Assembly: GCF_002159495.1 (NCBI RefSeq)
Contig: NZ_NFIT01000014.1
Location: forward strand, 1 to 64,000
DNA: 64,000 nucleotides
Reading direction: 5' to 3'
Origin: Olsenella sp. An293
Lineage (GTDB): Bacteria; Actinomycetota; Coriobacteriia; Coriobacteriales; Atopobiaceae
This document shows positions 1-64,000 of the stretch, in pieces (within the stretch, counting starts at the first letter, position 1; every line of letters starts with the position of its first letter). Under the pieces are notes generated by a model. It saw only the letters and a program-made list of their open reading frames with translations, did no database searches and had not been told where the DNA came from. A program made the translations under genes and the position numbers.

Positions 1-56
1 CATCTATCGTGACGACCCCGTCGAGCCCCCCGCCGCCGGGGTCGTCACGATAGATG
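1..56. repeat. Perfect 20-bp inverted repeat starting at base 1
   Basis: Bases 1-20 and 37-56 are perfect reverse complements with a 16-nt loop. The repeat lies inside the recJ reading frame, where it encodes ...IIYRDDPGGGGLDGVVTID. The fact that it begins exactly at the first base is suspicious. It may be a real hairpin in the gene, or a fold-back artefact at a contig end, in which case the last codons of recJ shown here would not be genuine. Confidence 0.7.
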
Positions 57-1756
57 ATGTCGCGGACCATGAGCTTGGGCTTGGTCCTTCCCTGCCAGGT
101 CTCGTTCACCGCCTCGAAGACGAGGTCGCACGAGCCCTCCCAGGAGACGGCGCGCTCCGGGTCGGGCACGCGGAACATGATGGCCGCGACGGAGCCCGTG
201 GCGTCGGTCGCCGTGAAGCGCAGGTGCGCCCCGTCAGAGCCCACGAGCGCCCTCCCGCGCATGCCCACGCCGCGGGCCGCGAGCAGAGGCTTCTTGTTGC
301 CCTGGCCAAAGGGCTGCAGCATCTCGAGGGCGTCGAGCGACTCCACGGTGAGCTCGCCGAGCTCGCAGAGGGCGGCGACCTCGCCCACGTCGACGAACTG
401 CTCGTCCGGGAGGGCGTCGAGCACGGCGCCGAGGCGAGAGCGGAACTCGTCGAGACGCGCCGCCTCGCAGGTCACGCCCACCGCGCCGGCATGGCCGCCA
501 AAGCGCACGAGGACGTCCGAGCACTGCTCGACGGCGTGAAAGAGGTCGACCGAGCCCACCGAGCGGCCCGAGCCGCGGGCGACGCCGTCCTCGGCGATGG
601 TGAACACGATGGCGGGGACGTGGTAGCGGCTCACGAGCCTCGAGGCGACGATGCCCTTGACCCCCTCGTGCCAGCCCCGTCCGCCCACGACCACCACGCG
701 GTCGCCGTCGCGGTGGGTGCGCTCGGCCTCGGCGAGCGCGGCCTCGGCGAGCGCGGCCTCGGTCTCGCGGCGCTCGGCGTTGATGGCCTCGAGGCGGCCG
801 GCGAGGATCGTGGCGTCCGAGACGTCGTCGGTGAGCAGGAGCTCGAGCGCCACGTCCGTGGAGTCCATGCGTCCCGCGGCGTTGAGGCGCGGGATCAGCG
901 AGAAGGGCAGCGAGTCGGCGCCGACGGTCGCAAGGTCGAGCCCCGCCGTCGCGGCAAGCGCCGCGAGCCCGGGGCGGGTGGAGCGGCGCATGCAGGCGAT
1001 GCCCTCGGCCACGAGCGCGCGGTTCTCGCCCGTCAGCTGCATCATGTCGGAGAGGGTCCCGAGCGCCGCGACGTCGAGGTAGTCGAGCCACAGGTCGGGC
1101 ATGCCGCGGCGGCCGCCGAGCTCGCAGACGAGCTTGAGGGCCACGCCCACGCCCGCGAGCTCGCGCGACGGGCAGTCGGCCGAGAGCTTGGGGTCGGTCA
1201 CGGGAACGCCCTCGGGGACGAGGTCGGAGGGTTCGTGGTGGTCGGTCACCACGACGTCGACCCCCTCGGCGGTGAGCCAGGCGACCTCCTCGGCGGCGGC
1301 GATGCCGTTGTCGACGGTCACCACCAGGTCGGGGTCGCAGGCGGCGCGGACGCGCGCGAGCGCCTCGCGGGAGAGCCCGTAGCCCTCGCCGAAGCGCCGG
1401 GGGATGAAGGGGTGGACCTTCGCCCCGAGGCGGCGCAGCGCGAGCGTGAGCAGGCAGGTCGAGGTCATGCCGTCGACGTCGAAGTCGCCAAAGACGGCGA
1501 TGGTCTCGTGAGCGTCGAGGGCGCGGCCCACGCGCTCGACGACCTGCGCCATGCCGGGGATGCACAGGGGGTCGGCCCAGTCGCGCTCGAGCGAGGGCTC
1601 AAGAAACGCCCGCGCCGCGCGGGGGTCGACGATACCCCGGGCGGCGAGCACGCGCGCGACGACAGCCGGGACGCCGAGCTCGCCGGCGAGCCTGCGCTCC
1701 GCCTCGGCGTCAAGCGGCAGCACCGCCCAGCGGCCGCCGCCCAAAAGACGCGCCAT
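1..1756 (-). CDS. recJ: Single-stranded-DNA-specific 5'-3' exonuclease RecJ (3' end outside window)
   Basis: RecJ degrades single-stranded DNA 5' to 3' in recombinational and mismatch repair in the cytoplasm. The frame is open from an ATG at 1756 to the window edge (585 codons), so the C-terminus is missing. The DHH phosphoesterase motifs are in order: GDFDVDG at residues 90-96, TVDNG near 147-151 and TDHHE at 171-175. The DHHA1-type RNA/DNA-binding part follows, with GRGWHEGVKGIVASRL and RFGGHAGAVG. A 15-bp unit is repeated about three times near 725-770, giving AEAALAEAALAEAE in a helix. tgt lies upstream on the same strand, separated by a terminator-like hairpin, so recJ may have its own promoter. 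Family assignment is secure. Confidence 0.93.
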   Translation of the reverse strand, partial: MARLLGGGRWAVLPLDAEAERRLAGELGVPAVVARVLAARGIVDPRAARAFLEPSLERDWADPLCIPGMAQVVERVGRALDAHETIAVFGDFDVDGMTSTCLLTLALRRLGAKVHPFIPRRFGEGYGLSREALARVRAACDPDLVVTVDNGIAAAEEVAWLTAEGVDVVVTDHHEPSDLVPEGVPVTDPKLSADCPSRELAGVGVALKLVCELGGRRGMPDLWLDYLDVAALGTLSDMMQLTGENRALVAEGIACMRRSTRPGLAALAATAGLDLATVGADSLPFSLIPRLNAAGRMDSTDVALELLLTDDVSDATILAGRLEAINAERRETEAALAEAALAEAERTHRDGDRVVVVGGRGWHEGVKGIVASRLVSRYHVPAIVFTIAEDGVARGSGRSVGSVDLFHAVEQCSDVLVRFGGHAGAVGVTCEAARLDEFRSRLGAVLDALPDEQFVDVGEVAALCELGELTVESLDALEMLQPFGQGNKKPLLAARGVGMRGRALVGSDGAHLRFTATDATGSVAAIMFRVPDPERAVSWEGSCDLVFEAVNETWQGRTKPKLMVRDIIYRDDPGGGGLDGVVTID

Positions 1757-1884
1757 CTAGCGGTCACTTCCCGCGCGGCACGCGGCCGCGCGCTCTTCTC
1801 GCAACGTTGTTCTCATGATGTTGCCTCTTCTTCGAGGGGCGCTAGGCGCCGTGTTGATCGCCTTCATGATACCCCATGCGAGAA

Positions 1885-1914
1885 GCGCCGCCGCCCCGGG
1901 CCCGGCGGCGGCGC
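1885..1914 (-). terminator. GC-rich hairpin after tgt
   Basis: Perfect 11-bp arms (1885-1895 and 1904-1914) with an 8-nt loop sit 5 bases past the tgt stop codon. On the minus strand only a short T-containing stretch (TTCTCGC) follows, so intrinsic termination would be modest. Confidence 0.6.
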
Positions 1915-1919
1915 GGGCG

Positions 1920-3059
1920 CTACCAGTCTTGCGCCGCCGGCGAGTCCATCCAGTCCGAGAGAAACGAGGCGTAGGTCCCCGCGGAGATGGCCTCGCGGGC
2001 GCGACGCATGAGGTCGAGCAGGAAGAAGATGTTGTGCTGCGAGATGAGGATCGACCCCAGCATCTCCTTCTGGCGCACGAGGTGGTGGAGATAGGCGCGG
2101 CTGAAGCCGCCCGTGCACGTGGGGCAGGAGCACGCCGGGTCGAGCGGGCCGTGGTCGTGGGCGAAGCGCGCGTGGCGGAAGTTGAGCCTGCCCTCGCTCG
2201 AGAACGCCGAGCCCGTGCGCGCCGTGCGCGTGGGCAGGACGCAGTCGAACATGTCCACGCCGCAGGCGATGCCGCGCACGAGCGTCGTGGGGTTGCCCAC
2301 GCCCATGAGGTAGCGGGGCTTATCTCGGGGCATGTGCTCGGAGACGAGCGGCGCGAGGGACTCGAACATCGTGTCGTGGTCCTCCCCCACCGAGTACCCG
2401 CCGATGCCGTAGCCGGGATAGTCACCCGACTCCTCGAGGTGGCGCAGGCTCCTCAGGCGAAGGTCCAGGTGCATGCCGCCCTGGACGATGCCAAAGAGCG
2501 CCTGGTTTGGGCGCGTGTGAGCGGCGTAGCAGCGGTCGGCCCACAGGCTCGAGAGCTCGACGGAGCGCTCCACCTTGCTGCGCGGGGCCGGATATCCCAC
2601 GCACTGGTCGAGCTGCATCACGATGTCCGCGCCGAGCTTCTGCGCGATCGCCATGTTCTCCTCGGGCGTCCACGTGACCCAGCGGCCGTCGTAGTCCACG
2701 GCGCGGAAGCGCACGCCGTCGCGGGAGAGCTTGAAGAACTCCTCGTGGCTGAAGACCTGGAAGCCGCCCGAATCGGTGAGGATCGGGCCGTGCCATCCCA
2801 TGAAGTCGTGCAGGCCGCCCATCTCGGCCACGAGGTCGGCGCCGGGGCGCATGGAGAGGTGATAGGTGTTGGCGAGCAAGATCTTGGTGCCGATCTGCTC
2901 GAGCGTGGAGGGGAGCAGGCCCTTCACCGTGGCCTTGGTGCCCACCGGCATGAAGATCGGCGTGGGGACGTCGCCGTGCGGGGTGTGCAGGACGCCCGTG
3001 CGCGCGTGGGTGCCGGGGTCCTCGGCGAGGATGTCGTAGGTGAAGAGGGTCTGGTCCAT
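1920..3059 (-). CDS. tgt: tRNA-guanine transglycosylase (queuosine synthesis)
   Basis: Tgt swaps the wobble guanine of GUN-anticodon tRNAs for a queuosine precursor. The 379-residue length matches bacterial Tgt. DSGGFQ (Asp96) carries an active-site Asp, and the zinc site is Cys310, Cys312, Cys315 and His342. The ATG at 3059 was chosen because GGAGA stands 5 bases upstream. An in-frame ATG at 3074 and a longer extension reach into repeat element A1 and lack a Shine-Dalgarno sequence. queA and queH follow nearby on the same strand, forming a loose queuosine group interrupted by ptsH and an unrelated plus-strand gene. The large hairpin A1 lies in the leader region. Confidence 0.95.
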   Translation of the reverse strand: MDQTLFTYDILAEDPGTHARTGVLHTPHGDVPTPIFMPVGTKATVKGLLPSTLEQIGTKILLANTYHLSMRPGADLVAEMGGLHDFMGWHGPILTDSGGFQVFSHEEFFKLSRDGVRFRAVDYDGRWVTWTPEENMAIAQKLGADIVMQLDQCVGYPAPRSKVERSVELSSLWADRCYAAHTRPNQALFGIVQGGMHLDLRLRSLRHLEESGDYPGYGIGGYSVGEDHDTMFESLAPLVSEHMPRDKPRYLMGVGNPTTLVRGIACGVDMFDCVLPTRTARTGSAFSSEGRLNFRHARFAHDHGPLDPACSCPTCTGGFSRAYLHHLVRQKEMLGSILISQHNIFFLLDLMRRAREAISAGTYASFLSDWMDSPAAQDW

Positions 3060-3078
3060 GTTGTCTCCGCTCATGGGA

Positions 3079-3186
3079 GGTCGGCTGGCGAGAAGGACGT
3101 GAGGTCCGGCGCTCGGACAGTCCTCGCCGCAAAGGACGCGGCCGCGGAGCTCGCGGCGGACCTCACGTCCTTCTCGCCAGCCGACC
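3079..3186. repeat. Intergenic hairpin element, family A copy 1
   Basis: Perfect 30-bp arms (3079-3108 and 3157-3186) enclose a 48-nt apical region. That region is 43/48 identical to copy 2 (6359-6446) and similar to copy 3 (11035-11118). Each arm contains the window's over-represented motif CGAGAAGGAC (3089-3098, and reversed at 3167-3176). The element lies just upstream of tgt and could be a leader structure, a terminator for an upstream transcript or a miniature mobile repeat. Confidence 0.85.
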
Positions 3187-3214
3187 ATAGTCGAAAGCAC
3201 GGCACCCCATCCTA

Positions 3215-3250
3215 CACAAAACGGCCCGACGCCGCAGGGACGCCGGGCCG
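3215..3250 (-). terminator. Rho-independent terminator of ptsH
   Basis: Read on the minus strand, a GC-rich stem (arms about 3241-3250 and 3222-3230, CGGCCCGGCG with GTCGGGCCG) is followed directly by TTTTGTG. It lies 24 bases past the ptsH stop codon, the usual layout of an intrinsic terminator. Confidence 0.8.
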
Positions 3251-3273
3251 AACCGATGTGGTTTTGGTTGCGC

Positions 3274-3546
3274 CTACTCGCCGAAACCGGAGTCGATGAG
3301 GGCGATGAGGGCGTCCAGGGCCTCCTGCTCGTCAGTGCCGTCGCAGGCGACCTCGACCTTGGTGCCGGTGCCGAGGCCGGCGGCCAGGATCATCATGATG
3401 GACTTGGCGTTGACGGGAGCGGAGTCCTTGTCAACGTTCTTGATGGTGACGTTGCACTGATACTTCTTGGCCTCGGTCACGAAGACGGACGCGGGACGCG
3501 CGTGAAGACCGGTGGCGTTGATGATGCTCGTCTGCTTAGAAACCAT
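3274..3546 (-). CDS. ptsH: Phosphocarrier protein HPr
   Basis: HPr passes phosphate from enzyme I to sugar-specific EIIA proteins of the phosphotransferase system. The 90-residue protein has the phosphorylated His15 in TGLHARPAS. It also has the regulatory serine motif NAKSIMM (Ser49, equivalent to Ser46), the HPr kinase target in Gram-positive bacteria. GGGAG precedes the ATG by about 8 bases. It stands alone, without ptsI, between two terminator or hairpin structures, so it is probably monocistronic. Its position between tgt and queA is likely incidental. Identification is firm. Confidence 0.96.
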   Translation of the reverse strand: MVSKQTSIINATGLHARPASVFVTEAKKYQCNVTIKNVDKDSAPVNAKSIMMILAAGLGTGTKVEVACDGTDEQEALDALIALIDSGFGE

Positions 3547-3716
3547 GCTGTGAACTCCCTTTCCAGATTTCCCAACTAAGGGGGACTATCTGTGATACCC
3601 CCGAAAACACAGGACACATATTAGCAAACGAACCATCGTTTGGCTGACGTTGTCTGCCAAGGTTACAAAGTGATGGGCTGAACGGATTGATTTGGCGGGG
3701 TGCGCGGTAGATGGGG

Positions 3717-3722
3717 CACAAT
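3717..3722 (+). promoter_or_regulatory. Candidate -10 box (CACAAT) for the coiled-coil gene
   Basis: CACAAT stands about 55 bases before the start codon at 3777. No convincing -35 lies 16-18 bases upstream; TTGATT at 3687 is too far. This is a weak call. Confidence 0.3.
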
Positions 3723-3776
3723 AGGGACAAGGCTGCGAGCCGGGAGGAAAAGACGCCCGGCGGAGAGGGGTTCACC

Positions 3777-4994
3777 ATGGAAGATCGCCAGAGCGCTCCG
3801 GAGGAGCCGCAGGAGAAGAGCCCCTCGAGCACGGCCGACGACGCCCTCGTCGCCGCCCGCGGGGCGGCCCAGAGCGCGGCGTCCCGGCTGCGGGAGGGGG
3901 TCAACGCCGTGCGCGACGTCCGTGCCGCCGCGCGCCGGCACTCCTCCGCACGCGCGAGGCTGCGCGAGATGACCGAGGCGCTCGAAGCCGACGAGGCCGC
4001 GCTCGAGCGCCGCGACGAGGTCGCGGCGACCTACGAGCAGATCGTCGAGGAGCAGGGCGCCGCCGTCGCCGAGGCGAAGGCGGAGATCTCGCGCCAGCGC
4101 GAGCTCGTCGAGCGCGCCGAGCAGCGGGCCGCCTCCCTCGAGGAGCAGCTCGAGCAGCTACGGGAGAACAACGAGGAGGAGCTGAGGCCCTACAAGCGCC
4201 TCGCCGAGACGGCCCGCGGCCGCTCCGAGGAGGCCTCGCGTGGCGTCTCCGAGGCTAAGCGCGCGGTCCGCACCGCCGAGGGCCAGGCCAAGGACGCCGC
4301 GGAGCGCCGTGAGCAGAGCATCTCCTCTGCCAACCGCGCCATAGACTCGTCCCAGGCGCGCCTGCGCAAGGTCGAGGAGGAGCTGCGCAAGGCACGCGAC
4401 GGGCACGCCGCCGCCGGCGCCGTCAAGCAGCTGCAGGACGACGTCACCACCGAGCTCGCGCACGTCGAGGCGGCCCGTGCCGAGGTCTCCGTCGTGACGC
4501 GCGACGCCCAGTCCGCCGTCGACGCGGCCCAGACCCACCTCTGGACGCAGAAGAAGTCCCTCGAGGAGGCGCAGCGCGAGGCTGACGCCGCCCGTCGGGA
4601 GTACGAGAGCCGCAAGCAGGACTACGAGGAGCGCCTCGCCAGGGCGCGCGACGCCGAGGAGGACCTCGAGGACCAGATCTCCTCCCTGCGCAAGGAGGCC
4701 GAGGAGGCCAAGGCGGCCCACGACGAGGCCGCCGAGCGCCACGACGAGGCGCAGGCGCTGCTCGACGAGGCCGAGGAGGTCCACGCGACCCCCGAAGAGA
4801 CGAAGCGCCTGAGGGCGAGCGTCGCCGCGCAGCGCGCCGAGATCGAGGCCCAGCAGGGCGTCGTCGACGAGCTGGCCGAGGGCGAGCGGAGCCTGCGCAC
4901 GAGCACGCGCGGCTCAAGGCTTGTGCTTCTGGCGGCGGCCGTCGCCGTAGTCGTGGTGATCGTGGCGATCGTGGCCCTCATCGTCACGCGCTAG
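3777..4994 (+). CDS. Coiled-coil protein with C-terminal membrane anchor, function unknown
   Basis: This 405-residue protein is rich in Ala, Glu and Arg. Nearly its whole length (about residues 60-370) has heptad-like coiled-coil composition with long runs of charged residues. A single hydrophobic segment near residues 379-401 (LVLLAAAVAVVVVIVAIVALI) ends the protein just before TR, giving a tail-anchored arrangement with the coil probably in the cytoplasm. The ATG at 3777 follows GGAGAGGGG. Upstream in-frame starts lack a ribosome-binding site and overlap the promoter region. It is transcribed opposite to its neighbours and converges on queA. I do not recognise a family; a structural or envelope-associated role is only a guess. 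Confidence 0.8.
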   Translation: MEDRQSAPEEPQEKSPSSTADDALVAARGAAQSAASRLREGVNAVRDVRAAARRHSSARARLREMTEALEADEAALERRDEVAATYEQIVEEQGAAVAEAKAEISRQRELVERAEQRAASLEEQLEQLRENNEEELRPYKRLAETARGRSEEASRGVSEAKRAVRTAEGQAKDAAERREQSISSANRAIDSSQARLRKVEEELRKARDGHAAAGAVKQLQDDVTTELAHVEAARAEVSVVTRDAQSAVDAAQTHLWTQKKSLEEAQREADAARREYESRKQDYEERLARARDAEEDLEDQISSLRKEAEEAKAAHDEAAERHDEAQALLDEAEEVHATPEETKRLRASVAAQRAEIEAQQGVVDELAEGERSLRTSTRGSRLVLLAAAVAVVVVIVAIVALIVTR

Positions 4995-5012
4995 TCACGG
5001 GCGCGCGCGAGC

Positions 5013-5035
5013 GGGCGGCGCGGGGGCTGCCGCCC
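5013..5035. terminator. Bidirectional hairpin between convergent genes
   Basis: Arms GGGCGGC (5013-5019) and GCCGCCC (5029-5035) sit in the 43-base gap between the converging coiled-coil gene and queA. There is no T tract on the plus side. It probably serves both transcripts. Confidence 0.5.
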
Positions 5036-5037
5036 CC

Positions 5038-6204
5038 CTACACGATGAGCATGGCGTCGCCGAAGGAGAGGAAGCGGTAGCGCTCCTCGATCGCCTCGTG
5101 GTAGGCGGCCATGATCTGGTCGCGCGTGGCAAAGGCCGAGACGAGCATCATGAGCGTCGAGCGCGGCACGTGGAAGTTCGTGATCATGGCGTCCACCACG
5201 TGAAAGTCCGACCCGGGCATGAGGAAGAGGTTGGTGGTCGCGTTCTCACGCGCCACGATGTCGCCGGAGCCGACCGCGGACTCGAAGCGACGGGCCGCCA
5301 CGGGTGGCTCGCTCGGCGCCGCGCCCTGCTCCCAGGCGCTCTCGAGCGAGCGCACGGACGTGGTGCCCACCGCGATCACGCGACGCCCCGCCGCCTTGGT
5401 CGCGCGCACGGCGTCGACGACCTCCTGGGGCACGTGGTAGCGCTCGGTGTGCATGACGTGGTTGGCAGGGTCGTCCTCGGTGACCAGCCGGAAGGTGTCG
5501 ATGCCCACCTCGAGCTCGACCGTGGCCCAGCCCACGCCCTTCTCGCGGATTCGCTCGATGAGCTCGGGCGTGAAGTGGAGCCCGGCCGTGGGAGCCGCCG
5601 CCGAGTGCTCCTCGGCCATGGCGTAGACCGTCTGGTACTTCTCGGGGTCTCCCTCGTACTGGGTGATGTAGGGCGGCAGCGGAACGTGGCCCGCCGCGTG
5701 GATGGCCTCGTCGAGCGTGCGGGGCGCACCGTCTGCGCCCTCCCCCACCGGGGCAAAGCGCACGAGGCGACCTCCCTTGCTGCCCTCCACGAAGTCGACG
5801 ATCTCGCCGGTGAGCACGACCGGGGCGGACTCGGGAGCGTGAAGGCCCCCCGCCCGGTACTCGATCACGGTGCCGGGCTGGCGCAGCCTCTTGCCGGGGT
5901 TGACGAGGCACTCCCAGACGCCTCCGAGGGGATCGACGTCCTCGCGACGCTTGAGCAGCAGCGTCTCACAGACACCTCCCGTCCCGCGCTTGCGACCCAC
6001 GAGCCGCGCCGGCATGACGCGCGTCCGGTTGGCCACGAGCAGGTCCCCGGGCTCGAGGTAGTCGATGACGTCCGAGAAGCGCCGGTGCTCGACGGACCCG
6101 TCCTCGCGGTTGAGCACGAGCAGCCGGCACGAGTCGCGCGGCTCGGCCGGGGCCTGGGCGATGAGCTCGTCGGGCAGCGGGTAGTCAAAGTCATCGGTGC
6201 GCAT
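5038..6204 (-). CDS. queA: S-adenosylmethionine:tRNA ribosyltransferase-isomerase
   Basis: QueA transfers and isomerises the ribosyl group of S-adenosylmethionine onto preQ1-modified tRNA, giving epoxyqueuosine. It acts after Tgt and before QueH. The 388-residue length is typical-to-slightly-long. Recognisable family blocks include FDYPLPDELIAQAP at the N-terminus, NRTRVMPARL, TAGLHFTPEL and VEVGTTSVRSLE-like VGTTSVRSLESAW. The ATG at 6204 is preceded by AAAGGA at 6 bases; the frame stays open upstream but without initiation signals. Two hairpin elements fill the leader region. Very secure identification. Confidence 0.96.
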   Translation of the reverse strand: MRTDDFDYPLPDELIAQAPAEPRDSCRLLVLNREDGSVEHRRFSDVIDYLEPGDLLVANRTRVMPARLVGRKRGTGGVCETLLLKRREDVDPLGGVWECLVNPGKRLRQPGTVIEYRAGGLHAPESAPVVLTGEIVDFVEGSKGGRLVRFAPVGEGADGAPRTLDEAIHAAGHVPLPPYITQYEGDPEKYQTVYAMAEEHSAAAPTAGLHFTPELIERIREKGVGWATVELEVGIDTFRLVTEDDPANHVMHTERYHVPQEVVDAVRATKAAGRRVIAVGTTSVRSLESAWEQGAAPSEPPVAARRFESAVGSGDIVARENATTNLFLMPGSDFHVVDAMITNFHVPRSTLMMLVSAFATRDQIMAAYHEAIEERYRFLSFGDAMLIV

Positions 6205-6264
6205 GAGTGTCCTTTCGGCGGTTTTCCAGCGCTCTACGATAGCACTCCCGGACCGGCCCCACCG

Positions 6265-6350
6265 GCCGGCCGCCGCGCCTCCCACGGGCTCAGCGCTCGC
6301 TACGCTCGCTCGCTGCGCGAAGTCGCCCGTTGGGAGACGCGGCGGCCGGC
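6265..6350. repeat. Long intergenic hairpin
   Basis: Arms 6265-6284 and 6331-6350 pair at 19 of 20 positions and continue with CGGGC/GCCCG (6285-6289 and 6325-6329). The loop holds a run of CGCTCG words. Eight bases later comes family A copy 2, so the whole queA-corA gap (6205-6468) is folded DNA. No second copy of this hairpin is seen in the window. Confidence 0.7.
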
Positions 6351-6358
6351 CTACGCCC

Positions 6359-6446
6359 GTGCCCGACGAGAAGGTCCGCCGCGAGTTCCGCAGCCGCGCT
6401 CTTTGCGGCGAGGACTGTCTGAGCGCCGGACCTTCTCGTCGGGCAC
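6359..6446. repeat. Intergenic hairpin element, family A copy 2
   Basis: Perfect 20-bp arms (6359-6378 and 6427-6446) carry GACGAGAAGGTCCG and its complement. The 48-nt apical part, read on the minus strand, begins GCGCTCAGACAGTCCTCGCC and matches copy 1 at 43 of 48 bases. The outer stem sequence (GTGCCCGA) is unrelated to that of copy 1, yet is perfectly paired. It lies 23 bases past the corA stop, so it may end the corA transcript. Confidence 0.85.
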
Positions 6447-6468
6447 AGGCGCACCGAGGGCCCTCCCC

Positions 6469-7443
6469 CTAGTGCCAGAGACCCTTGCGCTTGAAGATCA
6501 GGGCCGCCACCAGGCAGCCGATCGCGGCCAAAAGCAGTGGGAAGGCCCAGTTGTCGAAGAGGGGGACGCCGTCGAAGGGCAGCTCCACGTTCATGCCGTA
6601 GAAGCCGAAGACGATGTTGGGGATCGCCATGACGATCGTGATGACGGAGAGGACCTTCATCACGATGTTGAGGTTGTTGGAGATGATGCTCGCGAAGGCG
6701 TCCATCGTGCCGGAAAGCGTGTTGGAGTAGATGTTGGCCATCTCGATGGCCTGGTGCACCTCGACGAGCACGTCCTCGAGCAGGTCCTGGTCGTCCTCGT
6801 AGAGCGGGATGATGCGGCCCTGCGCGATCTTGTTGAGCGTCACCTCGTCGGACTTGAGCGAGGTCGAGAAGTACACGAGCGACTTCTCGAGGTTGAGCAT
6901 CTGGATGAGCTCCTCGTTTCTGACCGAGGCGTGCAGGCGGGCCTCGGTGTTGGACGAGAGGCGATCGATGCGTCGCAGGTAGACGAGGTAGAGCTGGCTG
7001 ATGTGCAGCAGCGCCTGCAGCAGGAAGCGCGTGCGGTAGCGCGTGTCGACGCCGCGGACGCGGCCGCCGCGCAGGTCCGAGACGACCTCGTTCTCATGGA
7101 TGCTGATGGTGACGAAGAGGCTCTTCTCGGGAAGGAAGACGAGCGTGAGCGGCATGGTGTCGTACTGCAGGGGCAGCGAGGCGCGCACGGCGCCGCCCTC
7201 CTCGTCGACCACGGGGTAGTCCACGATGACGAAGATCTGGCGGGCGTCCTCGTCGTAGTCGACGCGGGAGGTCTCCTCCTCGTCGAGGGCGGAGAGGACG
7301 AACTCGGGCAGCACGCCGAGCTCGCTCTCGAGCCAGGAGCGCTCGCCCTCGGTGGGGGCGACGACGTTGACCCAGCACCCCGGACACGGGGCCTCCACCC
7401 TCTCGATGGTTCCGTCGGATCCGGTAAGCAGGCACTCGATCAT
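6469..7443 (-). CDS. corA: CorA-family magnesium/divalent cation channel
   Basis: CorA proteins are pentameric Mg2+ (Co2+, Ni2+) channels in the cytoplasmic membrane. The protein has 324 residues, a large N-terminal cytoplasmic domain and two C-terminal membrane helices (about 258-281 and 298-315). The diagnostic YGMN motif is at 282-285 between the helices, and the C-terminus is short and basic (KRKGLWH). The ATG at 7443 was chosen because only it fits the conserved length. Its ribosome-binding site appears to be the AAGGA within a copy of the repeated motif CGAGAAGGAC (7454-7463, minus strand), about 11 bases upstream. queH lies 126 bases upstream on the same strand. Confidence 0.93.
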   Translation of the reverse strand: MIECLLTGSDGTIERVEAPCPGCWVNVVAPTEGERSWLESELGVLPEFVLSALDEEETSRVDYDEDARQIFVIVDYPVVDEEGGAVRASLPLQYDTMPLTLVFLPEKSLFVTISIHENEVVSDLRGGRVRGVDTRYRTRFLLQALLHISQLYLVYLRRIDRLSSNTEARLHASVRNEELIQMLNLEKSLVYFSTSLKSDEVTLNKIAQGRIIPLYEDDQDLLEDVLVEVHQAIEMANIYSNTLSGTMDAFASIISNNLNIVMKVLSVITIVMAIPNIVFGFYGMNVELPFDGVPLFDNWAFPLLLAAIGCLVAALIFKRKGLWH

Positions 7444-7569
7444 GTTCAACACCGTCCTTCTCGCCTCGAGGGGGTTTGCGGGCCCCACCACGGTAGCCCA
7501 ACCCAACGGGGACGAGAAGGCCGGGCGGTCGCGCTTGCCAAATCCTTACAACAGGAGGCGGGCGGGGGC

Positions 7570-8169
7570 CTACGCCGAGGTCGCTCGCGCGGCGGCCTTG
7601 GCGGCCTTGCGGGCGTCGCGCGCCTCGTGGCGCTCGATGGCGGCCTCGGCGGCAGAGAACCGGCAGCCGCAGTAGTTCTGACGGTACATCCCCAGCTCGC
7701 GGGACTCGCGCGTGGCCTCGGGGTAGTACGGGCGGAAGTCGCGCCACACGGGCGTGAGGCCATGGCGCGGGGCGATCGCGGCGAGTATCTCCCCGCAGGC
7801 GTCGAAGAGCTGGTACGGGGACACGACGAGGGTCGTGGAGACGTGATCGAAGCCCCGCTCGCGCGCGACGCGGCACGCCTCCTCAAGGCGCAGGGCATAG
7901 CAGGCGCGGCAGCGTCGCTCGCGGTCGAAGCCGGCCGGCGCGGCAGCGCGCTCCCAGGCGGCGCGGTCCTCGCCGGCCACGATAACCTCCACGTGGGCGA
8001 CCTCGTCGGCCCAGGCCCGCAGCGTGTCGAGGCGGCGCCGCCACTCGGAGACGGGCTGGATGTTGGGGTTGGTCCAGCAGATCGTGGGCTCGAAGCCCTC
8101 GGCGCGCAGCAGGCGCACCGGCTCGAGCGAGCACGGCCCGCAGCACGCGTGGAGCAGAAGCGGGGTCAT
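7570..8169 (-). CDS. queH: Epoxyqueuosine reductase QueH
   Basis: QueH (formerly DUF208) reduces epoxyqueuosine in tRNA to queuosine, the last step after Tgt and QueA. It is an iron-sulfur and metal enzyme unrelated to QueG. The 199-residue protein starts MTPLLLHACCGPCS, with the diagnostic vicinal-cysteine CCGPC. CRACYALRLEEA comes in the middle and YCGCRFS later, giving the family's cysteine set. The start ATG at 8169 overlaps the stop of the upstream DUF3267 gene by 4 bases (ATGA), so the two are translationally coupled. The tail is Ala/Arg-rich. With tgt and queA, this shows local clustering of the queuosine pathway's tRNA-level steps. Confidence 0.93.
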   Translation of the reverse strand: MTPLLLHACCGPCSLEPVRLLRAEGFEPTICWTNPNIQPVSEWRRRLDTLRAWADEVAHVEVIVAGEDRAAWERAAAPAGFDRERRCRACYALRLEEACRVARERGFDHVSTTLVVSPYQLFDACGEILAAIAPRHGLTPVWRDFRPYYPEATRESRELGMYRQNYCGCRFSAAEAAIERHEARDARKAAKAAARATSA

Positions 8170-8711
8170 CGGAGGCCCTCCCTGCGATCGCGGAGCAGGT
8201 CGAGGCCGGTCTCGGTGTCGCGCGCATGCGTGCAGCGGGGCTCGCGAAGCGCGGCGGCCGCCATCGTGAGGTCCCCCGCACAGCCGGCGAGGTGCAGGCC
8301 GGCGAGGAGGGTCGCGAGCGCGGGGCACCCCGCGGCGACGGCGAGCGCGGCGACGCCGGCGGTCACGAGCACGGCCGGGGCGAGCAGCACGACGACCATG
8401 CGCCAGCGCCGCGCGGTCGCGCCGTCGGTCTTGGTGTAGAGGAAGCTTTCCTTGAGGCCAAAGGAAACGCGGCAGCCAGGGCACAGCAGCTTGAAGGCGG
8501 CGCCGTGGACGAGCTCGTGGACGGGCAGCGGCACGAGGGCGCCTAGCACGAGCGCGACCCACCACCACACGCCGACCCCCTCGCCCAAGCCGAGCAAGAA
8601 GACGAGCGCGACGACCGCCGCCGTCACGCCCGCGCAGGCGAGCGACAGGCGCAGCACCCGTCGCTGCAGGTCTGGGTCGGTGAGTATGTCAAGGGTCTCG
8701 ACAGTCTCCAT
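8166..8711 (-). CDS. DUF3267-type membrane protein with HExxH motif
   Basis: This 181-residue protein has hydrophobic segments near 24-43, 48-66, 105-125 and 127-142. HELVHG at 65-70 matches the HExxH zinc-binding motif of DUF3267 and related membrane metalloprotease-like families. Cys residues near CPGC follow at about 77-80. Catalytic activity is not established for the family. The start at 8711 is an ATG. It is coupled to queH by a 4-base overlap and is probably first in that unit. Its biological role is unknown, and co-transcription with queH does not by itself imply a tRNA function. Confidence 0.75.
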   Translation of the reverse strand: METVETLDILTDPDLQRRVLRLSLACAGVTAAVVALVFLLGLGEGVGVWWWVALVLGALVPLPVHELVHGAAFKLLCPGCRVSFGLKESFLYTKTDGATARRWRMVVVLLAPAVLVTAGVAALAVAAGCPALATLLAGLHLAGCAGDLTMAAAALREPRCTHARDTETGLDLLRDRREGLR

Positions 8712-9006
8712 GGCACCATCTTAGCCAATCGCCATCCAGGGACGCCGGGCGCCGCCCTGTTGGCACTATTTCCGCGAAGTGTGCTCCCTGCGCTCGGAGA
8801 CGCCGCGGCGACCCCTTCTCGATGCTCGGCCATCTGGGCTTTTGCTGAGAATCTCGCGCAGTTTTTGGCGGGACTTCTGGCGCAACGTGCACTTGGCGCC
8901 AAAACTGCCAACGCGGCCCCACTCGACGTCCCCGTCCATCGCATTTTGCGCCCCCGCCAAGAAGTGCGAGAATAGGGGCGCTGAAACCGTCCTCGAAGGA
9001 GCGCAC
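8712..9006. other. 295-base divergent intergenic region
   Basis: This gap separates the minus-strand DUF3267 gene and plus-strand metG. It holds a hairpin with arms AGTTTTTGGCG (8860-8870) and CGCCAAAACT (8897-8906). A weak metG promoter candidate is TTGCGC (about 8945-8950) with GAGAAT 16 bases later. The T-box signature (GGGTGGNACCGCG) expected for a tRNA-synthetase leader is not present. I see no open small gene here. Confidence 0.5.
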
Positions 9007-11028
9007 ATGCCCGACACCCGCCCGAGCTTCCCCCGCCGCGCCGTCATCACCGGCGGCATGCCCTACGGTAACAAGAACCTGCACTTTGGCCACATCGGCG
9101 GCGTCTTCGTCCCCGCCGACTTCTTCGCGCGGTTCCTGCGCGACCGCATCGGGGCAGAGAATGTGCTCTTCGTCTCCGGCACCGACTGCTACGGCTCCCC
9201 CATCGCCGAGGGCTTCCGCAAGAAGGTCGAGAACGAGGGCTACACCGGGACGATCGAGGACTACGTCCGCGTCAACCACGACGCGCAGAAGGCGGCCCTC
9301 GACGCCTACGGCATCTCGCTCGACCTCTTCGCGGGATCGGGCCTCGAGCCCGCGCGCGACGCCCACGCCCGCCTGACCGACGAGCTGATCCGCCGCCTTC
9401 ACGAGCGCGGCTACCTGCACCGCCGCACCACGCGCCAGTTCTATGACGTCGAGGCCGGAACCTTCCTCAACGGCCGCCAGGTCCAGGGCCGCTGCCCCGT
9501 GCGCGGCTGCAAGTCCGAGAAGGCCTACGCCGACGAGTGCGACCTCGGCCACCAGTTTGACCCCGAGGAGCTCATCGCCCCCGTCTCGCAGCTCACCGGC
9601 ACCACGCCCGAGCTGCGCCCGGTCGACAACTGGTACTTCGACCTGCCCGCCTTCCGCGAGGAGCTGGAGCGCCTGATGGACGAGTGGGACCTCGACCCGC
9701 AGGTCCGCGCCGTCGTCACCAAGACCGTTCGCGAGAGCCTCGTCGATCCCGTCATCTACGTCCAGACCAAGTTCCGCGAGGCGTACGACACCGTCGCCGC
9801 CGATCTTCCCGCGCACACGCTCGCCGAGGCCGAGAAGGGCCAGCAGTCGTTCTCGCTCACCTTCGCCGGGTGGGAGGAGCGCGACGAGGCCCGCGAGAAG
9901 CTCGACGCCGCCGGCGTGCGCTTCCGCACCGGCAAGTGCCTGCTGCCGCTGCGCATCACCGGCAACATCGACTGGGGCGTGCCCGCCCCCGACCTCGAGG
10001 GCAGCTCCGGCCTCACCGTGTGGGTGTGGCCCGAGAGCCTCTGGGCGCCGATCTCCTTCACGCAGACGGCGCTCGGGCTCGCGCCGGAGGGCCGCTACTC
10101 CAGCTGTGACTGGCACGACTGGTGGTGCTCCGAGGACGCCCGCGTCTACCAGTTCATCGGCCAGGACAACATCTACTTCTACTGCGTGGCGCAGCCCGCC
10201 CTCTGGGAGGCGCTCGACTGGGGCCTCACGCAGGACGTCCCCGTGGCCAACTATCACATCCTGTTCATGAACAAGAAGGCCTCGAGCTCCGGCAAGATCG
10301 CCCCGCCGATGGCCGCGGAGCTTCTGGACGCCTACACGCCCGAGCAGCTGCGCGCGCACTGGCTCTCCCTGGGCCTCGACCAGAAGGCCGTCTCCTTCAA
10401 CCCCAAGGCCTTTGACACCTCGGTCTCCCACAAGGACAAGGCCACAGGCGAGGACGTGCTCGTCCGCGACGACCCGCGCGTGGTCGACCCCGCCCTCAAG
10501 GAGAGCGCCTTCCTGACCAACATCTTCAACCGCCTGGCGCGCAGCTGCTTCTACGGCGCCGCCAACGTCTGCGACGCGCACCTGCCCGCCGTCGCCCCCG
10601 CCGCCGAGGCCGTCGAGGCCGCGCGCGACGCCATCCTCGCCTTCGAGCGTCGCGCCTACGAGTTCGACGCCCATGGTGCGCTCGGCGTCGCCGAGGAGTA
10701 CGCCCGCGCCGCCAACAAGCGCTGGGACGACGCCTCCAAGGCCGCCAAGGGCGACGACGCCGCCTACGAGGCCGCGCTCGCCGACGCCTTCGTGGCGCTG
10801 CGCGCGACCGCGCTGCTCATGCATCCGGCCGTACCCTTTGGGTGCGAGAAGATCTGCGAGCACATGGGCTTCTCGCCCGAGCTCTTCTTCTCCTGGGAAC
10901 ACGCCTTCGACGGCCCGGCCGATCTGGCCGCCGCCTGTGGCGAGACACCCGAGCAGCACCAGATCGTCCCCCTGCCCCCGCGCTTCGACTTCTTCGAGAA
11001 GCACCCGTCGCAGGTTCGCCCCAAGTAG
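9007..11028 (+). CDS. metG: Methionyl-tRNA synthetase with atypical KMSKS loop
   Basis: The protein is a class I aminoacyl-tRNA synthetase of the MetRS type, charging tRNA-Met with methionine. At 673 residues it has the ATP-binding HFGHIGG at 26-32, a zinc insert with CPVRGC (about 163-168) and DECDLGHQF, and the helical anticodon domain in the last third. In place of KMSKS there is KKASSSGK at 423-430, so the second lysine is lost or shifted. The ATG at 9007 follows AAGGAG at 6 bases. I see no C-terminal EMAP/Trbp111-like domain. It could be the cell's only MetRS or a divergent paralogue. Family placement is sound; full activity is uncertain because of the altered loop. Confidence 0.85.
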   Translation: MPDTRPSFPRRAVITGGMPYGNKNLHFGHIGGVFVPADFFARFLRDRIGAENVLFVSGTDCYGSPIAEGFRKKVENEGYTGTIEDYVRVNHDAQKAALDAYGISLDLFAGSGLEPARDAHARLTDELIRRLHERGYLHRRTTRQFYDVEAGTFLNGRQVQGRCPVRGCKSEKAYADECDLGHQFDPEELIAPVSQLTGTTPELRPVDNWYFDLPAFREELERLMDEWDLDPQVRAVVTKTVRESLVDPVIYVQTKFREAYDTVAADLPAHTLAEAEKGQQSFSLTFAGWEERDEAREKLDAAGVRFRTGKCLLPLRITGNIDWGVPAPDLEGSSGLTVWVWPESLWAPISFTQTALGLAPEGRYSSCDWHDWWCSEDARVYQFIGQDNIYFYCVAQPALWEALDWGLTQDVPVANYHILFMNKKASSSGKIAPPMAAELLDAYTPEQLRAHWLSLGLDQKAVSFNPKAFDTSVSHKDKATGEDVLVRDDPRVVDPALKESAFLTNIFNRLARSCFYGAANVCDAHLPAVAPAAEAVEAARDAILAFERRAYEFDAHGALGVAEEYARAANKRWDDASKAAKGDDAAYEAALADAFVALRATALLMHPAVPFGCEKICEHMGFSPELFFSWEHAFDGPADLAAACGETPEQHQIVPLPPRFDFFEKHPSQVRPK

Positions 11029-11034
11029 CGAGAG

Positions 11035-11118
11035 GGGCGGGGCGAGAAGGTCCGGCGCTCAGACAGCTTGCCGCAAAGGGCGCGGCAAGAACTCGCGGCG
11101 GACTTTCTCGCCCCGCCC
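11035..11118. repeat. Intergenic hairpin element, family A copy 3
   Basis: Arms 11035-11054 and 11099-11118 pair over 20 positions, one as a G-U type pair. The 44-nt apical region shares GCGCTCAGACAG, GCCGCAAAG and ACTCGCGG with copies 1 and 2. Its inner stem is CTTGCCGC/GCGGCAAG, where the other copies have TCCTCGCCGC with its own partner. Both stems therefore change while staying paired. It lies 6 bases after the metG stop. Confidence 0.85.
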
Positions 11119-11153
11119 GCACCGGATCGACCTTTTCTATCGAAGGGACTTAC

Positions 11154-12644
11154 ATGTTGGTCATGCCGCCGCCCGTGCACGTACCGCGTCCGTACGCGCT
11201 GCCGACCGTCCCGCTCGTGGCGCGCGTGGAATGCCCCATGCCGGACGGGGCGACCATCGTCGCCTGGACGTATGCGCCCGAGGGCGTGACGGACGCGCCG
11301 GGGACGCCCTTCGGCATCGACCTCTGCGTGCCGCCCGTGCTCATGCTGCACGGAAACGGCGAGGAGCACGGCATCTTTGGTCCCGTGATCGACGCCGTGT
11401 GCGCGAGCGGGCGCTCCGTCATCGCGGTGGACTCCCGCTCGCAAGGCGCCTCCACGCGCGGCACGGCCCCGCTCACCTACGAGCTCATGGCCGACGACGC
11501 CATCGAGGTCTGCGCGCGGCTGGGCGTGCCGCAGGTCCACGTGCTCGGCTTCTCCGACGGGGGCATCCTGGGACTTCTGCTCGCGCGCGACTGGGGCGCG
11601 CACGTCCTCTCCCTCACCGCCCTCGGCGCCAACCTCACGCCCGCGGGCCTGCCGAAGGAGGACACCGACTGGATGGCCTTCGCCGCCGCGGAGAACCGCC
11701 GCTGGGCGAAGGAGGGCCACGAGGGCGCCGAGCTCGAGGACGGCACGCCCGTCCCCTCCCCCGTCGAGTCCGCCCGCATCGCCGAGTTGCTGCAGCTCAT
11801 GGTCGAAAACCCGCAGATCGACGCCGCCTCGCTCGCGGGCATCGACTGTCCCGTCACCGTGATGGTGGGCGAGTTCGACGAGATCTTGCCCGAGGAGACA
11901 GGCCGCATCGTCGACGCGATCCCCGGCGCCATCAAGGTCGTGGAGCCCGGCATCGACCACAACCTGCCCAAGATGGCGCCCGAGGCCGTGGCGCGCGAGC
12001 TTTTCGCCTGCGTGGCGAGAAACGACGAGTGCCACGAGGCGCACGTCGTCGAGCCGCCCGCCGACCTCGCCTTCTGTCGCATCCCCGTCTCGGGCCTCTG
12101 GGCCGAGAAGCTCGACGAGCTCTACCGCCGCGTGGACGCCGATCCCGGGACGTCCGGCTGGGTCCAGGACGTCTGGCCGCCTGCCGGCATGGCGCGCGAG
12201 CTCCTGGCGGCCGGCGCGTACTGGGGCGCGTTCGAGGCGAGCTCGGTCCGAAACGACAGGCCCACCGATGACGCCGCCCTGCTCGGCGCGGTGGCGGTGA
12301 ACCATGACGCCGCCATGGGCAACGGTCGCGCACCCGGCCACGGCTCCGGCCTCGGCGGGCCCGGCTGGAGGCGGCACGCAAAGAGGGACGTCGCCGGCTG
12401 GCACCTGCTGGCCGTGGACCCCGCCGCGCGCGGGCGCCACGTCGCCGACGCCCTCATCGCCGCCGGCACCCTCGCCGCTCGCGAGCTCGGCGCCAAGGTG
12501 GTGCGCCTCAACACGAACGTCGCCAACGTGCCCGCCAACGCGCTCTACGCGAGCCGCGGCCTCACGCGCCACCGCCCGATCTGGCTCCCATACCCGGGGC
12601 TGCCGTTGCCCGGCTGGTCCAACCTCTGGGAGCTGGAGCTGTAG
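11154..12644 (+). CDS. Alpha/beta hydrolase fused to GNAT acetyltransferase
   Basis: Two domains lie in one 496-residue chain. Residues about 20-290 form an alpha/beta hydrolase: LHGNGE (65-70) as oxyanion loop, GFSDGG with nucleophile Ser134, a candidate acid Asp242 in GEFDE, and His269 in GIDHN. Residues about 305-490 look like a GNAT acyltransferase, with the acetyl-CoA-binding block LAVDPAARGRHVADALI near 418-434. GAAGGGA precedes the ATG at 11154. It stands alone between hairpin elements A3 and C1, so it is probably a single-gene unit. Substrates are unknown. The hydrolase half resembles esterase/lipase-type enzymes; the GNAT half is called mainly on its coenzyme-A motif. Confidence 0.8.
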   Translation: MLVMPPPVHVPRPYALPTVPLVARVECPMPDGATIVAWTYAPEGVTDAPGTPFGIDLCVPPVLMLHGNGEEHGIFGPVIDAVCASGRSVIAVDSRSQGASTRGTAPLTYELMADDAIEVCARLGVPQVHVLGFSDGGILGLLLARDWGAHVLSLTALGANLTPAGLPKEDTDWMAFAAAENRRWAKEGHEGAELEDGTPVPSPVESARIAELLQLMVENPQIDAASLAGIDCPVTVMVGEFDEILPEETGRIVDAIPGAIKVVEPGIDHNLPKMAPEAVARELFACVARNDECHEAHVVEPPADLAFCRIPVSGLWAEKLDELYRRVDADPGTSGWVQDVWPPAGMARELLAAGAYWGAFEASSVRNDRPTDDAALLGAVAVNHDAAMGNGRAPGHGSGLGGPGWRRHAKRDVAGWHLLAVDPAARGRHVADALIAAGTLAARELGAKVVRLNTNVANVPANALYASRGLTRHRPIWLPYPGLPLPGWSNLWELEL

Positions 12645-12678
12645 CACGGCGCGTTCTTCTCGGCGCCCTGCGCTCCTC

Positions 12679-12818
12679 GGCGTTGTGTACACGACCCGGC
12701 GTCGTGTACACCGCCCGAAAGTTCCTTCTCAGCAAACTCGCAGGTAGACGAGCTGCCGAGAAGTGCGCACAACGCCGGGTCGTGTACACAAGGCCAAAGC
12801 GTGCGCACACCCCCGGCG
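12679..12818. repeat. TGTACA half-site cluster, family C copy 1
   Basis: Two direct half-sites (CGGCGTTGTGTACAC at 12679 and CGGCGTCGTGTACAC at 12698) are followed by a spacer of about 49 bases. Inverted half-sites then follow (GTGCGCACAACGCCG at 12765, GTGTACACAAGG at 12783, GTGCGCACAC at 12801). The spacer carries CAGGTAGACGAGCTGCCGAG, shared with copy 2 at 26205-26339. It occupies the 238-base gap between the convergent hydrolase and anti-sigma genes, so it could act as a terminator, a protein-binding array or a repeat of mobile origin. Confidence 0.8.
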
Positions 12819-12882
12819 AGCGCGAAGAGCGGCGGCCCCGAGTCGCCGGGACCGCCGCGCGGAAGGGGCGCTCCGAAGCCGC

Positions 12883-13923
12883 CTACGCGCCCGGCTCGAT
12901 CCAGAGGTCGCCCACGCGCACGCTCGCGACGTCCTCGACGTCGATGATCCGGTCGAAGCCCATGCCCTTGGACATCCGAGCCGTCCCGCCCGCCTCGAGC
13001 GTCTCGCCGGCGCCGCCGGACCACGTGGCATCGATGGAGGGGCCGTCCTCGAGCGTGACCACAACCGGAATGCTGAGCTCCCAGCCCTGCCGGCTGGTCT
13101 CGAGCGGCTCGCCCGAGAGCGTGTACTCGACGTGGACGCCGATCGCGGAGAGCGTCAGCCGCTCGATCGTCACGTCGCAGCCGTTGTAGGTGGTCTCGAG
13201 CCCGCTCGCCAGCTCCACGGAGGTGTCCTCGTACTCAAGCGGCACGTCGAGCTCCCAGGTCCCCGCGGCGATCGGCTCGGCCGAGCGGCCCTCGTCGCCC
13301 CACCCATAGAGGTCATGCAGGGTCACGTGGGCCGTCTGGCCGGCGAGCCCTCCCTCCGTCTGGGCCCAACACAGCTGCACGAGCTGCAGGGCGGGGTCCT
13401 CGGGGTCGGCGTCGTAGAAGTAGGAGCTCATGCCGCCGGAATCGCTGCCGGAGACGAGCGGGAAGAACGACCCCTCAGGCCCCAGCGCCAGACCGACCTT
13501 GCCATCCTCGAAGCGCTCGACGTCGTCGAAGAGCGCGGGGTCATTCGGGTCGAGGGTGTAGACGACGGCGTAGAACGTGTCGTCGCCGATCACGGCGGAG
13601 ACGCAGACCGTGACCCCGCCGTCGGTCGCCGACGCCCCGGCGACGCCCGCCATGCGGGACACGTCCTCGACCTGCTCCTCCCCCATCCCAAAGACGTCCT
13701 GGAGAAACTCCGCCGCAGCCCCGAGCGCGCCCGTGGCATAGGCGGTGACCGCGCCCGCCCCCAGAACGAGCACGATGCCGGCAGCCGCCGCGGCGCGCGC
13801 GGCCCAGGGGCGCCGGCGCGACGAGGCCGCGGCAACCAACCCCTTGACCAACACGCTTTTCTCGACGGGCGAGAAGGACAGGGCGTCGAGGCCCTCCCGA
13901 TACGCGTCAAAGGTCTTCTTCAT
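12883..13923 (-). CDS. DUF4179-like membrane anti-sigma factor
   Basis: This is probably the regulator that holds the adjacent ECF sigma factor inactive at the membrane. The 346-residue protein has a short cytoplasmic N-terminus (about 1-38), one membrane helix around 42-64, and an acidic extracytoplasmic part rich in beta-strand-like sequence, the DUF4179 arrangement. The ATG at 13923 lies 9 bases after AAGGAGG; a TTG three codons earlier is less likely. It overlaps the end of the sigma gene by 17 bases, so the pair is coupled. The signal sensed is unknown. Assignment rests on layout and context; the DUF4179 match should be treated as probable. Confidence 0.75.
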   Translation of the reverse strand: MKKTFDAYREGLDALSFSPVEKSVLVKGLVAAASSRRRPWAARAAAAAGIVLVLGAGAVTAYATGALGAAAEFLQDVFGMGEEQVEDVSRMAGVAGASATDGGVTVCVSAVIGDDTFYAVVYTLDPNDPALFDDVERFEDGKVGLALGPEGSFFPLVSGSDSGGMSSYFYDADPEDPALQLVQLCWAQTEGGLAGQTAHVTLHDLYGWGDEGRSAEPIAAGTWELDVPLEYEDTSVELASGLETTYNGCDVTIERLTLSAIGVHVEYTLSGEPLETSRQGWELSIPVVVTLEDGPSIDATWSGGAGETLEAGGTARMSKGMGFDRIIDVEDVASVRVGDLWIEPGA

Positions 13924-14413
13924 CGTAACCAACCTCCTTGAGCAGCACCTTCAGCTTTGCGCGGCCGCGGCTCAGGCGCGCGGCGGCCGCGTCCTCGCTG
14001 CAGCCGCACACCCGGGCGATGTCACGAACGGAGTAGTTCTCGTAATAGCGCAGGAAGATGGTCTCGCGGTACTCGAGCGGGAGGCGCATGACGGCGCGAA
14101 AGACGAGCGCGGGGAGCGCGCGGGCGTCGACGGTCTCGGGAGCGGCGGGCTCCGCCACCTCGTCGAGCGCGACGGTCGGCCGCGAGGCGCGGCGGCGCAG
14201 CAGGTCCTTGCAGCGGTTGGCGGTGACGCGCACCACCCAAGCGCGCTCGTGCTCGGGGCCCTCGAAGGCCTCGGCGCGGCCCAGCAGCCTGAGCAGGACC
14301 TCCTGGCAGACGTCCTCTGCGTCGGCCTTCGAGCCAAGGTAGGCGTAGGAGAGGCGCAAGATGAGGTCGGCGTAGTCGTTGACCAGCCGAACGGCCCGCT
14401 TCTTCGCGCGCAT
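13907..14413 (-). CDS. ECF-family RNA polymerase sigma factor
   Basis: This 168-residue protein has both expected sigma-70 domains. Region 2 is near residues 15-75, with YLGSKADAEDVCQEVLLRLL and a DNA-melting-type segment. Region 4 is near 105-160, with LPLEYRETIFLRYYENYS and a helix-turn-helix in VRDIARVCGCSEDAAAARLSRG. It would direct RNA polymerase to a small stress regulon and usually its own promoter. The ATG at 14413 follows GGAGGAGG closely. The anti-sigma gene overlaps its 3' end. The 88-base upstream gap contains CTGTCA and TATCGT but no clear paired promoter. Confidence 0.9.
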   Translation of the reverse strand: MRAKKRAVRLVNDYADLILRLSYAYLGSKADAEDVCQEVLLRLLGRAEAFEGPEHERAWVVRVTANRCKDLLRRRASRPTVALDEVAEPAAPETVDARALPALVFRAVMRLPLEYRETIFLRYYENYSVRDIARVCGCSEDAAAARLSRGRAKLKVLLKEVGYDEEDL

Positions 14414-14501
14414 GTCCCCTCCTCCCCTCGTCGTCTCTACCTACGATACGCACGAGGGGCCGGAAGCTGACAGGATTACTCGAGAAGGGCGCGCCGGGCG
14501 C

Positions 14502-15893
14502 TCACGCCGCCGGCGGGAACAGCACGGTGATCGTGGTCCCCTTGCCGACCTCGCTCTCGAGCTTGATCTCGGCGCCGTGATAGGCGGCGGCGTGCTTGAC
14601 GATGGCAAGCCCCAGGCCGGTCCCGCCCATGTCGCGGCTCCTACCCTTGTCCACGCGATAGAAGCGCTCGAAGACCTTGGGCTGGGCCTCGGCGGGGATG
14701 CCGATGCCCGTGTCGCTCACGCGCAGCGCCGGGCGGCCGTCCACCGGCAGCGCCCAGACGTAGACCTTGCCGTCCACGCGGTTGTAGCGGATGGCGTTGT
14801 CGCAGAGGTTGGTCACGAGCTCGTCGAGCAGGCGCGCGTTGCCGCGCACGGGAGAGGAGACGCCGCCCACGCTCACGGAGACGCCCGCCCTGCGCGCCTT
14901 GGGGCCGAGGCGGTCCACGACGTCACGGGCGACGGAGAGCAGGTCGACGGGCTCCGAGGAGCCAAAGAGCTCCTGGTCGCCGTTGCGCTCGGAGTCGTCG
15001 AGTTTGGAGAGGGTGAGGATGTCGCTCACCAGCTCCGAGAGGCGGTGCGCGTCGTCGTAGATGCGCCCGGCGAACTCGGGCACGTCCTTCTTCTTGGCGA
15101 TGCCGTCACGGATGAGCTCTGCCGCCATCTGGATGGAGGCGATGGGCGTCTTGAGCTCGTGGGTCACGTTGGCCGTGAACTCACGGCGCAGGTCGGCGGC
15201 GTCCTGGACCGCCCGCATGCGGTGCAGGAGCTCCTCGTGCTGCTCGTTCAGACGCGTGACGAGGGGGTCGAGCTCCACGTAGGGCGCCACGCCGTCGCCG
15301 GAGGACGGGTCGATCTCGAGGATGGGGCGCACGAAGCGCTGCGAGAGCCGTCGCGACACCACCCAGCTCGCGGCCACGAGGACCACGGCGAGCAGGGCGA
15401 GAAGGACGAGGTCCTGGAAGAGGAAGGCCAGTACCCCGGCCCGGTCGACGGATAGGCGCATGACCTGGCCGGACTCGAGCCGCGCTGCCTCGTAGAGGCT
15501 CGTGTAGCCCACGGTGTCGCTCGCGCGCTCGGCGGCGCCCGAGCCGGTCTCGAAGGCGGAGATCACCTCGGGGCGGTCGCCGTGGTTCTCGAGGCCGACG
15601 GCCTGCGCCTGAGAGTCAAAGGTGACCGAGCCGTCGGGGTCGATGAGCGTCGCGCGGATGTCGCCGAGCTCGAGCGCCGAGAGGACGGCCGCGTCGTCGT
15701 CGGTCTGGTCGAGCAGCGAAGCCAGGGTCCGGCACTCGGCGGCGAGCTGCTCGTGCTCGTCGGCGAGGAAGGCAGACTGATAGAGCAGCGAGGCCGCCGC
15801 GGTGACCACGACGGCCACGGCGGCGCACGCCGTGACGAGCGCCACGAACATCCTGTGCGAGAGCGATCCCTTGCCCCCTGGCTGCCTGGTCAT
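14502..15893 (-). CDS. phoR: PhoR-type sensor histidine kinase
   Basis: This is the membrane sensor kinase of the phosphate operon, phosphorylating the response regulator encoded just upstream. The 463-residue protein has a membrane helix near 17-38, an extracellular domain to about 150, a second helix near 155-178 and then HAMP-like linker sequence. The H-box ANVTHELKTP has phospho-acceptor His245. It continues with the N-box LCDNAIRYN, G1 DTGIGIP, F-box FERFYRVD and G2 GGTGLGL. The ATG at 15893 follows GGGAGGG; the longer open frame upstream crosses hairpin E1 and is not used. The gene name is based on operon position; phosphate sensing probably goes through PhoU and Pst. Confidence 0.9.
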   Translation of the reverse strand: MTRQPGGKGSLSHRMFVALVTACAAVAVVVTAAASLLYQSAFLADEHEQLAAECRTLASLLDQTDDDAAVLSALELGDIRATLIDPDGSVTFDSQAQAVGLENHGDRPEVISAFETGSGAAERASDTVGYTSLYEAARLESGQVMRLSVDRAGVLAFLFQDLVLLALLAVVLVAASWVVSRRLSQRFVRPILEIDPSSGDGVAPYVELDPLVTRLNEQHEELLHRMRAVQDAADLRREFTANVTHELKTPIASIQMAAELIRDGIAKKKDVPEFAGRIYDDAHRLSELVSDILTLSKLDDSERNGDQELFGSSEPVDLLSVARDVVDRLGPKARRAGVSVSVGGVSSPVRGNARLLDELVTNLCDNAIRYNRVDGKVYVWALPVDGRPALRVSDTGIGIPAEAQPKVFERFYRVDKGRSRDMGGTGLGLAIVKHAAAYHGAEIKLESEVGKGTTITVLFPPAA

Positions 15894-15909
15894 CTGCCCT
15901 CCCTCGGTC

Positions 15910-15966
15910 TGACAATTCGGGCTGTGACAATTAGGACAGGTTGAATTGTCACAGCCCGAATTGTCA
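15910..15966. repeat. Family E hairpin between response regulator and kinase genes
   Basis: Perfect 23-bp arms (15910-15932 and 15944-15966) surround an 11-base loop. A 29-nt unit within it (15924-15952), which starts GTGACAATTAGGACAGG and ends ATTGTCAC, recurs with two changes in both arms of the hairpin at 46471-46539. On the minus strand it sits between the regulator stop and kinase start, so it could reduce or uncouple kinase expression. Confidence 0.85.
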
Positions 15967-15973
15967 CACACGC

Positions 15974-16654
15974 CTAGTCGCGCACGCGGTATCCGACGCC
16001 GCGAACGGTCTCGATTAGGTCGGACGCGTCGCCGAGCTTGGCGCGGATCTGCTGCACGTGCACGTCCACAGTGCGCGAGCCGCCGTCGAAGTCCCAGCCC
16101 CAGACCCGCTGGAGCAGCGTCTCGCGCGAGAAGACCACGCCCGGGGAGCGCATGAGAAACTCCAGCAGGTCGAACTCGCGCATCGTGAGCTGGACCTCCC
16201 GGTCCCCGACGGTGACCTCGCGGCGCTCGGGCCACAGGGTCACGTCGCCGGAGACCAGGGAGGCGGGCTTGTCCTGCACGGCCGCCTCGCGCCCGGAGCG
16301 ACGAAGCAGCGCGCGCGTGCGGCTCACCATCTCCATCATGCCAAAGGGCTTGGAGAGGTAGTCATCGGCCCCGGAGTCGAGGGCCTTCACGGTGTCGAGC
16401 TCGGTGTCCTTGGCGGTGAGCATCATCACGGGGACGTGAGAGAGCCCCGGGGTGCGGCGCAGGCGGGCGAGGATCTCGAGCCCGTCGGCGTCCGGCAGCA
16501 TGATGTCGAGAAGGACGGCGTCGGGCGTGCGCTCCACACAGGCGCGACGGAACTCGGCGTCGTCGGCGCAGCCGCGCGCCTCGATGCCTCCCTGGCCGAG
16601 GGCATAGACCGTCAGCTCACGGATGTTCTTGTCGTCCTCCACGTAGTAGACCAC
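15974..16654 (-). CDS. phoP: OmpR/PhoB-family response regulator of phosphate operon
   Basis: This 226-residue two-domain regulator has a receiver with acidic pocket EDD (6-8), phospho-acceptor Asp50 in VLLDIMLP and the conserved Lys in LSKPFG. A C-terminal winged helix ends RTVDVHVQQIRAKLGD...TVRGVGYRV. It should bind PHO boxes when phosphorylated by the adjacent kinase and activate pstS. The start is GTG at 16654, 7 bases after GGGAGGAAA. It follows phoU by 41 bases and is probably part of the same long transcript. The choice between the PhoP and PhoB names is convention only. Confidence 0.9.
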   Translation of the reverse strand: MVYYVEDDKNIRELTVYALGQGGIEARGCADDAEFRRACVERTPDAVLLDIMLPDADGLEILARLRRTPGLSHVPVMMLTAKDTELDTVKALDSGADDYLSKPFGMMEMVSRTRALLRRSGREAAVQDKPASLVSGDVTLWPERREVTVGDREVQLTMREFDLLEFLMRSPGVVFSRETLLQRVWGWDFDGGSRTVDVHVQQIRAKLGDASDLIETVRGVGYRVRD

Positions 16655-16695
16655 CGCTGTTTCCTCCCGACGCCCGGAACTATCCCTACTTTACC

Positions 16696-17391
16696 CTACT
16701 CCGCGGACGGAGCCTGCCGCTGGCTCTCCTTCTCGGCGACGGTGTGCTCGCCGGTCACGCGGAAGATGGCCCAGGCGGCGATGCGCTTGGCGAGGTCGCC
16801 CATGCGCTCGAAGTACTTGGCGACCATGAGGAGCTCCGGCAGGTACTGGGCGGAGGACTTGCCGTCGCGGATGAGGGAGACGAGCTTCTCCTCGACCGTC
16901 ACGTAGAGCTGGTTCACGGCGGCGTCTGCCTCCATGACCTGCTGAGCGGCCTCCACGTCGGGGGCGCAGAAGGCGTCGACGGCCTTCTGGACCATATTGG
17001 CCGCGCCCTCGCTCATCTGCGTGATCTCGGCCTCGATCTTCTTCGACGCCTTCGCCGGGATCTCCTCGGTGAGAAACACGGCGTCGCGCGTCATCGAGTC
17101 GATGTGCGAGAGGTCGCTCACCATGCGGAAGGCGCCAGAGACGAAGCGCAGGTCGACGCCGATGAGCGGCTGCTGGAGCAGCATGATGTCGAGGCAGGTG
17201 TTCTCGATGGCCGAGCGCAGGCGGTCCTCCACCTTGCGCCCGTCCATGACGCCCTCGGCGGCGCCCTTGTCGCCCTGGGCGGCGAGGCCCGCCGCACGGA
17301 TGTCGGCCACGGTCTTCTCGCCAAAGCGCTTGATGTACTCCTCGACCTCGTTGAGCTGGTCGGTGAACTTGGTGCGGGTGCTGATGACCAT
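16696..17391 (-). CDS. phoU: Phosphate-signalling regulator PhoU
   Basis: PhoU couples the Pst transporter to the PhoR kinase and dampens the response when phosphate is plentiful. The 231-residue, mostly helical protein shows the duplicated PhoU three-helix bundle with paired motifs such as MVSDLSHIDSMTRDAV and LMVAKYFERMGDLAKRIAAW. Its ATG at 17391 shares one base with the stop codon of the preceding pstB (TAATG), implying coupled translation. The sequence just before it has no strong Shine-Dalgarno, consistent with re-initiation. Secure identification. Confidence 0.95.
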   Translation of the reverse strand: MVISTRTKFTDQLNEVEEYIKRFGEKTVADIRAAGLAAQGDKGAAEGVMDGRKVEDRLRSAIENTCLDIMLLQQPLIGVDLRFVSGAFRMVSDLSHIDSMTRDAVFLTEEIPAKASKKIEAEITQMSEGAANMVQKAVDAFCAPDVEAAQQVMEADAAVNQLYVTVEEKLVSLIRDGKSSAQYLPELLMVAKYFERMGDLAKRIAAWAIFRVTGEHTVAEKESQRQAPSAE

Positions 17392-18185
17392 TAGCTGAAC
17401 CTCCCGGAAAGGTACTCTTGGGTGCGCTGCTGCCTGGGGTTGCCAAAGAGCTCGCGGGTGGGGCCCTCCTCGATGAGCTCGCCCAGGTAGAAGAAGGCGG
17501 TCTTGTCGGCCACGCGCGTGGCCTGCTGCATGTTGTGGGTGACGACGACCACGGTGTGGTCCTCGGCGAGCTCGCACATGAGCTGCTCGACCATGCTCGT
17601 CGAGATGGGATCGAGCGCCGAGGTGGGCTCGTCCATGAGCAAGATCTCGGGGTCGGTGGCAAGCGCCCGCGCGATGCAGAGGCGCTGCTGCTGGCCGCCG
17701 GAAAGGCCGAGTCCGCTCTTATCGAGGTCGTCTTTGACCTCGTCCCAGAGCGCCGCGCGGGTGAGGCAGCGCTCGCAGATCTCATCGCCCTCGGACTTGG
17801 AGATGCGGCGCATGCGCTTGGGCCCGTAGAGGATGTTCTCGCGGATGCTCATCGGGAAGGGGTTGGGGTGCTGGAAGACCATGCCCACGTAGACGCGCAG
17901 GGCGTTGGCGTCCATCTGGAAGATGTCCTTGCCGTCAAACTCGATCGTGCCCTCGGTGCGCACCGACTCGACGAAGTCGCACATGCGGTTGAACGTGCGC
18001 AGCAGCGTGGACTTGCCGCAGCCGGAGGGGCCGATGAAGGCCGTCGCGCGGTTGCGGGGAATCTCTAGGTTGACCTTCTTGAGTGCCTGGAAGTCCCCGT
18101 ACCACAGGTCGAAGTCACGGATGGTGATGGCCGTCTCGGCCTCAGCGATGCTGCGGTGGGAGTCATCGATGATCGTGGTGTCCAT
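17391..18185 (-). CDS. pstB: Phosphate ABC transporter ATP-binding protein (promoter-distal copy)
   Basis: This is the ATPase of the Pst phosphate importer. In 264 residues it has Walker [10 protein letters not shown], the Q-loop region [14 protein letters not shown], signature LSGGQQQR, Walker [12 protein letters not shown] and H-loop VTHN, all intact. It starts 13 bases after the other pstB and ends overlapping phoU by one base. Two tandem PstB paralogues share a single PstC/PstA pair, so they could form a mixed or alternative ATPase dimer. The N-terminal extension of about 20 residues is poorly conserved. Confidence 0.94.
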
Positions 18186-18198
18186 TGTCGCTCCCTTC

Positions 18199-18999
18199 TT
18201 AGCCGAAGCGGCCGGTCAGATAGTCGACCAGGCGCTGGTCGTGCGGGTCGCGGAAGATCTGCTGCGTGGTGCCCGTCTCCACCATGTCGCCCACGTAGAA
18301 GAAGGCGGTGCGGTCGGAGACGCGCGTGGCCTGCTCCATGTTGTGCGTGACGATGATCTCGCAGATGCCCGTCGAGGCGATGTCGCGGATGGTCTCCTCG
18401 ATGGCGAAGGTGGAGATGGGGTCGAGCGCCGAGCAGGGCTCGTCGAAGAGCACCACGTCCGGCTTCATGGCGAGGGTGCGCGCGATGCACAGGCGCTGCT
18501 GCTGGCCGCCGGAGAGCGCGTGGGCGGACTGCCTGAGCTTGTCCTTGACCTCGTCCCAGAGCGCCGCCTGCCGAAGCGACGTCTCCACGAGCTCGTCCTC
18601 CTCCTCGCGCGTCCTCACGCGACCGTGCTTCTTGGGGGCAAACAGGATGTTCTCGCGGATGGACTTACGGAAGGGCGTGGGCTGCTGGAAGACCATGCCG
18701 ATGGACTTGCGCAGCTCGAAGAGGTTCTCCTTGGGCGTGTTGATGTCATGCCCGTGGTAGAAGATCTCCCCGCCGACGGAGCACTTGGGGATCTCGCGGT
18801 TCATGAGGTTGAGGCAGCGCAGGAACGTGGACTTGCCGCAGCCCGACGGGCCGATGAGCGCGGTGACCTGGCCTGCCTCGAAGGTGAGCGAGGTCTTGTG
18901 CAGAGCCTCGTGCGTGAGGTCGTAGGTGACGGTCACGTCGCGCGTGGTGAGCAGGGAGCCCTCGGCGGGCGTCGCCTGAACGGTGGTGGCGTCTGTCAT
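18199..18999 (-). CDS. pstB: Phosphate ABC transporter ATP-binding protein (promoter-proximal copy)
   Basis: This is the second Pst-type ATPase, 266 residues, with intact [40 protein letters not shown] and VTHNMEQ. It carries Cys in place of Thr in the D-loop neighbourhood (EPCSALD), unlike its tandem paralogue. The ATG at 18999 overlaps the pstA stop by 4 bases (ATGA). A longer open frame upstream is the pstA coding region in another frame and is not used. Relative order and overlap show it belongs to the pstSCAB-phoU operon. Confidence 0.93.
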
Positions 19000-19925
19000 T
19001 CTGCGGTCAGCCTCCTCGAGAGGAGCTTGCCGAGCAGGCGGGCAAGCAGGTTGAACAGGAGCACGCAGACGAGAAGGACGGTCGCCGTGCCCCAGACGAT
19101 CTCCGTGGAGCCGGCCGTGGGCTCGGAGGTGAGTCGCCAGATGTAGACGGCGAGCGAGCAGGCCGGACGGAAGATGTTGAACGGGTTGGTGGGGCTCAGG
19201 AAGTTCACGGACGCGAAGTTGAGGCGCGCGGGGGCGGAGCCCGCGGTGAAGATCAGGGCGGCGGCCTCGCCGAAGACGCGGCCCGCGGAGAGCACGATGC
19301 CGGTCACGATCGCGGGCATGGCTGCGGGGAGCAGGACGTTGATCGTGGTCTCCCAGCGCGTGAGGCCCATGGCGAGCGCGGCGTCGCGCTGGCTGCGGGG
19401 AACGTCCTCGAGCGCCTGCTGGATGGTGCGCACCAGGATGGGGATGTTGAACATCGTGAGCGCGCACGCGCCGGCGAGAATCGAGATGCCCCACCCGAGC
19501 GTCACCACGAAGAAGAGCGAGCCGAACATGCCCACGACGATCGACGGGAGCGAGGACAGGGTCTCGATTGCCGTCTTGGCCGCGGAGGTGACCCAGTTGT
19601 CCGGCGCGTACTCAACGAGGAAGATGGCCGCGCCGAGCGAGATGGGCACCGAGATGACGAGCGTGACGAGCAGCATGTAGAAGGAGTCCCACAGCTGGTA
19701 GAGGATGCCGGGGACGACCTCGTCGTTGTAGGGGTTGGTGAGGAAGCCCGGCGTGAGCGCGCGGCCCGCGCCGCGGACCAGGATGTAGGCGATGATGGCC
19801 ACGACGAGCAGCATGACCAGGCCCACGATGACGGCGAGGACGCCGGTGGCGACCTTGTCCTGTGAGTCGATGCGGCGCACGTGCGCGTCGAGCGCGACGG
19901 AGCGCCCGCTCTTCTCGCTAGCCAT
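18996..19925 (-). CDS. pstA: Phosphate ABC transporter permease PstA
   Basis: One of two membrane subunits of the Pst importer, 309 residues with about six membrane helices. The binding-protein-dependent transport motif, which contacts PstB, lies in the DVPRSQRDAALAMGLTRWET region. The N-terminus is extended and charged (SGRSVALDAHVRRID) before the first helix near 28-50. The gene overlaps pstC by 8 bases and pstB by 4, consistent with equimolar production. Identification is firm. Confidence 0.94.
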   Translation of the reverse strand: MASEKSGRSVALDAHVRRIDSQDKVATGVLAVIVGLVMLLVVAIIAYILVRGAGRALTPGFLTNPYNDEVVPGILYQLWDSFYMLLVTLVISVPISLGAAIFLVEYAPDNWVTSAAKTAIETLSSLPSIVVGMFGSLFFVVTLGWGISILAGACALTMFNIPILVRTIQQALEDVPRSQRDAALAMGLTRWETTINVLLPAAMPAIVTGIVLSAGRVFGEAAALIFTAGSAPARLNFASVNFLSPTNPFNIFRPACSLAVYIWRLTSEPTAGSTEIVWGTATVLLVCVLLFNLLARLLGKLLSRRLTAE

Positions 19926-20817
19926 TGGCCTTCGCCCCCTTCCGGCCGATGAGGTGGATGATCAGGATGAAGATGAGCGACATGGCCAGCAGGATCAGGC
20001 CGAGCGACCACAGGGCGTGGTAGTAGACCGAGCCGGAGACCGCGTTGGAGAGGCCGGCCGTGAGCGCCGCCGTGAGCGTGGACGCGGGGTCGAGAAGGCC
20101 CATGGGCATCGAGCGCTCGACGCCGCCGATGACCATCTGGACGGCGAGGGTCTCGCCGAAGGCGCGGGTCATGCCCAGGATGACGGCCGTCATGAGCGAG
20201 GGCAGGGCGCTCTTGAGCACGACGTGCCAGGTGGTCTGCCAGCGGGTGCAGCCCAGAGCGTAGGAGCCCTCGCGGTACTGGTTAGGCACCGCGCGCAGGG
20301 CGTCCATCGAGAGCGTGGTGATCGTGGGGAGGATCATGATCGCGAGCACGAGCGAGCCGGAGAGGATGCCGGCGCCGGTGGGCGCGGCGTCTCCGAAGAT
20401 CGCCTTGATGAGCGAGTTGATCACGTAGAGGCCGAGGACGCCGTAGACGACCGACGGGATGCCCACGAGCAGCTCGATGAACGGCTGGAAGACGCGGCGG
20501 CCAAAGGACGGGGCAACCTCGACGACGAAGATCGCCGATCCGATGGCCACGGGCAGGGCGAAGGCGGTCGAGAGCAGCGTGACGGCGAAGGAGCCCACGA
20601 TCATGGGCAGCGCGCCATAGCGCTCCTGCTCGGGGATCCAGTTCTGGCCGAAGAAGAAGTCAATCGGGTTGAGGCCGTCGACGAAGAACGTGGTGAGGCC
20701 CTGCTGGGCCACCATGAAGATCAGCGTGACGACAACGAGCGCGACGAGCGCGACGCAGAACCCGGTGACGCCCAGTCCGATGTTCTCGAGCCTCCGCTTG
20801 GGCATGAGGTTTGCCAT
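19918..20817 (-). CDS. pstC: Phosphate ABC transporter permease PstC
   Basis: The partner permease of PstA, 299 residues, with about six membrane helices. The EAA-type coupling motif is visible in NQYREGSYALGCTRWQT. The ATG at 20817 has only GAAAGG about 11 bases upstream, a weak ribosome-binding site. Together with the hairpin at 20844-20880, this should keep transporter subunits below PstS levels. The start four codons later (MPKRR) is also possible. Confidence 0.94.
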   Translation of the reverse strand: MANLMPKRRLENIGLGVTGFCVALVALVVVTLIFMVAQQGLTTFFVDGLNPIDFFFGQNWIPEQERYGALPMIVGSFAVTLLSTAFALPVAIGSAIFVVEVAPSFGRRVFQPFIELLVGIPSVVYGVLGLYVINSLIKAIFGDAAPTGAGILSGSLVLAIMILPTITTLSMDALRAVPNQYREGSYALGCTRWQTTWHVVLKSALPSLMTAVILGMTRAFGETLAVQMVIGGVERSMPMGLLDPASTLTAALTAGLSNAVSGSVYYHALWSLGLILLAMSLIFILIIHLIGRKGAKANG

Positions 20818-20843
20818 ATGGAGGAGCCTTTCTCGTCAAGGAG

Positions 20844-20880
20844 GCGGCGGCGTCCCCAGCACGTCAGGGAACGCCGCCGC
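20844..20880 (-). terminator. Hairpin between pstS and pstC, likely partial terminator
   Basis: Arms GCGGCGGCGT (20844-20853) and ACGCCGCCGC (20871-20880), with inner CCC/GGG, lie in the 81-base pstS-pstC gap without a T tract. Such structures after binding-protein genes commonly protect the upstream message or limit read-through, giving an excess of binding protein. Confidence 0.6.
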
Positions 20881-20898
20881 GGGAAGGGTGATGCCGGG

Positions 20899-21849
20899 CT
20901 ACGCGGCGGTGATGTTGCCGTCGGCGTCCTTCTTGACCTTCATGTCGGCCATGGGGATGAAGCCCTCCTCCACGACGGTGGCCGCGAAGTCGTCGGAGAG
21001 CATGAACTCGATGAAGGCCTTGGTCACGGCGGCGGTGGACTCGTCCTCGTCCTCGCGGGTGTACATGTGCTCGTACGCCCAGATGGTGAAGTCGCCGGAC
21101 TCGACGTTTTCCTGCGTGGGCTCGACGCCGTCGACGGTGAGGGCCTTCACGCCGTCGTTCTCCATGTAGTTGAAGGCAACGTAGGAGATGGAGCCGGAGG
21201 TCGCGGCGACCTGCTCCACGACGGTGCCCGAGGAGTCGACCTCGGCGACCGGGCGGAAGCTGTCCGGGGCGACCTCGCCGCCGAGGACGGCGGCCTCGAA
21301 GGTGGCGCGGGTGCCGGAGCCGGCCTCGCGCTGGATGACCTGGATGGTGCCGGCGGTGCCGCCCACCTCGGACCAATCGGTGATCTCGCCGAGGAAGATG
21401 CCCTTGAGCTGGTCGGTGGTGAGGTCGGTGACGTCGACGTCGGCGTTCACGATCGGGCCCATGCCCACGATGCAGACCTGGTTGTCGACGAGGCCCTCGA
21501 GCTGGTCGGCCTCGAGCTTCTCCTCGGCAAAGACGTCGGAGCGGCCGATCTGGACGGAGCCCTCGGCGACCTGCGAGAGGCCCTGGCCGGAGCCGCCGCC
21601 GGAGATGGCGACGGAGACGTCGGGGTTGGCGTCCTGGAAGGCGTCGCGGGCCTTCTCGACGAGCGGCTGGAAGGAGGTGGCGCCGGAGCAGGAGATGGAG
21701 CCGACGAGCGCGGCGCCCTCGGTGCCCTCGCCCTCGGTGCCCTCGGCGGCGGGCTCGGTGGAACCGTTGCAGGCGGCGAGGCCGGCGAGAGCGGCGGTGG
21801 CGCCAAAGGCACCGATGAACTGACGACGCGAGAGATCGAACTTGGACAT
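20899..21849 (-). CDS. pstS: Phosphate-binding lipoprotein PstS, Tat-type signal
   Basis: This is the extracellular phosphate-binding subunit of the Pst importer, 316 residues. The N-terminus MSKFDLSRRQFIGAFG carries a twin-arginine motif (SRRQFI) followed by lipobox LAAC. It is therefore probably exported folded by Tat and lipid-anchored at the cysteine near residue 27. A low-complexity Glu/Gly/Thr linker (TEPAAEGTEGEGTEG) leads to the binding domain, with phosphate-contacting blocks SCSGATSFQPL, GGGSGQG and REAGSGTRATFE. The ATG at 21849 is preceded by AAAGGA at 8 bases. It is first in the phosphate operon, beneath PHO-box-like repeats. Confidence 0.95.
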   Translation of the reverse strand: MSKFDLSRRQFIGAFGATAALAGLAACNGSTEPAAEGTEGEGTEGAALVGSISCSGATSFQPLVEKARDAFQDANPDVSVAISGGGSGQGLSQVAEGSVQIGRSDVFAEEKLEADQLEGLVDNQVCIVGMGPIVNADVDVTDLTTDQLKGIFLGEITDWSEVGGTAGTIQVIQREAGSGTRATFEAAVLGGEVAPDSFRPVAEVDSSGTVVEQVAATSGSISYVAFNYMENDGVKALTVDGVEPTQENVESGDFTIWAYEHMYTREDEDESTAAVTKAFIEFMLSDDFAATVVEEGFIPMADMKVKKDADGNITAA

Positions 21850-21951
21850 GAACGTATCCTTTCCCGTGGATGTGGCCCAACCCAAGGGGGCAGGACCGGT
21901 TCGCTTGCATCCTAGGTTCTTCTCGCCCGCCGCCGGGACCTCGCCGCCCAC

Positions 21952-22079
21952 CCATTACGGGAGCCTGACCGTGGCTTACACGTGGCTTACAGAGCGCCTT
22001 ACAATTGCACAGCCGTTTGTAAGCCGCCGTTCGCCGGCTGCTGCGAACTGGCAAAACCACCGTTCGCCGGGAGCTTACA
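21952..22079 (-). promoter_or_regulatory. PHO-box-like repeats and promoter of pstS
   Basis: On the minus strand TGTAAG occurs as direct repeats at 21998-22003, 21986-21991 and 21975-21980, spaced 12 and 11 bases, the roughly one-turn period typical of PhoB/PhoP boxes. The last repeat sits exactly 17 bases upstream of TAATGG (21952-21957), i.e. in the -35 position, as expected for a PHO-activated promoter. A further TGTAAG is at 22074-22079. The rest of the 346-base gap between pstS and the ABC gene includes two direct copies of CCGTTCGCCGG (about 22026 and 22059) and the next promoter. Confidence 0.65.
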
Positions 22080-22115
22080 TTTCTGTCCGGCCCCCTCTTG
22101 ATGATGATTTTGTTC

Positions 22116-22172
22116 GGTACCGTGAGATCAATCGCACGGTACCTTGAAATCACGCTCGAACCGGCGCACAAT
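22116..22172 (+). promoter_or_regulatory. GGTACC operator and promoter of ABC exporter pair 1
   Basis: A perfect inverted repeat, GGTACCGTG (22116-22124) and CACGGTACC (22135-22143) with a 10-base spacer, abuts a -35 box TTGAAA (22144-22149). CACAAT (22167-22172) follows after 17 bases. The junction GGTACCTTGAAATC matches the region upstream of the MarR gene, where it is GGTACCTTGACATC. This is probably a MarR-type repressor site that blocks the -35. Confidence 0.65.
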
Positions 22173-22195
22173 GACCCGTTGTCGAAAGGAGTCAT

Positions 22196-24061
22196 ATGCA
22201 CAGAAAGACAAAGGAGCTCGGGCTCAGCGGACGCGAGATCGTCCGCACGCTCACCAAGAGCCTCCGCGAGTTCAAGGCGCCCTCGATCGCCACGCCGATC
22301 ATCGTGTCGGGCGAGGTCGTCATGGAGGTCGCGATCCCGTTTGTGACCGCACAGCTCATCAACTCGATCCAGGCCGGCGCGAGCCTGCCCCAGCTGCTCC
22401 CCTACGCGGGGGTCCTCGTGCTGATGGCGCTCGCGTCGCTCGCCTTTGGCATCGGCGCCGGCGTCACGTGCAGCCAGGCGTCGTGCGGCTTCGCGATGAA
22501 CCTGCGCCACGACGTCTTTGCCGCGGTGCAGCGCTTCAGCTTCGCCAACATCGACCAGTTCTCGTCGAGCTCGCTGGTGACCCGCCTCACCACGGACATC
22601 ACCAACGTGCAGCTCGCCTACATGATGGTCATCCGCACGGCCATCCGCTGCCCGTTCCTTTTGCTCGCGGGCATCGTCATGGCCTTCATCATGGCGGGCC
22701 CGCTCGCCCTGGTCTTCGTGATCATCGTGCCGATCCTGGGCTTTGGCCTGTACAAGGTCGTGCGCACCGTGCACCCGATCTTCCGCTCGGTCTTCCACAA
22801 GTACGACGCCCTCAACGAGTCCATCGAGGAGAACGTCACCGGCATGCGCGACGTCAAGAGCTACGTGCGCCAGGACTATGAGAAGGAGAAGTTCGGCCGC
22901 GCCGCCCAGGACGTCTGCGCCGACTTCACCCGCGCCGAGAAGATCCTCGCGCTCAACACGCCGATGATGAACCTCGCCGTGTACATCGTCTTTGCCGTCA
23001 CGCTGCAGTTTGGCAGCTACCTCATCATCTCGAGCCAGGGCAGCCTGCTCAACGTGGGCCAGCTCTCGGCGCTGACCACCTACGGCTTCATGATCCTCAT
23101 GGCGCTCATGATGGTCTCCATGGTCTTCGCCATGATCACGATGGCCCAGGAGAGCGCCGAGCGCATCTGCGAGGTCCTCATGACCGAGCCCACGATCAAG
23201 AACCCCGCCCACCCCGAGAAGGAGATGCGCGACGGCTCGATCGACTTCGACCACGTGACGTTCAAGTACTCCGAGAAGGCCGAGCACCGCGCCCTGGCCG
23301 AGATCGACCTGCACATCAGAAGCGGCGAGACCATCGGCATCATGGGCGGCACGGGCTCGGCCAAGACCTCGCTCGTGAACCTCATCAGCCGCCTCTACGA
23401 CGTCACCGAGGGCTCCGTGAAGGTGGGCGGCGTCGACGTGCGCGACTACGACCTCGAGTACCTGCGCAACAACGTCGCCGTGGTGCTGCAGAAAAACGTG
23501 CTCTTCTCGGGCACCATCAAGGAGAACCTGCGCTGGGGCAACCCGGACGCCACCTACGACGAGCTCGTGGAGGTCTGCAAGCTCGCCCAGGCCGACGAGT
23601 TCATCCAGCAGCTGCCCAACAAGTACGACTACTACATCGAGCAGGGCGGCACCAACGTCTCCGGCGGCCAGAAGCAGCGCCTGTGCATCGCGCGCGCCCT
23701 GCTCAAGCGCCCCAAGGTGCTGATCCTCGACGACTCAACCTCCGCCGTCGACACCAAGACCGACGCGCTCATCCGCGAGGGCCTCAAGACCTACCTGCCC
23801 GAGGCCACCAAGATCATCATTGCCCAGCGCACGAGCTCGGTGCAGGACGCCGACCGGATCCTCGTGCTCGACAACGGCCACATCGCGGGCCTGGGCACCC
23901 ACGACGAGCTCATGGAAAGCTGCCCGTTCTACCGCGACACCTACCTCGCCCAGAACCGCACGAGCCAGGAGGCCGCTCCCGAGTCTGGCGCCGAGAAGGA
24001 CGACGAGCCCGTCGCCGACGCCGCCGCGCCCGTCGCGGCAAAGAAGGGAGGTGAGGCCTGA
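22196..24061 (+). CDS. Heterodimeric ABC exporter, subunit with degenerate ATP site (pair 1)
   Basis: A half-transporter of 621 residues: six membrane helices (about 30-310) then an ATPase domain. Walker A is GGTGSAKT (384-391), with Ala for the third glycine. Walker B ends DD (512-513) where the catalytic Glu is expected, and the H-loop has Gln544 for His. Its own signature VSGGQ (about 488-492) is normal. This is the pattern of the degenerate subunit in heterodimeric multidrug or peptide exporters such as BmrCD, LmrCD and TM287/288. It overlaps its partner by one base (TGATG). The C-terminal tail is Ala/Glu/Lys-rich and contains AEKDD, encoded by the repeated 10-mer at 23992. Confidence 0.92.
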   Translation: MHRKTKELGLSGREIVRTLTKSLREFKAPSIATPIIVSGEVVMEVAIPFVTAQLINSIQAGASLPQLLPYAGVLVLMALASLAFGIGAGVTCSQASCGFAMNLRHDVFAAVQRFSFANIDQFSSSSLVTRLTTDITNVQLAYMMVIRTAIRCPFLLLAGIVMAFIMAGPLALVFVIIVPILGFGLYKVVRTVHPIFRSVFHKYDALNESIEENVTGMRDVKSYVRQDYEKEKFGRAAQDVCADFTRAEKILALNTPMMNLAVYIVFAVTLQFGSYLIISSQGSLLNVGQLSALTTYGFMILMALMMVSMVFAMITMAQESAERICEVLMTEPTIKNPAHPEKEMRDGSIDFDHVTFKYSEKAEHRALAEIDLHIRSGETIGIMGGTGSAKTSLVNLISRLYDVTEGSVKVGGVDVRDYDLEYLRNNVAVVLQKNVLFSGTIKENLRWGNPDATYDELVEVCKLAQADEFIQQLPNKYDYYIEQGGTNVSGGQKQRLCIARALLKRPKVLILDDSTSAVDTKTDALIREGLKTYLPEATKIIIAQRTSSVQDADRILVLDNGHIAGLGTHDELMESCPFYRDTYLAQNRTSQEAAPESGAEKDDEPVADAAAPVAAKKGGEA

Positions 24062-26091
24062 TGGCAGCCAACAACAACTCCGCCGAGAACGTCCTCAAGA
24101 ACGTGACCGGCTCCAACCAGCCCACCGAGCCCGAGCGCGCCCCTGAGCGCCAGAACGTCGCCGGCCGCCAGGTTCCCGACCAGCCCCGCCGCCGCGGCGC
24201 CGGGCGCGGCAAGACCCTCGGCCGCCTCATCAAGATGCTCTTCTCGTTCTATCCCAAGATGCTGCCGCTCGTCATTGTCTGCATCGTGGTCTCCGCCGTG
24301 CTCTCGGCCCTTCCCGCCACGTTCATGCAGCGCACCCTCGAGATCGTGACCGCCACCTGGCGAGATGGCGACTGGGAGGCCGTCGCCGGCAGCGTCACCT
24401 CGCTCGTGCTCACCCTCGTGGGCATCTACGCGGTCTCGCTCGTCCTCAACTTCACTTGGACGCGCGCCATGGCCGTCATCACCCAGGGCTCGCTCGAGAA
24501 GTTCCGCGAGCGCCTCTTCGGCCACATGCAGGACCTGCCGATCAGCTACTTCGACCAGCACCAGCGCGGCGACATCATGAGCCACTACACCAACGACATC
24601 GACGCCCTGCGCCAGATGATCGGCCAGTCGCTGCCCAACATCACGCTGACCATGGTCACCCTGGTCTCGGTCTTCTCGGTCATGATCTACTACAGCGTCT
24701 GGATGGCGATCGTCGTCGTTGCCGGCGTGCTGTTCATGGCCTACATGACCAAGGTGCTGGGCTCGCGCTCCGCCCGCAACTTCGTGGCGCAGCAGCGTGA
24801 GATCGGCATCGTCGAGGGCCACATCGAGGAGGTCATGAACGGCCAGCGCGTCGTCAAGGTCTTCTGCCACGAGGACGCCGCGCAGGAGGACTTCGACGTG
24901 CGCAACCGCCGCCTCTTCGAGGCGAGCCGCGCCGCGAACATGTACACCAACACGCTCGGCCCCATCCTCATGAACCTCGGCAACCTGATCTATGTCATCG
25001 TGGCCCTCGCGGGCGGCGTGTTCATCGAGACCGGCGTGCCCAACCTCTCCATCTCGGGCCTGCCCTTCTCCATCGCCGTCACGGTGCCCTTCCTCAACAT
25101 GACCAAGCAGTTCGCCGGCCAGATCGGCCAGATCTCCCAGCAGATCAACTCCGTCGTCATGGGCCTCGCGGGCGCCGAGCGCCTCTTCGAGCTCATGGAC
25201 GAGCCCGCCGAGCAGGACGAGGGCTACGTCGAGCTCGTGGCCTGCACGATCGACCGCGACGGCAACGTCGCCGAGTGCGACCGCCGCTCCGAGAACTGGG
25301 CCGGCCAGTGGGCGTGGCGCCACCCGCACGGCGACGGCTCGCTCACCTACACCCCGCTCGCCGGCGACGTGCGCCTCTTCGACGTGGACTTTGCCTACCG
25401 CAAGGGCCACACGGTCCTGCACGACGTGAGCGTCTGGGCCAAGCCGGGCCAGAAGGTGGCCTTCGTGGGTGCCACGGGAGCCGGAAAGACCACGATCACC
25501 AACCTCATCAACCGCTTCTACGACATCGAGGACGGCAAGATCCGCTACGACGGGATCAACATCAACAAGATCAAGAAGAGCGACCTGCGTCGCTCCCTGG
25601 GCGTCGTGCTCCAGGACGTGAACCTGTTCACGGGCACCGTCATGGACAACATCCGCTTCGGCCGCCTCGACGCCACCGACGAAGAGTGCATGGCCGCGGC
25701 GCGCCTCGTGGGTGCCGACGGCTTCATCAAGCGCCTGCCCGAGGGCTACAACACCATGCTCACGGACAACGGCACCAACCTCTCGCAGGGCCAGCGCCAG
25801 CTGCTCTCTATCGCGCGCTGCGCCGTCGCCGACCCGCCCGTCATGATCCTCGACGAGGCCACCTCCTCGATCGACACGCACACCGAGGAAATCGTCCAGC
25901 GCGGCATGGACGCGCTCATGACCGGGCGCACCACGTTCGTCATCGCGCACCGCCTCTCCACCGTGCGCAACTCCGACGCGATCATCGTGCTCGACCACGG
26001 CCGCATCATCGAGCGCGGCAGCCACGACGAGCTGATCGCCAAGAAGGGGACCTACTACCAGCTCTACACGGGAGCCTTCGAGCTCGAGTAG
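24061..26091 (+). CDS. Heterodimeric ABC exporter, catalytic subunit (pair 1)
   Basis: The partner half-transporter has 676 residues and a hydrophilic, proline/arginine-rich N-terminal extension of about 55 residues before six membrane helices. Walker A GATGAGKT (470-477), Walker B Glu599 in ILDEATS and H-loop His630 are all canonical, but its signature is LSQGQ rather than LSGGQ. An insert between membrane and ATPase domains (about 383-440, VELVACTIDRDG...AGQWAWRHPHG) is shared with the pair 2 catalytic subunit. GGAGGTGAGGCC precedes the overlapping start. The pair probably exports a drug, toxin or peptide. Confidence 0.92.
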   Translation: MAANNNSAENVLKNVTGSNQPTEPERAPERQNVAGRQVPDQPRRRGAGRGKTLGRLIKMLFSFYPKMLPLVIVCIVVSAVLSALPATFMQRTLEIVTATWRDGDWEAVAGSVTSLVLTLVGIYAVSLVLNFTWTRAMAVITQGSLEKFRERLFGHMQDLPISYFDQHQRGDIMSHYTNDIDALRQMIGQSLPNITLTMVTLVSVFSVMIYYSVWMAIVVVAGVLFMAYMTKVLGSRSARNFVAQQREIGIVEGHIEEVMNGQRVVKVFCHEDAAQEDFDVRNRRLFEASRAANMYTNTLGPILMNLGNLIYVIVALAGGVFIETGVPNLSISGLPFSIAVTVPFLNMTKQFAGQIGQISQQINSVVMGLAGAERLFELMDEPAEQDEGYVELVACTIDRDGNVAECDRRSENWAGQWAWRHPHGDGSLTYTPLAGDVRLFDVDFAYRKGHTVLHDVSVWAKPGQKVAFVGATGAGKTTITNLINRFYDIEDGKIRYDGININKIKKSDLRRSLGVVLQDVNLFTGTVMDNIRFGRLDATDEECMAAARLVGADGFIKRLPEGYNTMLTDNGTNLSQGQRQLLSIARCAVADPPVMILDEATSSIDTHTEEIVQRGMDALMTGRTTFVIAHRLSTVRNSDAIIVLDHGRIIERGSHDELIAKKGTYYQLYTGAFELE

Positions 26092-26112
26092 CCGGCATCC
26101 CCAACGATCGGT

Positions 26113-26182
26113 GGCCGCCCGCCGACGTTCCTTCGAGAAGTGCGCTTCGCGGAACTTCTCTACGGAACGTCGGCGGGCGGCC
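26113..26182. repeat. Intergenic hairpin element, family B copy 1
   Basis: Perfect 19-bp arms (26113-26131 and 26164-26182) enclose a 32-nt loop with its own inner stem GAGAAGT/ACTTCTC. Copy 2 (30806-30874) lies at the same place after the second exporter pair. Its loop matches at about 28 of 31 positions, but its stem is different and equally complementary. It probably terminates the exporter transcript. Confidence 0.85.
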
Positions 26183-26204
26183 TCGTTCTGAGCACCGGGC
26201 GCTC

Positions 26205-26339
26205 CGTTGTGCGCACTTCTCGGCGTTGTGTACACTCGGCGCCGATGTGCGCACTTCTCGCCAGTTCGTCTACCTGCTGTTCTTTCGAGAAGAGCGTCGG
26301 GGGCGGTATACACAACGCCAGACGTTGTACACAACGCCG
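26205..26339. repeat. TGTACA half-site cluster, family C copy 2
   Basis: Half-sites CGTTGTGCGCAC (26205), CGGCGTTGTGTACAC (26221) and CGATGTGCGCAC (26243) come first. A spacer with CGCCAGTTCGTCTACCTGC follows, then inverted sites ATACACAACGCC (26308) and GTACACAACGCCG (26327). The spacer is the reverse complement of the core in copy 1 (12679-12818). Together with family B copy 1 and the MarR promoter, it fills the 438-base gap 26092-26529. I see no small gene there. Confidence 0.75.
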
Positions 26340-26455
26340 AGAAGTGCCAGCGGGGACGGGCAGTCTGTCTCGCCGGCCTCGGGCGTCGTGAAGAAAACTG
26401 AGGCTTCGAGGGCCCGCTTAGCACCCCCATCCTCGACGGCTTGAGGATATTGCAT

Positions 26456-26490
26456 GGTACCTTGACATCTGACAGGCAAGGTCCCAAAGT
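26456..26490 (+). promoter_or_regulatory. GGTACC operator and promoter of marR-exporter operon 2
   Basis: GGTACCTTG (26456-26464) and CAAGGTCCC (26477-26485) form an inverted repeat with one mismatch and a 12-base spacer. Embedded in it is TTGACA (26462-26467), a perfect -35. The best -10 at 17 bases is the poor CAAAGT (26485-26490). The overlap suggests autorepression by the MarR protein encoded next. Confidence 0.65.
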
Positions 26491-26529
26491 ATTGGGTGAA
26501 CTGCAGTTTTTCACAGGAAGGAGGCTGCC

Positions 26530-27012
26530 GTGCGTGATACGGAGGAGCGAACCTCCCGCCAGGGCACCGAGCTGCGCATCATGCGCAACCTCGGGTACTT
26601 TGGCTACTACCTCCACGTCCACTGGGGCGGTCGAAACGGCAAGCAGCACATTCTCGTCGAGCTTCTCGCCAACGGGTCCGAGATGACGCAGCGCGACCTC
26701 CAGGAGGCCTCGTGCATCACCTCCGCCTCGCTCTCCGAGGTCATCGCCAAGCTCGAGGCCGAGGGGCTCGTCACCCGCAAGCGCTCCGAGACGGACCGCC
26801 GCCAGCTCACGGTCACCCTCACGTCCGAGGGGGCCGACCGCGCCCGCGAGGTCCTGCGCACGCGCAAGGAGTTCGAGGAGCGCGCCTTCGACTGCATCGA
26901 GCCCGAGGAGCGCGAGCGCCTCGCCGAGACGCTCGACCGGATCGCCGCGCGCTGGGAGGAGCTCGAGCGCGGCGAGAAGAGCCTGAGAAGCGAGAAGGGG
27001 GATGAGCGATGA
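26530..27012 (+). CDS. MarR-family transcriptional regulator
   Basis: This 160-residue winged-helix regulator has the MarR DNA-binding core MTQRDLQEASCITSASLSEVIAKLEAEGLVTRKRSETDRRQ (about 52-92), the wing DRRQLTVTLT and long flanking helices for dimerisation. It starts with GTG after a strong AAGGAGG. The last 4 bases overlap the next ABC gene, so it is co-transcribed with exporter pair 2. The shared GGTACC operator suggests it also controls pair 1. MarR proteins usually release DNA when a small molecule, often an exported substrate, binds. The ligand is unknown. Confidence 0.92.
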   Translation: MRDTEERTSRQGTELRIMRNLGYFGYYLHVHWGGRNGKQHILVELLANGSEMTQRDLQEASCITSASLSEVIAKLEAEGLVTRKRSETDRRQLTVTLTSEGADRAREVLRTRKEFEERAFDCIEPEERERLAETLDRIAARWEELERGEKSLRSEKGDER

Positions 27013-28859
27013 GCCTGCTTCCCAAGAAGCCGGACCTGGACCAGGAGTTCGTGAAGACCGCCGCGCACGTGGGCTACGGCACGGTCGGCCGCAAGCTCGT
27101 TCAGAGCGTGCGCGAGTACAAGAGGGCGGCCGTCGTCACTCCCCTGCTCGTGCTCGGCGAGGTGGTCTTCGAGGTCATGATCCCGCTCTTCACGGCCGAC
27201 CTCATCGACGCCATCAAGGCCGGCGCCGACCTCGGCCAGATCGTCTCGACGGGCGCCGTGCTCGCGATCATGGCCCTGATCTCCCTCGCCTTTGGCGCTG
27301 CGGCCGGCCTCACCTGCGCCAAGGCCTCCACGGGCTTTGCCAAGAACCTCCGCAAGGACATGTTCTACAACATCCAGACCTTCTCGTTCGCCGTCATCGA
27401 CCGCTTCTCGAGCTCGTCGCTGGTGACGCGCATCACGACCGACGTCATGAACGTCCAGATGGCCTACATGATGCTCATCCGCACGGCCATCCGCTCCCCG
27501 TTCATGCTCGTGCTCGCGTTCATCGCGGCCTACAGCATGGCCGGGTGGCTCGCCATCGTGTTCGTGGTGATCATCCCGGTGCTGGCGCTCGCCCTCTTTG
27601 GCGTGATCCGCAAGGTCGTGCCGGTCTTCCGCCGCATCTTCCGCAAGTACGACGCCCTGAACGAGCGCGCCGAGGAGAACCTCGCCGGCATCCGCGTGGT
27701 CAAGTCCTACGTCCGCGAGGACTACGAGAAGCAGAAGTACGACCGCGCCGCCACCGAGGTCCAGAACGACTTCACCTACGCCGAGCGCATCCTCGCCCTC
27801 AACGCGCCGATCATGAACTTCTGCGTCTACACCGTCATGGTCTTCGTGATCTACGCGGGCTCCTACGCCATCGTCTCCACGCGCGGCGAGCTGCTCGACG
27901 TGGGCCAGTTCTCGTCGCTGATCACCTACGGCTTCATGATGCTCATGCAGCTCATGATGCTCTCGATGATCTTCGCGCAGGTGGTCATGAGCGAGGAGAA
28001 CGCGCGCCGCATCTACGAGGTCCTCGACGCAAAGACCACGATCGACCAGCCCGAGAGCCCCGTGACCGAGGTCGCCGACGGCTCCATCGACTTTGACAAC
28101 GTGGGCTTCTCCTACAGCGGCGACAAGAGCCGCGAGGCCCTGCGCGACGTCAACCTGCACATCAGGAGCGGCGAGGTCGTGGGCGTCATCGGCTCCACGG
28201 GCTCGTCCAAGACCTCGCTCGTGCAGCTCATCCCGCGCCTCTACGACGTCACGGAGGGCCAAGTGCGCGTGGGCGGCCGCGACGTGCGCGACTACGACCT
28301 CGAGACCCTGCGCGACGCGGTGGCCATGGTCCTGCAGAAAAACGTGCTCTTCAGTGGCACCATCGCCGAGAACCTGCGCTGGGGCAACGAGCACGCCACG
28401 GACGAGGAGATCGTCGAGGCGGCGCGCCTGGCCCAGGCCGACGAGTTCGTCCAGACCTTCCCGGACAAGTACGACACCTACATCGAGCAGGGCGGCACCA
28501 ACGTCTCCGGCGGCCAGAAGCAGCGCCTGTGCATTGCGCGGGCCCTGCTCAAGAAGCCCAAGATCCTCATCCTCGACGACTCCACGAGCGCGGTGGACAC
28601 CAAGACCGACCGTCTCATCCGCGAGGGCTTCCGCAACTACCTGCCCGAGACCACCAAGATCATCATCGCACAGCGCACCTCGAGCGTGGAGGACGCGGAC
28701 CGCATCGTGGTCATGGACTCTGGGCGCATCAACGACATCGGCACCCACGAGGAGCTGCTGCGCCGCAACGCCATCTACCGCGAGGTCTATCTCTCGCAGA
28801 ACAAGCAGAGCCACGACGAGCGCGAGCTCGGAGAGCTGGAGGTGAGCGCCGATGAGTAG
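27009..28859 (+). CDS. Heterodimeric ABC exporter, subunit with degenerate ATP site (pair 2)
   Basis: A 616-residue paralogue of the 22196 gene, with the same organisation and long identical stretches. Walker A is GSTGSSKT (395-402), with Ser for the third glycine. Walker B ends DD (523-524), and the H-loop His is Gln555. The signature VSGGQ is intact. It overlaps marR by 4 bases and its partner by 8. Both exporter pairs thus keep the same order (degenerate subunit first) and the same altered residues, pointing to tandem duplication of a functional asymmetric exporter rather than decay. Confidence 0.92.
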   Translation: MSLLPKKPDLDQEFVKTAAHVGYGTVGRKLVQSVREYKRAAVVTPLLVLGEVVFEVMIPLFTADLIDAIKAGADLGQIVSTGAVLAIMALISLAFGAAAGLTCAKASTGFAKNLRKDMFYNIQTFSFAVIDRFSSSSLVTRITTDVMNVQMAYMMLIRTAIRSPFMLVLAFIAAYSMAGWLAIVFVVIIPVLALALFGVIRKVVPVFRRIFRKYDALNERAEENLAGIRVVKSYVREDYEKQKYDRAATEVQNDFTYAERILALNAPIMNFCVYTVMVFVIYAGSYAIVSTRGELLDVGQFSSLITYGFMMLMQLMMLSMIFAQVVMSEENARRIYEVLDAKTTIDQPESPVTEVADGSIDFDNVGFSYSGDKSREALRDVNLHIRSGEVVGVIGSTGSSKTSLVQLIPRLYDVTEGQVRVGGRDVRDYDLETLRDAVAMVLQKNVLFSGTIAENLRWGNEHATDEEIVEAARLAQADEFVQTFPDKYDTYIEQGGTNVSGGQKQRLCIARALLKKPKILILDDSTSAVDTKTDRLIREGFRNYLPETTKIIIAQRTSSVEDADRIVVMDSGRINDIGTHEELLRRNAIYREVYLSQNKQSHDERELGELEVSADE

Positions 28860-30780
28860 GAACATGCACCGCGGGCGTGCTCCCAAATCCATGGGCAAGA
28901 CGGCCCTGCGCGTCCTGAAGATGCTGCGCTCCTTCTACCCCGTGATGCTGCCGGCCGTAGCCTGCTGCATCCTGGTGCAGTGCATCGTCCAGGCCATGCC
29001 CAACGTCTTCATGGAGCGGGCCCTCACCGTGGTGGGCCAGACCTGGGAGTCGGGCGACTGGGCAACGGCGCAGCCGCAGGTCTTTGAGAACGCCGCCATC
29101 CTCGCCGCGCTCTACTTCGCGAGCCTCATCTGCAACGCCGTGTGGCAGCAGTGCATGGCCATCATCACGCAGGGCTCGCTCAAGAAGTTCCGCTGCCTCA
29201 TGTTCGACCACATGCAGGACCTGCCCATCCGCTACTTCGACACGCACCAGCACGGCGACATCATGAGCTACTACACCAACGACATCGACGCCATGCGCCA
29301 GATGATCGCGCAGTCGCTGCCGCAGCTGTTCCTCACGATGCTCATGCTCTGCTCCGTGGGCTGCATCATGCTCTGGTACAGCCTGCCGCTCACGCTCGTC
29401 GTGGTGGCGGGAGCCGCCGTCATGGCGCTTCTCGGCAAGACGCTGGCCGGCCGCTCGGCGAAGAACTTCCTGCGCACGCAGCGCGCGGTGGCGGCCGTGG
29501 AGGGCCTGGTCGAGGAGGTCATGAACGGCGAGAAGGTCGTCAAGGTCTTCTCGCACGAGCGCCAGATCGAGGCTGCCTTCGACGAGCTCAACGACGAGTA
29601 CCAGGACGCCGCGTGCACGGCCAACTCCTACGCCAACACGCTCATGCCGATCCTCATGAACTCCGGCAACCTGCTCTACGTCATCGTGGCCGTGGCTATT
29701 GGCGTGTTTTTGGTCATCGGCATCCCCAACCCCTCGATCTCCGGCGCGGCGCTCACCATCGCCGTGGGCGTACCCTTCCTCAACATGACCAAGCAGTTCG
29801 CCAACCAGATCGGCCAGATCTCCAACCAGGTGAACTCCGTGGTCATGGGCCTCGCGGGCGCGGAGCGCATCTTCGAGCTCATCGACGAGCCGGTGGAGCA
29901 GGACGAGGGCTACGTGGAGCTCGTGGCCTGCACGATCGACCGCGACGGCACCGTCCACGAGTGCAAGCGGCGCGACGAGCACTGGGCCGGCCAGTGGGCC
30001 TGGAAGCACCCGCACCAGGCCGACGGCACCGTCACCTACACGCCGCTCGCCGGCGACGTGCGCCTGTTCGACGTTGACTTTGCCTACGAGCCGGGCCACA
30101 CGGTCCTGCACGACGTCTCGCTCTACGCCAAGCCGGGCCAGAAGGTGGCCTTCGTGGGCGCCACGGGCGCGGGCAAGACCACGATCACCAACCTCCTCAA
30201 CCGCTTCTACGACATCGAGGACGGCAAGATCCGCTACGACGGCATCAACATCAACAAGATCAAGAAGCCGCACCTGCGCCACTCGCTCGGCATGGTCCTG
30301 CAGGACGTAAACCTCTTCACCGGCACCGTCATGGACAACATCCGCTACGGCCGGCTCGACGCCTCCGACGAGGAGTGCCGCGCCGCCGCACGGCTCGCAG
30401 GGGCGGACGACTTCATCTCCCGCCTGCCGGACGGCTACGACACCATGCTCACGGACAACGGCTCCAACCTCTCCCAGGGCCAGCGGCAGCTGCTCTCCAT
30501 CGCGCGCGCCGCGGTGGCCGACCCGCCGGTCATGGTGCTCGACGAGGCAACGTCCTCCATCGACACGCGCACCGAGGCCATCGTCCAGCGCGGCATGGAC
30601 GCGCTCATGACCGGGCGCACCACGTTCGTGATCGCCCACCGGCTCTCCACCGTGCGCAACTCCGACGTGATCATCGTGCTCGACCACGGTCGCATCATCG
30701 AGCGCGGCACGCATGAGGAGCTCATCGCCAAGCGCGGCACGTACTACCAGCTCTACACGGGAGCCTTCGAGCTCGAGTAG
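28852..30780 (+). CDS. Heterodimeric ABC exporter, catalytic subunit (pair 2)
   Basis: The 642-residue partner, paralogous to the 24061 gene, has a much shorter N-terminal extension. Canonical Walker A GATGAGKT (436-443), Walker B Glu565 and H-loop His596 are present, with signature LSQGQ. The insert VELVACTIDRDG...WAGQWAWKHPHQ between the membrane and ATPase domains is conserved with pair 1. The last about 200 residues are nearly the same in both paralogues, consistent with recent duplication or gene conversion. The element that follows (family B copy 2) is also shared. Confidence 0.92.
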   Translation: MSRNMHRGRAPKSMGKTALRVLKMLRSFYPVMLPAVACCILVQCIVQAMPNVFMERALTVVGQTWESGDWATAQPQVFENAAILAALYFASLICNAVWQQCMAIITQGSLKKFRCLMFDHMQDLPIRYFDTHQHGDIMSYYTNDIDAMRQMIAQSLPQLFLTMLMLCSVGCIMLWYSLPLTLVVVAGAAVMALLGKTLAGRSAKNFLRTQRAVAAVEGLVEEVMNGEKVVKVFSHERQIEAAFDELNDEYQDAACTANSYANTLMPILMNSGNLLYVIVAVAIGVFLVIGIPNPSISGAALTIAVGVPFLNMTKQFANQIGQISNQVNSVVMGLAGAERIFELIDEPVEQDEGYVELVACTIDRDGTVHECKRRDEHWAGQWAWKHPHQADGTVTYTPLAGDVRLFDVDFAYEPGHTVLHDVSLYAKPGQKVAFVGATGAGKTTITNLLNRFYDIEDGKIRYDGININKIKKPHLRHSLGMVLQDVNLFTGTVMDNIRYGRLDASDEECRAAARLAGADDFISRLPDGYDTMLTDNGSNLSQGQRQLLSIARAAVADPPVMVLDEATSSIDTRTEAIVQRGMDALMTGRTTFVIAHRLSTVRNSDVIIVLDHGRIIERGTHEELIAKRGTYYQLYTGAFELE

Positions 30781-30805
30781 CTCGCTCTTATCCCACCGTA
30801 TGGTG

Positions 30806-30874
30806 GCGGCCCCGCCCCGTTCCCTCGAGAAGCGCGCTTCGCAAAACTTCTCTACGGGAACGGGGCGGGGCCGC
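30806..30874. repeat. Intergenic hairpin element, family B copy 2
   Basis: Perfect 19-bp arms (30806-30824 and 30856-30874) enclose a 31-nt loop nearly the same as in copy 1, while the stem sequence differs. It starts 26 bases after the stop of the second exporter pair, as copy 1 starts 22 bases after the first. It probably acts as a terminator. Confidence 0.85.
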
Positions 30875-30938
30875 TTTCGTTGCCGATGCGTCCTCAGGAA
30901 GGTCGCGCGACGGGTCGGATGGGGACGGGAAACAGAAC

Positions 30939-31529
30939 TTAGGCCTCGAGCCTGTGCATGGCGGCGCCCTCGACCAGAAGGCTCGCGCCGCCCACGATGA
31001 GATAGCCCGCCATGAGGTAGCCGAGCATGAGGCTCGAGAAGAGCGGCAGCAGCAGGAAGGTCACGCCGGCGAGTGCGTTGACGATGCCGGTCACCAAGCT
31101 GACGGCCCAGCCCTCCACGCCAAAGCGATGCATGCGGTAAGCGGTCGCGAGGCGCTCGGCGCCGGCGGCGACGAACAGGACCGCGAGCAGGAACGTGAGC
31201 GTCCCGGCGGTGAGGTAGGAGGGCAGCGTGAGGAGCATGAAGCCGAGCAGCGCGTTCAAGATCCCCATGACGAGGGTCACCGGGCTGCGAAAGACCTCGG
31301 GCGTCCTCGACCAGGCGGCCACTCCCCCGATGCCGCCCACGATGAGGGCGGCCGAGACGGCGGCCTGGATCACGGCGTAGAGGCTGAGCGGCGAGAGCAC
31401 GCTCGCGATGCCCGCGAGCAGAAGCAGCGCGCCCAGGGCGATCGTGAGGCCGCGCGTCCTGCTCACGGCCTCGTTCCAACGGTCCACGAAGTCGCCGACG
31501 TGCTCGCGCTCCGAATGGTAGTTCTCCAT
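30939..31529 (-). CDS. HdeD/DUF308-family membrane protein
   Basis: This 196-residue protein has six predicted membrane helices in three repeated pairs, the DUF308 layout of HdeD. Recurrent blocks are LLLLAGIASVLSPL, VMGILNALLGFMLL and VTGIVNALAGVTFLL. HdeD of E. coli is linked to acid resistance, but most Gram-positive homologues have no known role. It is transcribed divergently from the small metallopeptidase and converges on exporter pair 2. The ATG at 31529 has only a weak ribosome-binding site (GAAA about 8 bases before). Confidence 0.82.
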   Translation of the reverse strand: MENYHSEREHVGDFVDRWNEAVSRTRGLTIALGALLLLAGIASVLSPLSLYAVIQAAVSAALIVGGIGGVAAWSRTPEVFRSPVTLVMGILNALLGFMLLTLPSYLTAGTLTFLLAVLFVAAGAERLATAYRMHRFGVEGWAVSLVTGIVNALAGVTFLLLPLFSSLMLGYLMAGYLIVGGASLLVEGAAMHRLEA

Positions 31530-31680
31530 GTGTGGGGTTTCCTCTCACTCGATGGGGGCAACGTCCTTGTCGTCCCCTACATAACTTCTGCCCAAATTGT
31601 TACTTTCTAACTCACAATTCTGAAAGCCATGCGGAACACACCGTTCGCCCACATGGCTCGACCGGCACTGAACAAGCGGC

Positions 31681-31686
31681 TACAGT
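31681..31686 (+). promoter_or_regulatory. Candidate -10 box (TACAGT) for the small metallopeptidase
   Basis: TACAGT lies 30 bases upstream of the start at 31716, within the 186-base divergent gap 31530-31715. That gap is noticeably AT-richer around 31580-31625 and may also hold the HdeD promoter. No clear -35 was found. Confidence 0.3.
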
Positions 31687-31715
31687 GTGTGCAGGCAGAT
31701 CATGAGGAGGCACGC

Positions 31716-32102
31716 ATGACGCAGGAGCAGTTCGAGGCGGCGGTCGAGGCCGCGATCGACTCGATTCCCGACGAGTTTATCGACGAGCTTGACAACGTCA
31801 TCTTTGTCGTGGAGGACGAGCCGAGCGAGGAGCAGGCGGCGGGTGCCGACGACGAGAACGCCTCCTTCGCTGACGACGAGCTGCTCGGGCTCTACGACGG
31901 CTCCCCGCTCACCGAGCGCGACAGCTTCTACGGCACCGGCGAGCTTCCCGACGTCATCACGATCTTCAAGGGGCCGCACGAGCGCTGCTTTGCGGAGGAG
32001 GGAGAGGACGTGCTCCTCGACGAGATCCGCCGCACCGTGATCCACGAGGTCGGCCACTTCTTCGGCAACGACGAGGAGACGCTCGCCGCGATGGGCTACT
32101 AG
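31716..32102 (+). CDS. Small zincin-like metallopeptidase family protein
   Basis: A 128-residue acidic protein ending in VIHEVGHFFGNDEETLAAMGY. The HExxHxxxxxD/E arrangement (HEVGH, then NDEE) is that of the small minimal-gluzincin-like family annotated as metallopeptidase or DUF1025. An acidic insert (EDEPSEEQAAGADDE) near 33-50 is unusual. GAGGAGG precedes the ATG at 31716; an upstream in-frame ATG lacks support. Substrate and function are unknown. Confidence 0.85.
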   Translation: MTQEQFEAAVEAAIDSIPDEFIDELDNVIFVVEDEPSEEQAAGADDENASFADDELLGLYDGSPLTERDSFYGTGELPDVITIFKGPHERCFAEEGEDVLLDEIRRTVIHEVGHFFGNDEETLAAMGY

Positions 32103-32117
32103 GCCCGAAGATCGGGG

Positions 32118-32255
32118 GGTGCGTACAGAGCCCCTGAGGGTATGTACACCATCCGTGTTCGGACGTCTTACGTTTGCGCTGGTAGATGCCCTAGCGAGAA
32201 GGACGAGCAGGACTGAGGGGTGTACATACCCTCGAGGCGCGGCGTACACACCCTC
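32118..32255. repeat. TGTACA half-site cluster, family D copy 1
   Basis: GAGGGTATGTACACC (32136-32150) and its exact reverse complement (32219-32233) flank a 68-base spacer. Weaker half-sites lie outside them (GTGCGTACAGAG near 32119, CGTACACACCCTC near 32242). The spacer contains CGAGAAGGAC at 32195-32204, 14 bases from the right inner site. Copy 2 at 52673-52813 has the same plan. It fills the gap between the metallopeptidase stop and the UbiB stop (convergent genes). Confidence 0.85.
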
Positions 32256-32277
32256 CCGGCAGGATGCCCCTTGCGCC

Positions 32278-34275
32278 CTACCGCCGACGGCGGCGCCTGC
32301 CCTCGCTCAGGACGTCGTGGGCGACGAGCACGCACAGCACGAACGCCACCATGTACCCCACGAACCCGATGATGGGGATGCCAAAGATGACCGGCTGGAT
32401 GCGGGCGTAGTAGACAACCGACGAGCCGATGAACAGGCCGGCGACGATGACGCTCATCGTGAGGCGGTTGGCGATCCGCGAGATATCCTCGAGCGGGTCC
32501 TCCGTGCCGGCGAGGTCGAGGTTCACGCGAAGCTGGCCGCGCGTGAGCATGCGCATCGCAAGCCCGAGCTCCCCGGCAGCGCCGAGCAGGCCGTGCGTGG
32601 CGGCCACGGTCTCGCGCGCGAGGCGCTGGAGCTCGTCGACGGCGAGCTCGTCGACGGCGGTGTGCGCCCGGAGGTGGCTCTGGATGATCTCCACGATCGA
32701 AGCATTGGGCAGCAGCTGGTGCACCACGCCCTCGAGCGTCACGAGCGAGCGCGCGAGCATGGTGATCGACCCCGGCAGCTCGATGCCGTTTTTCTGCGCC
32801 ATGGAGATGATCGCGTTCATGAAGGCGCCGATGTCGAGCTCGGAGAGGTCGGCCGTGCCGTAGTCGGCGACGATGGCGTCGAGGTCCGCGAGCAGGTGGG
32901 CCTGGTCGACGCCCGCCACGCTGGAGACCGAGAAGCGCATGAGCCCGTCGGCGAGCGCGGGCGAGTCGCGCCGGCCCACCGCGAGCACCATGTCGCTCAC
33001 GGCCTGGCGGTCGTGCGCGGAGAGGCGGCCCATGATGCCGAGGTCCATGTAGACGATCTTGCCCTCGTGAATCACGAGGTTTCCGGGGTGCGGGTCGGCG
33101 TGGAAGAAGCCATCGTCGAGCATCTGCCTCGTGTAGTTGTCCGCGAGCTTGGTCCCGATCTCGGCGAGGTCGTAGCCCTCGGCCACGAGGCGCGCGGTGT
33201 CGTTGATGGGGATGCCCTCGACGAAGTCCATGACCACGACGTGGCGGGTGCACAGCGCCGGGTAGGGCTTTGGGCAGTCGATGAAGCGGCAGCCGGCGTT
33301 GTTGCGGCGGAACTCCTCGAGGCTGCGCGCCTCGACGAGGAAGTCGGTCTCCTCACGGAAGGACTGCCAGAGCTCGTCGACCACGGACTGCAGATCGATG
33401 AACTGGTCCTGCCCGATGAAGCGGCTCGCGTAGCGCGCGAGCGAGCGGATGATCGAGATGTCCTGCGCCATGATCTCCTTGACGTGCGGGCGCTGGACCT
33501 TCACGGCCACGAGCTCGCCGCTCACGAGGCGCGCCTTGTGGACCTGCGCCACGGAGGCGGAGCCCAGCGGCCGATCGTCGATGGCGTCGAAGATGTCCTC
33601 GAGCGGGGTCTCGTACTCGGCGCGCAGGGCCTCGATCACGGTCTCGCGGTCCATGGGCTCGACGCTCGTGCGGAGCTTGCCGAGCTCGCGCGTGAAGCTC
33701 TCGGGGAGGATCTCGGAGCGCATGGAGAGGATCTGCCCGGCCTTGACGAAGGTGGGGCCCAGCTCCTCGAGCATGCTGCGCAGGCCCTCGGGCGTGAGGC
33801 CGTGGAAGATGTCGTAGCGGCGGACTATCTTGACCATCTCGCCGATGCGCGCGAGGCGGGAGGCGGTCGAGAGCTCATAGTCGTCCGCGCCCGCCGAGCG
33901 GCCGCCAAGCAGGCCGATCGTCTGGGCGGACTCACGACGGCCCTCGCGCTTCTTCACGGCGGCGTACCAGGCGTCGAGGATCTCGTCGGGCGACTTGGCG
34001 GTGGTGGGCGTCTGACGGCGCGGCAGCTCGGTCCCCATGACCGGTCCCCAGGAGCGACGGGGCTCGCCGGAGTGCGTCTCGGCGGGCGAGAAGGACGCGG
34101 CCCCGGCCTCGGGTCCCTCCCCGGCGCCCTCGCCCTCCTCGTCCTCGGGTCCCTTCTCGGCGACCTGGCCCTCCTCGGCGCCCGCTGCGCCCTCGTCGCA
34201 CGCAACGTCAAGCGGGGCCGGGCTCTCGCCGCGACCCCGGTCGTCCTCTCGTCTGTCCTGTCGTGCGTCAGTCAC
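32278..34275 (-). CDS. ABC1/UbiB/AarF-family atypical kinase
   Basis: This 665-residue protein of the ABC1 (ADCK/UbiB) kinase-like family has the KxGQ motif FVKAGQILSMR, Ala-rich loop PLGSASVAQVHKA, invariant Lys in VAVKVQRP, HADPHPGN as catalytic loop and MDLG as metal-binding motif. Two C-terminal membrane helices lie near 605-650. The first 90 or so residues are acidic and probably disordered. The start is GTG at 34275 with GGGGAG 6 bases upstream. In ubiquinone producers such proteins support quinone synthesis; here a lipid or membrane role is more likely. It follows the phasin gene by 9 bases and is surely co-transcribed. Confidence 0.9.
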   Translation of the reverse strand: MTDARQDRREDDRGRGESPAPLDVACDEGAAGAEEGQVAEKGPEDEEGEGAGEGPEAGAASFSPAETHSGEPRRSWGPVMGTELPRRQTPTTAKSPDEILDAWYAAVKKREGRRESAQTIGLLGGRSAGADDYELSTASRLARIGEMVKIVRRYDIFHGLTPEGLRSMLEELGPTFVKAGQILSMRSEILPESFTRELGKLRTSVEPMDRETVIEALRAEYETPLEDIFDAIDDRPLGSASVAQVHKARLVSGELVAVKVQRPHVKEIMAQDISIIRSLARYASRFIGQDQFIDLQSVVDELWQSFREETDFLVEARSLEEFRRNNAGCRFIDCPKPYPALCTRHVVVMDFVEGIPINDTARLVAEGYDLAEIGTKLADNYTRQMLDDGFFHADPHPGNLVIHEGKIVYMDLGIMGRLSAHDRQAVSDMVLAVGRRDSPALADGLMRFSVSSVAGVDQAHLLADLDAIVADYGTADLSELDIGAFMNAIISMAQKNGIELPGSITMLARSLVTLEGVVHQLLPNASIVEIIQSHLRAHTAVDELAVDELQRLARETVAATHGLLGAAGELGLAMRMLTRGQLRVNLDLAGTEDPLEDISRIANRLTMSVIVAGLFIGSSVVYYARIQPVIFGIPIIGFVGYMVAFVLCVLVAHDVLSEGRRRRRR

Positions 34276-34284
34276 GCGGCTCCC

Positions 34285-34626
34285 CTACTCGGCCTCGTCC
34301 TCGGTCTTCTCCTCGACGTCGACCTTCACGGACTGCGCGTCGATGTCGGCGGAGATCTCGGCCACCTTGGCGGCGTAGGCGGCGCGCTCCTCGGGCGTCA
34401 TGGCCTCGAGACGGGAGCGCAGGGCCTTCTCGGCGGTGCCGTCGATGACCTCGCGCGCCTTGCGGGTGAGCTCCTGGTTGAGCGTCTTGCCCTGCTCGAC
34501 CGTCAGCTCGCCCTTCTTGACGAGCTCGTCGACGACCTCCTGGGACTTCTCGGCGCCCATGGCGACGGCGCCCACGCTCGCGAGGAAGAGCTTCTTCAGG
34601 CCCTCGGTCACATCGAACTCAGACAT
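34285..34626 (-). CDS. Phasin-family small helical protein
   Basis: A 113-residue, highly charged helical protein beginning MSEFDVTEGLKKLFLASVGAVAMGAEKSQEVVDELVKKGELT. It resembles the small phasin/PhaF-type proteins that commonly sit beside ABC1 kinase genes. An amphipathic first half is followed by an acidic tail (EEKTEDEAE). The ATG at 34626 follows AAAGGAG. No polyhydroxyalkanoate genes are visible, so granule binding is unlikely to be its role. A membrane- or kinase-associated function is inferred from pairing with the UbiB-like gene. Confidence 0.75.
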   Translation of the reverse strand: MSEFDVTEGLKKLFLASVGAVAMGAEKSQEVVDELVKKGELTVEQGKTLNQELTRKAREVIDGTAEKALRSRLEAMTPEERAAYAAKVAEISADIDAQSVKVDVEEKTEDEAE

Positions 34627-34795
34627 GGTGTGCTCCTTTTCTCTCGTTCCGGAGACGCCCGGCGCGTCACCCCCTATGCTGACCCTTCTACCCATTAGCT
34701 GAGGCGTGATTTCGGCGACAGGCGAAGGCCGCGCCGGCGTCGGTGGGCGGCGGCGCCCGGGGCGAGACGGGCGCGACCAGGGCGCGGGGCGGCGA

Positions 34796-35467
34796 TCAGC
34801 CGAGAAGGACACGGCGCAGCTCGTCGACGCTGGCGGCCACCGCGCAGGCCCCGGCCTCCTCGAGCTCGCCGGGCGCCGCGGTCCCGCCGTAGGTGACCCC
34901 CACGCAGGCCACGCCGACCTCGGCCGCGGCGTCGACGTCGTGGTGGCGGTCGCCGACCATGACGGCGTCTTCGGCGGTGAGCCCCAGCTCCGCGATCACG
35001 CGGGCGATGGTCGACGCCTTGCTCGTCTCGGCGTCGTTGGTCTTGCCGCAGACGCGGTCGAACAGGCCGGTGGCGCCGTTGTCCTCCACGGCGCGCACCA
35101 CGAGCTGCTCGCGCTTGGAGGACGCCACCGCAAGGCGCCGGCCCGCGGCGCGCAGGTCCTCCAAAAGCTCGCGCACGCCCGGGTACAGCGGCCATGCCTC
35201 GAGGCCGAGGCCCTGGTAGATGGCGCGGTACTCGGCGGTCACCTGCGCGGCCTCCTCCTCGGAGAGCCCAAAGACGAGGCTGAAGGCCTGCGGGAAGGGC
35301 GGGCCAATGACGAGCGGCACGCGCTCGAGCTCTCCCTCGGGGACTCCGTGGGCGAGAAGGACCGTGCGCGCCGTGGCGCAGATGCCCGCCACCGTGTCCG
35401 CAAGCGTGCCGTCGAAGTCAAAGATCACGAGCTCGCGGCCCGTGACGTCCTCACCCGTGAGCGCCAT
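34796..35467 (-). CDS. HAD-superfamily hydrolase, phosphoglycolate-phosphatase-like
   Basis: This 223-residue haloacid-dehalogenase-type phosphatase has motif I DFDGTLADT (nucleophile Asp17, acid Asp19), motif II VASSKRE, a lysine in KTNDAETSKAS and motif IV VGDRHHDVDAA. The helical cap between motifs I and II fits the Gph/PGP subgroup. AAAGGAGG precedes the ATG at 35467. The last codons (VLLG) are encoded within a copy of the repeated 10-mer (34801-34810), and a second copy is at 35353. Substrate cannot be read from sequence. Confidence 0.88.
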   Translation of the reverse strand: MALTGEDVTGRELVIFDFDGTLADTVAGICATARTVLLAHGVPEGELERVPLVIGPPFPQAFSLVFGLSEEEAAQVTAEYRAIYQGLGLEAWPLYPGVRELLEDLRAAGRRLAVASSKREQLVVRAVEDNGATGLFDRVCGKTNDAETSKASTIARVIAELGLTAEDAVMVGDRHHDVDAAAEVGVACVGVTYGGTAAPGELEEAGACAVAASVDELRRVLLG

Positions 35468-35568
35468 GGGCGCCTCCTTTCCTCGTCTGCTCACAGGGTA
35501 GCACGCGCGGGCCGGGCGGGAGCGGGGGCGGGCCGGCTTCGTGACACACTCGCGAAACGCGCTCGGGG

Positions 35569-35574
35569 TATCAT
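35569..35574 (+). promoter_or_regulatory. Candidate -10 box (TATCAT) for the DUF1015 gene
   Basis: TATCAT stands 29 bases before the start codon at 35604. The -35 region (about 35546-35551) has no clear match. Weak call from position and composition. Confidence 0.35.
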
Positions 35575-35603
35575 GGCTCAATCGTCACCCGCGAGGAGGA
35601 TCC

Positions 35604-36893
35604 ATGCACGCCGAGCCCATCACCTGCTACCGCCCGCGCCCCGAGTCCGCGGCGGAGTTCTCGTCGCTTCCCTACGACGTCTTTGACCGCGGGTCCGCGA
35701 GCGCCTTCGTCGCCGCCCACCCGTCGTCGTTTCTCGCCGTCGAGCGGCCCGAGTCGACCTTCCCGCCCGAGCAGGACATGTACGCCGACGAGGTCTACCG
35801 GCGCGCCCACGACCTGCTCGCCGCCCGCGTGGCGGACGGCACGCTCCTGCGCGACGGAACGCCCTGCTACTACCTCTACCGGCTCGTGAGGGCCGGTCGC
35901 GAGCAGACCGGCATCGTCGCGGCCTGCGCGCTCGACGACTACGCCAACGGCATCGTCCGCCGCCACGAGCTCACTCGCCCCGAGAAGGAGGACGACCGCG
36001 TCCGCCACATCGAGGCAACCGGCTGCCAGACCGGCCCGGTGTTTCTCGCCTACCGAGACAACCCCGTCATGGAGGCGCTCGTGGAGGCGGCCAAGCTCTC
36101 GGACCCCCTCTACGACTTCACCGACGATCGGGGCGTTCGCCACACGGTCTGGCGCGTCGCCCGGCCCGCCGCGGTCGAGAGCTTCCGCGCGATGTTTGCC
36201 TACGTGCCGTGCGCCTACATCGTCGACGGGCACCACCGCGCCGCGGCGGCCGCCCGCGTCTGCCGCCGCATGCGCACCGAGGGCGGCGAGGCGCACTCGG
36301 GCAAGGAGGCATACAACTACCTGCTCTGCGCCCTGTTCCCCGCAAGCCAGCTCACCGTCGAGCCGTATCAGCGCGTCGTCGCCGACACGGCGGGCCTCGA
36401 CGAGCCGGGCCTCGTGGCGGCGCTCGAGGCCGCGGGGATGCTCGTCGGCCCGCGGCGCGAGGAGCCCTTCGAGCCGGGCGAGCGCGGGCGCTTTGGGATG
36501 TACGCCTTCGGCGCATGGCGCGAGCTCGCCTACGTGGGCGAGCGCCCGGACGACCCGGCCGGCGCGCTCGACGCCTCGATCCTCCAGGACCGCGTCCTCG
36601 GGCCCGTCCTGGGCGCCTGGGACCCGCGCGAGGACGCGCGCGTAAGCTACGTGGGAGGCGTCGAGGGCACCGCCGAGCTCGAGCGCAGGGCGGGCGAGCG
36701 GGGCGTGGCGTTCACGCTCTTCCCCACCTCGATGGCCGACCTCATGGCCGTCTCCGACGCCGGCCTCCTCATGCCCCCCAAGTCGACCTGGCTCGAGCCC
36801 AAGCTCAGAAGCGGCCTGTTCATCCGTCGCGTCAGCCACCGCAACAGCATTCTCGACGGCTGTCGCAAGCGACCGGCCGAGAAGGACGAGTAG
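35604..36893 (+). CDS. DUF1015-family protein, possible free-serine kinase (SerK/SbnI-like)
   Basis: This 429-residue protein of the DUF1015 family opens with ITCYRPRPESAAEFSSLPYDVFDR. It continues with DGTPCYYLYRL, the conserved VDGHHRAAAAARV near residue 210, NYLLCALFPASQL, and MPPKSTWLEPKLRSGLFIRR near the C-terminus. Characterised DUF1015 members, archaeal SerK and staphylococcal SbnI, phosphorylate free L-serine, so a serine kinase role is plausible but not shown. GAGGAGG precedes the ATG at 35604. The last residues (RPAEKDE) include the repeated 10-mer at 36878. A TPR gene follows after 38 bases. Confidence 0.85.
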   Translation: MHAEPITCYRPRPESAAEFSSLPYDVFDRGSASAFVAAHPSSFLAVERPESTFPPEQDMYADEVYRRAHDLLAARVADGTLLRDGTPCYYLYRLVRAGREQTGIVAACALDDYANGIVRRHELTRPEKEDDRVRHIEATGCQTGPVFLAYRDNPVMEALVEAAKLSDPLYDFTDDRGVRHTVWRVARPAAVESFRAMFAYVPCAYIVDGHHRAAAAARVCRRMRTEGGEAHSGKEAYNYLLCALFPASQLTVEPYQRVVADTAGLDEPGLVAALEAAGMLVGPRREEPFEPGERGRFGMYAFGAWRELAYVGERPDDPAGALDASILQDRVLGPVLGAWDPREDARVSYVGGVEGTAELERRAGERGVAFTLFPTSMADLMAVSDAGLLMPPKSTWLEPKLRSGLFIRRVSHRNSILDGCRKRPAEKDE

Positions 36894-36931
36894 CCGCGTG
36901 CCGCAGGGGATGGCCGACGAGGGGAGGTGAC

Positions 36932-39163
36932 ATGGCAGAGACGAACGACGGCGAGCGCGGGAGGCTCGGCAGGCTCTTCGCGGCGCTCGTGAGCACCGAC
37001 GACGAGGATGGCGCCGTCGACTTCGCCGCGGACGCGTCCGAGGGCGCGGGCGACGGCAACACCACCGTGCTCGACATCGAGGAGCTCTCTGACACGCTGC
37101 TGGTCTCGCCCGACCCGATGGCACTTCTCGCCGGCTTCGTCGTCGACGTCCGCGCCCGCATCGAGGCGTCCGCGCGGCCGGACGGCGACGAGACGCTGCC
37201 ACCGAGCCCGCTCGAGGTCCATCTCTCGTCGAGGCTCGTCGAGGCGGGACTGCTCGAGACCGACGTCGACCTCCCCTCGATGCACGTCGTGCGCCCGCGC
37301 GCCTCGGGTCTCTTCTATCTGCGCGTGGACGAGCCGCGCGTCCCGGAGCTCGCGCGGACGCGGGTCCTTCGCATCGAGGCCGCACTCAACGCCGCTCTGC
37401 TCGCGAGCCATGTCATCGACGACGTCAACGACGCTCCCATCGAGGAGCTCGTCCGCGTGGAGCAGCGCGTCGCCCGCTCGATCACCTCACAGGCGCTCGA
37501 GCTCGCCGGTCGGGCGGAGACCCCCGCACGGAGCGAGTGGGAGGTCCGTCGGGCGCTCTCTCTGGGTATCGAGTCCCTCAGGCTCCCGCACCGGCTCACG
37601 GCGCGGTTCCGGGTCAACGTCGCCCTCGGGATCGCCGCGTTCGAGGTGGACCTCGTGAGCCCGGACGTCTGGCCGCAGACCGCCTTCGTCGACGGCCTTG
37701 GCGTCGTGCCCGCCACCTCCGAGATGCGCCGTCGCGCCGCGACCGACTACAACGCCCGTCTCGCCGTGCTCCTCGCGGGCTATGCGCTCGCCGCGTGCCC
37801 GCAGCTGCGCGAGGTCTGGGTCTCCGGCGTCGTCGACGGCGCGAAGAGCCACGCATGCTACTACTCGGCGCGCCTCGGGCGGGGCCTCGTGGAGTCGCTC
37901 GACCTCGACGACGTGCGCGACCCTCTCGCCGTGCTGCGCGACGCGGGCGCCGCGCTCGACGAGCGTGACCGCACGCTGGCGCCCGTCTCCCCGGGCTTCT
38001 CGCTCGATGACGAACTCCTCTGCCCCGCGAGCCGCCACGAGCTGCCCGAGCTCTCGGAGCGCGGGCTCGCCGACGCCGCGGCGTCGGCGCTCGGGTGCTC
38101 TCAGGTGCGCGAGCTTGCCGTCGACGAAGCCACGCCACGTCGCGCCGTCGCGCGCGAGCTCTCCCGCGAGCTCTCGGGCTCCACGGAGGCCAACGTCCGC
38201 GCCCTGCTCGGCGCCGCGCGCGCGTCCGGGCGCGCCGACGTCATCGACGCCGCCAACCGCTGCGTCACCGCGCTGATCGCCGGGACCCTCGCCGACGACC
38301 CCGTCGCCATCGAGGAGGCCTTCGTCGAGGGGGACGACCTCACGCGCCGCACGCGGCGCGCACGCGAGCTCCTGGCCGCCCGCGACCTCGACGGCGCCGC
38401 ACGCCTCGCCGAGGAGGCGCTGCTGCCCGTCGACGGGCTCGGCAGCTTCGACGGGGCGGACGGGACCCGCTGGCTCTCCTTTGGCTCCTACGCCGAGCGC
38501 GTCATCTACAACCGCCTCGTCGCCCCGCCCGGCGCTCGCGTCGCGCTCGTCCCCGCCTCCTATCCCGAGGCGCACACGATCGCCGCCGTCTGCGACCTCG
38601 CGCGCGGCCGCGCCGAGGACGCGCTCGCCCACGCGCGGCGCGCGAGCGAGGTGTCCCCGGTCTCCACGCAGGCGACGATCAACCTCGCCCAGTGCCTCGA
38701 GGCCGCGGGCGACCTCGACGGCGCCGAGCAGGAGCTCGCCCGGCTCCTCTCGTTCGCCCACGACGCGGAGTCGGTGGGCGTGGGCTATCTGCAGATGGCC
38801 CAGCTCCAGTGGCAGCGCGGGCGCGTGCTCGCGGCCCAGGCGTGCTACCAGCGCGCGACCCGCCACCTCGGCGCGCCCGCCCTCGTCGCCGGGCTCGCCG
38901 TCGTCGCGCTCATCGGGCACGTGGGCGCCTCGGCCGGCGGCGAGCTCACGCCCGAGCAGGCGGACTCGGTCCTCGTCGCGGCGGGCATCCCGCTCGCGCC
39001 CACGGAGGAGGTCATGACAACGCTGCTCGACGCCGCCCGCGCCGCCACCGACGCCGAGCTCTTCGGCGTCGCGCGCAGCCTCGTGAGGGCGCTGTGCACC
39101 GTCGCGCGCGACGACGTGACCTACGGCGTCTACCGCTCGCTCGAGGAGGAGCCGGACCGGTGA
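36932..39163 (+). CDS. Large TPR-containing cytoplasmic protein, function unknown
   Basis: This 743-residue soluble protein starts at ATG 36932 after GGGGAGGTGAC. The first 60 residues are acidic and Gly/Asp-rich. The middle (about 60-430) shows no family I recognise, with many LxxR-type helices. The C-terminal part has tetratricopeptide-like helical pairs, for example AAVCDLARGRAEDALAHARRASEVSPVSTQATINLAQCLEAAGDLDGAEQELARLLSFA (split here only for orientation, residues about 550-610). It is probably a scaffold. It is sandwiched between the DUF1015 and HAD genes with small gaps, suggesting one transcript. Confidence 0.78.
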   Translation: MAETNDGERGRLGRLFAALVSTDDEDGAVDFAADASEGAGDGNTTVLDIEELSDTLLVSPDPMALLAGFVVDVRARIEASARPDGDETLPPSPLEVHLSSRLVEAGLLETDVDLPSMHVVRPRASGLFYLRVDEPRVPELARTRVLRIEAALNAALLASHVIDDVNDAPIEELVRVEQRVARSITSQALELAGRAETPARSEWEVRRALSLGIESLRLPHRLTARFRVNVALGIAAFEVDLVSPDVWPQTAFVDGLGVVPATSEMRRRAATDYNARLAVLLAGYALAACPQLREVWVSGVVDGAKSHACYYSARLGRGLVESLDLDDVRDPLAVLRDAGAALDERDRTLAPVSPGFSLDDELLCPASRHELPELSERGLADAAASALGCSQVRELAVDEATPRRAVARELSRELSGSTEANVRALLGAARASGRADVIDAANRCVTALIAGTLADDPVAIEEAFVEGDDLTRRTRRARELLAARDLDGAARLAEEALLPVDGLGSFDGADGTRWLSFGSYAERVIYNRLVAPPGARVALVPASYPEAHTIAAVCDLARGRAEDALAHARRASEVSPVSTQATINLAQCLEAAGDLDGAEQELARLLSFAHDAESVGVGYLQMAQLQWQRGRVLAAQACYQRATRHLGAPALVAGLAVVALIGHVGASAGGELTPEQADSVLVAAGIPLAPTEEVMTTLLDAARAATDAELFGVARSLVRALCTVARDDVTYGVYRSLEEEPDR

Positions 39164-39170
39164 TGGGGGC

Positions 39171-39833
39171 ATGACGACCGTGCGACTCTGGCCGCCGTCC
39201 TTCTCGGCCGCGATCTTTGACTTCGACGGGACGCTCGCGGAGACCTGGCACCTGTGGCGTCGGGTCGACGAGATCTTCTTCTCCTCCCGCGGCCTCGAGT
39301 TTGACGAGGACGCCTCGGTCATGCTCGCGACCCTCGGGTTTGCCGCGGGCGCCCAGTGGTGCGTGGAGCGCTACCGCCTGAAGGACGAGGTCTCCGACAT
39401 CGTCGACGAGTGGAACCGCCTCGGCGCCGCGCTCTACGAGACCGAGGTCCGCCTGCGCCCGGGGGCCGAGGGCTACCTGCGCGCCCTGCGCGCGGCGGGG
39501 ATCCCGCTCGCGCTGGCGACCACCAACGACCCGCACGTCCTGGGGGCAATGCGGCATGTGGACGTGTACGACCTCTTTGACGAGGTCGTCTGCGGGCGCG
39601 AGGTCGCGCGCGGCAAAGACCACCCCGACATCTACCTCGAGGCCGCCCGGAGGCTGGGGGCGCGCCCGGAGGGATGCGCGGTCTTCGAGGACATCCTGGC
39701 CGGCACGCTCTCCGCGCACCGGGCGGGGATGCGCGCCGTCGCCGTGCGCAGCGAGGACCCGCGCCAGCCTTGGGGCGAGCTCGCCCGCGAGGCGGACGCC
39801 GCGATTGAGGGCTGGGAGGGGCTCGCCGGCTGA
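39171..39833 (+). CDS. HAD-superfamily hydrolase
   Basis: A 220-residue haloacid-dehalogenase-type phosphatase: motif I IFDFDGTLAET (Asp17, Asp19), motif II LATTNDP, lysine GKDHPDIYLEAARRLG and motif IV FEDILAGTLSAHRAGM. The cap is helical and small (about 30-90), as in beta-phosphoglucomutase/Gph-like enzymes. It begins 8 bases after the TPR gene stop and probably ends that transcript, converging on rsmB with a 39-base gap. The repeated 10-mer lies in its ninth to twelfth codons (39197). Substrate unknown. Confidence 0.87.
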   Translation: MTTVRLWPPSFSAAIFDFDGTLAETWHLWRRVDEIFFSSRGLEFDEDASVMLATLGFAAGAQWCVERYRLKDEVSDIVDEWNRLGAALYETEVRLRPGAEGYLRALRAAGIPLALATTNDPHVLGAMRHVDVYDLFDEVVCGREVARGKDHPDIYLEAARRLGARPEGCAVFEDILAGTLSAHRAGMRAVAVRSEDPRQPWGELAREADAAIEGWEGLAG

Positions 39834-39872
39834 GGGCGCGCCCCTCTCGGCAGCCCCCTTGACGACAGCGCG

Positions 39873-41195
39873 CTAGCTGACGCGACGGAGCTCGGCGTGG
39901 AAGTGCGTGTCGCAGCCGGGGCGCAGCGGCGTCCTGCCGGCCCGCACGAGCTCGAGGCCCTCCCCCGCGGGACAGGCGAGAAGCGCCTCGACCACGCGCT
40001 CGTCCTCCTCGGCGAGGACCGAGCAGGTCGCGTAGACCAGGCGCCCGCCCGGCGCCACGCGTCTCGCGGCGGATGCGAGAAGCTCGCGCTGCAGGGCGGC
40101 GAGCTCGTGCGCGGCATCCGGCGAAAGCGACCACGCGATCTCGGGATGGCGCGCGAGCGTGCCCGTGCCGGTGCAGGGCGCGTCGAGAAAGACGAGGTCA
40201 AAGAGGCCCAGCTCGTCTCCGAGCGCGCGGCCGTCGGCGCAGACGCAGCGCACGTGGCCGGCGACGCCCGCCGCCTCCATGCGGCGCGCCGCGAGCTCCG
40301 ACTTGCGCGGGCCGACCTCGACGGCGACGATCTCGCACGGACCGCCCGCGGCGCAGGCGGCGCCCTCGAGCAGCAACGTCTTGGTGCCGCGCCCCTGCCC
40401 GACCTCGAGGACGCGGCTCCCGGGCGCGGGCGCCGCGGCGAGCGCGACCTCCTGGGCGGCGAGGTCGCACGGGATGACGCGCACGCGCTCGACGAGGCCG
40501 GAGGACGCGAGGCGCGACGGCGAGCCCAGCAGAAACGATCCCGGCAGCGGCCCCGGCTCGGGGTCGCAGCCCGCCTCACGCAGCGCGCGAAGAGGGGACT
40601 GCCCCGCTTCCGCACGGGCGCGATTGGAGGCCACCCAGGCCCCGACGGGCTCGAGCGCGCCCGCCGCCCAGGCGGCGGCCCCGTCGCGGCCGAGGGAGAC
40701 GAGCGCGGCCGAACAGAGCCACTCGGGCAGGGCACCGACGAGCGCGAGGTCAGAGGCGTCGAAGGTCCCCTCTGAGACGCGCCGGCGCGCGGCCCCCAGT
40801 GCAGGCGCGTCCTCCTCCGCCACCCGCCTCAGCACGGCGTTTGCGAGCCCGGCGGCGCGCGGCGCGACGCCGCGCACGAGCTCGACGCCCTGGCTCACGC
40901 AGACGTCGGCGCGGCCGTCGAGGTACAGGAGCTCGAAGGCGGCGAGCCTCAGGGCGTCGCGCACGCGCGGCTCCAGACGGGCGCCGCGGCGAAGGTGTGC
41001 GTCGATCGCGGCGTCGAGCGCGCCGCTGGCGGCGGTGGCCCCGAGCACGAGGCGCGTCACGAGGCCGCGGTCGCGCTCCGCCAGCGCGTCGAGCTCCGAC
41101 GAGCCGCGCAGCAGGTCGCGTGCGCGCGCGTCGCGGCGCCTCCGCTCCCCCAGCAGGAAGAGCGCGAGGCTCCTTGCCGCCGTGGCGCGCGCCAT
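39873..41195 (-). CDS. rsmB: 16S rRNA (cytosine-5) methyltransferase RsmB
   Basis: RsmB methylates a cytosine of 16S rRNA (C967 in E. coli) using S-adenosylmethionine. The 440-residue protein has an N-terminal NusB-like helical domain (about 1-140) and a Rossmann methyltransferase domain. SAM motif EVGQGRGTKTLLL, DAPCTGTGTLARHPE and YATCSV carry the two cysteines used for catalysis and release. Its ATG follows the fmt stop directly (TAGATG) with no gap. It is last in the priA-def-fmt-rsmB operon, an order conserved in many bacteria. Confidence 0.93.
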   Translation of the reverse strand: MARATAARSLALFLLGERRRRDARARDLLRGSSELDALAERDRGLVTRLVLGATAASGALDAAIDAHLRRGARLEPRVRDALRLAAFELLYLDGRADVCVSQGVELVRGVAPRAAGLANAVLRRVAEEDAPALGAARRRVSEGTFDASDLALVGALPEWLCSAALVSLGRDGAAAWAAGALEPVGAWVASNRARAEAGQSPLRALREAGCDPEPGPLPGSFLLGSPSRLASSGLVERVRVIPCDLAAQEVALAAAPAPGSRVLEVGQGRGTKTLLLEGAACAAGGPCEIVAVEVGPRKSELAARRMEAAGVAGHVRCVCADGRALGDELGLFDLVFLDAPCTGTGTLARHPEIAWSLSPDAAHELAALQRELLASAARRVAPGGRLVYATCSVLAEEDERVVEALLACPAGEGLELVRAGRTPLRPGCDTHFHAELRRVS

Positions 41196-42152
41196 CTAGA
41201 CGCGCTCCCAGCGGATGCCGTCGCCGCGAAGCCCAGCCGCCCAGGCGGAGGCGTCCATCTCACGCTTGCCGTCAGGCTTGACGCGAGCGAGCTCGAGCGC
41301 CCCGTCGGCGCAGCCGAGCAGCACGCGGCCGCGCGCGACGGAGACCTCGCCCGCGACGGGACCGGGTGCGGTCGTGCGGGCGGCGCAGACGCGCACGCCG
41401 CGGCCAGCCACGACGCAGCGCGCCGGCGCGGTGTCACCTGATGCCTGGACGCGCAGGGCGTTGTCCCGCGCGGCGTCCGCGGGGTCGAGGGCGAGCTCGG
41501 ACTTCTCGATCTTGGCGGCGTGCGTGACGAGCGCCTCGTCCTGCTCGACCCATTCCGCCGTCCCGTCCATCACCGCGGGCAGCGTCTCCACCAGAAGCTC
41601 GGCTCCCATGCGCGCAAGCTCGGAAGTGAGCTCCTCGGCGCTCTTCTCGCCCACCGGAGTGGAGGCCTGCGCGCAAAAGGCGCCCGTGTCCACGCCGTGG
41701 CCGATCCGCATGATGGAGACGCCGGTCTCGGCGTCCCCGGCGAGGATCGAGCGCTGGATCGGCGCCGCCCCGCGCCAGCGCGGCAGCAGCGACGCGTGCA
41801 CGTTCACGCAGCCCGCGGGCGCGAGGCCGAGCACCTCGTCGGGCAGGATGCAGCCGTAGGCGGCCACGCAGATCACGTCGGGAGCGGCGGCGCGCAGGGC
41901 CTCCATGACCTCGGGCGTCACGCGGGCTGCCTCGAGCACGCCAAGCCCCAGCTCGAGCGCGCGCGCCTTGACCGGCGAGGGCACGAGCGCCCTCCCCCGG
42001 CCGCGCACCGCGTCCGGGCGCGTGAGCACGAGCGCCACGTCGCACGCGGCGGCGAGCGCCTCGAGGGAGGGCACCGCGAAGTCGGGCGTGCCCATGAAGA
42101 CCACGCGCAGCCGGCGATCGTCGGCGACCCGCCCGCTCTTCTCGTCCGTCAT
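41196..42152 (-). CDS. fmt: Methionyl-tRNA formyltransferase
   Basis: Fmt formylates the initiator Met-tRNA with 10-formyl-tetrahydrofolate. At 318 residues it is of normal length, with VVFMGTPDFAVPSL at the N-terminus, the catalytic/folate block NVHASLLPRWRGAAPIQ, and a small C-terminal barrel. The first 15 residues (DEKSGRVADDRR) are a non-conserved extension; the ATG at 42152 stands 9 bases after the def stop. Function pairs with def, which removes the formyl group. Confidence 0.95.
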   Translation of the reverse strand: MTDEKSGRVADDRRLRVVFMGTPDFAVPSLEALAAACDVALVLTRPDAVRGRGRALVPSPVKARALELGLGVLEAARVTPEVMEALRAAAPDVICVAAYGCILPDEVLGLAPAGCVNVHASLLPRWRGAAPIQRSILAGDAETGVSIMRIGHGVDTGAFCAQASTPVGEKSAEELTSELARMGAELLVETLPAVMDGTAEWVEQDEALVTHAAKIEKSELALDPADAARDNALRVQASGDTAPARCVVAGRGVRVCAARTTAPGPVAGEVSVARGRVLLGCADGALELARVKPDGKREMDASAWAAGLRGDGIRWERV

Positions 42153-42161
42153 GGGCGCCCC

Positions 42162-42713
42162 CTACTCCGCGACCTCGGTCTCGCCCGGCTTGGCGCCGGC
42201 GGCGAGGGCCTCCTGGTACTCGCGCTCGGCCTCGGCGCGGCGCATCGGGGTGAGGTGGTCGAACATCGTCACGCCGTGGACGTGGTCGATCTCGTGCTGC
42301 AGGCACACGGCCATGAGGTCGCCCTCGGCCTCGTACTGCATGAGGTCGCCGTCGAGGTCGAGCGCCTGCACCACCACGTGGCTCGGGCGGCTCACCTTGA
42401 CGCTCACGCCCGGGAAGGACAGGCACCCCTCGGAGCCCTCCTTCTCAGGGCCGTCGGCCGTGATGACGCGGGGGTTGATGAGCACGTAGGGGTTCTTCTT
42501 GCTGCCGCGCCCGGCGTAGTCGACGTCGATGACCACGATCTGGCGCATCTCGCCGATCTGCGGGCCCGCCAGGCCGCAGCCCTCGGCGGCGTACATGATC
42601 TTGAGCATGCGCTTGGCGAGCGCGCGCACCTCGTCGTCGATCTTCTCGACCGGGGCGCACTCCTGGGACAGGCGCGGGTCCGGCGAGAGCACGATCTGCT
42701 TGAGCTCGTTCAT
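42162..42713 (-). CDS. def: Peptide deformylase
   Basis: Removes the N-formyl group from nascent proteins. The 183-residue metalloenzyme has motif 1 GCGLAGPQIG (Gly in place of the usual Ala in GLAAPQ), motif 2 EGCLSFPG with the metal-binding Cys and motif 3 QHEIDHVHG with metal-binding His pair and catalytic Glu. A C-terminal tail of about 30 residues is charged. The ATG at 42713 is preceded by GGAGGAA. It lies 32 bases after priA. The altered motif 1 is a mild oddity. Confidence 0.95.
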   Translation of the reverse strand: MNELKQIVLSPDPRLSQECAPVEKIDDEVRALAKRMLKIMYAAEGCGLAGPQIGEMRQIVVIDVDYAGRGSKKNPYVLINPRVITADGPEKEGSEGCLSFPGVSVKVSRPSHVVVQALDLDGDLMQYEAEGDLMAVCLQHEIDHVHGVTMFDHLTPMRRAEAEREYQEALAAGAKPGETEVAE

Positions 42714-42745
42714 GGTTCCTCCTTCCCGGCACAGGCCGGGTCTAC

Positions 42746-45049
42746 CTACAGCATGTCGTAGGCGTCGATGTCCACTGCAATGTTAATACCCCGAAGCCGC
42801 CCGAGCGAGCCCACGCACGCGCCGAGAAGCGCGCCGGGGTCCGCGTCGACGGGCGCCTTGACCATGAGGTGGCGCCGCGTCTGGTCCTTCACCCGGGCCT
42901 TCACGCAGTCCGCGGGGCCCAGGACCTCCCAGCCGGGCGCCTCCCCCAGCCGCTCGCGCACGGCGCGGGCGAGCTCGTCGGTCGCGGCGCGGACGCCGCG
43001 CTCGGAGCGGCCCCAGACCACGACGTTGGAGAGGCGCGAGAAGGGCGGGTAGGAGGCCTCGGCGCGCTCGGCGAGCTCGGCGTCGAGGAAGACGGCGCGG
43101 TCGTGGGCGGCCACCGCCCGCATGGCGGGGTGCGTCGCCCAGTAGGTCTGCACGATGACCTCGCCCGGGCGCCCCCCGCGCCCAGCGCGCCCCGCCACCT
43201 GCTCGAGCAGGTCGTAGGTGCGCTCGGCGGCGCGGAAGTCCGGCAGCTTGAGCATGGTGTCGGCGTTGACGACGCCCACGAGCGTGACCTCGGGGAAGTC
43301 GAGCCCCTTGGCGATCATCTGCGTGCCCACGAGCACGGCGCACTCTGCGGCGTCGAAGCGCTCGAGCAGCCGCTGGTGGGCGCCCTTCTCTCGCGTGGTG
43401 TCCGCGTCCATGCGGATGATCTCGACGCCCTCGGGCAGAAGCATCGCGAGCTCGTCCTCGACGCGCTGGGTGCCCACGCCAAAGGCGGCGAGATAGCGGC
43501 TGCCGCAGCTGGGGCAGCTCGTGGAGGGGTCGGGGAAGGCGCGGACGGGCCAGGCGCGCCCGCAGGTGTGGCAGACGAGGGCGTGGGTTCGCTCGTGATA
43601 GGTGAGCGCCGTGGAGCAGTGCGGGCACTCGGGCACGCAGCCGCACTCGCGACACATGAGGAAGTTCGCGAAGCCGCGGCGGTTAAGCATGAGCACCGCC
43701 TTCTCGCGGCGCCGCGCCACGCCCCTGAGGGCCTCGGCGAGCGGGGCCGAGAAGATCGACCGCCCGCCCCCGCGGAACTGCTCGGCCATGTCGACGACCG
43801 TGACCCTGGGAAGCGCCGCCCCGGCGGGTCGCTCGGGCATCTCGACGCGCCTCCAGCGCGCGTCGCGAAAGACCCCCTCCCGGCAGCGCCGCAGGCTCTC
43901 GAGCGAGGGGGTGGCCGACCCCAGCACGAGCGCGCAGCCGCGCTCGGCCGCCATGCGCGCCGCGACCTCGCGGGCGTGGTAGCGCGGGGACTTGTCCTGC
44001 TTGTAGGAGCCCTCGTGCTCCTCGTCGATGATGATGAGGCCGGGGTCGGCGAGCGGGGCGAAGAGCGCCGAGCGCGCGCCCACGACCACGCGGGCGCGCC
44101 CGGCGCGCACGAGGTCCCACTGGTCGAAGCGCTCGCCGGCCGAGAGGCGCGAGTGGAGCACCGCCACGTCGTCGCCGAAGCGGCTGCGGAAGCGTCCCAC
44201 GGTCTGCGCCGTGAGCGAGATCTCCGGCACCAAGACCAGCGCTCCGCGGCCGGCGGCGAGGGCGCGCTCGATGGCGGCGAGGTAGACCTCGGTCTTGCCC
44301 GAGCCGGTGACGCCGTCCACGAGCACCACGTCGCCGCGGGCCGCCTCGCGGGCCTCGTCGATGGCGGAGAGGGCGGCGAGCTGCCCCGCGGTGAGGCGAT
44401 CGGGTCGGGGGGCCTGCGCCGAGGAGAGCGTGGTGCCCTCGCCGCCGCGCAGGACGCGCCGGGTCTCGACGGCGACGACGCCGCGCCGCGCGAGGGAGGA
44501 GACGGCGCTCGAGGCGCCCGGGATGGTGGCCGAGAGCTCCGAGACGCGCTGCGGCCCCTGCCGGAGCGCCTCGATCACGGCGCGCTGGCGCGACGCCGTG
44601 CGGGGCGGGACGTAGTCGTTGGCGGAGGGCGTCAGCGCCGCCCAGCGGGCGTCGACCGCGCCGGCGCGCTCGCAGACGAGCTCCCAGGGGGCGTCCTCGG
44701 AGGGGCGGGTGACGCGCACCTTCTGACCGGGCGCCAGAAACGGGCGCACCGCCTCGCAGAGCGGGCAGGCGTACTCCCCCGCCATCCAGGACGCGAGGCG
44801 CGCCGACGCCTCGTCGAAGGCCGGCGGCGCGAGGACCTGCTCGACGGGGAGCAGCCTGCCGGGGTCGACGCCCTCGGGCGCCTCCTCCGACACCCCCATC
44901 ACGTAGCCGACGGCCAGGCGATGCGAGAAGGACACGAGCACCGTGGCCCCGACGGCCACGTCCTGCGCGAGCGCCTCGGGCACGGCATAGGAGAAGGTCC
45001 CGTCGAGCGCGCGCGTGGGTATATCGAGCGCGATGCTCGCGTAGCGCAT
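42746..45049 (-). CDS. priA: Primosomal protein N' (replication restart helicase PriA)
   Basis: PriA recognises stalled forks and reloads the replisome. The 767-residue protein has an N-terminal 3'-DNA-binding domain, helicase motif I GVTGSGKTEV, DEEH box IIIDEEHEGSYKQ, GSATPS, zinc-binding CRECGCVPECPHC...CHTCGRAWP...CPSCG, and helicase motifs GTQMIAKGLDFPEV and QVAGRAGRGGRPGEV. The ATG at 45049 is the first that fits the family; the open frame upstream runs into the PP2C gene region and is not used. The ribosome-binding site is weak (GGGGG). The leader carries three tandem copies of a GGCGAGAAG repeat. It is first gene of priA-def-fmt-rsmB. Confidence 0.94.
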   Translation of the reverse strand: MRYASIALDIPTRALDGTFSYAVPEALAQDVAVGATVLVSFSHRLAVGYVMGVSEEAPEGVDPGRLLPVEQVLAPPAFDEASARLASWMAGEYACPLCEAVRPFLAPGQKVRVTRPSEDAPWELVCERAGAVDARWAALTPSANDYVPPRTASRQRAVIEALRQGPQRVSELSATIPGASSAVSSLARRGVVAVETRRVLRGGEGTTLSSAQAPRPDRLTAGQLAALSAIDEAREAARGDVVLVDGVTGSGKTEVYLAAIERALAAGRGALVLVPEISLTAQTVGRFRSRFGDDVAVLHSRLSAGERFDQWDLVRAGRARVVVGARSALFAPLADPGLIIIDEEHEGSYKQDKSPRYHAREVAARMAAERGCALVLGSATPSLESLRRCREGVFRDARWRRVEMPERPAGAALPRVTVVDMAEQFRGGGRSIFSAPLAEALRGVARRREKAVLMLNRRGFANFLMCRECGCVPECPHCSTALTYHERTHALVCHTCGRAWPVRAFPDPSTSCPSCGSRYLAAFGVGTQRVEDELAMLLPEGVEIIRMDADTTREKGAHQRLLERFDAAECAVLVGTQMIAKGLDFPEVTLVGVVNADTMLKLPDFRAAERTYDLLEQVAGRAGRGGRPGEVIVQTYWATHPAMRAVAAHDRAVFLDAELAERAEASYPPFSRLSNVVVWGRSERGVRAATDELARAVRERLGEAPGWEVLGPADCVKARVKDQTRRHLMVKAPVDADPGALLGACVGSLGRLRGINIAVDIDAYDML

Positions 45050-45059
45050 GGCAGCCCCC

Positions 45060-45127
45060 GTCCTTCTCGCCGTTCTTCTCGCCCGAACTTCTCGCCCGAA
45101 GTTGTCTTCGCTGGACCCTTGATTGTA
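45060..45127 (-). promoter_or_regulatory. priA leader: -10 box and three tandem GGCGAGAAG repeats
   Basis: On the minus strand TACAAT (45122-45127) is a near-consensus -10 with transcription expected near 45115. The short leader then contains three direct repeats of 12-13 bases: GGGCGAGAAGTTC (45085-45097), GGGCGAGAAGAAC (45072-45084) and GGCGAGAAGGAC (45060-45071). The last is the window-wide over-represented word. The region could be an operator array or a cluster of uptake-like sequences. Confidence 0.6.
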
Positions 45128-45141
45128 GCCGAGCGCCCCGC

Positions 45142-45162
45142 GCGCGGGCGCCGGGCCCGCGC
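45142..45162 (-). terminator. Short GC hairpin after PP2C-like gene
   Basis: Arms GCGCGGGC (45142-45149) and GCCCGCGC (45155-45162) with a 5-base loop begin 5 bases past the stop codon of the PP2C-like gene. There is no T run, so termination is probable but not certain. Confidence 0.45.
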
Positions 45163-45167
45163 CGCGC

Positions 45168-46016
45168 TCAGAGCCCGAGCCAGAACATGCTCGCGTCGTC
45201 GGAGCGCTTGAGGCGGGGGAAGCGCCGGTAGTCAGGGTCGTCTGCCTCGAGCTCGCGAAGGCGCGCGAGCACCGCGCGGGCGCGCCGCGGCGTGAGCGAG
45301 CCGAGCTCGGCGGCCGCGTCGGCGACGCCGAAGAGGTCGAAGGCGCGCCAGAGCCCGTCGGTGAGGCCCGCCACCGCGGACAGCTCGTCGCGCGGGAGCG
45401 AGAGGCGGCGCAGGTGCGCGAGGCCGTCGCCCGTGGGGTCGAGGCACCAGTAGCCGCCCTCGACGTTGCGCAGGAGCCGATTGGCGCGGATGACGTCGTC
45501 GACGAGCCGCCGTCGCTCGGGGCCCGAGAGCCGGCCCCACGGGTCGCGCTCGGACATGAGCGCCACGGCCCGGGCGTCGAGCGCCTCGAGCTCCTCGTCG
45601 GTCGAGACGAGCAGGCGCCCGTCGCGCGTGAGGGCGAGAAGCGGCGAGTCCCCGAGCCCGTAGAGCTCGACGGTCCCGGGGCCGGCCACGGCCAGGGCGA
45701 GCGTCGCGGAGGGGACGGCGAGCGGGTCCATGCCCGCCACGGGCCCTCCGAGCGCGCGCTCGAGCTCCGCACGGGCCGCGGCGACGGCGCCCTCGAGCGA
45801 CGCGCGACCGTCCGCGCCGGCGTCCAGGGCCTCGCAGACGCGCTCGCCCACCGCATGGGCGAGCCACTGCGCGTTGGTGGAAAAGCGGTCCTGGAAGAGC
45901 GGCTCGCCGGCGAGGCCCGACGCCCCGTCGATGACGACGCCGTAGCGCTCCGTGGCGCGCGCGAAGTCCTCGTTGGCGGCGTTGCCGCGGTCGCTCAGAA
46001 AGAAGAACCGGCCCAT
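45168..46016 (-). CDS. PP2C-like protein phosphatase domain protein
   Basis: This 282-residue protein resembles the PPM/PP2C metal-dependent Ser/Thr phosphatase fold: SDRGNAANEDFA near the start, VIDGASGL (about 27-34) with the metal Asp, LYGLGDSPLLALTRDGRLL in the middle, GLTDGLWRAFDLFG and a final SDDASMFWL resembling the DD(A/C)S motif. Some canonical residues differ (DGASG rather than DGMGG), so activity is uncertain. It starts 14 bases after the DUF6483 gene stop, so the two probably form a pair. Target kinase unknown; no Hanks-type kinase is in the window. Confidence 0.75.
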   Translation of the reverse strand: MGRFFFLSDRGNAANEDFARATERYGVVIDGASGLAGEPLFQDRFSTNAQWLAHAVGERVCEALDAGADGRASLEGAVAAARAELERALGGPVAGMDPLAVPSATLALAVAGPGTVELYGLGDSPLLALTRDGRLLVSTDEELEALDARAVALMSERDPWGRLSGPERRRLVDDVIRANRLLRNVEGGYWCLDPTGDGLAHLRRLSLPRDELSAVAGLTDGLWRAFDLFGVADAAAELGSLTPRRARAVLARLRELEADDPDYRRFPRLKRSDDASMFWLGL

Positions 46017-46030
46017 GGGGGCGGCCCGCG

Positions 46031-46423
46031 CTACGAGAAGAGCTCGGCGTCGAGGGCGGCGAGCTCGGCGGGGACGTCCGCGGGGTCGCAGCTAAACGAC
46101 TCCGCCACGGCGCGGGCCTGGATGCGGCGCAGGCCGGCGAGGTCCTCGTCGCCCTCGCGCTCATAGAGCCCGGACAGGCGCTCGAGGGCGTAGCACACGT
46201 AGCTCGCGACGGAGTCGCCCATGCCCGAGAGCAGCATCATCGTCACGAGCGAGTCGGGCGCGAGGGCGAGCGCCGTCGAGGCGTCGAGGTCGAGCAGCTC
46301 GCCGATCTGACGCTCGACGTCCGCGGCGCCCGTGACGTCGCCGGAGACGGCCCGCCGAAAGGCGTCGGACACCCCCTCAACGAACTGCCCCACGATCTCC
46401 AGGATGTAGTCCCGCTGCAGCAT
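46031..46423 (-). CDS. DUF6483-like small helical protein
   Basis: This 130-residue, mostly helical acidic protein starts MLQRDYILEIVGQFVEGV, resembling the N-terminus of the DUF6483 family. No catalytic motif is visible. The ATG at 46423 follows GAGAGGAGC at 7 bases, and a longer reading frame upstream has no initiation signal. It is followed closely by the PP2C-like gene. I recall the family by its N-terminal pattern only, so the name is tentative; function unknown. Confidence 0.65.
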   Translation of the reverse strand: MLQRDYILEIVGQFVEGVSDAFRRAVSGDVTGAADVERQIGELLDLDASTALALAPDSLVTMMLLSGMGDSVASYVCYALERLSGLYEREGDEDLAGLRRIQARAVAESFSCDPADVPAELAALDAELFS

Positions 46424-46470
46424 GTGCGCTCCTCTCGTCCGCGACCTCTCTAGCATAGTCCTGCGGCGGC

Positions 46471-46539
46471 GTGACAATTGGGACAGGTTGGATTGTCACG
46501 CCGAAAGCCTGTGACAATCCAACCTGTCCCAATTGTCAC
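46471..46539. repeat. Family E hairpin, very long perfect stem
   Basis: Perfect 29-bp arms (46471-46499 and 46511-46539) have an 11-base loop, and the pairing extends outward by about eight more bases. Each arm is itself an imperfect palindrome, GTGACAAT...ATTGTCAC. The same 29-nt unit with two base changes is in the hairpin at 15924-15952. It lies 15 bases past the stop of the MacB-like gene and probably terminates it. Confidence 0.85.
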
Positions 46540-46553
46540 GGCGCCGCAGCGCG

Positions 46554-49500
46554 CTACTCGCTGCGCAGGGCCTCGACGGGGTCGCGACGGCTGGCGGCGC
46601 TCGACGGGATGAGGCCGGCCACGAGCGTCAGCGCGACGGAGATGACCACCAGCACGGCCGCCGACGTCCACGGCAGGCTCATGATGTTCTCGACGTCAAA
46701 GTCCGCGAGCACCCACGCGTTCACGGGCACGGAGACCGCCACCACGATGACGATGGCAAAGACGCCCGAGATGAGCCCCTCGATGAAGGTCTCGGCGTTG
46801 AACACGCTCGCGACGTTGCCCTTCGAGGCGCCGATCGCGCGCAGGATGCCGATCTCCTTCTTGCGCTCGAGCACCGAGATGTAGGTGATGATGCCGATCA
46901 TGATCGAGCTCACCACGAGCGAGATGCTCACGAAGGCGATGAGCACGAGCGAGATCATGTTCACGATGTCGGTCACGCTGCCCATGATGACGCCCATGTA
47001 GTCGGTGTAGGTGATCACCGCGTCGTCGTTGCCCGCGGCGCGCTGCTCGTCGTTGTAGGCCTCGATGACGTCGAGCACGCGCTCCTTGGCCTCGAAGTCC
47101 TTGGGGTAGACCTCGATGGCGGCCGGGTCGTCCGGCGTGGCGTAGCCGAGCGTCTGGAGGTTGTTGTCATAGGTGAGCTGGCTCGCGTTGGCGTAGCTCT
47201 CCATGAGCGAGGCCAGGTCCTCGGCGTCCATGTTGAAGTGGATGGAGGACGCGAGCGTCTCGGCGTCCACGGTGAAGGCGTCCCTCAGGCTCGAGAGGCC
47301 ACCCGCCACCTGGCTCGCGTAGCTGCTCAGGACCTGCGAGATGGCCGACTGGAGCTGAGCGGAGATCGCCGAGCCGATCTGGGAGGACATGCTCTGGAGG
47401 AAGGACTGGAGGTAGGGCGCCAGCTCGCCCGACACGTAGTCGGACACGATCTTCTCCACGCGCTCGCGCACGGGCTGGCCCGCCACGGCGTCGATCTGGG
47501 CGAGGAGCGCCTGCGCCTCCTCGGTCTCGAGATACTGGCCAAGCAGGTCGACGACACTCTGAACGAAGGCAGGGTCGTTCGGGTCGAGGGCCCCCGCGTT
47601 CTCGCCCCACCACCGGACGAAGCCGCCCGTGAGCTCCCCGCCCAGGCGCGCGGCCTCCTCGAGCTGCTCGAGGGTGACCGGCGGGTCGGTCAGGGCCTCC
47701 TCGAGGATCGAGGAGAAGTCCGGCGAGGGGGCGCCGGCGACGAGCGACTCCACGTCGACCGAGCTCGCCACGCTCGAGAGGTCGACGGAGATGCCTGAGA
47801 GGTCGATGCCGGAGGGGTCGAAGGCTGCCGAGAGCCCGCTCGTGTCGAAGGAGAAGGCCGAGCGCAGGCGCTGCTCGTCCACCGTAAAGAGGCTCTCTAG
47901 GTCCACGCCCTTGCGGGCCTCCTCCTGGAGCGTGGAGAAGCTCTTGCCGGTGAAGACGTCGGTCTCGGGGTTGGCGAGCTGCTGCCGGACGATCTCGGAG
48001 CCCACCGCGCGCTCCATGAGGGCCTCGGTGAGGCCGTGAGTGTAGGCGATGCCAGCGGAGAGCGCCTTGGCGTCGGAGGACTCGTTGGGACGCACGACGC
48101 CCACCACGTGCAGGTCCAGACCGTTTTGCACCACCTCGACCATGAACTGCTCGTCCGAGGACATGTCCGTCCAGCCGCCGGTCTCGGCGTTGGCGCGGTA
48201 CTCGTCGGCGGGGCTGATCACCTTGAAGGAGAGGGCGAGGGCGTCGTCGTAGGTGAAGTCGACCTCCTCGTGCTCGATGTCGGTCTCCCCCGCCGTGCCG
48301 CTCATGGCCGTCGTCACCATCTGGGTGAGCTCGGCGGGGTCGAGCACGCCGATGCCGTAGAGCGTGTAGTCCGAGATGCGCCCGCTCTGCGTGAGCACGA
48401 GCACGCACTCGTCGGCCTGCGTTGCCCAGCGGCCGGCGACGACGTCGTACTGGGACTCGAGGAGCTCCTGGTCGTCGATCATCTCGTTGAAGACGGACAT
48501 GCCGCCGGTCGACATGCCGGCCATGGCCGTGCCGGAGGCGCCGCCGGTCATCGTCGACCCGAGCGCGTTGGGGTTGAGCTGGACCGGCCCGTCGGAGGTG
48601 TCCGCCTCGAAGACGAGCGGCGTGAGCCCGTAGTCGTACTGGATGGCGTTGACGTAGCCGTCCAGGTCGTCGGGGTTGGCCTCGAGGTAGGACTTGAGCC
48701 CGGAGAGGTCGTTGGAGCCCACGGAGGCGAACATGTCCGTGAGCATCATGAACTCGGGGATCTGGTCGGGGTCGTTATCGCCGGCGCTCTCCGCGTCCGA
48801 GCCGCCGTCTGCGGTGAGCATGCCGGAGAGGTCCATGCTCTGCTTGGAGATGGAGAGCGGGTAGCTCGAGAGGGTGTCCTCCTCGACCTTGGCGATGTAG
48901 CCGTTCACGCCGTTTGCGAGGGCGAGGATCGCCGCGATGCCGATGATACCGATCGAGCCCGCGAAGGCCGTCATGATGGTGCGGCCCTTCTTGGTCATGA
49001 GGTTGTTGAACGAGAGCCCGAGCGCCGTGAGGAAGCTCATAGAGGTGCGGCGCGCCCGCTTGGCCTCGCGGCGCGGGACCGCGTCGGGGTCGAGCGGGTC
49101 GGAGTCCGCGGTGATGCGGCCGTCGCGCAGCTCTACGATACGGGTGGCGTACTGGCGCGCGAGCTCGGGGTTGTGCGTGACCATGACGACGAGCCGGTCC
49201 TGGGCGACCTCTTTGAGGAGGTCCATGACCTGGACCGAGGTGGCGGAGTCGAGGGCGCCCGTGGGCTCGTCGGCGAGCAGGATCTCCGGGTCGTTGATCA
49301 GGGCGCGCGCGATGGCGACGCGCTGCATCTGGCCGCCGGAGAGCTGACTCGGGCGCTTGTTCACATGGTCGGCGAGGCCCACGCGCGCGAGGGCGTCCAG
49401 GGCCCGGCGACGGCGCTCGGCGCGGCCCACGCCCGAGAGCGTGAGCGCGAGCTCCACGTTGGCGAGGATCGTCTGGTGCGGGATGAGGTTGTAGCTCTGG

Positions 49501-49766
49501 AACACGAAGCCGATGCGGTTGTTGCGGTAGGTGTCCCAGTCCCGGTCGCGGTACTCGCGGGTGGAGATGCCGTCGATGACGAGGTCGCCGTCGTCAAAGT
49601 GATCGAGGCCGCCCACGATGTTGAGCATCGTGGTCTTGCCGGAGCCCGAGGGGCCGAGCACGGCCACGAACTCGTTGTCGCGGAAGGCGACGGAGACGTG
49701 GTCGAGCGCAACCTGGGTGAACGAGTCCGTCACGTAGCGCTTGCAGATGTCCTTGAGCTCGAGCAC
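46554..49766 (-). CDS. MacB-like ABC protein: ATPase fused to permease with huge ectodomain
   Basis: This 1070-residue single-chain transporter starts with an ATPase domain (about 1-225: GPSGSGKTT, LSGGQMQR, LLADEPTGALD, VTHN). One membrane helix follows near 275-300, then an extracytoplasmic part of about 620 residues, and three C-terminal helices (about 925-1060) containing the FtsX motif YISVLERKKEIGILRAIGASKGNV. MacB has the same topology but an ectodomain only about one third as long. The ectodomain has many DLSGI/SSVAS-type repeats near 640-690. The GTG at 49766 has GGAGGA just upstream. It may use mechanotransmission to handle a peptide or lipoprotein; substrate unknown. Confidence 0.88.
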   Translation of the reverse strand: MLELKDICKRYVTDSFTQVALDHVSVAFRDNEFVAVLGPSGSGKTTMLNIVGGLDHFDDGDLVIDGISTREYRDRDWDTYRNNRIGFVFQSYNLIPHQTILANVELALTLSGVGRAERRRRALDALARVGLADHVNKRPSQLSGGQMQRVAIARALINDPEILLADEPTGALDSATSVQVMDLLKEVAQDRLVVMVTHNPELARQYATRIVELRDGRITADSDPLDPDAVPRREAKRARRTSMSFLTALGLSFNNLMTKKGRTIMTAFAGSIGIIGIAAILALANGVNGYIAKVEEDTLSSYPLSISKQSMDLSGMLTADGGSDAESAGDNDPDQIPEFMMLTDMFASVGSNDLSGLKSYLEANPDDLDGYVNAIQYDYGLTPLVFEADTSDGPVQLNPNALGSTMTGGASGTAMAGMSTGGMSVFNEMIDDQELLESQYDVVAGRWATQADECVLVLTQSGRISDYTLYGIGVLDPAELTQMVTTAMSGTAGETDIEHEEVDFTYDDALALSFKVISPADEYRANAETGGWTDMSSDEQFMVEVVQNGLDLHVVGVVRPNESSDAKALSAGIAYTHGLTEALMERAVGSEIVRQQLANPETDVFTGKSFSTLQEEARKGVDLESLFTVDEQRLRSAFSFDTSGLSAAFDPSGIDLSGISVDLSSVASSVDVESLVAGAPSPDFSSILEEALTDPPVTLEQLEEAARLGGELTGGFVRWWGENAGALDPNDPAFVQSVVDLLGQYLETEEAQALLAQIDAVAGQPVRERVEKIVSDYVSGELAPYLQSFLQSMSSQIGSAISAQLQSAISQVLSSYASQVAGGLSSLRDAFTVDAETLASSIHFNMDAEDLASLMESYANASQLTYDNNLQTLGYATPDDPAAIEVYPKDFEAKERVLDVIEAYNDEQRAAGNDDAVITYTDYMGVIMGSVTDIVNMISLVLIAFVSISLVVSSIMIGIITYISVLERKKEIGILRAIGASKGNVASVFNAETFIEGLISGVFAIVIVVAVSVPVNAWVLADFDVENIMSLPWTSAAVLVVISVALTLVAGLIPSSAASRRDPVEALRSE

Positions 49767-50175
49767 GGGTCCTCCAGACGGCCATAAACCATCACATGGT
49801 ACCCAAACGGGCCCCGGGGTAGTCCCAAACGGCCTAAACTGCCTCGCCGAGGACGCACGGCGCGCGCAGGCCATGCAAAATCCGCGTTCGATCCATTTTG
49901 TCGGCGACGCTCCGACAAAACCTCGCTTCGATCCATGCGATTTGGGCGTCCTTAAGCCGACTCGAGGCCGGTCCATAATATGGTCCGTTAATTTCATACA
50001 GTTTATTGATCATTGGCTGGCCATCGGGCCCAGAAAACCATGGATCGAAGCGAGATTTTGTCGAGCCGGTCGCTCCAATATGGACTGAACGTCAAAAGTG
50101 CACCCCACCCCCTCGCGCGGCGCGATCGTCGGGCCCGACGGGGCCCGATTCCGGAGGGCGCGCTACAATGCCCGC
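49767..50175. other. 409-base AT-richer gap with nested inverted repeats
   Basis: A 25-base sequence at 49913-49937 (starts CGACAAAACCTCGCTTCG) and its reverse complement at 50039-50063 match at 24 of 25 bases across about 100 bases of unusually AT-rich DNA. TTTTGTCGG/CCGACAAAA (49897-49905 and 49912-49920) makes a small hairpin inside, and TTCGATCCATTTTGTCGG (49888-49905) partly repeats the same word. The genes on either side diverge, so promoters must lie here. I see no protein-coding frame or tRNA. Confidence 0.65.
50164..50169 (+). promoter_or_regulatory. -10 box of the YgjP-like gene, possibly leaderless
   Basis: TACAAT ends 6 bases before the start codon at 50176, so transcription should begin at or next to the ATG. 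No Shine-Dalgarno lies at the proper distance; GGAGGG at 50152 is too far and precedes the promoter. No good -35 is present. Confidence 0.5.
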
Positions 50176-50796
50176 ATGAACGCCGGGAGGACATACACGC
50201 TTCAGGCGGGCAGCATCCCCGTCGAGGTGGAGCGCAAGCGCGTGCGACGACTCAACCTGCGGGTGCGCGCGGACGGGTCGGCGCATCTGAGCGTCCCCTG
50301 GCGCTGCCCGCTCGCGGAGGCGCAGCGCTTCCTCGACGAGCACGAGACGTGGCTGCGCGAGCACGTCGCGCGCCGGACGGAGCGCGACGCGGAGCCGTGC
50401 GACGGGCTGATCCCGCTCTGGGGCGAGCTCGCGGCGCTTCCCACAGGCTCCTCCCCCGACGAGCTCTACCGCGCCGAGCTTGCGGCACGGCTGCCCGAGG
50501 TCGCGGCGCGCATGGAGGCGGCGCTCGACGTTCGGGCGAGCGGCTGGCAGCTTCGCGACATGAAGACGCGCTGGGGGTCGTGCACGCCGCGCACCGGGCG
50601 CATCCGCGTCAACGTGCGGCTTGCCGCCTTCCCGCCGACCTGCCTCGACTACGTCGTGGCCCACGAGCTCACGCACCTCCTGGAGCCGAGCCACGACGCA
50701 CGGTTCCACGAGCTCCTCTCCCGCGCGTACCCCGACGAGGCGGCCGCGCGCGCCATCCTGCGCCGCCCCGCCCGAGAGGCGTGTCGCGTCGCATGA
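50176..50796 (+). CDS. YgjP-like (M48/DUF45, SprT-type) metallopeptidase domain protein
   Basis: This 206-residue protein has the pattern of the DUF45/YgjP family. The N-terminal beta region IPVEVERKRVRRLNLRVRADGSAHLSVP is followed by MKTRWGSCTPRTGRIRVNVRLA and the zinc motif VVAHELTHLLEPSHDARF (about 155-172, HExxH). Family members are putative cytoplasmic zinc proteases. The start was set at the ATG 50176 because conserved sequence begins there and a -10 box lies immediately upstream. It has no operon partner; the response-regulator gene follows after 78 bases with its own operator and promoter. Confidence 0.88.
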   Translation: MNAGRTYTLQAGSIPVEVERKRVRRLNLRVRADGSAHLSVPWRCPLAEAQRFLDEHETWLREHVARRTERDAEPCDGLIPLWGELAALPTGSSPDELYRAELAARLPEVAARMEAALDVRASGWQLRDMKTRWGSCTPRTGRIRVNVRLAAFPPTCLDYVVAHELTHLLEPSHDARFHELLSRAYPDEAAARAILRRPAREACRVA

Positions 50797-50806
50797 GGGC
50801 GCCCGT

Positions 50807-50851
50807 GTGACGAAAGCGTCACGGGACCGCACCCGTCTTGGCCCCTATACT
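50807..50851 (+). promoter_or_regulatory. Operator GTGACGA-N4-GTCAC and promoter of response-regulator gene
   Basis: GTGACGAAAGCGTCAC (50807-50822) lies just upstream of a poor -35 region and a strong TATACT -10 (50846-50851). The same 16-base pattern occurs at 52846-52861 upstream of the ABC operon and at 63983-63998. The layout is typical of activation by an OmpR-type regulator, here probably the one encoded directly downstream. Confidence 0.65.
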
Positions 50852-50874
50852 CAAGGCACGACGAAGGGAGGACC

Positions 50875-51567
50875 ATGCATCAGCTCCGCATACTGCTCGC
50901 CGAGGACGACCCGCTGATCGTGGAGGGCCTCTCGGAGCTTCTGGCCAACGAGGGATTTGTCGTCGACTCCTCCCCCACCCAGACGGGAGCCGTCGCCCTG
51001 GCCACGGCGCACGGGACCGAATACGCGCTCGCGCTCGTGGACCTGACGCTCGCGCAGGGCAACGGGTTTGCGGTGTGCAACGCCATCAAGTCCGTCACCC
51101 CGAGCGTTCCCGTGATCTTTCTCACCGCGGCCGACGACGAGCTCAACACCGTGACCGGCCTCTCGATGGGGGCCGACGACTACGTGGCCAAGCCCTTCCG
51201 CCCGCGCGAGCTCGTGGCGCGCATCCAGGCGGCGATCCGCCGCGCTCGGCCCGAGCGCGCCGTCCTGCGGCTGGGCCGCGTCACCATCGACCCGGACCGC
51301 GCGCACGTCGAGAAGGACGGCCGCGAGGTCGTGCTCTCCGCCCTCGAGTACCGCCTGCTCCTTCTGTTCGCCAAGAACGCGGGACGCCTGGTCACGCGCG
51401 ACATGATGCGCGAGGCCCTCTGGGACGACGCGGGCGCCTACGTTGAGGAGAACACGCTCTCGGTCTACATCAAGCGCCTGCGCGACAAGCTTGAGGACGA
51501 CCCCGCGGAGCCCTCGCTCATCGTCACGGTGCGCGGCCTGGGCTATCGCGCGGGCGACGAGGGCTAG
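50875..51567 (+). CDS. OmpR-family response regulator (ABC/FtsX module)
   Basis: This 230-residue regulator has a receiver with Glu10-Asp11-Asp12, phospho-acceptor Asp56 in LVDLTLAQG and Lys in VAKPFRPRE, and an OmpR winged helix ending NTLSVYIKRLRDKLEDD...VRGLGYRAG. The ATG at 50875 follows GGGAGG. It is followed 9 bases later by a histidine kinase with hardly any sensor loop. An ABC transporter with large FtsX permeases is next, the arrangement of Bce/Vra-type antimicrobial-peptide response modules. Confidence 0.92.
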   Translation: MHQLRILLAEDDPLIVEGLSELLANEGFVVDSSPTQTGAVALATAHGTEYALALVDLTLAQGNGFAVCNAIKSVTPSVPVIFLTAADDELNTVTGLSMGADDYVAKPFRPRELVARIQAAIRRARPERAVLRLGRVTIDPDRAHVEKDGREVVLSALEYRLLLLFAKNAGRLVTRDMMREALWDDAGAYVEENTLSVYIKRLRDKLEDDPAEPSLIVTVRGLGYRAGDEG

Positions 51568-51576
51568 GGGGCGGCC

Positions 51577-52626
51577 GTGCTCTTGCGCAACCGTGAGGTC
51601 AGGCGACCGCTCGTCGCGTCCCTCGTCATGGGCGCGGCGGGTGCGCTCCTTGCGTGGCGGCTCGCGGGGTCCGGCGCCGCGGCGTGCGTCGCGGGCACGG
51701 CGGCGGCCCTGCTTCTCATATGGCTCTCGGCCACGCGAGCGCGCCACCGGGCGCTCGCGCGCATGGCGGCGCAGGTGGACGACATCCTGCACGGCGCACG
51801 TGACGTGAGCTTCGAGCGCATGCGCGAGGGCGAGATCGCAATCCTGGCCTCGGAGCTCGACAAGATGTGCAACCGCCTGGCCCTTGCCAACGAGGACCTC
51901 GAGCACGAGAAGAACGCCCTGGCCGACGCCCTGGCCGACATATCGCACCAGCTCAAGACCCCGCTGACCTCGCTTGCGCTCATGACCTCGCTCGCCCGGC
52001 GTGAGCTCGTTGCCGACGGCGCGCATGCGGAGCAGGTCGAGCGGCTCCGGACGATGGAGCGCCTCGAGGACCGCGTGGAATGGCTCGTCTCCTCCCTGCT
52101 CAAGCTCGCCCGCATCGACGCGGGCGTGGTGAGCTTCGCGCGGGCGCACGTGGACGGCGCCGAGCTCGTTGCGCGCGCGGCCGAGCCGCTGGCCGTGGCC
52201 TTCGACCTCGCCGACGTGCGCCTGGCGGTGGACGCCGCGCCGGGCGCCGGCTTCGAGGGAGACCTCTCCTGGACGGCCGAGGCGCTCGAGAACGTGCTCA
52301 AGAACTGCCTCGAGCACACGCCGGCAGGCGGAGAGGTGCGCGTGAGCTGCGCGGAGGACGCGCTCGCGTTCCGACTCCGCGTGGAGGACACCGGGCCCGG
52401 CATCGCCCCGGAGGACCTGCCGCATGTCTTCGAGCGCTTCTATCGCGGGGGCGAGAGAGACGCGCGGCCCGCCGGCGCAGGCTCCGAGGTCGACCCCACG
52501 GGCGTGGGGATTGGCCTTGCGCTCGCCAAGAGCCTCGTCACCGCCCAGGGCGGCACCATCCGCGCGGGCAACATCCCGACCGGCGGCGCGCGCTTCGACG
52601 TCGTGTTCTTCAAGGCCGTGGTGTAG
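51577..52626 (+). CDS. Intramembrane-sensing histidine kinase
   Basis: This 349-residue kinase has two membrane helices (about 12-29 and 34-51) joined by only a few residues, so it has no real extracellular sensor. The H-box DISHQLKTPLTSL has His124; then N-box NVLKNCLEHTP, G1 DTGPGIAP, F FERFYRGG and G2 GVGIGLAL. Kinases of this form usually take their signal from a partner ABC transporter, as BceS does from BceAB. The GTG start at 51577 has a GGGGG sequence upstream. Partner transporter genes begin 302 bases downstream. Confidence 0.9.
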   Translation: MLLRNREVRRPLVASLVMGAAGALLAWRLAGSGAAACVAGTAAALLLIWLSATRARHRALARMAAQVDDILHGARDVSFERMREGEIAILASELDKMCNRLALANEDLEHEKNALADALADISHQLKTPLTSLALMTSLARRELVADGAHAEQVERLRTMERLEDRVEWLVSSLLKLARIDAGVVSFARAHVDGAELVARAAEPLAVAFDLADVRLAVDAAPGAGFEGDLSWTAEALENVLKNCLEHTPAGGEVRVSCAEDALAFRLRVEDTGPGIAPEDLPHVFERFYRGGERDARPAGAGSEVDPTGVGIGLALAKSLVTAQGGTIRAGNIPTGGARFDVVFFKAVV

Positions 52627-52672
52627 GGCGGCTTCCGGGTTCGCCCGACTCCGGGCGCCGGTCCAGGCCCGA

Positions 52673-52813
52673 GAGGGTGTGTACACCACCCCACGAGGGT
52701 ATGTACACCGCACCGGCGGCGCGTCCTTCTCGGCAACGCTCTGACCTGCGGTTTGTTGGCCCGCTCTCGATGGAGGGGTGTACATACCCTCAGGGCCCAC
52801 TGTACATACCCTC
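52673..52813. repeat. TGTACA half-site cluster, family D copy 2
   Basis: Two direct half-sites GAGGGTGTGTACACC (52673-52687) and GAGGGTATGTACACC (52695-52709) are followed by a 67-base spacer. Two inverted sites come next: GGTGTACATACCCTC (52777-52791) and TGTACATACCCTCG (52801-52814). The spacer carries the 10-mer as GTCCTTCTCG (52723-52732), 13 bases from the inner site, mirroring copy 1. It lies between kinase and ABC genes and takes up half of the 302-base gap. Confidence 0.85.
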
Positions 52814-52845
52814 GCGACTCGGCTCGCGGCGGCGACGCGTCCAGC

Positions 52846-52904
52846 GTGACGAATCAGTCACCCGCGCGTCACGGCCGCGCAGGCCGCCTCCCCCATCATA
52901 GAAT
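52846..52904 (+). promoter_or_regulatory. Operator GTGACGA-N4-GTCAC and promoter of ABC/FtsX operon
   Basis: GTGACGAATCAGTCAC (52846-52861) is followed by a further GTCAC at 52868-52872, seven bases after the site ends, and by a TAGAAT -10 (52899-52904). It matches the operator upstream of the response-regulator gene, so the regulator probably activates both. Confidence 0.65.
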
Positions 52905-52928
52905 TGACGAGAAGCACGAGGAGGCAGC

Positions 52929-53609
<681 letters not shown>

Positions 53610-53610
53610 C

Positions 53611-56571
53611 ATGGCCGCCCACAGGCACGACCCGGACGAGAAGAACCTGGCGCCGCGGCGCGCGGGAGGGCCCGCGCGGTCCGTGTTCGTGCGGTTCACG
53701 CTGCGCTCGCTCGCGGCCAACCGGGTGCGGACCGTGGTCTCGGTCATGGGCGTGGCGCTCTCGGTGGCCCTCATCGCCGCCGTGCTCACGAGCGTGGCCT
53801 CGCTCTCCAACATGCTCGTCGAGCGCACCGCGGCCGACGAGGGCTGGTGGTACGCGGAGGCGGCCGGCATCACCGAGCAGGGCCTCGAGCAGCTTGAGGA
53901 AGACCCGGAGGTCACGGACTGGACCGCCGTCACCGACCTGGGCACCGTCTCGCTCGGCGAGGACAACAGCAGCCTCTTCGGGCCCTACCTCTACGCCAAG
54001 ACCTGGCCGGCCGCCGGCACCGGCAGCGACGCCGACGAGCCGCTCCTCCAGGCGCCCGAGCTCGTGGCCGGCCGCGCGCCCGAGGCCGCGGGCGAGGTCG
54101 TCCTCCCCCACTACCTGCAGAACGTCGAGCTCGCCCCCTGCGGGCTCTCCACCGCGGACGGCGGCGCCATCACGCTGGGCAGCGCCGTCACGCTGGACCT
54201 CGGCACACGCACCGTGGAGAACCTCGACGACGGAAGCACCTACACGGCCACCTCCGTCAACGGCAGCTACGTGCACGAGACCACGCAGCGCGAGTCCTTC
54301 TCCGCCGACCTCGGAAGCATCGAGGTCACCGTCGTGGGCTTCTACCGCTCCTACGGCTTCTCGAGCACCATGGCGCTCCAGGGCAACAGCGCCTACGTCT
54401 ACGACGACGGCAGCGCCCTCGCCGGCGCGCTCTCGGACGACTCCGCGGCCACCTGGGCCTCCGCGGTCTTCCGCACCGCCGACCCGGCCAAGGCCGCGGA
54501 CGTGGCGAACGGGCTCGCCAACGCCAACGAGGCCGAGTACGGCACCTCCGTGCACACCTCCCTCATCCGCTGGATGGGCGCCACGCCGGACACCGCCATC
54601 TGGAACACGCTCTACCAGATCGCGGGCATCCTCGCCGCCGTGGTGGTCGTGGCCGGCATCTCGCTCGTCTACAACAGCTTCGCCATCTCCGTGGCCGAGC
54701 GCACCCGTCAGTTCGGACTGCTCTCCTCCCTCGGCGCGAGCCGCCGGCAGCTCCGCCGCACCGTGCTCGTGGAGGCGCTCGTGATCGGCGCCGCGGGCAT
54801 CCCCGCGGGCCTCGTGCTCGGCCTCGCCGGCTGCTACGTGGTCTTTGGCCTCGTGGGCGAGGGCCTCGCGGCGCTCGCCGGCGGCGGGGCGGCGGCCACC
54901 GTGGTGGTGAGCCCCGCAGGCCTGCTCGTCGCCGCCCTTCTCGGCCTCGTTACGCTGCTCGCGAGCGCCTGGGTCCCCGCGATCCGCGCGAGCCGGGTCT
55001 CCGCCGTCGACGCCATCCGCCAGACGCAGGACGTGCACCTCGGGCGCCGGGCGAGAAGGACCCGCCGTCCGGCCCTCCCCGCCGGACGGCACGAGGGCGC
55101 GGGCGCCGTTCGCTCGCTCGGCCTCGCGGGGCGGCTCTTCGGCGTCCCCGGCTTCGTGGCGCACCGCAACCTCTCCCGCAGCTCCTCGAAGGGGCGCGTC
55201 ACCGTGGCCGCGCTCGCCGTCTCCGTGGCCCTGCTCGTCACCTCCGGCTCGATCGCCGACGTCATGGGCTACGCCACCGAGACCTCCGTCGACACCATGG
55301 CGGGCCAGGATCTCGTGCTCTACGTCGACGCCACCGGCGCCGGGGCGGACCAGACGCTCGCGCTCGCCGACGGCCGCGTGGACGGGCCCGGCATGCAGAA
55401 GGAGCTCGCCAGCTTCTATGACGAGGTCAAGGATGTCGACGGGGCGCACCCCAACGGCTACCTCACGAGCTACGTCGCCGAGGTCCTTCTCCCCGCGGGC
55501 ATGGTCGCGGACGACGCCGAGGGGCTCGAGGGCAGCTCGAGGCGCCTTGCGGACGGCTCGTGGTACGGCCAGGCCAACGTGGCGTTCCTGGATGACGCCA
55601 GCTGGGCGTCCTACGTCGACGAGCTGGGCCTCTCGCGCGACGAGTTCTGCGACCCGGCGCACCCGCGCGCCGTGGCGGTGAACGCCTACACCGTCCGCGG
55701 CGACGAGACCTACGCGCGCCTCGCCCCGCTCTCCGCCGGCGGCGCGCTGACGTCGCTCGAGTTCGCCGACCTCGACGGGCGCTTCGCCGACGGTCTGCGC
55801 GACGGCGCGGACGGACGGCCCGAGGCCTACTACTACGATGACTCCGGCAACGAGCAGGCGCTGCCCCTCGACCAGGCCGTCGCCCGCGAGCAACAGATCG
55901 AGGTGGGTGCGCTCGCCGACCACGCCCCCGTGGGCGTGAGCCTGAGCGGCAGCCTCCAGCTCGTCCTGCCCGCCTCGGCCATCGAGCTCGCCGACACCAT
56001 GGGCTACCTGCGCGCGAGCTGCTCGCTCTCCACGGACGGCGACGCCGTGCGCGCCTCGGACGCCCAGGACGAGATCGAGAAGATCGCGGCGGACCACCCC
56101 GCGCTCGACGTCACCTACACCAACGTCGCCGAGGGCAAGCTGCAGTCGCGCCTCATGGCCACCGCCGTGAACACCTTCATCTACTGCTTCGCCGCCATCA
56201 CCGGCCTCATCGCCGTGACCAACGTCTTCAACACGCTCGCCAACGCCCTCATCCTGCGCCGTCGCGAGTTCGCCGTGCTCAGGTCCATCGGCATGGACGG
56301 GCGCGCCTTCCGCCGCATGATCGCCTACGAGTGCGCAAGCTACGCCCTGCGCGGCCTTGCGCTCGGCTTTGCGCTGGCGCTCGTCGCCAACGTGGGGCTG
56401 TACGAGGCCATGGCGCTCTCCTACTCCACCTACGAATTTGCGCTGCCCTGGCCGCAGATCGGACTCTCCGTGGCGGCGGTGCTCGTCGTGATCGCCGTGA
56501 GCGTGACGTACGCCCTGCGCCGCTGCGGCGCCACCGGCGTGGTCGAGGCCCTGCGCTCGGAGGCGCTCTGA
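53611..56571 (+). CDS. Giant FtsX-domain permease 1
   Basis: This 986-residue permease is built of two FtsX modules. Helix 1 (about 28-50) is followed by an ectodomain (to about 325) and three helices carrying SVAERTRQFGLLSSLGASRRQLRRTVL. A second helix (about 525-545), a second ectodomain (to about 840) and three helices with RRREFAVLRSIGMDGRAFRRM complete the chain. ATG 53611 lies one base after the ATPase stop. Its stop overlaps the start of permease 2 (TGATG). The two permeases are paralogues and probably form a heterodimer around the single ATPase. Confidence 0.9.
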   Translation: MAAHRHDPDEKNLAPRRAGGPARSVFVRFTLRSLAANRVRTVVSVMGVALSVALIAAVLTSVASLSNMLVERTAADEGWWYAEAAGITEQGLEQLEEDPEVTDWTAVTDLGTVSLGEDNSSLFGPYLYAKTWPAAGTGSDADEPLLQAPELVAGRAPEAAGEVVLPHYLQNVELAPCGLSTADGGAITLGSAVTLDLGTRTVENLDDGSTYTATSVNGSYVHETTQRESFSADLGSIEVTVVGFYRSYGFSSTMALQGNSAYVYDDGSALAGALSDDSAATWASAVFRTADPAKAADVANGLANANEAEYGTSVHTSLIRWMGATPDTAIWNTLYQIAGILAAVVVVAGISLVYNSFAISVAERTRQFGLLSSLGASRRQLRRTVLVEALVIGAAGIPAGLVLGLAGCYVVFGLVGEGLAALAGGGAAATVVVSPAGLLVAALLGLVTLLASAWVPAIRASRVSAVDAIRQTQDVHLGRRARRTRRPALPAGRHEGAGAVRSLGLAGRLFGVPGFVAHRNLSRSSSKGRVTVAALAVSVALLVTSGSIADVMGYATETSVDTMAGQDLVLYVDATGAGADQTLALADGRVDGPGMQKELASFYDEVKDVDGAHPNGYLTSYVAEVLLPAGMVADDAEGLEGSSRRLADGSWYGQANVAFLDDASWASYVDELGLSRDEFCDPAHPRAVAVNAYTVRGDETYARLAPLSAGGALTSLEFADLDGRFADGLRDGADGRPEAYYYDDSGNEQALPLDQAVAREQQIEVGALADHAPVGVSLSGSLQLVLPASAIELADTMGYLRASCSLSTDGDAVRASDAQDEIEKIAADHPALDVTYTNVAEGKLQSRLMATAVNTFIYCFAAITGLIAVTNVFNTLANALILRRREFAVLRSIGMDGRAFRRMIAYECASYALRGLALGFALALVANVGLYEAMALSYSTYEFALPWPQIGLSVAAVLVVIAVSVTYALRRCGATGVVEALRSEAL

Positions 56572-56596
56572 TGAAAAGGGACAGTCCCTTTTCATC
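56570..56596 (+). repeat. 27-base palindrome over the start codon of permease 2
   Basis: GATGAAAAGGGAC (56570-56582) and GTCCCTTTTCATC (56584-56596) pair perfectly around a single A. The palindrome includes the stop codon end of permease 1 and the ATG of permease 2, and supplies its first codons (MKRDSPFSS). The hairpin would occlude initiation unless ribosomes arriving from permease 1 open it. Confidence 0.85.
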
Positions 56597-59588
56597 ATCC
56601 GTGTTCGCGCGGTTCACGCTGCGCTCGCTCGCGGCCAACCGCGTGCGCACCGCCGTCACCGTGGTGGGCATTGCCCTTGCGACCGGCCTGCTCATGGCCG
56701 TGCTCGCGAGCGTCACGAGCCTGCAGGCGGGGCTCGCCAACCAGAGCCGCGAGACGGACGGCGTCTGGCAGGTCAAGTTCCCCGCGACCGACGACGCCGA
56801 GCTCCAGAGCCTCCGCGACGTCGCCGGAGACCTCCTCGACCGCCTCGCGACCCAGCGGGACCTGGGCTCGGCCGCCTTCTCCGCGAGCGACGCCGAGCGC
56901 AACGGCACCTACCTCTCGGTGCTGGGCCTCCCGGTGGAGCAGGGCGGCACCGCTCGCGCCATGGGCGACGACGCCTACGAGGTCCTCCTCGCCCCCTCCG
57001 TCACGTCGGGCCGACTTCCCGAGAAGGACGGCGAGATCGCGCTCACCTCGAACCTGCGCGGCATCGAGCTCACGCCCGGCGCCTCCGAGCTCCCAGGAAT
57101 CGACGCCGGCGTGGTCGCCGACGGTCCGCTCGAGCTCGGCTCCCAGCTCACGCTCTCGCTTGGCCGGCGCGTCCAGCGCTACGAGGACGGCTCGGACGAC
57201 GAGGTGGGCGCCGAGAGCGGCGTCATGTACCGGAGAGTCGTCTACGGGACGGACGCGGACGGCACCGCGGACGTGGGGCAGGGCCAGATCTCCGAGACCC
57301 TCGAGGGCGTCAGCGCGCCGCGCACCTACACCGTGGTCGGCTTCGTCGAGCCCGACTGGACCATCCCGGGCTACATCGGCTACGTGAGCCCCGACCAGAC
57401 CGGAGGGGCGGCCCTGCCGCGCACCAACGCGTACTTCTCCACCTCGTGCTCGAGCCGAGAGGAGCTCGACGAGCTCGTCGAGCGGCTGCGTCCCGCCGGG
57501 GGAGATCGCGCGTCGGTCCTCAACGGGGGCCTGCTCACCTACCAGGGGCTCGGCGGCGACCGGCTGATCTTCGACACCCTCGCCATGTTCGCCGCAACCC
57601 TCGCCGTGGTGATCGTGGTCGCGGCGGTCTCGCTCATCTCGAACGCCTTCACCATCTCCGTCTCCGAGCGCACGCGCCAGTTCGGCCTGCTCTCCTCGCT
57701 CGGCGCCTCGAGGCGACAGCTCAGGCGCACGGTCTTTGTCGAGGCGGGCGTGCTCGGGGCCGTCGGCATCCCGCTCGGCGTTGCCATCGGGATCGCGGGC
57801 GCCGCGGTCGCCTTCGCCGTAACGGGCGAGGGCTGGGCGCGCATGGTCGGCACCGACTCTGCGGTGACGCTCGTCGTGAGCCCGTGGAGCGTGGCGCTCA
57901 CTGTCCTTCTCGCCTCGCTCACGCTGGTGGTGAGCGCGATGGTCCCCGCCGTGCGCGCCAGTCGCGTCTCGGCCGTGGACGCCATCCGGCAGTCGGCCGA
58001 CGTCCGCCCGAGCAGGAGGCTGCGCCGCGTCTTTGCCCGGCGGACCCGCCCCGCAGACGACCTCTCCCCCGACGGCTCGCGGCCGCGCGGCCTCGCGGCG
58101 CGGCTCGGGGGCGTCCCCGCCTTCCTCGCCCGCCGCACCCTGCTGGTGTCCTCCAGCAAGGCGCGCGTCGCGGTGCTCTCGCTCGCCGTCTCCGTCACGC
58201 TGCTCGTGACGGCGGGCGTCGTGAACGACATGCTCACCGGCGCGACGGACGCGACCCAGCTGGGCTCCGCGACGTCGTTCGACCTCGAGCTCACCGTGGC
58301 GGACCGCCAGGACGAGCCGGAGAAGGGCGACGGGGCGGACCGGGGCGGATCAGTCTCTCTCGCCGCGGCCGACGACTTGCTCACCCGCATAGGGCAGCTC
58401 GACGGCGTCGAGGGCGCCGCCTACTACGGAAGCCTCTCCGCCGCGATCCGGCTCTCGGGGGGCCTACTCGGCGGCGCGTCGACCGCGGGCTGCGACCTCC
58501 CGGCGAGCGAGGTCGGCAACGTCGACGGGCAGGGCTACGCCTCGGCCGACGTCTTCCTCGTCGACGACGCCACGTGGCGCTCGCTCGCAGAGCGGGGCGT
58601 CCTGGGGGCCGACGCCGCCGACCCGTCGCAGCTCAGCGCCCTTCTGGTCGGCACGGTCTACGCGAGCGACGGCTCGCGCTACGTCCAGAGCGAGCTGCTC
58701 CCCGCCCAGACGACGGGCGAGGTCGACCTGCTCGCGATCGACGAGCGCGCGGGCTACGAGAAGCCCCTCCTGGCATGGGGGGAGGACGGCACGGTCGTCT
58801 ACTACGCCCCCGAGGACAGCTCCTCCGACCTCGAGGTCCCGCTGAGGGAGGCGGCGCGCGTCGTGACGAGCGTGCCGGTGACGGTCGTGGGACCCGACCT
58901 CGGCGAGGACTTCCCCCTGAGCCCGGACCAGCTCTCCAGCCAGTTCCCCACCCTGGTGATGCCCGCGCGCGCCGTGCGGGAGTCGGGGGTCGCGCTCGAC
59001 CCCATGGTCCAGAGCCTCTACACGCCGTGGGTGAGCGTGCTCGCGCGCCTCGAGGAGGGCGCCGACGACGCCGAGGCGCTGCGCCAGATGGAGGGCGCCG
59101 CTGAGCAGATCGGCGGCATCGACGTGCTCGGCTCCACCAACCTCGCCGCGACGCTGCGCGACGCGCGCGCCATGTCCTTCACCGTGCAGGTCTTCCTCTT
59201 CTGCTTTGCGGCGATCCTGGCGCTCATCGCGGTGGCCAACGTCTTCAACACCATCGCCTCCGGCATGATGCTGCGCACGCGCGAGTTCGCGGTGCTGCGC
59301 TCGGCCGGCATGGGAGAGCGGTCGTTCCGGAAGATGATCTTCGTGGAGTGCGCGGACTACGCGCTCAAGGGGCTCGTGCTGGGGGGCGCGCTGGCCCTGA
59401 TCGTCGAGTGGTTCCTCTGGCAGGCCATGTCGCTTTCTGTGAGCGGCGTTGCGCTCGTGGTGCCGTGGGGTCACCTCGCGCTCGCGTTTGCCCTGGTCGT
59501 GGGGGTGCTCGCGGCAAGCGTCCTCTACGCGCTGAGAAAGACGCACGCCATGAACCTCGTGGAGGCCCTGCGCACCGACGCACTCTAG
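56571..59588 (+). CDS. Giant FtsX-domain permease 2
   Basis: A 1005-residue paralogue of permease 1 with the same two-module layout: first FtsX core near 345-490 (SVSERTRQFGLLSSLGASRRQLRRTVF) and last near 865-1005 (LRTREFAVLRSAGMGERSFRKM). Ectodomains lie at about 45-330 and 560-850. The first nine residues come from a palindromic insert; conserved sequence starts at VFARFTLRSLAANRVRT, as in permease 1. The start overlaps the previous stop by one base. A palindrome beginning 5 bases after the stop (59594-59624) should end the operon. Confidence 0.9.
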   Translation: MKRDSPFSSSVFARFTLRSLAANRVRTAVTVVGIALATGLLMAVLASVTSLQAGLANQSRETDGVWQVKFPATDDAELQSLRDVAGDLLDRLATQRDLGSAAFSASDAERNGTYLSVLGLPVEQGGTARAMGDDAYEVLLAPSVTSGRLPEKDGEIALTSNLRGIELTPGASELPGIDAGVVADGPLELGSQLTLSLGRRVQRYEDGSDDEVGAESGVMYRRVVYGTDADGTADVGQGQISETLEGVSAPRTYTVVGFVEPDWTIPGYIGYVSPDQTGGAALPRTNAYFSTSCSSREELDELVERLRPAGGDRASVLNGGLLTYQGLGGDRLIFDTLAMFAATLAVVIVVAAVSLISNAFTISVSERTRQFGLLSSLGASRRQLRRTVFVEAGVLGAVGIPLGVAIGIAGAAVAFAVTGEGWARMVGTDSAVTLVVSPWSVALTVLLASLTLVVSAMVPAVRASRVSAVDAIRQSADVRPSRRLRRVFARRTRPADDLSPDGSRPRGLAARLGGVPAFLARRTLLVSSSKARVAVLSLAVSVTLLVTAGVVNDMLTGATDATQLGSATSFDLELTVADRQDEPEKGDGADRGGSVSLAAADDLLTRIGQLDGVEGAAYYGSLSAAIRLSGGLLGGASTAGCDLPASEVGNVDGQGYASADVFLVDDATWRSLAERGVLGADAADPSQLSALLVGTVYASDGSRYVQSELLPAQTTGEVDLLAIDERAGYEKPLLAWGEDGTVVYYAPEDSSSDLEVPLREAARVVTSVPVTVVGPDLGEDFPLSPDQLSSQFPTLVMPARAVRESGVALDPMVQSLYTPWVSVLARLEEGADDAEALRQMEGAAEQIGGIDVLGSTNLAATLRDARAMSFTVQVFLFCFAAILALIAVANVFNTIASGMMLRTREFAVLRSAGMGERSFRKMIFVECADYALKGLVLGGALALIVEWFLWQAMSLSVSGVALVVPWGHLALAFALVVGVLAASVLYALRKTHAMNLVEALRTDAL

Positions 59589-59593
59589 GGTTT

Positions 59594-59624
59594 CTGTCAA
59601 TCGGGGCCTGGCCCCGATTGACAG
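59594..59624 (+). terminator. Palindromic terminator after the ABC/FtsX operon
   Basis: CTGTCAATCGGGGCC (59594-59608) pairs perfectly with 59610-59624 around one base. CCGATTGACAG is repeated directly at 59627-59637. There is no T run. It stands 5 bases after the stop codon. It resembles the palindromes at 56570 and 46471 in having short, CTGTC-type ends. Confidence 0.6.
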
Positions 59625-59653
59625 TTCCGATTGACAGCTTCTGACCGGCCGCG

Positions 59654-59725
59654 CGCCGAGTAAGAGCTTTGTGCCAAAACAGGCCCCGCTGACGTCATGT
59701 TTTGGTCAAAAGCTCTTACTCGGCG
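59654..59725. repeat. Intergenic hairpin with 17-bp stem
   Basis: CGCCGAGTAAGAGCTTT (59654-59670) pairs perfectly with 59709-59725. The stem continues after a small internal loop with CCAAAACA/TGTTTTGG (about 59674-59681 and 59698-59705). It is AT-richer than its surroundings. It lies between the FtsX operon and the HAD phosphatase gene; there is one copy in this window. Confidence 0.75.
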
Positions 59726-59758
59726 TTCTTGTGGGTGTGCTGCCGGCGCGAATCCGGA

Positions 59759-59764
59759 TACAAT
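59759..59764 (+). promoter_or_regulatory. -10 box (TACAAT) of HAD phosphatase gene
   Basis: TACAAT lies 40 bases before the start codon at 59804, with a ribosome-binding site GGAGGG between. The -35 position has no clear match. Confidence 0.45.
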
Positions 59765-59803
59765 GCCCCCTCGGGACACGACACGCGACCGGAGGGACCC
59801 CAC

Positions 59804-60475
59804 ATGACCGCACCCCAGACGCCCCGCCTGCCCGAGGCTGTCATCTTCGACATGGACGGCACGCTCGTCGACACCGAGCGCGTGAGCCAGACCGCGTGGC
59901 GCCGCGCGGCCGCCGACCTCGGGATCGACGTGCCCGATAGTATCTGGAACTCCTACGTTGGCTGCAGCCTGCCCAACGCCGTCAAGATCATGAACGAGCA
60001 CCTCGGCGACCCGGCGCTCACCGAGCGCCTCTTCGACCACCAGCGCGAGCTCTTCTTCGAGATTCGCGAGCAGAGCCTCGAGCCCTGCGAGGGCGCGCTC
60101 GAGGCGCTCCGGGCGCTCGTCGACGCCGGCGTCACGGTGGCGCTGGCCACCTCGACGATCCGCGAGCACGCGCTGCCCCTCATGGAGCGCTTTGGGATGG
60201 CGCCGCTCTTCTCTTCCATGACCTTCGGCGACCAGATCGAGCACGCCAAGCCGGCGCCGGACATCTACCTCGAGGCGGCGCGCCGCCTGGGCCTCGACCC
60301 CGCGACCTGCGCGGCCGTCGAGGACTCGGTCAACGGCGCGCTCGCGGCGTGCGCGGCGGGCATGGCCACCTACCTCGTGCCCGAGTGGGCGACGCCCACG
60401 CCCGAGCTCGCGAGCCGCTGCGCCGCCGTGCTCGACAGCCTGCGCGAGCTTCCCGCCCAGATCCTGGGGGCGTAG
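59804..60475 (+). CDS. HAD-superfamily phosphatase/phosphomutase-like hydrolase
   Basis: This 223-residue protein has motif I IFDMDGTLVDTE (Asp16, Asp18), the DMDGTL(V/L)DTE form common in beta-phosphoglucomutase-like and sugar-phosphate HADs. Motif II is ATSTIREHA, the lysine is in HAKPAPDIYLEAARRLG and motif IV is VEDSVNGALAACAAGM. The cap is helical (about 25-90). The ATG at 59804 follows GGAGGGACC. It is single in its unit and ends at a strong hairpin facing the SPFH gene. Substrate unknown. Confidence 0.9.
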   Translation: MTAPQTPRLPEAVIFDMDGTLVDTERVSQTAWRRAAADLGIDVPDSIWNSYVGCSLPNAVKIMNEHLGDPALTERLFDHQRELFFEIREQSLEPCEGALEALRALVDAGVTVALATSTIREHALPLMERFGMAPLFSSMTFGDQIEHAKPAPDIYLEAARRLGLDPATCAAVEDSVNGALAACAAGMATYLVPEWATPTPELASRCAAVLDSLRELPAQILGA

Positions 60476-60560
60476 GACACGCGTTGACAACACGCGCGGT
60501 TTCCGGACGCTTTCGCGGCCCAGACCGTCCGAAAGCCGCACGCGCCTCATGCCAAGAAGA

Positions 60561-60602
60561 GCGGGCCCCGGACGCCTCTCCAAGGCGGCGTCCGGGGCCC
60601 GC
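60561..60602. terminator. Strong bidirectional terminator hairpin
   Basis: Perfect 16-bp GC-rich arms (60561-60576 and 60587-60602) with a 10-base loop lie between the converging HAD and SPFH genes. A second, imperfect hairpin lies at about 60497-60540 (GCGGTTTCCGGACG with CGTCCGAAAGCCGC). Both probably stop transcripts from either side. Confidence 0.75.
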
Positions 60603-60624
60603 TCGCAATCTCTGTGCTCAGCCT

Positions 60625-61596
60625 CTACCTCTTTGTGGCGTCAGCCGCCCCGGCGCCGGGCACGGGCGGCACCTTGGCGCCCTCCCCCGCCGCGCCCGCG
60701 GCCACCATCTGCTCGAACATGCTCGCGGTGCTGGTGAAGTCGCTCGGCAGCACCACCGTCGAGCTCTTCCCGGTCTTGGCGAACTCGGCCATCATCTCGG
60801 TCCACTGCGTGAACATGAAGAGCTGGTTGGCCTCGTCGTTGCCCACGCCGGTCTCCTGGATGGTCTCGAGCGACTCCTTGATGCCGGCGGCGATGGCCTT
60901 GCGCTGGTTGGCAATGCCCTCGCCGGCCTTCTCCATGGCCTCGGCCTCGGCGACGGCCTCGGTCACGCGGCGGATGCGGTCGGCCTCGGCGAGGTCCTGC
61001 GCGGCGGCCTTGGTGCGCTGGGCGGCGTTGATCTGGTTCATCGAGTCCTCGACCTCTGCCGGCAGCGCGATCTTGGTGATGAGCGTCGAGACCAGCGTGA
61101 AGCCATAGGCCGCCATCTGCTCGGACACGGTGGCGTTGACGTCCTTGGCGATGTCGTCCTTCTTGGCAAAGACCTCGTCGAGCGTGTACACCGGGATCGA
61201 GGAGCGCAGCGCGTCGGTGATGAAGTCGCGCATCTGCGCCACCGGCTGCTGGAGCATGTAGTAGCTCTTGTAGACGCCGGAGTCCTGCGGGCGCTCGCCG
61301 CGCTCGTAGCTCACGTGGTACTGGGCCGAGACCTCGAGGCCGATGGTCACGTTGTCCTGCGTCTTGACGTCGATGTTGAAGCCGTTTTTCATCGTGCGCA
61401 GGGAGACCGTGGCCGCCTTGCGGTCCACGAACGGGATCTTCACGTGAAAGCCCGCGCCCACGATCTTGTGGAACTTGCCCAGGCGCTCGATGATCACAGC
61501 GTGCTGCTGCTTGACCACATAGAACAGGTTGCCGGTCACCAGGCCGACGACGAGAAACACCACGAGGACGATGAGGATGAGACCGAGTAGCTCCAT
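60625..61596 (-). CDS. SPFH/stomatin-like membrane protein
   Basis: This 323-residue protein has one N-terminal membrane helix (about 3-25), an SPFH (band 7) domain from VVKQQHAVIIERLGKFHKIVGAGFHVKIPFVDR to about residue 210, then a long Ala/Glu-rich coiled coil and a Pro/Gly/Ala tail. Such proteins form large membrane cages that organise microdomains and proteases. The usual partner NfeD gene is not next to it. The ATG at 61596 follows GGGAGT. The divergent 100-base gap to the next gene includes a likely shared promoter region. Confidence 0.88.
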   Translation of the reverse strand: MELLGLILIVLVVFLVVGLVTGNLFYVVKQQHAVIIERLGKFHKIVGAGFHVKIPFVDRKAATVSLRTMKNGFNIDVKTQDNVTIGLEVSAQYHVSYERGERPQDSGVYKSYYMLQQPVAQMRDFITDALRSSIPVYTLDEVFAKKDDIAKDVNATVSEQMAAYGFTLVSTLITKIALPAEVEDSMNQINAAQRTKAAAQDLAEADRIRRVTEAVAEAEAMEKAGEGIANQRKAIAAGIKESLETIQETGVGNDEANQLFMFTQWTEMMAEFAKTGKSSTVVLPSDFTSTASMFEQMVAAGAAGEGAKVPPVPGAGAADATKR

Positions 61597-61696
61597 TGGT
61601 ACTCCCTTGAACGACCGTTAGTCCTCACAGCATACCCAACCAAGGTTGCTTTCAATATACTGTGGGCAACATTTTCGCCGTACGGAGGGGGCAGCC

Positions 61697-62758
61697 GTGA
61701 CAAGGTTTCGCTTCTCGCGCTCAGACGAGTCCCAGGTGGACCCCTTCAACGCCGGCGAGCCCGAGCTCCCGGGCGGCGAGCCCGTCCTGCTCGATGAGGA
61801 CGAGGACCTGGACTCGCAGGTCGAGTACGCGCCGCACGGCGAGCCCGACGGCACGCCGCACAAGCCCGAGGACGACTACCAGGCGCCCACAACGCGCGGC
61901 CACGACTACGACGCCCCCTCGATCGACGGGCCGCGCAAGGCCGGGAGGCCCCGCGCACGCCGCCCGCGCACGGCCCCGACGGCCCCGGCCGGAGAGGTCG
62001 GCGCGAGAACCGAGAAGGACCGGCGGGTCGTGACGCGCGCCATCGTTCTTCTCGTCATCGTCGTGAGCTTTGGGTCGTCGCTTCTGAGCTGCGCGGCGGG
62101 CCTTGTGAGCGCCGCCGTCGAGGACGCCGGCGAGGCCGTGGAGGGCCTGGGCGAGGCGCTCTTTGGCGACGACTCCGACTCCGGCAACGTCGACTGGGAC
62201 GCCTACGTCCCCGAGCAGGACGCCGACGACGAGGCCGCCACGGCGGCGCTCGTGGCGCGGCTCGAGGCGCTCGTCTCGACGCCGGAGTCCGGCCAGCTCC
62301 ACGACGTCGTGGCCTCCTACCTGGACGACAAGCTCTACGACCTCATGGGCTACTCCGCCGACGAGCTCGGCGTCGACGCCGACGCCTTTGCGACGTGGGC
62401 GCTCGGCGGCATCACGTTTGAGCCCGAGTACTCCTACGCCTACAGCGACGGGACGGCCTCGTCCTACGCCAAGATCGGCGCCCCGGACGCCAACGAGATC
62501 GTCTGGGCCTTCCACGACGCAACGAGCGACTACCGCTACGACAACGACCTCTGGGGCTCCTACGGCGAGGAGGGGGCGACGACGCCCACCGAGGAGCAGC
62601 GCTCATACCTCTGTGCGGTCTTTGACGAGGTGGTCGCGGCCGCCGAGGTCCAGTCTCCCAACAGCACGGGCTTTGACCTCGCGCTCGTGGACGGCGCGTG
62701 GGTCGTCGACGAGCAGGACCTCGTGGAGGAGCTCGAGAGCGCGCTCGACCTGTACTAG
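61697..62758 (+). CDS. Single-pass membrane protein of unknown function
   Basis: This 353-residue protein starts with GTG at 61697 after GGAGGGGG. Residues 1-115 are hydrophilic, acidic then basic and proline-rich, probably disordered in the cytoplasm. A membrane helix follows near 117-138 (AIVLLVIVVSFGSSLLSCAAG). The outside part (about 150-353) is acidic and Tyr/Asp-rich. TATACT (61656-61661) is a good -10 candidate 35 bases upstream. The repeated 10-mer encodes TEKDRR just before the helix (62011). I recognise no family; similar acidic outer domains occur in Coriobacteria-type hypothetical proteins, which is only an impression. Confidence 0.75.
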   Translation: MTRFRFSRSDESQVDPFNAGEPELPGGEPVLLDEDEDLDSQVEYAPHGEPDGTPHKPEDDYQAPTTRGHDYDAPSIDGPRKAGRPRARRPRTAPTAPAGEVGARTEKDRRVVTRAIVLLVIVVSFGSSLLSCAAGLVSAAVEDAGEAVEGLGEALFGDDSDSGNVDWDAYVPEQDADDEAATAALVARLEALVSTPESGQLHDVVASYLDDKLYDLMGYSADELGVDADAFATWALGGITFEPEYSYAYSDGTASSYAKIGAPDANEIVWAFHDATSDYRYDNDLWGSYGEEGATTPTEEQRSYLCAVFDEVVAAAEVQSPNSTGFDLALVDGAWVVDEQDLVEELESALDLY

Positions 62759-62782
62759 CGACCCCAAGGGGGCGGGGCGGCG

Positions 62783-62788
62783 TAGAAT
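62783..62788 (+). promoter_or_regulatory. -10 box (TAGAAT) of the aldo/keto reductase gene
   Basis: TAGAAT lies 35 bases upstream of the start at 62823, followed by GGGAGAGGGG as ribosome-binding site. It suggests a separate promoter despite the short 64-base gap to the previous gene. Confidence 0.45.
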
Positions 62789-62822
62789 GTCCCCCAGCAA
62801 AGACCGAGGGAGAGGGGACCCC

Positions 62823-63971
62823 ATGACCGCAACCGCCACGCACGCCGCCCCGTTCGAGGACGCCAAGGGCAAGCTCGGCTTTGGCTGCATGCGCCTGCCC
62901 AAGCTCGAGGACGGCACCGTCGACGTCGCCACGTTCTCGCAGATGGTCGACGCCTTCCTCGACGGCGGCCTCAACTACTTCGACACCGCGCGCCCTTACC
63001 ACTCCGGCGGCTCGGAGCCCGCGCTCGCGCAGGCCCTCACCGCGCGCCACGACCGCTCCGAGTTCCTGCTCGCGGACAAGCTCTCCCCCAACGGCTTCGA
63101 GCGCCGCGAGGACATCCGCCCGCTGATCGAGGACCAGCTGCGCGCCTGCGGCGTGGGCTACTTCGACTTCTACCTCATGCACTCCCAGGGCATGGGCAAC
63201 TACGAGAAGTACCAGCGCGAGCACGCCTACGAGGAGGCCTTCGCTGCGCGCGACGCGGGCCTCGTGCGCCACGTGGGCTTCTCGTTTCACAGCAACGCCG
63301 CCTTCCTCGACCGCATCCTGACCGACCACCCCGACGTCGAGTTCGTCCAGCTGCAGGTCAACTACCTCGACTGGGAGAACGGCGTCATCCAGAGCCGCGA
63401 GTGCTGCGAGGTCGCCGCCGCCCACGGCAAGCCCGTCATCGTGATGGAGCCCGTGAAGGGCGGCCGCCTGGTCAACCTGCCCGAGGAGGCGCGCGCCGTG
63501 CTCGCCGCCGTCGGCGACGGCTCCCCTGCGAGCTTTGCGCTGCGCTTCGCCGCCGGGCTGCCGGGCGTCGAGATGGTGCTCTCCGGCATGGGCACGCCCG
63601 AGATGATCGCCGAGAACGTCGCCACGTTCTCCCCGCTCGTGCCGCTCTCGGACGCCGAGCGCGAGGCCGTCGCGCGCGTCACGCAGATCCTGCGCGGCCA
63701 GAACGCGATCGAGTGCACCGCCTGCCGCTACTGCGTGGACGGCTGCCCCAAGAAGATCAACATCCCCGACGTCTTCTCCTGCCTCAACGCCAAGCGCGCC
63801 TACGGCGAGGACTCCGCGGGCTTCTACTACAAGGCGGTCCACACCGGGCACGGCCACGGCCTCGCCTCGGAGTGCGTCGGCTGCGGGGCGTGCGAGCGCG
63901 CCTGCCCGCAGCACCTGCCGATCCGCGAGCTCCTGGGCGAGGTCGCCGCGGAGTTCGAGACCCAGGAGTAG
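62823..63971 (+). CDS. Aldo/keto reductase with C-terminal ferredoxin domain
   Basis: The protein has 382 residues. An aldo/keto reductase barrel (about 1-280) opens KLGFGCMRLPKL, with active-site Asp and Tyr in FDTARPYHSG, DFYLMHSQG and the cofactor-end VIVMEPVKGGRLV. The tail (about 295-382) carries CTACRYCVDGCPKKINIPDVFS and CVGCGACERACPQHLPIRE, ligands for two 4Fe-4S clusters. This AKR-ferredoxin fusion is common in anaerobes and probably links NAD(P)H or ferredoxin electrons to an unknown substrate. GGGAGAGGGG precedes the ATG at 62823. Confidence 0.93.
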   Translation: MTATATHAAPFEDAKGKLGFGCMRLPKLEDGTVDVATFSQMVDAFLDGGLNYFDTARPYHSGGSEPALAQALTARHDRSEFLLADKLSPNGFERREDIRPLIEDQLRACGVGYFDFYLMHSQGMGNYEKYQREHAYEEAFAARDAGLVRHVGFSFHSNAAFLDRILTDHPDVEFVQLQVNYLDWENGVIQSRECCEVAAAHGKPVIVMEPVKGGRLVNLPEEARAVLAAVGDGSPASFALRFAAGLPGVEMVLSGMGTPEMIAENVATFSPLVPLSDAEREAVARVTQILRGQNAIECTACRYCVDGCPKKINIPDVFSCLNAKRAYGEDSAGFYYKAVHTGHGHGLASECVGCGACERACPQHLPIRELLGEVAAEFETQE

Positions 63972-63982
63972 CTCGGCGCCTC

Positions 63983-63998
63983 GTGACGAGGTTGTCAC
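63983..63998. promoter_or_regulatory. Third GTGACGA-N4-GTCAC site at right edge
   Basis: GTGACGAGGTTGTCAC matches the operators at 50807 and 52846 in both half-sites and spacing. It lies 12 bases after the aldo/keto reductase stop, so it could instead be a small terminator hairpin for that gene; the downstream gene lies outside the window. Confidence 0.5.
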
Positions 63999-64000
63999 GT

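Follow-up and report, generated by a model that had tools for sequence, protein, structure and literature searches.

Tandem repeats in the priA leader of Olsenella sp. An293 and a genome-wide motif distributed like a DNA uptake sequence

The leader of priA in Olsenella sp. An293 contains three tandem copies of a short word that is abundant throughout the genome. We give an even chance to the reading that this genome-wide motif is a DNA-uptake-sequence-like tag and that the priA repeats are a small tandem expansion of it, a reading drawn from sequence comparison. The motif occurs in high numbers on both strands alike, is concentrated by lineage, exceeds what codon usage predicts, is gained and lost by substitution and is scarce near relaxase genes, and the genomes that carry it encode competence genes. 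Its distribution resembles that of an uptake sequence; it is not classed as a member of that group here, as uptake preference is the defining feature.

The priA leader and its repeats

The window, the whole 64,000-nucleotide stretch of DNA analysed, belongs to a genome of 2.31 Mb in 35 contigs (G000) and contains priA, which encodes the replication restart helicase (42746..45049, minus strand; TIGR00595, E 3.4e-170). The priA leader carries GGCGAGAAG three times in tandem on the minus strand, with spacings of 12 and 13, between TACAAT, a putative -10 box (45122..45127, minus strand), and the priA start. The copy nearest the promoter (45088..45096) is followed by TTC, the second (45075..45083) by AAC, thereby also matching CGAGAAGRAC, and the third, nearest priA (45063..45071), by GAC; an exact CGAGAAGGAC (45060..45069, minus strand) overlaps this third copy. 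The observation of the earlier note, three direct repeats between TACAAT and priA at 45060-45127, one of them with the exact over-represented 10-mer, is thus confirmed. The gene upstream of priA encodes 282 aa (45168..46016, minus strand) and has no NCBIfam match.

CGAGAAGGAC is the top-scoring over-represented 10-mer in the window, with 22 copies observed and 2.77 expected under an order-4 Markov model. GGCGAGAAG occurs 24 times in the window against an expectation of 1.57, a count reached by none of 100 shuffles, and has 888 copies genome-wide compared with 88 for its reversed control. Given this excess over expectation, shuffles and reversed control, chance does not explain the observation.

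Of 80 listed relatives, 79 were readable upstream of priA (L058, without a priA start, was left out). Leaders were scored in the 31 of these 79 that are listed with TACAAT or TAGAAT at most 130 bases upstream of priA, the other 48 being unscored. Exact CGAGAAG is present three times in one scored leader, twice in one, once in 17 and not at all in 12. In L063 the leader is built of 14-base units that contain CGATAAG five times and CGACAAG once, six near-copies in all. CGATAAG as a genome-wide dialect of L063 is ruled out, as its genome contains 840 copies of CGAGAAGRAC and 52 of CGATAAGRAC. Since the leader units are mutated and the genome mostly carries CGAGAAGRAC, the L063 sequences point to local amplification of a mutated copy.

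Neither repeat number nor repeat sequence is conserved in the priA leaders of close relatives, which is the sequence half of what the earlier note had named as refuting its reading, the other half being expression: exact copies range from zero to three, and L063 has a mutated unit. The same variation favours one half of the suggestion that the repeats arose by local amplification or serve as an operator, namely local amplification. The alternative, an operator of priA, is not supported, in view of the copy-number variation together with the genome-wide abundance of the word, which occurs approximately 1,000 times, within and outside coding sequence and in either orientation. A single leader copy is common (17 of 31), which leaves room for a weak leader effect. 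Counted over the 60 bases before each of 359 starts, CGAGAAG is found 34 times in sense and 15 times in antisense orientation, in gene calls from a simple purpose-written model whose start-calling error could affect these upstream counts. The sense preference could reflect either secondary use near ribosome-binding sites or such error, and gives a hint of a leader preference.

The clustering had also been taken to set the priA leader apart from single copies elsewhere, which proved wrong. An array pattern of three CGAGAAG with gaps of 3-12 bases has eight matches at six places in G000 and is present in 30 of the 31 genus genomes searched, in all of which together the reversed control has four matches. 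Apart from the priA leader, the arrays of G000 lie within the comEA reading frame, at the first codons of one gene (contig C8), at the end of another (C23) and in two gaps separating called genes (C31 and C32). Among the matches listed, many arrays have identical spacers, the pattern that slippage would leave, and some are simply coding-type repeats of nine bases. The spacers of the priA array are unlike one another; if slippage made it, the array has diverged since. By its sequence the priA array seems to be a tandem expansion of the genome-wide motif that happened locally, and it appears incidental for priA, with a priA-specific role probably absent. Such a reading removes a false lead, as the repeats would need no priA-specific explanation.

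Abundance, lineage range and layout of the motif

The G000 genome contains 1,109 copies of CGAGAAGRAC (569 forward and 540 reverse) compared with 33 of the reversed control. All 30 genomes of relatives that were searched, reached through 30 of the 80 listed priA loci, also carry the motif, at 63-1517 copies with the strands roughly equal, and CGAGAAGGAC alone has 155-798 copies in 16 genus genomes. Among 246 genomes drawn from across the class, CGAGAAGRAC has 255-1451 copies in the 13 members of the same genus. Numbers are also raised in other genera of the family, including g30 (650-867), g29 (334-412), g12 (395), g14 (171-294), g16 (290), g26 (241-258) and one member of g32 (403, the other having 113), and beyond the family in g51, which belongs to another family of the order (248-299), and in a single genome from yet another family (222). 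All other genomes of the draw have at most 174 copies, commonly 40-80. High counts are clustered in one genus and certain genera related to it. In g51 (G258, G304, G322 and G344), the counts compare with roughly 50 in much of its own family.

In sampled intergenic plus antisense DNA of G000 and G103, CGAGAAGRAC was observed 247 times against 4.4 expected under an order-2 Markov model. Its single-base variants in the same DNA stay below 6-fold in 24 of 29 cases; the exceptions are C1G, G2A, G4T, R8T and A9G, of which G4T (29-fold) and R8T (24-fold) are the strongest. The flanks of 167 intergenic sites favour G at positions -1 (80%), 0 (64%) and 11 (64%), and the core together with these favoured flanking bases gives the consensus GGCGAGAAGRACG. 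An ungapped comparison of 760 priA codons across 19 hand-chosen genomes identified 10 positions that carry CGAGAAG in at least one genome, eight of which come and go by substitution. At the other two, CGAGAAG is kept in all 19 genomes, and the right-hand half of these sites departs from the motif. The idea that the motif travels with a mobile or MITE-like element is rejected, given this gain and loss by substitution and the lack of a conserved flank past approximately 13 bases.

The motif is independent of codon usage to a large extent. When synonymous codons were shuffled within each of 359 CDS (40 shuffles), 69 antisense copies were observed compared with 5.5 expected (sd 2.2) and 78 sense copies compared with 49.6 (sd 4.1). 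The antisense excess was also found in G106 (45 vs 4.1) and G096 (16 vs 2.5), while sense copies exceeded expectation in G106 (37 vs 22.4) and were at expectation in G096 (19 vs 17.1). Furthermore, motif density per kb is higher in intergenic than in coding DNA in G000 (1.32 vs 0.38), G103 (0.76 vs 0.40) and G106 (0.36 vs 0.25), and slightly so in G096 (0.14 vs 0.11). Gaps between convergent genes are enriched in G000 (3.33 per kb); this enrichment is absent in G103, G106 and G096 and is rejected as a general rule, not being reproduced outside G000. Some inverted motif pairs are present in G000. With replichores assigned by judgement from the majority gene strand, the leading strand carries 97 and the lagging strand 88 of 185 copies in G103, and 64 and 46 of 110 in G106, a mild lean; the motif has no clear replication-strand skew.

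The motif is rare near mobile DNA. Ten relaxase matches were identified in eight of the 31 genus genomes, and nine of the surrounding stretches contain 11 copies of CGAGAAGRAC in 164,763 bases, compared with 120 in the 220,000 bases of eleven other stretches (the tenth match, on a 3.9 kb contig of G162, was left out). This corresponds to 0.067 per kb around relaxase genes and 0.545 elsewhere, so that the motif is about eight times rarer there. The eleven comparison stretches are from four of the relaxase-bearing genomes (G069, G103, G115 and G159), and the relaxase stretches of these same four genomes hold 7 copies in 99,505 bases. The 11 copies near relaxases still exceed the order-3 expectation of 3.2, in stretches that may include ordinary chromosome at their edges. 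The phage marker PF04860 was found in none of the 31 genus genomes.

Competence genes and the interpretation of the motif

ComEC and T2SSE are encoded in all 31 genus genomes and DprA in 30, the exception being G152, which is rated 81% complete. As these genes are also present in control genomes (ComEC in 10, T2SSE in 14 and DprA in 11 of 14), they constitute permissive evidence rather than proof of competence. Two further components were noted in G000 alone. Its comEA encodes SLBB and helix-hairpin-helix domains, matches TIGR00426 above the cut-off and overlaps the comEC start. In addition, contig C31 encodes a TadE protein, a 63 aa Flp-like pilin (matches below cut-off), two T2SSF proteins, a T2SSE ATPase, a ParA/CpaE-like ATPase and a SAF-domain protein resembling CpaB (match below cut-off), a gene set that we read as a putative Tad/Flp operon. 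In Micrococcus luteus, transformation requires Flp pili and ComEA/EC, which are said to occur together in many actinobacteria (PMC4322843). The comEA gene of G000 (C2:15279-15983) holds an in-frame motif array, DAGEKDAGEKDAGEKD. G096, a single-contig member of the genus, has 255 motif copies, intact ComEC, T2SSE and DprA matches and a second DprA-like stretch with internal stops; a loss or change of the system is possible in this genome.

If the motif acts as an uptake tag, the cells would be competent and would preferentially take up motif-bearing fragments of related DNA via ComEA/ComEC and the Tad/Flp-pilus apparatus. The fragments taken up would be recombined, and the core chromosome would build up copies, unlike mobile DNA of recent arrival. 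The priA repeats would then be a tandem expansion of a GGCGAGAAGRACG-type motif, probably via replication slippage. We further propose, at somewhat less than even confidence, that Thermophilibacter, the probable genus of G000, and related Atopobiaceae may have evolved a self-DNA uptake sequence independently of Neisseriaceae and Pasteurellaceae, which would be read by Tad/Flp-pilus competence, would be the first in Gram-positives, and whose copies would also expand locally, as in the priA leader and comEA. Several findings count against an uptake tag, including the low copy number of G096 (255) beside its intact competence-gene matches, the leading-strand lean of G106 (64 vs 46), the restriction of the convergent-gap excess to G000 and the sense bias upstream of starts (34 vs 15).

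PMC12616744 describes Neisseriaceae and Pasteurellaceae as the sole families in which self DNA is known to be recognised through short, enriched motifs. The neisserial DUS dialects are asymmetric words of 10-12 bases with 943-5918 copies per genome (PMC3630211), are mostly intergenic and often form inverted pairs (PMC2397512). Tandem arrays are not known as a neisserial DUS trait from these sources, and the word 'tandem' is absent from PMC2397512. The motif resembles DUS in being an abundant asymmetric word with strand symmetry, an intergenic excess, concentration by lineage and scarcity in mobile DNA. In contrast to DUS, its sequence is unrelated, its host is Gram-positive with high GC, the pilus genes are of the Tad/Flp type rather than those of the ComP-bearing type IV pilus of Neisseriaceae, motif positions 8-9 are looser, and tandem arrays are common. 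With the Pasteurellaceae USS it shares the high enrichment of a short self-DNA motif in the genome (PMC12616744), whereas host and machinery differ. Among the open-access papers listed, titles and abstract openings describe no such motif for Olsenella, Atopobiaceae or Coriobacteriia. If the motif biases uptake, it would represent a third origin of sequence-based DNA self-recognition, this one in Gram-positive bacteria that use another type of pilus, and a DNA word would allow prediction of gene exchange among common gut Coriobacteriia. The motif makes competence in this group of Coriobacteriia directly testable.

Like the motif, known Chi sites are abundant asymmetric oligomers of the ordinary chromosome; they also show a bias to the leading strand. 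A Chi-like recombination signal, which would stop or switch a RecBCD/AddAB-type nuclease and be kept for chromosome repair, could account for a very abundant asymmetric 10-mer that lies in ordinary chromosome rather than near relaxase genes, and for the lean observed in G106. Unlike Chi, the motif is without clear replication-strand skew, with G103 close to evenly divided, its excess over codon-shuffled genes is larger in antisense than in sense, and it is denser between genes, all of which make this reading unlikely. We consider it equally unlikely that the motif is bound by a protein that organises the chromosome or acts in regulation, in which case the priA array would be an operator or a strong binding site; the sense preference upstream of starts and the single copy in 17 of 31 relatives listed with a promoter box are in its favour, and the number of copies (approximately 1,100 on both strands, in coding and non-coding DNA), the range of zero to three copies in priA leaders and the mutated unit of the L063 array speak against it.

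A leader RNA element, by which the repeats would influence how the priA transcript is translated or how stable it is, would suit their position between TACAAT and the start, adjoining a purine-rich region before the ATG. This seems a rather remote prospect: the predicted fold of the leader is less stable than that of its shuffles (z 1.58, with 189 of 200 shuffles folding at least as well), and an Rfam scan of the window gave no family at or above its gathering score. A structured leader RNA finds no support in either result. Most improbable of all is a codon-usage or peptide artefact (Glu-Lys-Asp/Asn runs) plus chance. It fits those copies and arrays that are coding, such as DAGEKDAGEKDAGEKD in comEA and the first codons of the C8 gene, as well as the background of about 40-80 copies common in other Coriobacteriia, and is contradicted for the bulk of copies by the antisense excess that remains after synonymous shuffling, which rules it out for most of them, and by the intergenic excess.

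Other repeats in the genome

The G000 genome contains additional repeat types. An intergenic element with TGTACATACCCT is located at 32137-32232 and 52696-52812 of the window and on other G000 contigs, often as two copies at 22 bp and as two blocks inverted 83-84 bp apart. It has 84 copies in G000 and up to 117 in the genus, where it was found in 14 of 31 genomes, and a CGAGAAG copy is often nearby. TTCGATCCAT repeats, found at 49887-50049 of the window and on C1 and C3, form 40-bp tandem pairs and inverted blocks, with 16 copies in the 435 kb sampled. Furthermore, TTGACAATATAACCTGACG-type repeats, with ATTGTCAA nearby, are present in 11 copies, some as inverted pairs (G000 C1, C2 and C3; L081-L100).
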